Shown: piece after piece, positions 1 to 12,265 of the stretch
How positions within the stretch are numbered: position 1 is the first letter of the stretch
How the letters are laid out: every line of letters starts with the position of its first letter
Source of the DNA: a bacterium
GTDB taxonomy: Bacteria > NPL-UPA2 > JAGMAN01
NCBI GenBank assembly: GCA_023130215.1
Contig: JAGMAN010000087.1
Span: 1-12,265, forward strand
Reading direction: 5' to 3'
DNA length: 12,265 nt
Notes under the pieces: model-generated
Told to the model about the DNA's origin: nothing
Databases searched by the model: none
What the model saw: the letters and a program-made list of their open reading frames with translations, nothing else
Position numbers and translations under genes: made by a program

Positions 1-617
1 ATCTTTTCTAAAACTTCTGAGATGGTATCAGGAGAGAAACCTCTTCTTCCTAAGTAACCGTAAAGGCGACGTTTAATGGTTAAATCATCTAAGTCTCGGT
101 AGCTCTTTAATTTCTTCTTAGCCAGGGTGAGAGCTAATGTCTCTTCATCATGCTGGCTATAGGTAGCCTCACCAATCTTTTCAATAATCCCTTTATCAAT
201 CCCCTTCTGCCTCAGTTCCTGTTCAAGTAGTCTCCTTCCCATGGGTTTGCCCTGCATACGGGACTGGGCCCAGCTACGAGCAAATTCTTCATCGTTAAGC
301 AATCCAATTCTGCCGAGATTTTCAACTGCTTCCTCAATTACTTTCTCATCATAGTCTTTTCTTTTGAGCCTGTCCCGAACTTCTTTAGAGCTGCGCGGAC
401 GAAAGCTCAGGAGGTTAAGAGCATATTCCTTGGCCTTCCTTGTCTCCTCCTTAAAAATAATCCTGGATATCTCTTCCTGATTAACCTCCTGTCCCACCTC
501 GAGGTTTAGTTTTAAGACGATCTCCTCATCAACTCCGCAGACGAAGTTACCATCAATAAATAGAGAACGTCTCCTGGGACGATGTTTCTGTCTCTCAATA
601 GCAGTAATTTTAGGCAA
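1..617 (-). CDS. recX: Regulatory protein RecX (partial, C-terminus beyond window)
   Basis: RecX binds RecA filaments and limits their extension and activity in recombination and the SOS response. About 205 residues are visible; the gene runs off the left edge. I see an N-terminal basic stretch (QKHRPRRR), then FIDGNFVCGVDEE, followed by the helical RecX repeats: 'AKEYALNLLSFRPRSSKEV' and 'DRLKRKDYDEKVIEEAVENL', then 'GRIGLLNDEEFARSWAQSR' and later 'YGYLGRRGFSPDTISEVLEK', which fit the three-helix RecX modules. No ATG or GTG is available after the htrA stop; the frame is the same as htrA's and begins after its TAA. The likely start is TTG at 617-615, with AGGAAG (623-628) 5 nt upstream. It lies 12 nt downstream of htrA. 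RecX usually directly follows recA; here htrA separates them. Family assignment is confident; the start is inferred. Confidence 0.9.
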   Translation of the reverse strand, partial: MPKITAIERQKHRPRRRSLFIDGNFVCGVDEEIVLKLNLEVGQEVNQEEISRIIFKEETRKAKEYALNLLSFRPRSSKEVRDRLKRKDYDEKVIEEAVENLGRIGLLNDEEFARSWAQSRMQGKPMGRRLLEQELRQKGIDKGIIEKIGEATYSQHDEETLALTLAKKKLKSYRDLDDLTIKRRLYGYLGRRGFSPDTISEVLEK

Positions 618-622
618 GAAAG

Positions 623-628
623 CTTCCT
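623..628 (-). promoter_or_regulatory. Ribosome binding site supporting a TTG start for recX
   Basis: On the minus strand AGGAAG sits 5 nt before a TTG codon (617-615), within the 12-nt gap after the htrA stop. Because no ATG or GTG lies between the htrA stop and the conserved RecX residues, this site decides the start. Confidence 0.6.
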
Positions 629-629
629 G

Positions 630-2168
630 TTATTCTCTCTCTTCTGCCTTCAGAACGACATAGAGGGTGTATTCCCCTCTTCTAATATGGAGGAGAACCT
701 TCTGGCCGGCTTTAACCTTGGCTATGGCTTTATTGAAGTCGTCTATGTTCTTAACCCGTTTCTTATTGACCTTCTTGATAATGTCTCCAGGTTGAACCCT
801 CCGATAGGCAGGGCTCCCCGGCTCCACCTCAGTAACCAGCACTCCATCTTTATCATCGAGGTCGTATCGCCGGGCTATCTCCGCAGTTATATTCTCCACG
901 CTAAGTCCAAGCCGTCCCCGAACTCTTTCATCTATCCGATCCTGCAGCTCTTCCTCAGCCGGCATCTCACCTACAGTAACGGTAAGGACTTTCTCTTTCC
1001 CTTCCCGAATTATCTTAACCTTCACTTTTTTTCCTACTTTAGTGCGGGCTACTTCTTTCTGCAGCTCCTGGACGCTCTCAATTGGTTTACCATTAAATTC
1101 CCTGATGACATCTCCTTCCACAATCCCGGCTTTCTCGGCTGGACCGTCCTCAATCAGGCCACCGATGAGGGCTCCTTTGGCATCGGGAAGTTCAAAGGTT
1201 TCAGCTAAATCTTTGGTAACAGGCTGGATGCTTACCCCAAGCCATCCTCTCACCACTTTTCCACTCTCCTTCAACTGTGGAAGGATATCTTTTGCCATAT
1301 TGATGGGAATGGCAAAGCCAAGTCCCTGGGACATATAAGGAGAAATGATAAAGGTGTTGATGCCAATGACCTCGCCATGAATGTTAACCAGTGGGCCACC
1401 ACTGTTACCAAAGTTAATGGCGGCATCTGTCTGAATAAAATCTTCGTAGTGGGTTATATGAAACCCTGAGCGTCCTTTTCCGCTAATTACTCCCACAGTC
1501 ATGCTATGCTCTAATCTAAAAGGACTGCCAATGGCAATGGCCCACTGTCCTACCTTTATCCTGTCTGAATCGCCTAATTTGAGCACAGGCAGCTGCCTTC
1601 CAGCCTTGATTTTAATCAGGGCCAAATCGGTCTTGGGGTCAGTCCCTACCACCTCTGCCTTAAATTCATCATCTTCTCCCGGCAGACTCACCTTCACTTC
1701 GGTCACTCCCTTAACTACATGATAGTTGGTGAGAATGTAACCTTCCTTATCAATGATAAAACCTGAGCCAAGAGGTCCTTCTCGCTTTTCTTGCCTGGGC
1801 TCCTCCCTTCGTCTTTCTCGCTGCTGCCTTCTTCCAAAGAACTCCGGGAATAAATCTTCAAAGGGGCTATCAAAGAATCTATCAAAATCGCGGAACGGAC
1901 CCAAGTAAGGACGAATAGTGACTGTCTTCTCAGTCTTGACCTGAACCACGGCTGGTTTAACAGATTCAAAAACTTTGATTAAGAGATTTTCTGTCCCCTC
2001 TAAACTCTTGGGAGAAATTGTCGGCTGAGAAACTGCCCCTGCCTGAATAATCTCTTCGTTCCGAACTCCCGAGTTCGCCCAAGGGTTCAGGCTGAGACCA
2101 ATACCCAAGCCAACCAATAAGGTTATGGTAACTATAGCTGGATAACTCGCTCGACCCTTCTTAACCAT
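630..2168 (-). CDS. htrA: Periplasmic serine endoprotease, DegP/DegQ (HtrA) family, two PDZ domains
   Basis: HtrA proteases degrade or refold misfolded proteins outside the cytoplasmic membrane. Numbered from the ATG at 2168 (512 aa): a basic N-terminus (KKGR) and a hydrophobic segment at about 10-27 form a signal peptide or signal anchor, with no lipobox. An Arg/Glu-rich stretch at about 113-130 lies just before the protease core, where the regulatory LA loop of the family falls. The catalytic triad is visible: His150 in TNYHVV, Asp181 in KTDLALIKI, Ser256 in GNSGGP. Two PDZ domains follow, at about 308-401 and 417-508. Length and layout match proteobacterial DegP/DegQ. Start: the frame opens upstream to a TTG at 2189 without a good ribosome site; GTG 2177 has GAGG 6 nt upstream; ATG 2168 matches the position used by recA in a nearly identical leader. 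I prefer ATG 2168 but GTG 2177 is possible. It lies just after recA and before recX, an uncommon position. Confidence 0.93.
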   Translation of the reverse strand: MVKKGRASYPAIVTITLLVGLGIGLSLNPWANSGVRNEEIIQAGAVSQPTISPKSLEGTENLLIKVFESVKPAVVQVKTEKTVTIRPYLGPFRDFDRFFDSPFEDLFPEFFGRRQQRERRREEPRQEKREGPLGSGFIIDKEGYILTNYHVVKGVTEVKVSLPGEDDEFKAEVVGTDPKTDLALIKIKAGRQLPVLKLGDSDRIKVGQWAIAIGSPFRLEHSMTVGVISGKGRSGFHITHYEDFIQTDAAINFGNSGGPLVNIHGEVIGINTFIISPYMSQGLGFAIPINMAKDILPQLKESGKVVRGWLGVSIQPVTKDLAETFELPDAKGALIGGLIEDGPAEKAGIVEGDVIREFNGKPIESVQELQKEVARTKVGKKVKVKIIREGKEKVLTVTVGEMPAEEELQDRIDERVRGRLGLSVENITAEIARRYDLDDKDGVLVTEVEPGSPAYRRVQPGDIIKKVNKKRVKNIDDFNKAIAKVKAGQKVLLHIRRGEYTLYVVLKAEERE

Positions 2169-2192
2169 GATATTCACGCACCCCCTCAATTC
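2164..2192 (-). promoter_or_regulatory. htrA translation initiation region, near-copy of that of recA
   Basis: On the minus strand this reads GAATTGAGGGGGT, then GCGTG, then AATATCATGGT. The recA region at 3206-3231 reads GAATTGAGGAGGT, then A, then AATATCATGGT. The flanks match almost exactly and the htrA copy has 4 extra nt between the purine-rich block and the shared AATATCATGGT. The first base overlaps the recA stop codon. The extra 4 nt push the Shine-Dalgarno further from the ATG and create an in-frame GTG (2177-2175). Confidence 0.5.
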
Positions 2193-3211
2193 TACTTTTC
2201 ACTTTTTTCTGCCAATGCGGCTGGCTCCTTCACCCTTTGAGTAATCTCATTCATCACTTTCGGATTTTCCTTCAAGTAAGCTTTGGCCTTCTCTCTTCCC
2301 TGCCCTATCTTCTCCTTATTATAGATGAGCCAGGCGCCAGATTTCTCAATAATTCCCTCATCCACTCCCACATCCAGGACCGAGCCCTCCTTGGATATTC
2401 CTTCCCCATACATAATATCAAACTGTGCTTCCCGGAAGGGTGCCGCCAACTTATTCTTGGCCACTTTCACCTTAGTCCGGTTCCCGATCACTTCCTGTCC
2501 TTCCTTAATCTTCCCTATCCTCCTTATATCCAGTCGGACTGAAGCATAGAATTTTAGAGCTCTACCGCCCGGGGTCGTCTCCGGGCTTCCAAACATTACG
2601 CCGATCTTCTCCCTGATCTGATTGACGAAAATGGCGCAGGTCTTGGAGCGGCTGATGGCCGCCGTGAGTTTACGCAGCGCCTGGGACATGAGACGGGCCT
2701 GCAAGCCCATGTGGCTGTCTCCCATCTCCCCTTCAATCTCTGCCTTTGGAACCAGAGCGGCTACTGAATCAACTACTACTACGTCAACCGCATTGCTCCT
2801 TATCAGAGTCTCCACGATCTCCAGTGCCTGCTCCCCCCAGTCCGGCTGAGAGACAAGGAGATTATCCATATTTACCCCTAATCTTTTAGAATAGGCTGGG
2901 TCCAGGGCATGTTCAACATCAACGAAGGCGGCGGTCCCCCCCTGTTTCTGCACTTCCGCTACAATATGCAAGGCCAGGGTCGTCTTACCAGAAGCTTCTG
3001 GCCCGAATATCTCCACTACCCTTCCCCGGGGAACTCCTCCAATTCCCAAGGCCAGGTCAAGACCGAGGGCTCCGGTGGATATGGCATCCACCCGGACGGC
3101 TGCCCCTTCCCTTCCCAGTCTCATAATAGAACCCTTGCCAAACTGCTTCTCGATCTGGGCTAAAGCCAGATCAAGAGCCTTCTGCTTATCACTCTTCTTC
3201 TCCTCTACCAT
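2192..3211 (-). CDS. recA: Recombinase RecA
   Basis: RecA polymerises on single-stranded DNA, performs ATP-driven strand exchange, and acts as coprotease for LexA-type repressors. The 339-aa protein is full length for the family. Visible features: N-terminal polymerisation helix with [22 protein letters not shown] (residues 9-30), Walker A GPEASGKT (70-77), catalytic Glu100 in [10 protein letters not shown], Walker [11 protein letters not shown] (144-153), and the L1/L2 DNA-binding loops around [10 protein letters not shown] (160-169) and [20 protein letters not shown] (197-216). No intein is present. The C-terminal tail is short and mixed-charge rather than strongly acidic as in E. coli. The ATG at 3211-3209 is well supported by GAGGAGG 8 nt upstream. 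The thpR stop lies 13 nt before the start and overlaps the ribosome site. No LexA box is visible just upstream, so any SOS control would act from a promoter further away. Confidence 0.99.
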
Positions 3212-3219
3212 GATATTTA

Positions 3220-3226
3220 CCTCCTC
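3220..3226 (-). promoter_or_regulatory. Strong recA ribosome binding site overlapping the thpR stop
   Basis: On the minus strand GAGGAGG ends 8 nt before the recA ATG. Its first two bases are the last two of the thpR TGA (3227-3225), so ribosomes terminating on thpR are placed at the recA initiation site, which suggests translational coupling. It is the strongest Shine-Dalgarno among the gene starts I inspected here. Confidence 0.8.
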
Positions 3227-3845
3227 AATTCCGGGGACAGTCCCCTCCCTTTCTTAATCTGCTCACATGCAGAGCTGAATACTCGGCTCCCTCTGGCTTG
3301 AGCAAGCTCTGCATTACCGCTACCTCCTTCACTTCCATCGAACCGGCTGAACGGTCTTTCTCGGATTCAATGGCTTTAATGAGACTATCCCTATTCTTAG
3401 GAGATTTCACCCTCCCTAAGGTTAGATGGGGATGAAATTGTCTCTCCTCTCTCTTGAATCCGCATCTACTGAGAATCTCCTCTAAATTCCGGCTAATCCT
3501 TGAAAGATTTCCCTTCCCTTCTCTTTTTTCTTTCCCTTTCCATTCATCCTCATTCGCCCCTACCCATATTACTCGAGGATTCTGGAGCTTAGGAAAAACA
3601 CCCAATCCAGAAAAAGAGAGGGCGAATGGCCTTATCTCCTTTACAGATTCATCTGTGGCCTTAAAGATATCCTTCAACTGTGACCCTAAGATATAGCCAA
3701 GGAATTTCAGTGTAATATGAATATTTTCAGGACTAACCCACTTCACATCCGCCTGGGGCTTTTTCAGCTCGTCTTGAATAGAAGCTAACTTTGACCTGAT
3801 CTGGCCATCAAGCCTAACAGCGATAAAAGTTCTTATCTTCTCCAT
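3225..3845 (-). CDS. thpR: RNA 2',3'-cyclic phosphodiesterase (2H phosphoesterase, ThpR/LigT family)
   Basis: ThpR hydrolyses RNA 2',3'-cyclic phosphodiester ends to 2'-phosphomonoesters and can join tRNA halves in vitro. The 206-aa protein has the two HxTx motifs of the 2H superfamily: His43-Ile-Thr45 in [11 protein letters not shown] and His140-Leu-Thr142 in [11 protein letters not shown]. The typical N-terminus (IRTFIAVRL), the '[10 protein letters not shown]' strand and the late '[20 protein letters not shown]' are also present. Two oddities: a Lys/Glu/Gly-rich insertion at about 101-115 encoded by an almost pure purine tract, and a C-terminal GGDCPRN encoded by a GC-rich palindrome (3233-3245). 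ATG 3845 follows the cinA TAA by one base, so translation is probably coupled. Its physiological role in bacteria is not well established; an association with recA is seen in other lineages. Confidence 0.92.
3233..3245. repeat. 13-bp GC-rich palindrome, REP-like, at thpR 3' end
   Basis: GGGGACAGTCCCC is a perfect inverted repeat of two 6-bp arms around a central base. As RNA it could form a 5-bp stem with a 3-nt loop. It encodes the last residues of ThpR and ends 6 nt before the recA ribosome binding site. Its form resembles short extragenic palindromes, but only one copy is in the window, so calling it a dispersed repeat is inference. Confidence 0.5.
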
Positions 3846-3846
3846 G

Positions 3847-4590
3847 TTATTCTTTCAATAGATGCTTCCTTACCAAATCTAAGGCGGCTTGAGAGGCTTT
3901 CTCTTTTATCATCTCCCGGCTTCCTGAGAAATGGTGCTCCTCTGTGGAGTTACTGTCATCGCCGGCTAAGGCGATATATACCAGCCCAACGGGCTTTTTC
4001 TGTGTTGTCCCTCCCGGTCCAGCGATTCCGGTAACGGCTAAACCAATGTCACTTCGGCTCAAGCTTCTTATCCCTTCAGCCATTTCCTGAGATACCTGGG
4101 GACTAACTGCTCCGAATTTATTGAGTTTCTCCTGCCGAACTTTCAGGATATTCATCTTCGCCTCGGGACTGTATGCGACAACGCTGTGCAGGAAATAATT
4201 CGAACTTCCCGGGACATTGGTGAGACGATGTGAGATTAAGCCTCCGGTGCAGGATTCAGCTACGCCGATGGTTTTGTGTCGTAAACTGAGAAGCACTCCC
4301 ACTACCTTCTCCAGGGTCTCTTCATCCACCCCAAAGATGTAATCGCCCAGGCGCTCTCTGACCTTAGCCTCAGCCTGACTAATCAACCCGCTAAGCGAGT
4401 CCTCATTCCCTGCCGGGCCACGGGCAGTAATCCTTATTTCCACTTCTGTGGGATGCGCTATTAGTCCAATCTCCAGATTCTCCCTGGTCTTTGATATATC
4501 CCTGAGTTTCTTATCCACTGCCGGTTCGTTTAAGCCAACTACCTTCAATAGCCGGGTCCTGGTCACTCCGCCAGCAAATTTTTTCTTCAT
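3847..4590 (-). CDS. cinA: CinA-like nicotinamide-nucleotide amidohydrolase, lacking the N-terminal COG1058 domain
   Basis: The C-terminal CinA/PncC domain converts NMN to nicotinate mononucleotide plus ammonia, salvaging NMN made for example by NAD-dependent DNA ligase. This 247-aa protein carries that domain at about 85-245, with IGVAESCTGGLISHRLTNVPG, the VVAYSPEAKMNIL segment, GAVSPQVSQEMAEG, and VTGIAGPGGTTQKKPVGLVY. Ahead of it (about 10-80) is the KH-like middle domain of full-length CinA ('LLKVVGLNEPAVDKKLRDI', 'IGLIAHPTEVEIRITARG'). The usual N-terminal molybdopterin-binding-like domain, roughly 170 residues with ADP-ribose pyrophosphatase activity in full-length proteins, is missing: pgsA ends 3 nt upstream and leaves no room. 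Full-length CinA is about 410-420 aa. The ATG at 4590 has AAAGG about 7 nt upstream. This is either a lineage-specific short form or a domain loss; deamidase function is likely, pyrophosphatase activity is not. Confidence 0.88.
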   Translation of the reverse strand: MKKKFAGGVTRTRLLKVVGLNEPAVDKKLRDISKTRENLEIGLIAHPTEVEIRITARGPAGNEDSLSGLISQAEAKVRERLGDYIFGVDEETLEKVVGVLLSLRHKTIGVAESCTGGLISHRLTNVPGSSNYFLHSVVAYSPEAKMNILKVRQEKLNKFGAVSPQVSQEMAEGIRSLSRSDIGLAVTGIAGPGGTTQKKPVGLVYIALAGDDSNSTEEHHFSGSREMIKEKASQAALDLVRKHLLKE

Positions 4591-4593
4591 CTT

Positions 4594-5175
4594 TTAGCCT
4601 TTCAAGAGAAGATGTCTGTTTCTATGAAGATAAAGGGAGCCGGAGATAACCGTTAAAACGACGGTGACATACATCAGGTAGGGAAGAAAAAATTGAAACC
4701 ATTTATCCGCGGATTCCGTCGAGAAGTCGAAGAACTGGATAGCTGTCCCTTTCAAACAAATAAAGGTGAGGATAGTAAATACAGCGAACATCTGAGAGGC
4801 GGTCTTATGCTTTCCGCCTTTCTCGGCGGCCAAGATCTCTCCCTGGGAAGCAGCCAAAAGCCTCAAACCGGTTATGGCGAATTCCCGGCTGATAATGATG
4901 ATGACTGTCCAGGCGGGAATATAGCCCAAACCGACGAATGAAACAAAGGCGCTCACCATCAGTATCTTATCAGCTAAAGGATCCATCAATTTCCCAAAGT
5001 TGGTAACCATCCCATTTCGACGAGCCAGTCTCCCATCGTAAATATCCGTCAGAACCGCTCCCGTGAAGACAAAAAGGGCTAAGTATTTGGCATAAAGATG
5101 GTCAGCGAAGAGGAAAATCATAAAAACAAAAGCGGCCCCAATGCGGATTAAAGTCAAACGGTTAGGTAGATTCAT
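4594..5175 (-). CDS. pgsA: CDP-diacylglycerol--glycerol-3-phosphate 3-phosphatidyltransferase
   Basis: PgsA transfers the phosphatidyl group from CDP-diacylglycerol to glycerol-3-phosphate, the committed step to phosphatidylglycerol and cardiolipin, in the cytoplasmic membrane. The CDP-alcohol phosphotransferase signature D-x2-D-G-x2-A-R-x8-G-x3-D-x3-D is complete: Asp44, Asp47, Gly48, Ala51, Arg52, Gly61, Asp65, Asp69 (193-aa numbering). The N-terminus MNLPNRLTLIRIG is characteristic, and several hydrophobic segments follow (about 10-25, 30-42, 75-90, 125-140, 155-180). I chose ATG 5175 because CGGAG lies a few nt upstream and the family begins at this position; a TTG at 5193 would add six basic residues. 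The ATG start overlaps the 3' end of ftsK by 14 bp, suggesting coupling, and the gene is followed by cinA after 3 nt. Confidence 0.95.
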   Translation of the reverse strand: MNLPNRLTLIRIGAAFVFMIFLFADHLYAKYLALFVFTGAVLTDIYDGRLARRNGMVTNFGKLMDPLADKILMVSAFVSFVGLGYIPAWTVIIIISREFAITGLRLLAASQGEILAAEKGGKHKTASQMFAVFTILTFICLKGTAIQFFDFSTESADKWFQFFLPYLMYVTVVLTVISGSLYLHRNRHLLLKG

Positions 5176-7306
5176 CTTTCTCCGTTTCAGCAAATGTCCG
5201 GCTTTTCATTAATATCTGGCGCGGTTTTGCTCCTTGAGGAGGACCGATCAACCCCTCTTGTTCCATACGGTCAATAAGACGGCCGGCCCGATTATAACCT
5301 ATCCGCAGTCTCCTCTGGAGATGGGAGGCAGAAGCCTGCCCTAACTCTACTACTATTTGCACCGCTTTCTCAAACAGCTCATCCTCCTCTGGCCCAGAAT
5401 AAGCCTCAGGCTCAGCCCCTTTAAAAATCTCTTCACGATAACTTGGTTCCTCCTGGGATTTAAGGAAGTTAACTACCTTTTCAATCTCCTGGTCGCTGAT
5501 AAGAGGCCCTTGAGCCCGGATTGGTCGAGGCAAGGCAGCCGACAGGAAGAGCATATCGCCTTTGCCTATCAGTTTTTCTGCTCCATTCATATCCAGGACG
5601 GTGCGGGAATCAACCTTGGAGGAGACCTGAAAGGAGATGCGGTAGGGGAAATTGGCTTTTATTATCCCTGTAATTACATCAACGGAAGGCCGTTGAGTAG
5701 CTAAAATCAGGTGGATGCCCACTGCCCTTGACAACTGAGCTAACCTGGTTATGGCGTCCTCCACCGCCACCTGGGCAACCGCCATGAGGTCAGCTAATTC
5801 ATCAATGATGACTACAATATAAGGAAGAGGTTCCCTATCCTCTCCCATCTTATTATACCGGTCAATGTTTCGAGCTCCCGCCTTAGCTAACAGTTTATAC
5901 CTTTCCTCCATCTCCTGAACGATCCACTTGAGAGCATTAGCGGCCTTCTTAGTCTCCGTCACCACCGGACTGAGCAGGTGGGGAAGTCCATCGAAGAACG
6001 TTAGTTCCACCCGCTTGGGGTCTATCATCAAGAACTTAATCTCCTCCGGGGTAGCCCGGTAAAGGAGGCTGATGATGATAGTATTGATAGAGACTGTCTT
6101 CCCCGAACCAGTGGTTCCGGCAATCAAGAGGTGGGGCATCTCCCCTAAATCACTGATGAGGGGATTTCCCAATACATCCTTCCCTAAGGCCATGGTCAGC
6201 TTGGAAGGAGCTTCCCGAAAATTCTTGGCAGATAGTATCTCCCTCAGATAGACGAAGCGAGGGAAGCGATTGGGGATTTCAATTCCCACCACTGCCTTTC
6301 CGGGAACGGGGGCAATGATACGGATACTGGGTGTCTTTAGAGAAAGAGCAATATCATCGGCCAGGGCAGTGATGCTATGCACCTTCACTCCCGTGCCAGG
6401 CTCAAGTTCATAACTGGTGATCACCGGACCCTCATTGACCTGAACTACTTTGGTCTCCACTTCAAAATCTTTAAGGGCATCCTCTAAAAGCTTTGAATTT
6501 TTAACTATGTCCTCCCTTCCCGCTTCTGTTTCAGGAGGAGAATTTAGAAGGGATAAGGGAGGGAACTGGAAACTATCTGATTTTACCGTAGAGATTGGTT
6601 TGGCCTCAGGAATCTCTTTCTTATGAACCGGCTGCTCTCTGTGAGCCACTTTCCCGCGCTCCATCCTGGCTTTTCTTCTCCTGTGCCTCTTCAAGGAAGA
6701 TACTGCTGCCAAGGCAGCTTTCCCTAATCCAAAGATAGCTCTTCCTAAAAAGATAATCGCTGTCTTTATTCTCTGGCTCAAGCAGATGGCCAGGGAAGCA
6801 AAGGAGAACTCGGTGGCTAATAAAATTCCCAGGGCGAAGAGAACAGCTACGATGAGATAAGCTCCCGCTGTCCCGGACCAATCAGTCAGTTTATTGGAGA
6901 AGAGAAAGCCAATCACCCCTCCCACTCTGAACTTAGTCTCGGCCCGGACAAAGTCCTTGAGGGTAAGGAAGGTAGAAGAGGCAGCCAGAACCAGGATAAT
7001 TCCGATGAGCTTGACGTGTAGCTTCTGGGGGGCTCTCCCTCCGAACTTGCTGAAGGACCAGACTAAGGCTAAGGCTGGTATTAAATAGCCCGCCCATCCA
7101 AAGCTAAAATATAGTCCAAAGGCTAAATGGGCTCCCAACCAGCCAGCATAATTCCGGGAGGGATGGTTAGGAGAAGAGGTGTAAAAAGAGATATCCTTGG
7201 GGTCGAAAGAAAATAGGCTAATGAAGACAAAGACGCTCAGTGCCAGAAGCAGAAAGCCCCATATCTCATTCTTTCTGCTCTGGCTGATAAAGGAGAAGAT
7301 TTTCAC
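5162..7306 (-). CDS. ftsK: DNA translocase FtsK/SpoIIIE
   Basis: FtsK is a membrane-anchored ATPase that pumps chromosomal DNA through the closing septum and helps resolve dimers at the terminus. The 714-aa protein has a hydrophobic N-terminal domain with about four membrane segments (roughly 15-33, 58-85, 98-115, 145-175), a short basic and Pro-rich linker (205-260), and the motor. Motor features: the alpha domain around VNEGPVITSYELEPGTGVKV (290-309), Walker A GTTGSGKT (397-404), IDPKRVELTFF (428-438), Walker B VVIIDELADL (498-507), and LATQRPSVDVITG (535-547). A winged-helix gamma domain (about 644-700, with RRLRIGYNRAGRLIDRMEQEG) would recognise polar DNA motifs (KOPS/SRS type). The linker is short, as in SpoIIIE-size proteins, not the long one of E. 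coli. The start is GTG at 7306-7304, with a weak ribosome site, 11 nt after dut; no upstream ATG fits. Confidence 0.97.
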   Translation of the reverse strand: MKIFSFISQSRKNEIWGFLLLALSVFVFISLFSFDPKDISFYTSSPNHPSRNYAGWLGAHLAFGLYFSFGWAGYLIPALALVWSFSKFGGRAPQKLHVKLIGIILVLAASSTFLTLKDFVRAETKFRVGGVIGFLFSNKLTDWSGTAGAYLIVAVLFALGILLATEFSFASLAICLSQRIKTAIIFLGRAIFGLGKAALAAVSSLKRHRRRKARMERGKVAHREQPVHKKEIPEAKPISTVKSDSFQFPPLSLLNSPPETEAGREDIVKNSKLLEDALKDFEVETKVVQVNEGPVITSYELEPGTGVKVHSITALADDIALSLKTPSIRIIAPVPGKAVVGIEIPNRFPRFVYLREILSAKNFREAPSKLTMALGKDVLGNPLISDLGEMPHLLIAGTTGSGKTVSINTIIISLLYRATPEEIKFLMIDPKRVELTFFDGLPHLLSPVVTETKKAANALKWIVQEMEERYKLLAKAGARNIDRYNKMGEDREPLPYIVVIIDELADLMAVAQVAVEDAITRLAQLSRAVGIHLILATQRPSVDVITGIIKANFPYRISFQVSSKVDSRTVLDMNGAEKLIGKGDMLFLSAALPRPIRAQGPLISDQEIEKVVNFLKSQEEPSYREEIFKGAEPEAYSGPEEDELFEKAVQIVVELGQASASHLQRRLRIGYNRAGRLIDRMEQEGLIGPPQGAKPRQILMKSRTFAETEKDEST

Positions 7307-7317
7307 TGTTTCTTTAG

Positions 7318-7773
7318 TCAGGTTCCTGTGTGCCCAAAACCTCTCTGGTTACGGCTGGTATTCTCTAACTCCTCCACTATCTCAAGTTCAGCATGGGTGA
7401 CAGGAGAAATAACCAATTGAGATATCCGGTCTCCCCTCTTTATGGAAAAGGGCTGCTCCCCCTGGTTGATTAAGATAACGGCAACTTCACCCCGGTAGTC
7501 GCTGTCCACTGTGCCCGGACTGTTGACGATGCTCAGGCCGTGCTTCAAAGCCAGACCACTTCTGGGCCGAATCTGCCCTTCAAAGCCAACCGGAATGGCT
7601 ACCTGGATGCCAGTGGGAATTAACATTATCTCTCCTGGTTTAACGCTAACCTCACTGTCCGCGTCCACGGCCGCATAAAGGTCCATCCCGCTTGCCCCCT
7701 GGCTCATATAGACGGGAAGGGGCAAATCCTCATTTCCTGCAAGTTGCCTGATTTTGACTTTAACCTTCGTCAT
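7318..7773 (-). CDS. dut: Deoxyuridine 5'-triphosphate nucleotidohydrolase (dUTPase)
   Basis: Dut hydrolyses dUTP to dUMP and pyrophosphate, keeping uracil out of DNA and supplying dTMP synthesis. The 151-aa protein is a normal trimeric-type dUTPase with all five motifs in order: I ASGMDLYA (27-34), II PRSGLA (70-75), III GTVDSDYRGEV (87-97, with catalytic Asp90), IV RGDRISQLV (113-121), and V RGFGHTG (144-150). ATG 7773 lies 4 nt after the pnp stop. Its ribosome site is weak, so translation probably depends on ribosomes finishing pnp. The pnp-dut adjacency recalls Firmicutes, where a peptidase gene often lies between; that gene is absent here. Confidence 0.97.
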   Translation of the reverse strand: MTKVKVKIRQLAGNEDLPLPVYMSQGASGMDLYAAVDADSEVSVKPGEIMLIPTGIQVAIPVGFEGQIRPRSGLALKHGLSIVNSPGTVDSDYRGEVAVILINQGEQPFSIKRGDRISQLVISPVTHAELEIVEELENTSRNQRGFGHTGT

Positions 7774-7777
7774 TCTT

Positions 7778-9868
7778 TTACTGTTGCTTTTCCCTGGTAG
7801 CGGCTTTGCGACTTAATCTTATCTTCCCTTGAGGGTCAACCTCAACGACCTTAACCAGTATCTCCTCCCCTACCTTCACCTCATCCTCCACCTTCTTCAC
7901 ATGGTGATCGGCTAACTGGGAGATATGGACTAAGCCCTCCTGCTTGGGAAGCACCTCAACGAATGCCCCAAAATCAGTTATCTTCTTAACTTTTCCTGAA
8001 TATATCTTTCCAACTTCCACATCAGCGGTAAGGGATTCTACCATTTTCAGTGCTTTCTGAATTCCCTCATCATCAGGAGCGGAAATAGTGACCTCACCAT
8101 CGTCTTCAATGTCAATCTCCGCCCCCGTCTTCTCAATTATTCCCCTAATGGTCTTCCCTCCCGGACCAATTACGTTCCCTATCTTATCCAAAGGCACCCG
8201 GATGACGATTATGTGAGGAGCAAATGGCGAAATCTGCGGACGGGGCTCACGGATTACCTCTCCCATTTTATCTAAGATAGTCAAGCGTGCTGTCTTAGCC
8301 TGGGTAAAGGCCTCCTTCAGGATCTCAGGAGTTACTCCCTCTCCCTTTATGTCCATCTGCAGAGCAGTAATGCCCTCTCTCGTTCCGCTTATCTTGAAGT
8401 CCATGTCTCCGAAGTAATCTTCCAGGCCAGCGATATCGGTAAGGAGCATAACCTTCTCTCCTTCCTTCACCAATCCCATAGCTATGCCAGCTACCGGAGC
8501 TTTTATAGGAGTTCCTGCGTCCATTAAGCAGAGGGAAGCACCACAGACAGTGGCCATAGAGGAGGAACCATTGGATTCCAGGATGTCGGAAACTATTCTA
8601 ATAGTGTAAGGAAAGCTTTCACTTGGGGGTAGCACCGGCCTGAGAGCCCTTTCAGCTAAAGCCCCATGCCCGATCTCCCGCCTTCCCGGGCCTCTAACCG
8701 GCTTTATCTCTCCCACGCTGAAGGGAGGAAAGTTATAGTGGAGCATGAATGCTTTGGATGATTCTCCCTTAAGTTCATCTAAAACCTGTTCATCGTGAGC
8801 TGTTCCTAAGGTGGTCACTACCAAGCTTTGAGTCTGACCCCTGGTGAAGATGGCTGAGCCGTGGGTGCGAGGGAGTATTCCCACCTGACAACTGATCGGT
8901 CTAATCTGGCTCTTCGTCCTTCCATCCACCCGCTTATCTCCTTCAACGATGTGGCGGCGCACTTCCTTCTTCTCTATCTCGTCCAGAGCGGCCTTTATCT
9001 CAGCCTCTTTATCCGGGTAAATTTCAGAAAAGTGGGCTAAGCTCTCCTCTGCTATCTCATTCCCGAGCTCCTCCCTCTGCTTTTTATCAGCTATGCTGAT
9101 CATTTTGGTTATTCTTTCCCCGGCAAATTCAGCCACTTTGCGCTTTATCTCTTCATCAACCTGAAATAGCTCAACTTGGCGCTTCTCCTTCCCTGCCATC
9201 TTCGCTAACTGCTCGATTCCATCAATGATTTGTCGGACTGCCTGGTATCCAAAGAGAAGAGCAGACTGAATTACCTCCTCACTTATCTGACGAGCTCCAC
9301 CATCCACCATGTTTATTCCATCCTTCGTCCCGGCTACCACTATCTCTAATTCTCCTTCCTCCACCTGGGCATGAGTAGGATTAAGGATGAATTTCCCTCT
9401 CACTCTTCCCACCCTCACCGCTCCCACGAGCTTCACCATTGGAATATCGGAAAGGGCCAGTGCGGCTGAGCCTCCAATTGCTGCTAATATATCCGGGTCG
9501 TTTTCCGCATCTGCTGATAGGACAACGGCCATAATCTGGACTTCGTTGCGGAAACCCGGTGGAAATAAGGGGCGAAGTGGTCGGTCAATGAGACGAGCAG
9601 TGAGGACCTCCTTCTCACTTGGCCTTCCCTCCCTCTTAAAGAAACCCCCTGGAATCTTACCGGCGGCATAGGTCTTCTCTCTGTAGTCAACGAAGAGGGG
9701 GAGATAATCAACATTTTCCCTTGGCTGTTTGGAGGCAACCGCGGTCACTAAGACAACTGTATCTCCATATTGCACCGTAGCGGCTCCGTCAGCCAATCTG
9801 GCCATCTGTCCGGTCTCAATACTTAGTTTTCTTCCTTCTAGCTCTATCTCTACTCTTTTTTTATCCAT
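7778..9868 (-). CDS. pnp: Polyribonucleotide nucleotidyltransferase (PNPase)
   Basis: PNPase degrades RNA 3' to 5' by phosphorolysis and can add heteropolymeric tails. The 696-aa protein is full length. It contains the first RNase PH core (about 10-145, with DYREKTYAAGKIPGGFFKRE at 61-80), the alpha-helical linker (about 150-310), the second RNase PH core (about 325-540, with FTRGQTQSLV at 341-350, the acidic DYFGDMDFK segment at 484-492, and GTREG), a KH domain (about 551-610, GxxG loop GPGG at 568-571), and an S1 domain (about 618-687, with TDFGAFVEVL and EGLVHISQL). ATG 9868 is preceded by GGGGA about 7 nt upstream and lies 11 nt after rpsO, the classic rpsO-pnp pair. No RNase III-type long stem is visible in this short gap, so I cannot claim E. 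coli-style pnp autoregulation. Confidence 0.98.
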   Translation of the reverse strand: MDKKRVEIELEGRKLSIETGQMARLADGAATVQYGDTVVLVTAVASKQPRENVDYLPLFVDYREKTYAAGKIPGGFFKREGRPSEKEVLTARLIDRPLRPLFPPGFRNEVQIMAVVLSADAENDPDILAAIGGSAALALSDIPMVKLVGAVRVGRVRGKFILNPTHAQVEEGELEIVVAGTKDGINMVDGGARQISEEVIQSALLFGYQAVRQIIDGIEQLAKMAGKEKRQVELFQVDEEIKRKVAEFAGERITKMISIADKKQREELGNEIAEESLAHFSEIYPDKEAEIKAALDEIEKKEVRRHIVEGDKRVDGRTKSQIRPISCQVGILPRTHGSAIFTRGQTQSLVVTTLGTAHDEQVLDELKGESSKAFMLHYNFPPFSVGEIKPVRGPGRREIGHGALAERALRPVLPPSESFPYTIRIVSDILESNGSSSMATVCGASLCLMDAGTPIKAPVAGIAMGLVKEGEKVMLLTDIAGLEDYFGDMDFKISGTREGITALQMDIKGEGVTPEILKEAFTQAKTARLTILDKMGEVIREPRPQISPFAPHIIVIRVPLDKIGNVIGPGGKTIRGIIEKTGAEIDIEDDGEVTISAPDDEGIQKALKMVESLTADVEVGKIYSGKVKKITDFGAFVEVLPKQEGLVHISQLADHHVKKVEDEVKVGEEILVKVVEVDPQGKIRLSRKAATREKQQ

Positions 9869-9879
9869 AAATTGTTCCC

Positions 9880-10149
9880 CTATTTTCTCAGCCCAAGCTT
9901 ATCTATAGCAGCCTGGTATCTGTCTTTATTCTCTTTCCTCAGGTAATCCAGCAGCTTTCTGCGCTGACTGACCATCCGGAGAAGTCCACGGCGGCTGTGA
10001 TGGTCCTTCTTAAAGACCTTAAAATGCTCAGTCAAACCCTTTATCCTCTCCGTAAGAAGGGCAATCTGCACCTCCGCAGAACCAGTATCCTTCTCATGAA
10101 CCTTAAACTTACTAATGGTATCTTCCTTACACTCCTTGGTCAAAGCCAT
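9880..10149 (-). CDS. rpsO: 30S ribosomal protein S15
   Basis: S15 binds the three-way junction of the 16S rRNA central domain early in 30S assembly and contributes to an intersubunit bridge. The protein is 89 aa, the usual length, beginning [20 protein letters not shown] and carrying the family signature [19 protein letters not shown], then [22 protein letters not shown]. The frame is open for 33 codons upstream into ribF, but ATG 10149 is the correct start because GGAGG (10157-10161) lies 7 nt upstream and homologues begin here. It follows ribF by 37 nt. In several bacteria S15 represses its own mRNA through leader structures; I could not identify a convincing one in this short leader. Confidence 0.98.
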
Positions 10150-10156
10150 TTTCTTC

Positions 10157-10161
10157 CCTCC
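10157..10161 (-). promoter_or_regulatory. rpsO ribosome binding site
   Basis: GGAGG on the minus strand, 7 nt from the rpsO ATG. It decides the start against the longer open frame that would add 33 residues overlapping ribF. Confidence 0.8.
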
Positions 10162-10186
10162 AGAGAAATTTTCTCGTATCAGTCTA

Positions 10187-11125
10187 TCACGGAATTGAAT
10201 CTTTGTAAAGTGGGCTTTGGGTGAGGATTTCTCGGGCTTCCTGCGCATCCCTCTCTATCTGCTCTTTTGCCTCTTTCCGATCAGAAAAGAACATCCTCCC
10301 CCGCATCCTCTCAATAAAGATGACTTCTAACTGAAGACCATAAATGTCCTTTTGGAGGTTGAATAGGTGTGCCTCAATTACTCCCCCCTTCGCTTTCACT
10401 ATTCCCAACACCCCGGGAAGAATATTTCCATCCCACTTTACCCAGGCCGCATAAGCTCCCTCAGGCGGAACCATCTCTCCCCCGGACTTAATATTGGCGG
10501 TAGGATAACCAATACAGCGAGAGAGCTTCTTCCCCTTAATTACTCTTCCTGAAATGGAATAAGGCCGCCCTAAAAGCTTCTCTGCATCAGATACCAACCC
10601 CTCTTGAATAAATTGGCGAATGCGGGTGCTGCTTAACGTTTGCCCCTTTCGCATAAGCGGTCTCAGTGCCTTCACCCTGAAACCATACTGCTTACCCATT
10701 TCTTTTAGAAAACTCATATTCCCTTTCTGTCCACTGCCGAATAGATAATTAGAGCCAGCCAGGACATCCTTAACTTTTAGCTTCTTACAGAGGATCTCAG
10801 CTACGAACTGGTGGGGAGTTATCAGGGAAAACCTTTTATTGAAATTAACCACCAGGCAGGCTTGGACTCCCAGCCTTTTCATCAGCCTGAGCTTGTGCTC
10901 AGTAGAAGTCAGAAGGGGAAGGTTGTTTTCCGGTTTGAGAATCCGGCGGGGATGGGGATGGAAGGTGAGAACCATACTGGTTCCTTCTATCTCCCTGGCC
11001 CGCTCCACCACCATTCTAATTACCTTCTGGTGGCCAATGTGCATCCCGTCAAAGCTTCCCAGGGTCAAGACCAAACCCCGGTAATTTCCTCTAATATTCT
11101 CCAGTCCATAGATAACTTCCATCAT
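10187..11125 (-). CDS. ribF: Bifunctional riboflavin kinase / FAD synthetase
   Basis: RibF phosphorylates riboflavin to FMN and adenylylates FMN to FAD. The 312-aa protein has the N-terminal nucleotidyltransferase domain (about 1-175) with [17 protein letters not shown] (20-36), TFHPHP (54-59), [13 protein letters not shown] (124-136) and [10 protein letters not shown] (164-173). The C-terminal kinase domain (about 185-302) has [18 protein letters not shown], the GYPTANI motif (206-212), Glu251 in IEAHLFNL, and [12 protein letters not shown]. Two deviations: the usual G-x-D-F-x-F-G motif has Asn126 in place of Asp, and the stretch before Glu251, commonly 'NIGxRPT', reads GIVKAKGGV and is a few residues shorter. 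Two consecutive ATGs (11125, 11122) are possible; GGAG is 4 or 7 nt upstream, so the second may be used. No FMN riboswitch is visible upstream. Confidence 0.95.
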
Positions 11126-11166
11126 TACTCTCCAGGCAAAGTTTCGGCCTTAGCCCTGAGCGGATT

Positions 11167-11211
11167 TTTTCTTGCCGCCGTGTATTAAGGGAGCTATAAG
11201 CGGCAAGAAAA
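11167..11211. repeat. Perfect 12-bp inverted repeat (hairpin inside the gap element)
   Basis: TTTTCTTGCCGC (11167-11178) and its exact complement GCGGCAAGAAAA (11200-11211) enclose a 21-nt loop. On the minus strand no T-run follows the right-hand arm, so it is not a standard intrinsic terminator. Confidence 0.75.
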
Positions 11212-11213
11212 CC

Positions 11214-11282
11214 CTCGGAGGCACGCTCCCAAGAAAAACTATATCTATTATGGAACCAATCCTTTGTATGGAGCGTGCCGAG
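11214..11282. repeat. Second inverted repeat inside the gap element (9 bp plus 4 bp)
   Basis: GCACGCTCC (11221-11229) pairs with GGAGCGTGC (11270-11278), and CTCG (11214-11217) pairs with CGAG (11279-11282), with a 3-nt bulge at 11218-11220. The 40-nt loop between the arms is AT-rich. Confidence 0.65.
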
Positions 11283-11315
11283 AATGAGCGAAGGGCTATG
11301 CCGAAACTTAAATGC

Positions 11316-12005
11316 CTATTTATGCATATATGGTTCACAAGCTGAGAGAAAATTCTCTGGATGGGGAGCTTCCCTCAACTGCTCTAAACTGACCGAATGC
11401 TTGATATGGAAGGGACCGGACCTTATTCTGGTTAGTTCCGCCTGATGAGCTCCACAGCCCAGGGCCTCTCCCATGTCTGCGCATATAGTTCGAACATATG
11501 TCCCCTTGGAACAGACGATGCTAAATCTCACTCTGGGCAGCTCTACTTTTAGGATTTTAAAAGATATCTTAACCTTGCGAGGAGTTCTCTCCACCACCTT
11601 CCCCTGCCGGGCCAGTTGATAAAGCCTTCTGCCCTGGTGATGGACAGCTGAGACCATAGGGGGAATCTGCTCAATTTCTCCCTGGAAGCGATTGGCTGCT
11701 TCCATGATCTCTGCTTCGCTGACATGGAGTTTATCTACCTCCCTTAAGATCCTGCCGCTGGAGTCCTGAGTATCGGTAGAAACTCCTAAAACCATGACTC
11801 CTTCATACTCCTTGTCATGATTAGTCAAAAACCTGACTGCCTTAGTGGCCTTTCCCAAACATGTAATTAAGACTCCAGTTGCTTCAGGGTCCAGGGTGCC
11901 GGTATGACCCACCTTCTTCATCCGGAAGATCCTCCGGACCTGAAGAATCACATCGTGCGATGTTATTCCCCGAGGCTTATTGATATTCAGGATACCATCC
12001 ATCAT
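11316..12005 (-). CDS. truB: tRNA pseudouridine(55) synthase TruB, short form
   Basis: TruB isomerises U55 to pseudouridine in the T-loop of elongator tRNAs. The 229-aa protein contains the catalytic domain: GILNINKPRGITSHDVI (4-20), catalytic Asp39 in HTGTLDPEATGVL, Tyr67 in KEYEGVMVLG, IPPMVSAVHHQGRRLYQLAR (114-133), SKGTYVRTICADMG (166-179) and LTRIRSGPF (191-199). It stops soon after SVSLEQL, whereas E. coli and B. subtilis TruB (a little over 300 aa) continue into a C-terminal PUA-like region. Short TruB proteins are known in some phyla, so this may be normal for the lineage, but the stop abuts the inverted-repeat element. The first ATG (12005) overlaps the rbfA stop in the form ATGATG; GAAGG lies about 8 nt upstream. 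The overlap implies translational coupling with rbfA. Confidence 0.95.
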   Translation of the reverse strand: MMDGILNINKPRGITSHDVILQVRRIFRMKKVGHTGTLDPEATGVLITCLGKATKAVRFLTNHDKEYEGVMVLGVSTDTQDSSGRILREVDKLHVSEAEIMEAANRFQGEIEQIPPMVSAVHHQGRRLYQLARQGKVVERTPRKVKISFKILKVELPRVRFSIVCSKGTYVRTICADMGEALGCGAHQAELTRIRSGPFHIKHSVSLEQLREAPHPENFLSACEPYMHK

Positions 12006-12265
12006 TGCCTTATCCTTCTTAGAACTTCCTCTATTTGGGCCCCTTTTTCAATAGACCTATCCCATTTGAAGACAATCTCTGGAGTATAACGCAACTTCAC
12101 TCTCTTGCCCACCTCTCTGCGGATAAATCCCGCGGCACTGCTCAGTCCCTTTAAAGCCTTCTCCTTCTCTGATTCATCCCCATAAACACTGATAAAGACC
12201 TTGGCATGGCGAAGGTCCCGGCTTAGCTCTACATCAGTGATGGTGATAAATCCGATGCGAGGGTC
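12002..12265 (-). CDS. rbfA: 30S ribosome-binding factor RbfA (partial, N-terminus beyond window)
   Basis: RbfA binds the immature 30S subunit near helix 1 of 16S rRNA and supports late maturation and cold adaptation. The last 87 codons are present, in frame from the window edge. They read DPRIGFITITDVELSRDLRH, then AKVFISVYGDESEKEKAL, 'SSAAGFIRREVGKRVKLRYTP', EIVFKWDRSIEKG, and 'IEEVLRRIRQ'. This is the type-II KH fold of RbfA, including the D-x-S-x-D-L-x-x-A-K-V strand and the F-x-x-D-x-S-x-E-x-G segment. The TGA (12004-12002) is interleaved with the truB ATGATG. Probably infB and nusA lie further upstream, as in most bacteria, but they are outside the window. Confidence 0.96.
   Translation of the reverse strand, partial: DPRIGFITITDVELSRDLRHAKVFISVYGDESEKEKALKGLSSAAGFIRREVGKRVKLRYTPEIVFKWDRSIEKGAQIEEVLRRIRQ

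Follow-up and report, generated by a model that had tools for sequence, protein, structure and literature searches.

A Palindromic Mobile Element in the Tight Operon Junctions of an NPL-UPA2 Genus

The truB-ribF Junction and the Fold of the Element

In the 12,265-nucleotide stretch of DNA analyzed here (the window), truB (11316-12005; Pfam TruB_N, 1.2e-56) and ribF (10187-11125; Pfam FAD_syn, 5.9e-49, and Flavokinase, 6.1e-29) both lie on the minus strand, and the 190-bp gap between them is the only large one: all the other neighboring genes overlap or are separated by 13 bp or less, which is tighter than the limit of 40 bp given in an earlier reading of the letters of the window (the sequence-only reading). 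The open reading frame called as rpsO (9880-10248) overlaps ribF by 62 bp (10187-10248), and the actual start of rpsO probably lies further in. The truB-ribF gap holds an element about 175 bp long. Its core occupies positions 11139-11309, and its sense strand is the minus strand, the direction shared with its upstream neighbor truB and its downstream neighbor ribF. The stop codon of truB is located 6 bp ahead of the core and the start codon of ribF 12-13 bp past it, with GGAGAG in between.

Three helices make up the fold of the core, namely the outer stem P1 and the hairpins P2 and P3, and together they close a three-way junction. The 5' arm of P1 (AAGTTTCGGC-A-TAGCCC, 11293-11309, minus strand) and its 3' arm (GGGCTAAGGCCGAAACTT, 11139-11156, minus strand, delimited by arm pairing, alignment and covariation) pair perfectly over 10 bp (11139-11148/11300-11309) and again in the inner part of the stem (11151-11156/11293-11298). 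On the same strand, the P2 hairpin (11214-11282) has arms at 11270-11282 and 11214-11229, including a perfect 10-bp pairing (11220-11229/11270-11279) inside a longer imperfect one, and the P3 hairpin (11167-11211) has perfect 12-bp arms (11200-11211 and 11167-11178). The two strands joining these helices, J1/2 (TTCGCTCATT, 11283-11292) and J3/1 (AATCCGCTCA, 11157-11166), are unpaired, and each includes CGCTCA, which is the TGAGCG that the sequence-only reading had pointed out at 11285-11290 and 11157-11162. The inverted-repeat arms which it had described (the 10-bp outer arms, the inner part of the outer stem, the perfect 12-bp hairpin and a second hairpin) were all located, and the three helices are those which it had drawn. 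The sense strand folds at -82.4 kcal/mol, as against a mean of -51.9 kcal/mol for dinucleotide-shuffled sequences (z -7.0), and the plus strand at -78.9 kcal/mol (z -6.5); on neither strand did any of the 200 shuffles fold as well. No gathering-level match was obtained with any known Rfam RNA or riboswitch, the only matches being sub-threshold ones to miRNA models and to one snoRNA model, and no tRNA gene was found.

Copies, Covariation and Modules

The genome carrying the window (G000; 1.01 Mb, 136 contigs) contains one more complete copy, 92% identical, along with several partial copies. Two sister genomes of the same genus, G001 and G002, gave 16 and 17 matches, respectively, and G003, which belongs to a second family of the same order, gave one match at 77% identity; no match was found in the genome of a third family. 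The census, based on these searches and about 614 kb of contigs from three genomes, comprises 19 complete copies (2 in G000, 7 in G001, 9 in G002, and 1 in G003) and about 17 further interrupted copies and remnants, the three genomes of the genus being fragmented and 69-90% complete. In a pattern scan of named genomes, matches occurred only in metagenome-assembled genomes labeled candidate division NPL-UPA2 or Nitrospirota, and neither the element nor its pattern was matched in the plasmid and virus collections. No account of repeats in this group was found in the literature, and no mention of repeats, palindromes or transposition was found in the first NPL-UPA2 genome paper (PMC6305446). No relationship is seen between the flanks of different copies, except for a weak consensus immediately outside the core, extending a few bases in the other copies (5' AGAAT(G/T)-AAG..., ...CTT-CATATGGCTAA 3').

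In the alignment of the 19 complete copies, 95% of the stem cells are standard pairs, versus 37-49% in slid controls; 13 of the 41 pairs are changed on both sides, and none of 500 shuffles reached the observed values. The sequence of P1 is variable and its pairing is kept, 8 of its 16 pairs being altered on both sides, although the individual P1 counts are approximate because of a one-base shift in register in two of the P1 rows. The row of copy L074 shows a recombinant P1 arm. Three apical pairs of P2 are compensatory. Most copies show P1 and P3 as drawn, with a longer P3 in two copies of G002. The shape of P2 is less constant; nearly all the copies have a stable fold. The unpaired junction strands have a mean pairwise identity of 97%, as compared with 69% in the P2 loop and 66% in the P3 loop. 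The observation of the sequence-only reading, which had taken the order in the gap to be unlikely by chance, is upheld on all three counts that could have refuted it: by folding energies far better than those of shuffled sequence, by the copies elsewhere in G000 and in the sister genomes, and by the conservation of the arms with compensatory changes. The non-Watson-Crick stem cells include 8 G-U versus 15 A-C on the sense strand; since there is no G-U bias on this strand, the covariation does not decide between a folded RNA and a folded DNA.

Some copies carry additional modules. An insert of 62-65 nt forming two hairpins was found at the same place in P2 (alignment columns 38-102) in L082, L084, and L086, and since these three copies come from two species, a long subfamily of the element exists. 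Two 3' remnants, L067 and L099, have a different upstream module in common (GGAGTTGCTTGAGTTTGTTGAGTT...ACTCAATGAACT), joined to the same 3' part. A further repeat, with the motifs CAGTACTGC.. and GGTGTTTCACCG, abuts the element or is fused to it in L074 (on the upstream side), L094, and L095, and a hybrid P1 arm, GTTTCACCG, occurs in L074 and L097. The hybrid arm and the fused repeat suggest that the repeat families recombined with each other. A second structured family, built from multiple hairpin modules (length 268 nt, fold z -8.8), was found in L137:318-585, at the truB-ribF junction of G002, and in L145, at the pepQ-efp junction of G000. It is present in all three genomes and in both orientations, and one of its modules resembles the two-hairpin insert.

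Occupied and Empty Junctions

At most of the orthologous junctions, the sister genomes lack the element and have only a few bases between the genes. The clearest case is that of cinA-thpR, where the window has a 1-bp gap (3845-3847, minus strand) and G002 a full element (L076). Other junctions empty in one genome and occupied in another are prmC-murA, ribD-ribE, rplT-trkA, proC-punA, ylxP-rbfA, pepQ-efp, V-type atpA-atpB, and that of an amidotransferase gene followed by glnA, the genes being named on the basis of Pfam in several cases and otherwise from a reading of the protein sequences. Two junctions have a common history: truB-ribF, which carries a complete copy in G000, an internally deleted remnant in G001 and a different repeat in G002, and lpxL-hisI, where a copy or remnants occur in all three genomes.

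The unrelated flanks and the empty orthologous sites indicate that the element moves, and its dispersal and its insertion into formerly empty tight junctions show it to be mobile. Of the two possibilities raised by the sequence-only reading, the dispersed copies, their flanks and the empty sites strongly support the first, insertion of a non-autonomous mobile element into an operon. The other, a structured RNA controlling the expression of ribF, is not supported, since the same element lies between many unrelated gene pairs and the sister genomes hold a remnant or a different repeat before ribF. It is also highly improbable that the element is an immobile ancestral regulatory leader which has been lost many times: the occupancy or remnants common to truB-ribF in G000 and G001 and to lpxL-hisI in all three genomes might be read in this way, but most of the sister junctions are cleanly empty, and the gene pairs on either side of the element are many and different, with unrelated flanks.

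No target-site duplication of fixed length was detected, the overlap varying from negative to positive across sites, and suggestive repeats of 4-7 bp were seen by eye at a few insertion sites only. Remnants consisting of the 3' part clearly outnumber those consisting of the 5' part, and most of the truncated remnants start within the 3' arm of P3. This excess could reflect either blocked copying or deletion at a hairpin. The partial copies L097, L098, and L156 are deletions, since both of their ends are kept. The domains expected of possible movers were rare in the three incomplete genomes: RVT_1 reverse transcriptase was absent from all three, the positive controls being detected; Y1_Tnp occurs as one gene, in G001 only, with no element match in the surrounding 2.4 kb; and one DDE_Tnp_1 gene and one rve match (below the cut-off) lie in stretches having no element matches. 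Retrotransposition by a resident reverse transcriptase was rejected on these grounds, as was a RAYT/Y1 mover, the single gene being unlinked to the element. Separate searches with the 5' and 3' ends gave no long element that might be an autonomous parent with the same ends, in genomes that are fragmented and 69-90% complete.

Orientation and Placement of the Copies

Each of the 19 complete copies is flanked by two co-directional genes and runs in one orientation, in sense with them (the genes flanking L083, L086, and L087 were assigned by hand). When the remnants are included, 1 of about 36 copies is antisense, and this is a degraded piece in L070. The upstream stop codon is located between 14 nt inside the core and about 14 nt ahead of it, except in L074, where another repeat lies in between. 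In several copies, the end of the element at the 5' arm of P1 supplies the stop codon of the upstream gene (protein tails ending in EVSA or EVPA). The downstream start codon lies about 0-57 nt past the element, mostly with a ribosome-binding site in between. In the remnants L071, L100, and L068, the sequence now codes for the C-terminal tail of the upstream protein: the tail is GKKKSAQG in hisD and RKSAQG in a nucleotidyltransferase, and L068 has a similar one, as judged by eye.

Since 91% of adjacent gene pairs are co-directional, this location is unremarkable in itself; the signal is the orientation combined with the tight gaps. Once the element has been subtracted, the residual gap is 60 nt or less in 14 of the 16 measurable copies, whereas tight co-directional gaps account for 7% of the intergenic bases (14% when the final 12 nt of every open reading frame are counted as allowed), giving an enrichment of p ~6e-15 or ~1e-10, respectively. 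Even the ribosomal spc operon has a copy, located between rplN and rplX. The control was another palindromic repeat of the same genomes, seen at truB-ribF of G002, which was found in either orientation and in wider gaps. Other repeats located in co-directional gaps likewise show no single orientation (25 to 16 pairs); in a Fisher test, 34:1 versus 16:10 gave p ~5e-4, these being hand counts of copies that are partly non-independent. The idea that a sense promoter or an antisense terminator might cause the orientation was rejected, as no promoter was found within the element and its sole terminator-like hairpin is on the sense strand.

Orientation might also be dictated by the replication fork, if HUH-type single-strand transposition occurred into the lagging-strand template and the fork moved in the same direction as most operons are read. 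We regard this as improbable: gene and fork direction may largely coincide, given the proportion of co-directional pairs, and one Y1_Tnp gene is present in G001, but the preference for tight junctions is left unexplained, this sole gene has no flanking element, the other two genomes yielded no such gene, and the fragmented contigs do not reveal the direction of the fork.

A somewhat better case can be made for a positively selected cis-regulatory or processing RNA which tunes the relative expression of the neighboring cistrons by way of cleavage by an RNase, stalling of ribosomes close to the stop codon, or attenuation, although we still find it doubtful. In its favor are the sense-only intercistronic position, the conserved unpaired junction strands, the terminator-like hairpin on the sense strand alone and the fact that E. 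coli REPs located 15 nt or less from a stop codon cause ribosomes to stall (PMC12306157). The occupied junctions, however, are mostly species-specific and the orthologues do without the element, the neighboring genes have no common theme, and G-U pairs are not preferred on the sense strand.

The pattern might result from insertion rather than from later selection, if the machinery itself steers the element to stop/ribosome-binding-site junctions and orients it with transcription, for example via single-stranded or R-loop DNA, or via mRNA. This is a minority possibility that deserves to be kept in mind, as complete copies are all but absent from the larger intergenic spaces, although about 86-93% of the permissive room is found there, the orientation is strict, and the excess of 3' remnants, most of them starting in the 3' arm of P3, would fit RNA-templated copying blocked at a hairpin. 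Against it stand the lack of a reverse-transcriptase domain and the presence of a single Y1 transposase (in G001) in the three genomes, the fact that L097, L098, and L156 are deletions keeping both ends, and the lack of an established fixed target motif. The more specific version, in which insertion is actively directed to this boundary by coupling to transcription or translation, seems unlikely to us.

Comparison With Known Elements

The element behaves as the other small interspersed palindromic elements do (REP, ERIC, BOX, and MITE). Like ERIC, it is an imperfect palindrome of about 100-200 bp which is intergenic and located in transcribed operons. The insertion of ERIC gives a TA duplication, which was not seen at the element, and the Rfam screens, the only search made on this point, gave no sequence link. 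ERIC can affect transcript stability depending on its orientation (PMC3049150); its action is described as orientation-specific, but its occurrence is not described as restricted to one orientation.

REP/BIME/REPIN sequences with their RAYT (TnpA-REP) are likewise non-autonomous palindromes located near stop codons and in the intercistronic gaps of operons, with hairpins recognized by a single-strand transposase. The present element differs in having a three-helix junction, and the conserved GTAG/CGTC tag of the two large REP super-families (PMC3733652) is absent from its ends (22 and 32 aligned ends). MITEs are comparable in being short, having terminal inverted repeats (here the P1 arms, 10 bp perfect plus the inner 6 bp, kept by covariation), having no long coding sequence and showing dispersed insertion with empty orthologous sites; they differ in that no consistent target-site duplication and no parent transposon with the same ends were found here. 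The element fails to show the REP/REPIN features (the tag and a linked RAYT) and the strict MITE duplication.

The BOX, RUP and SPRITE repeats of Streptococcus pneumoniae are also modular, structured, probably parasitic, and able to be co-transcribed. They are over-represented between convergent genes, with about 61% on the leading strand (PMC3049150), whereas the present family is sense-only and lies inside operons. Integron attC sites, lastly, are folded imperfect palindromes in a fixed orientation between co-directional genes, but no R'/R'' core sites were seen by eye in the element, which is found in housekeeping operons whose orthologues are otherwise colinear, not in cassette arrays.

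Proposed Explanation and Significance

The explanation which we favor, and consider probable, is that a non-autonomous palindromic mobile element, folded as a three-way junction or a cruciform, has given rise to a family spread through the operons of the genus, and that copies persist at sites compatible with a sense transcript. The element is most likely moved in trans as DNA, by a recombinase recognizing the folded junction, and would persist only at sites whose polycistronic mRNA tolerates its sense transcript or benefits from it. At such sites, it would end the upstream reading frame and fold as a self-contained structure, leaving the downstream ribosome-binding site free without stopping the RNA polymerase. 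Provided rplN and rplX are co-transcribed as usual, the copy between them implies that RNA polymerase reads through the element. Like the REP and ERIC sequences, the element is probably a spacer or processing site between cistrons, passive or mildly modulating in its effect, rather than a dedicated regulator of ribF; its strict sense orientation and its position point toward a possible general role in intercistronic mRNA. The weak point of this explanation is that selection against harm alone does not easily account for the complete copies missing from larger gaps, a near absence which directed insertion or positive selection would explain.

The strict sense placement inside operons is unusual, since the published BOX, RUP and SPRITE repeats favor convergent gaps and show little orientation preference (PMC3049150). 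The matched empty sites in close relatives constitute a natural experiment on the effects of a folded RNA between two cistrons on their expression, and the same sites make it possible to ask whether the orientation results from selection or from the mechanism of insertion.
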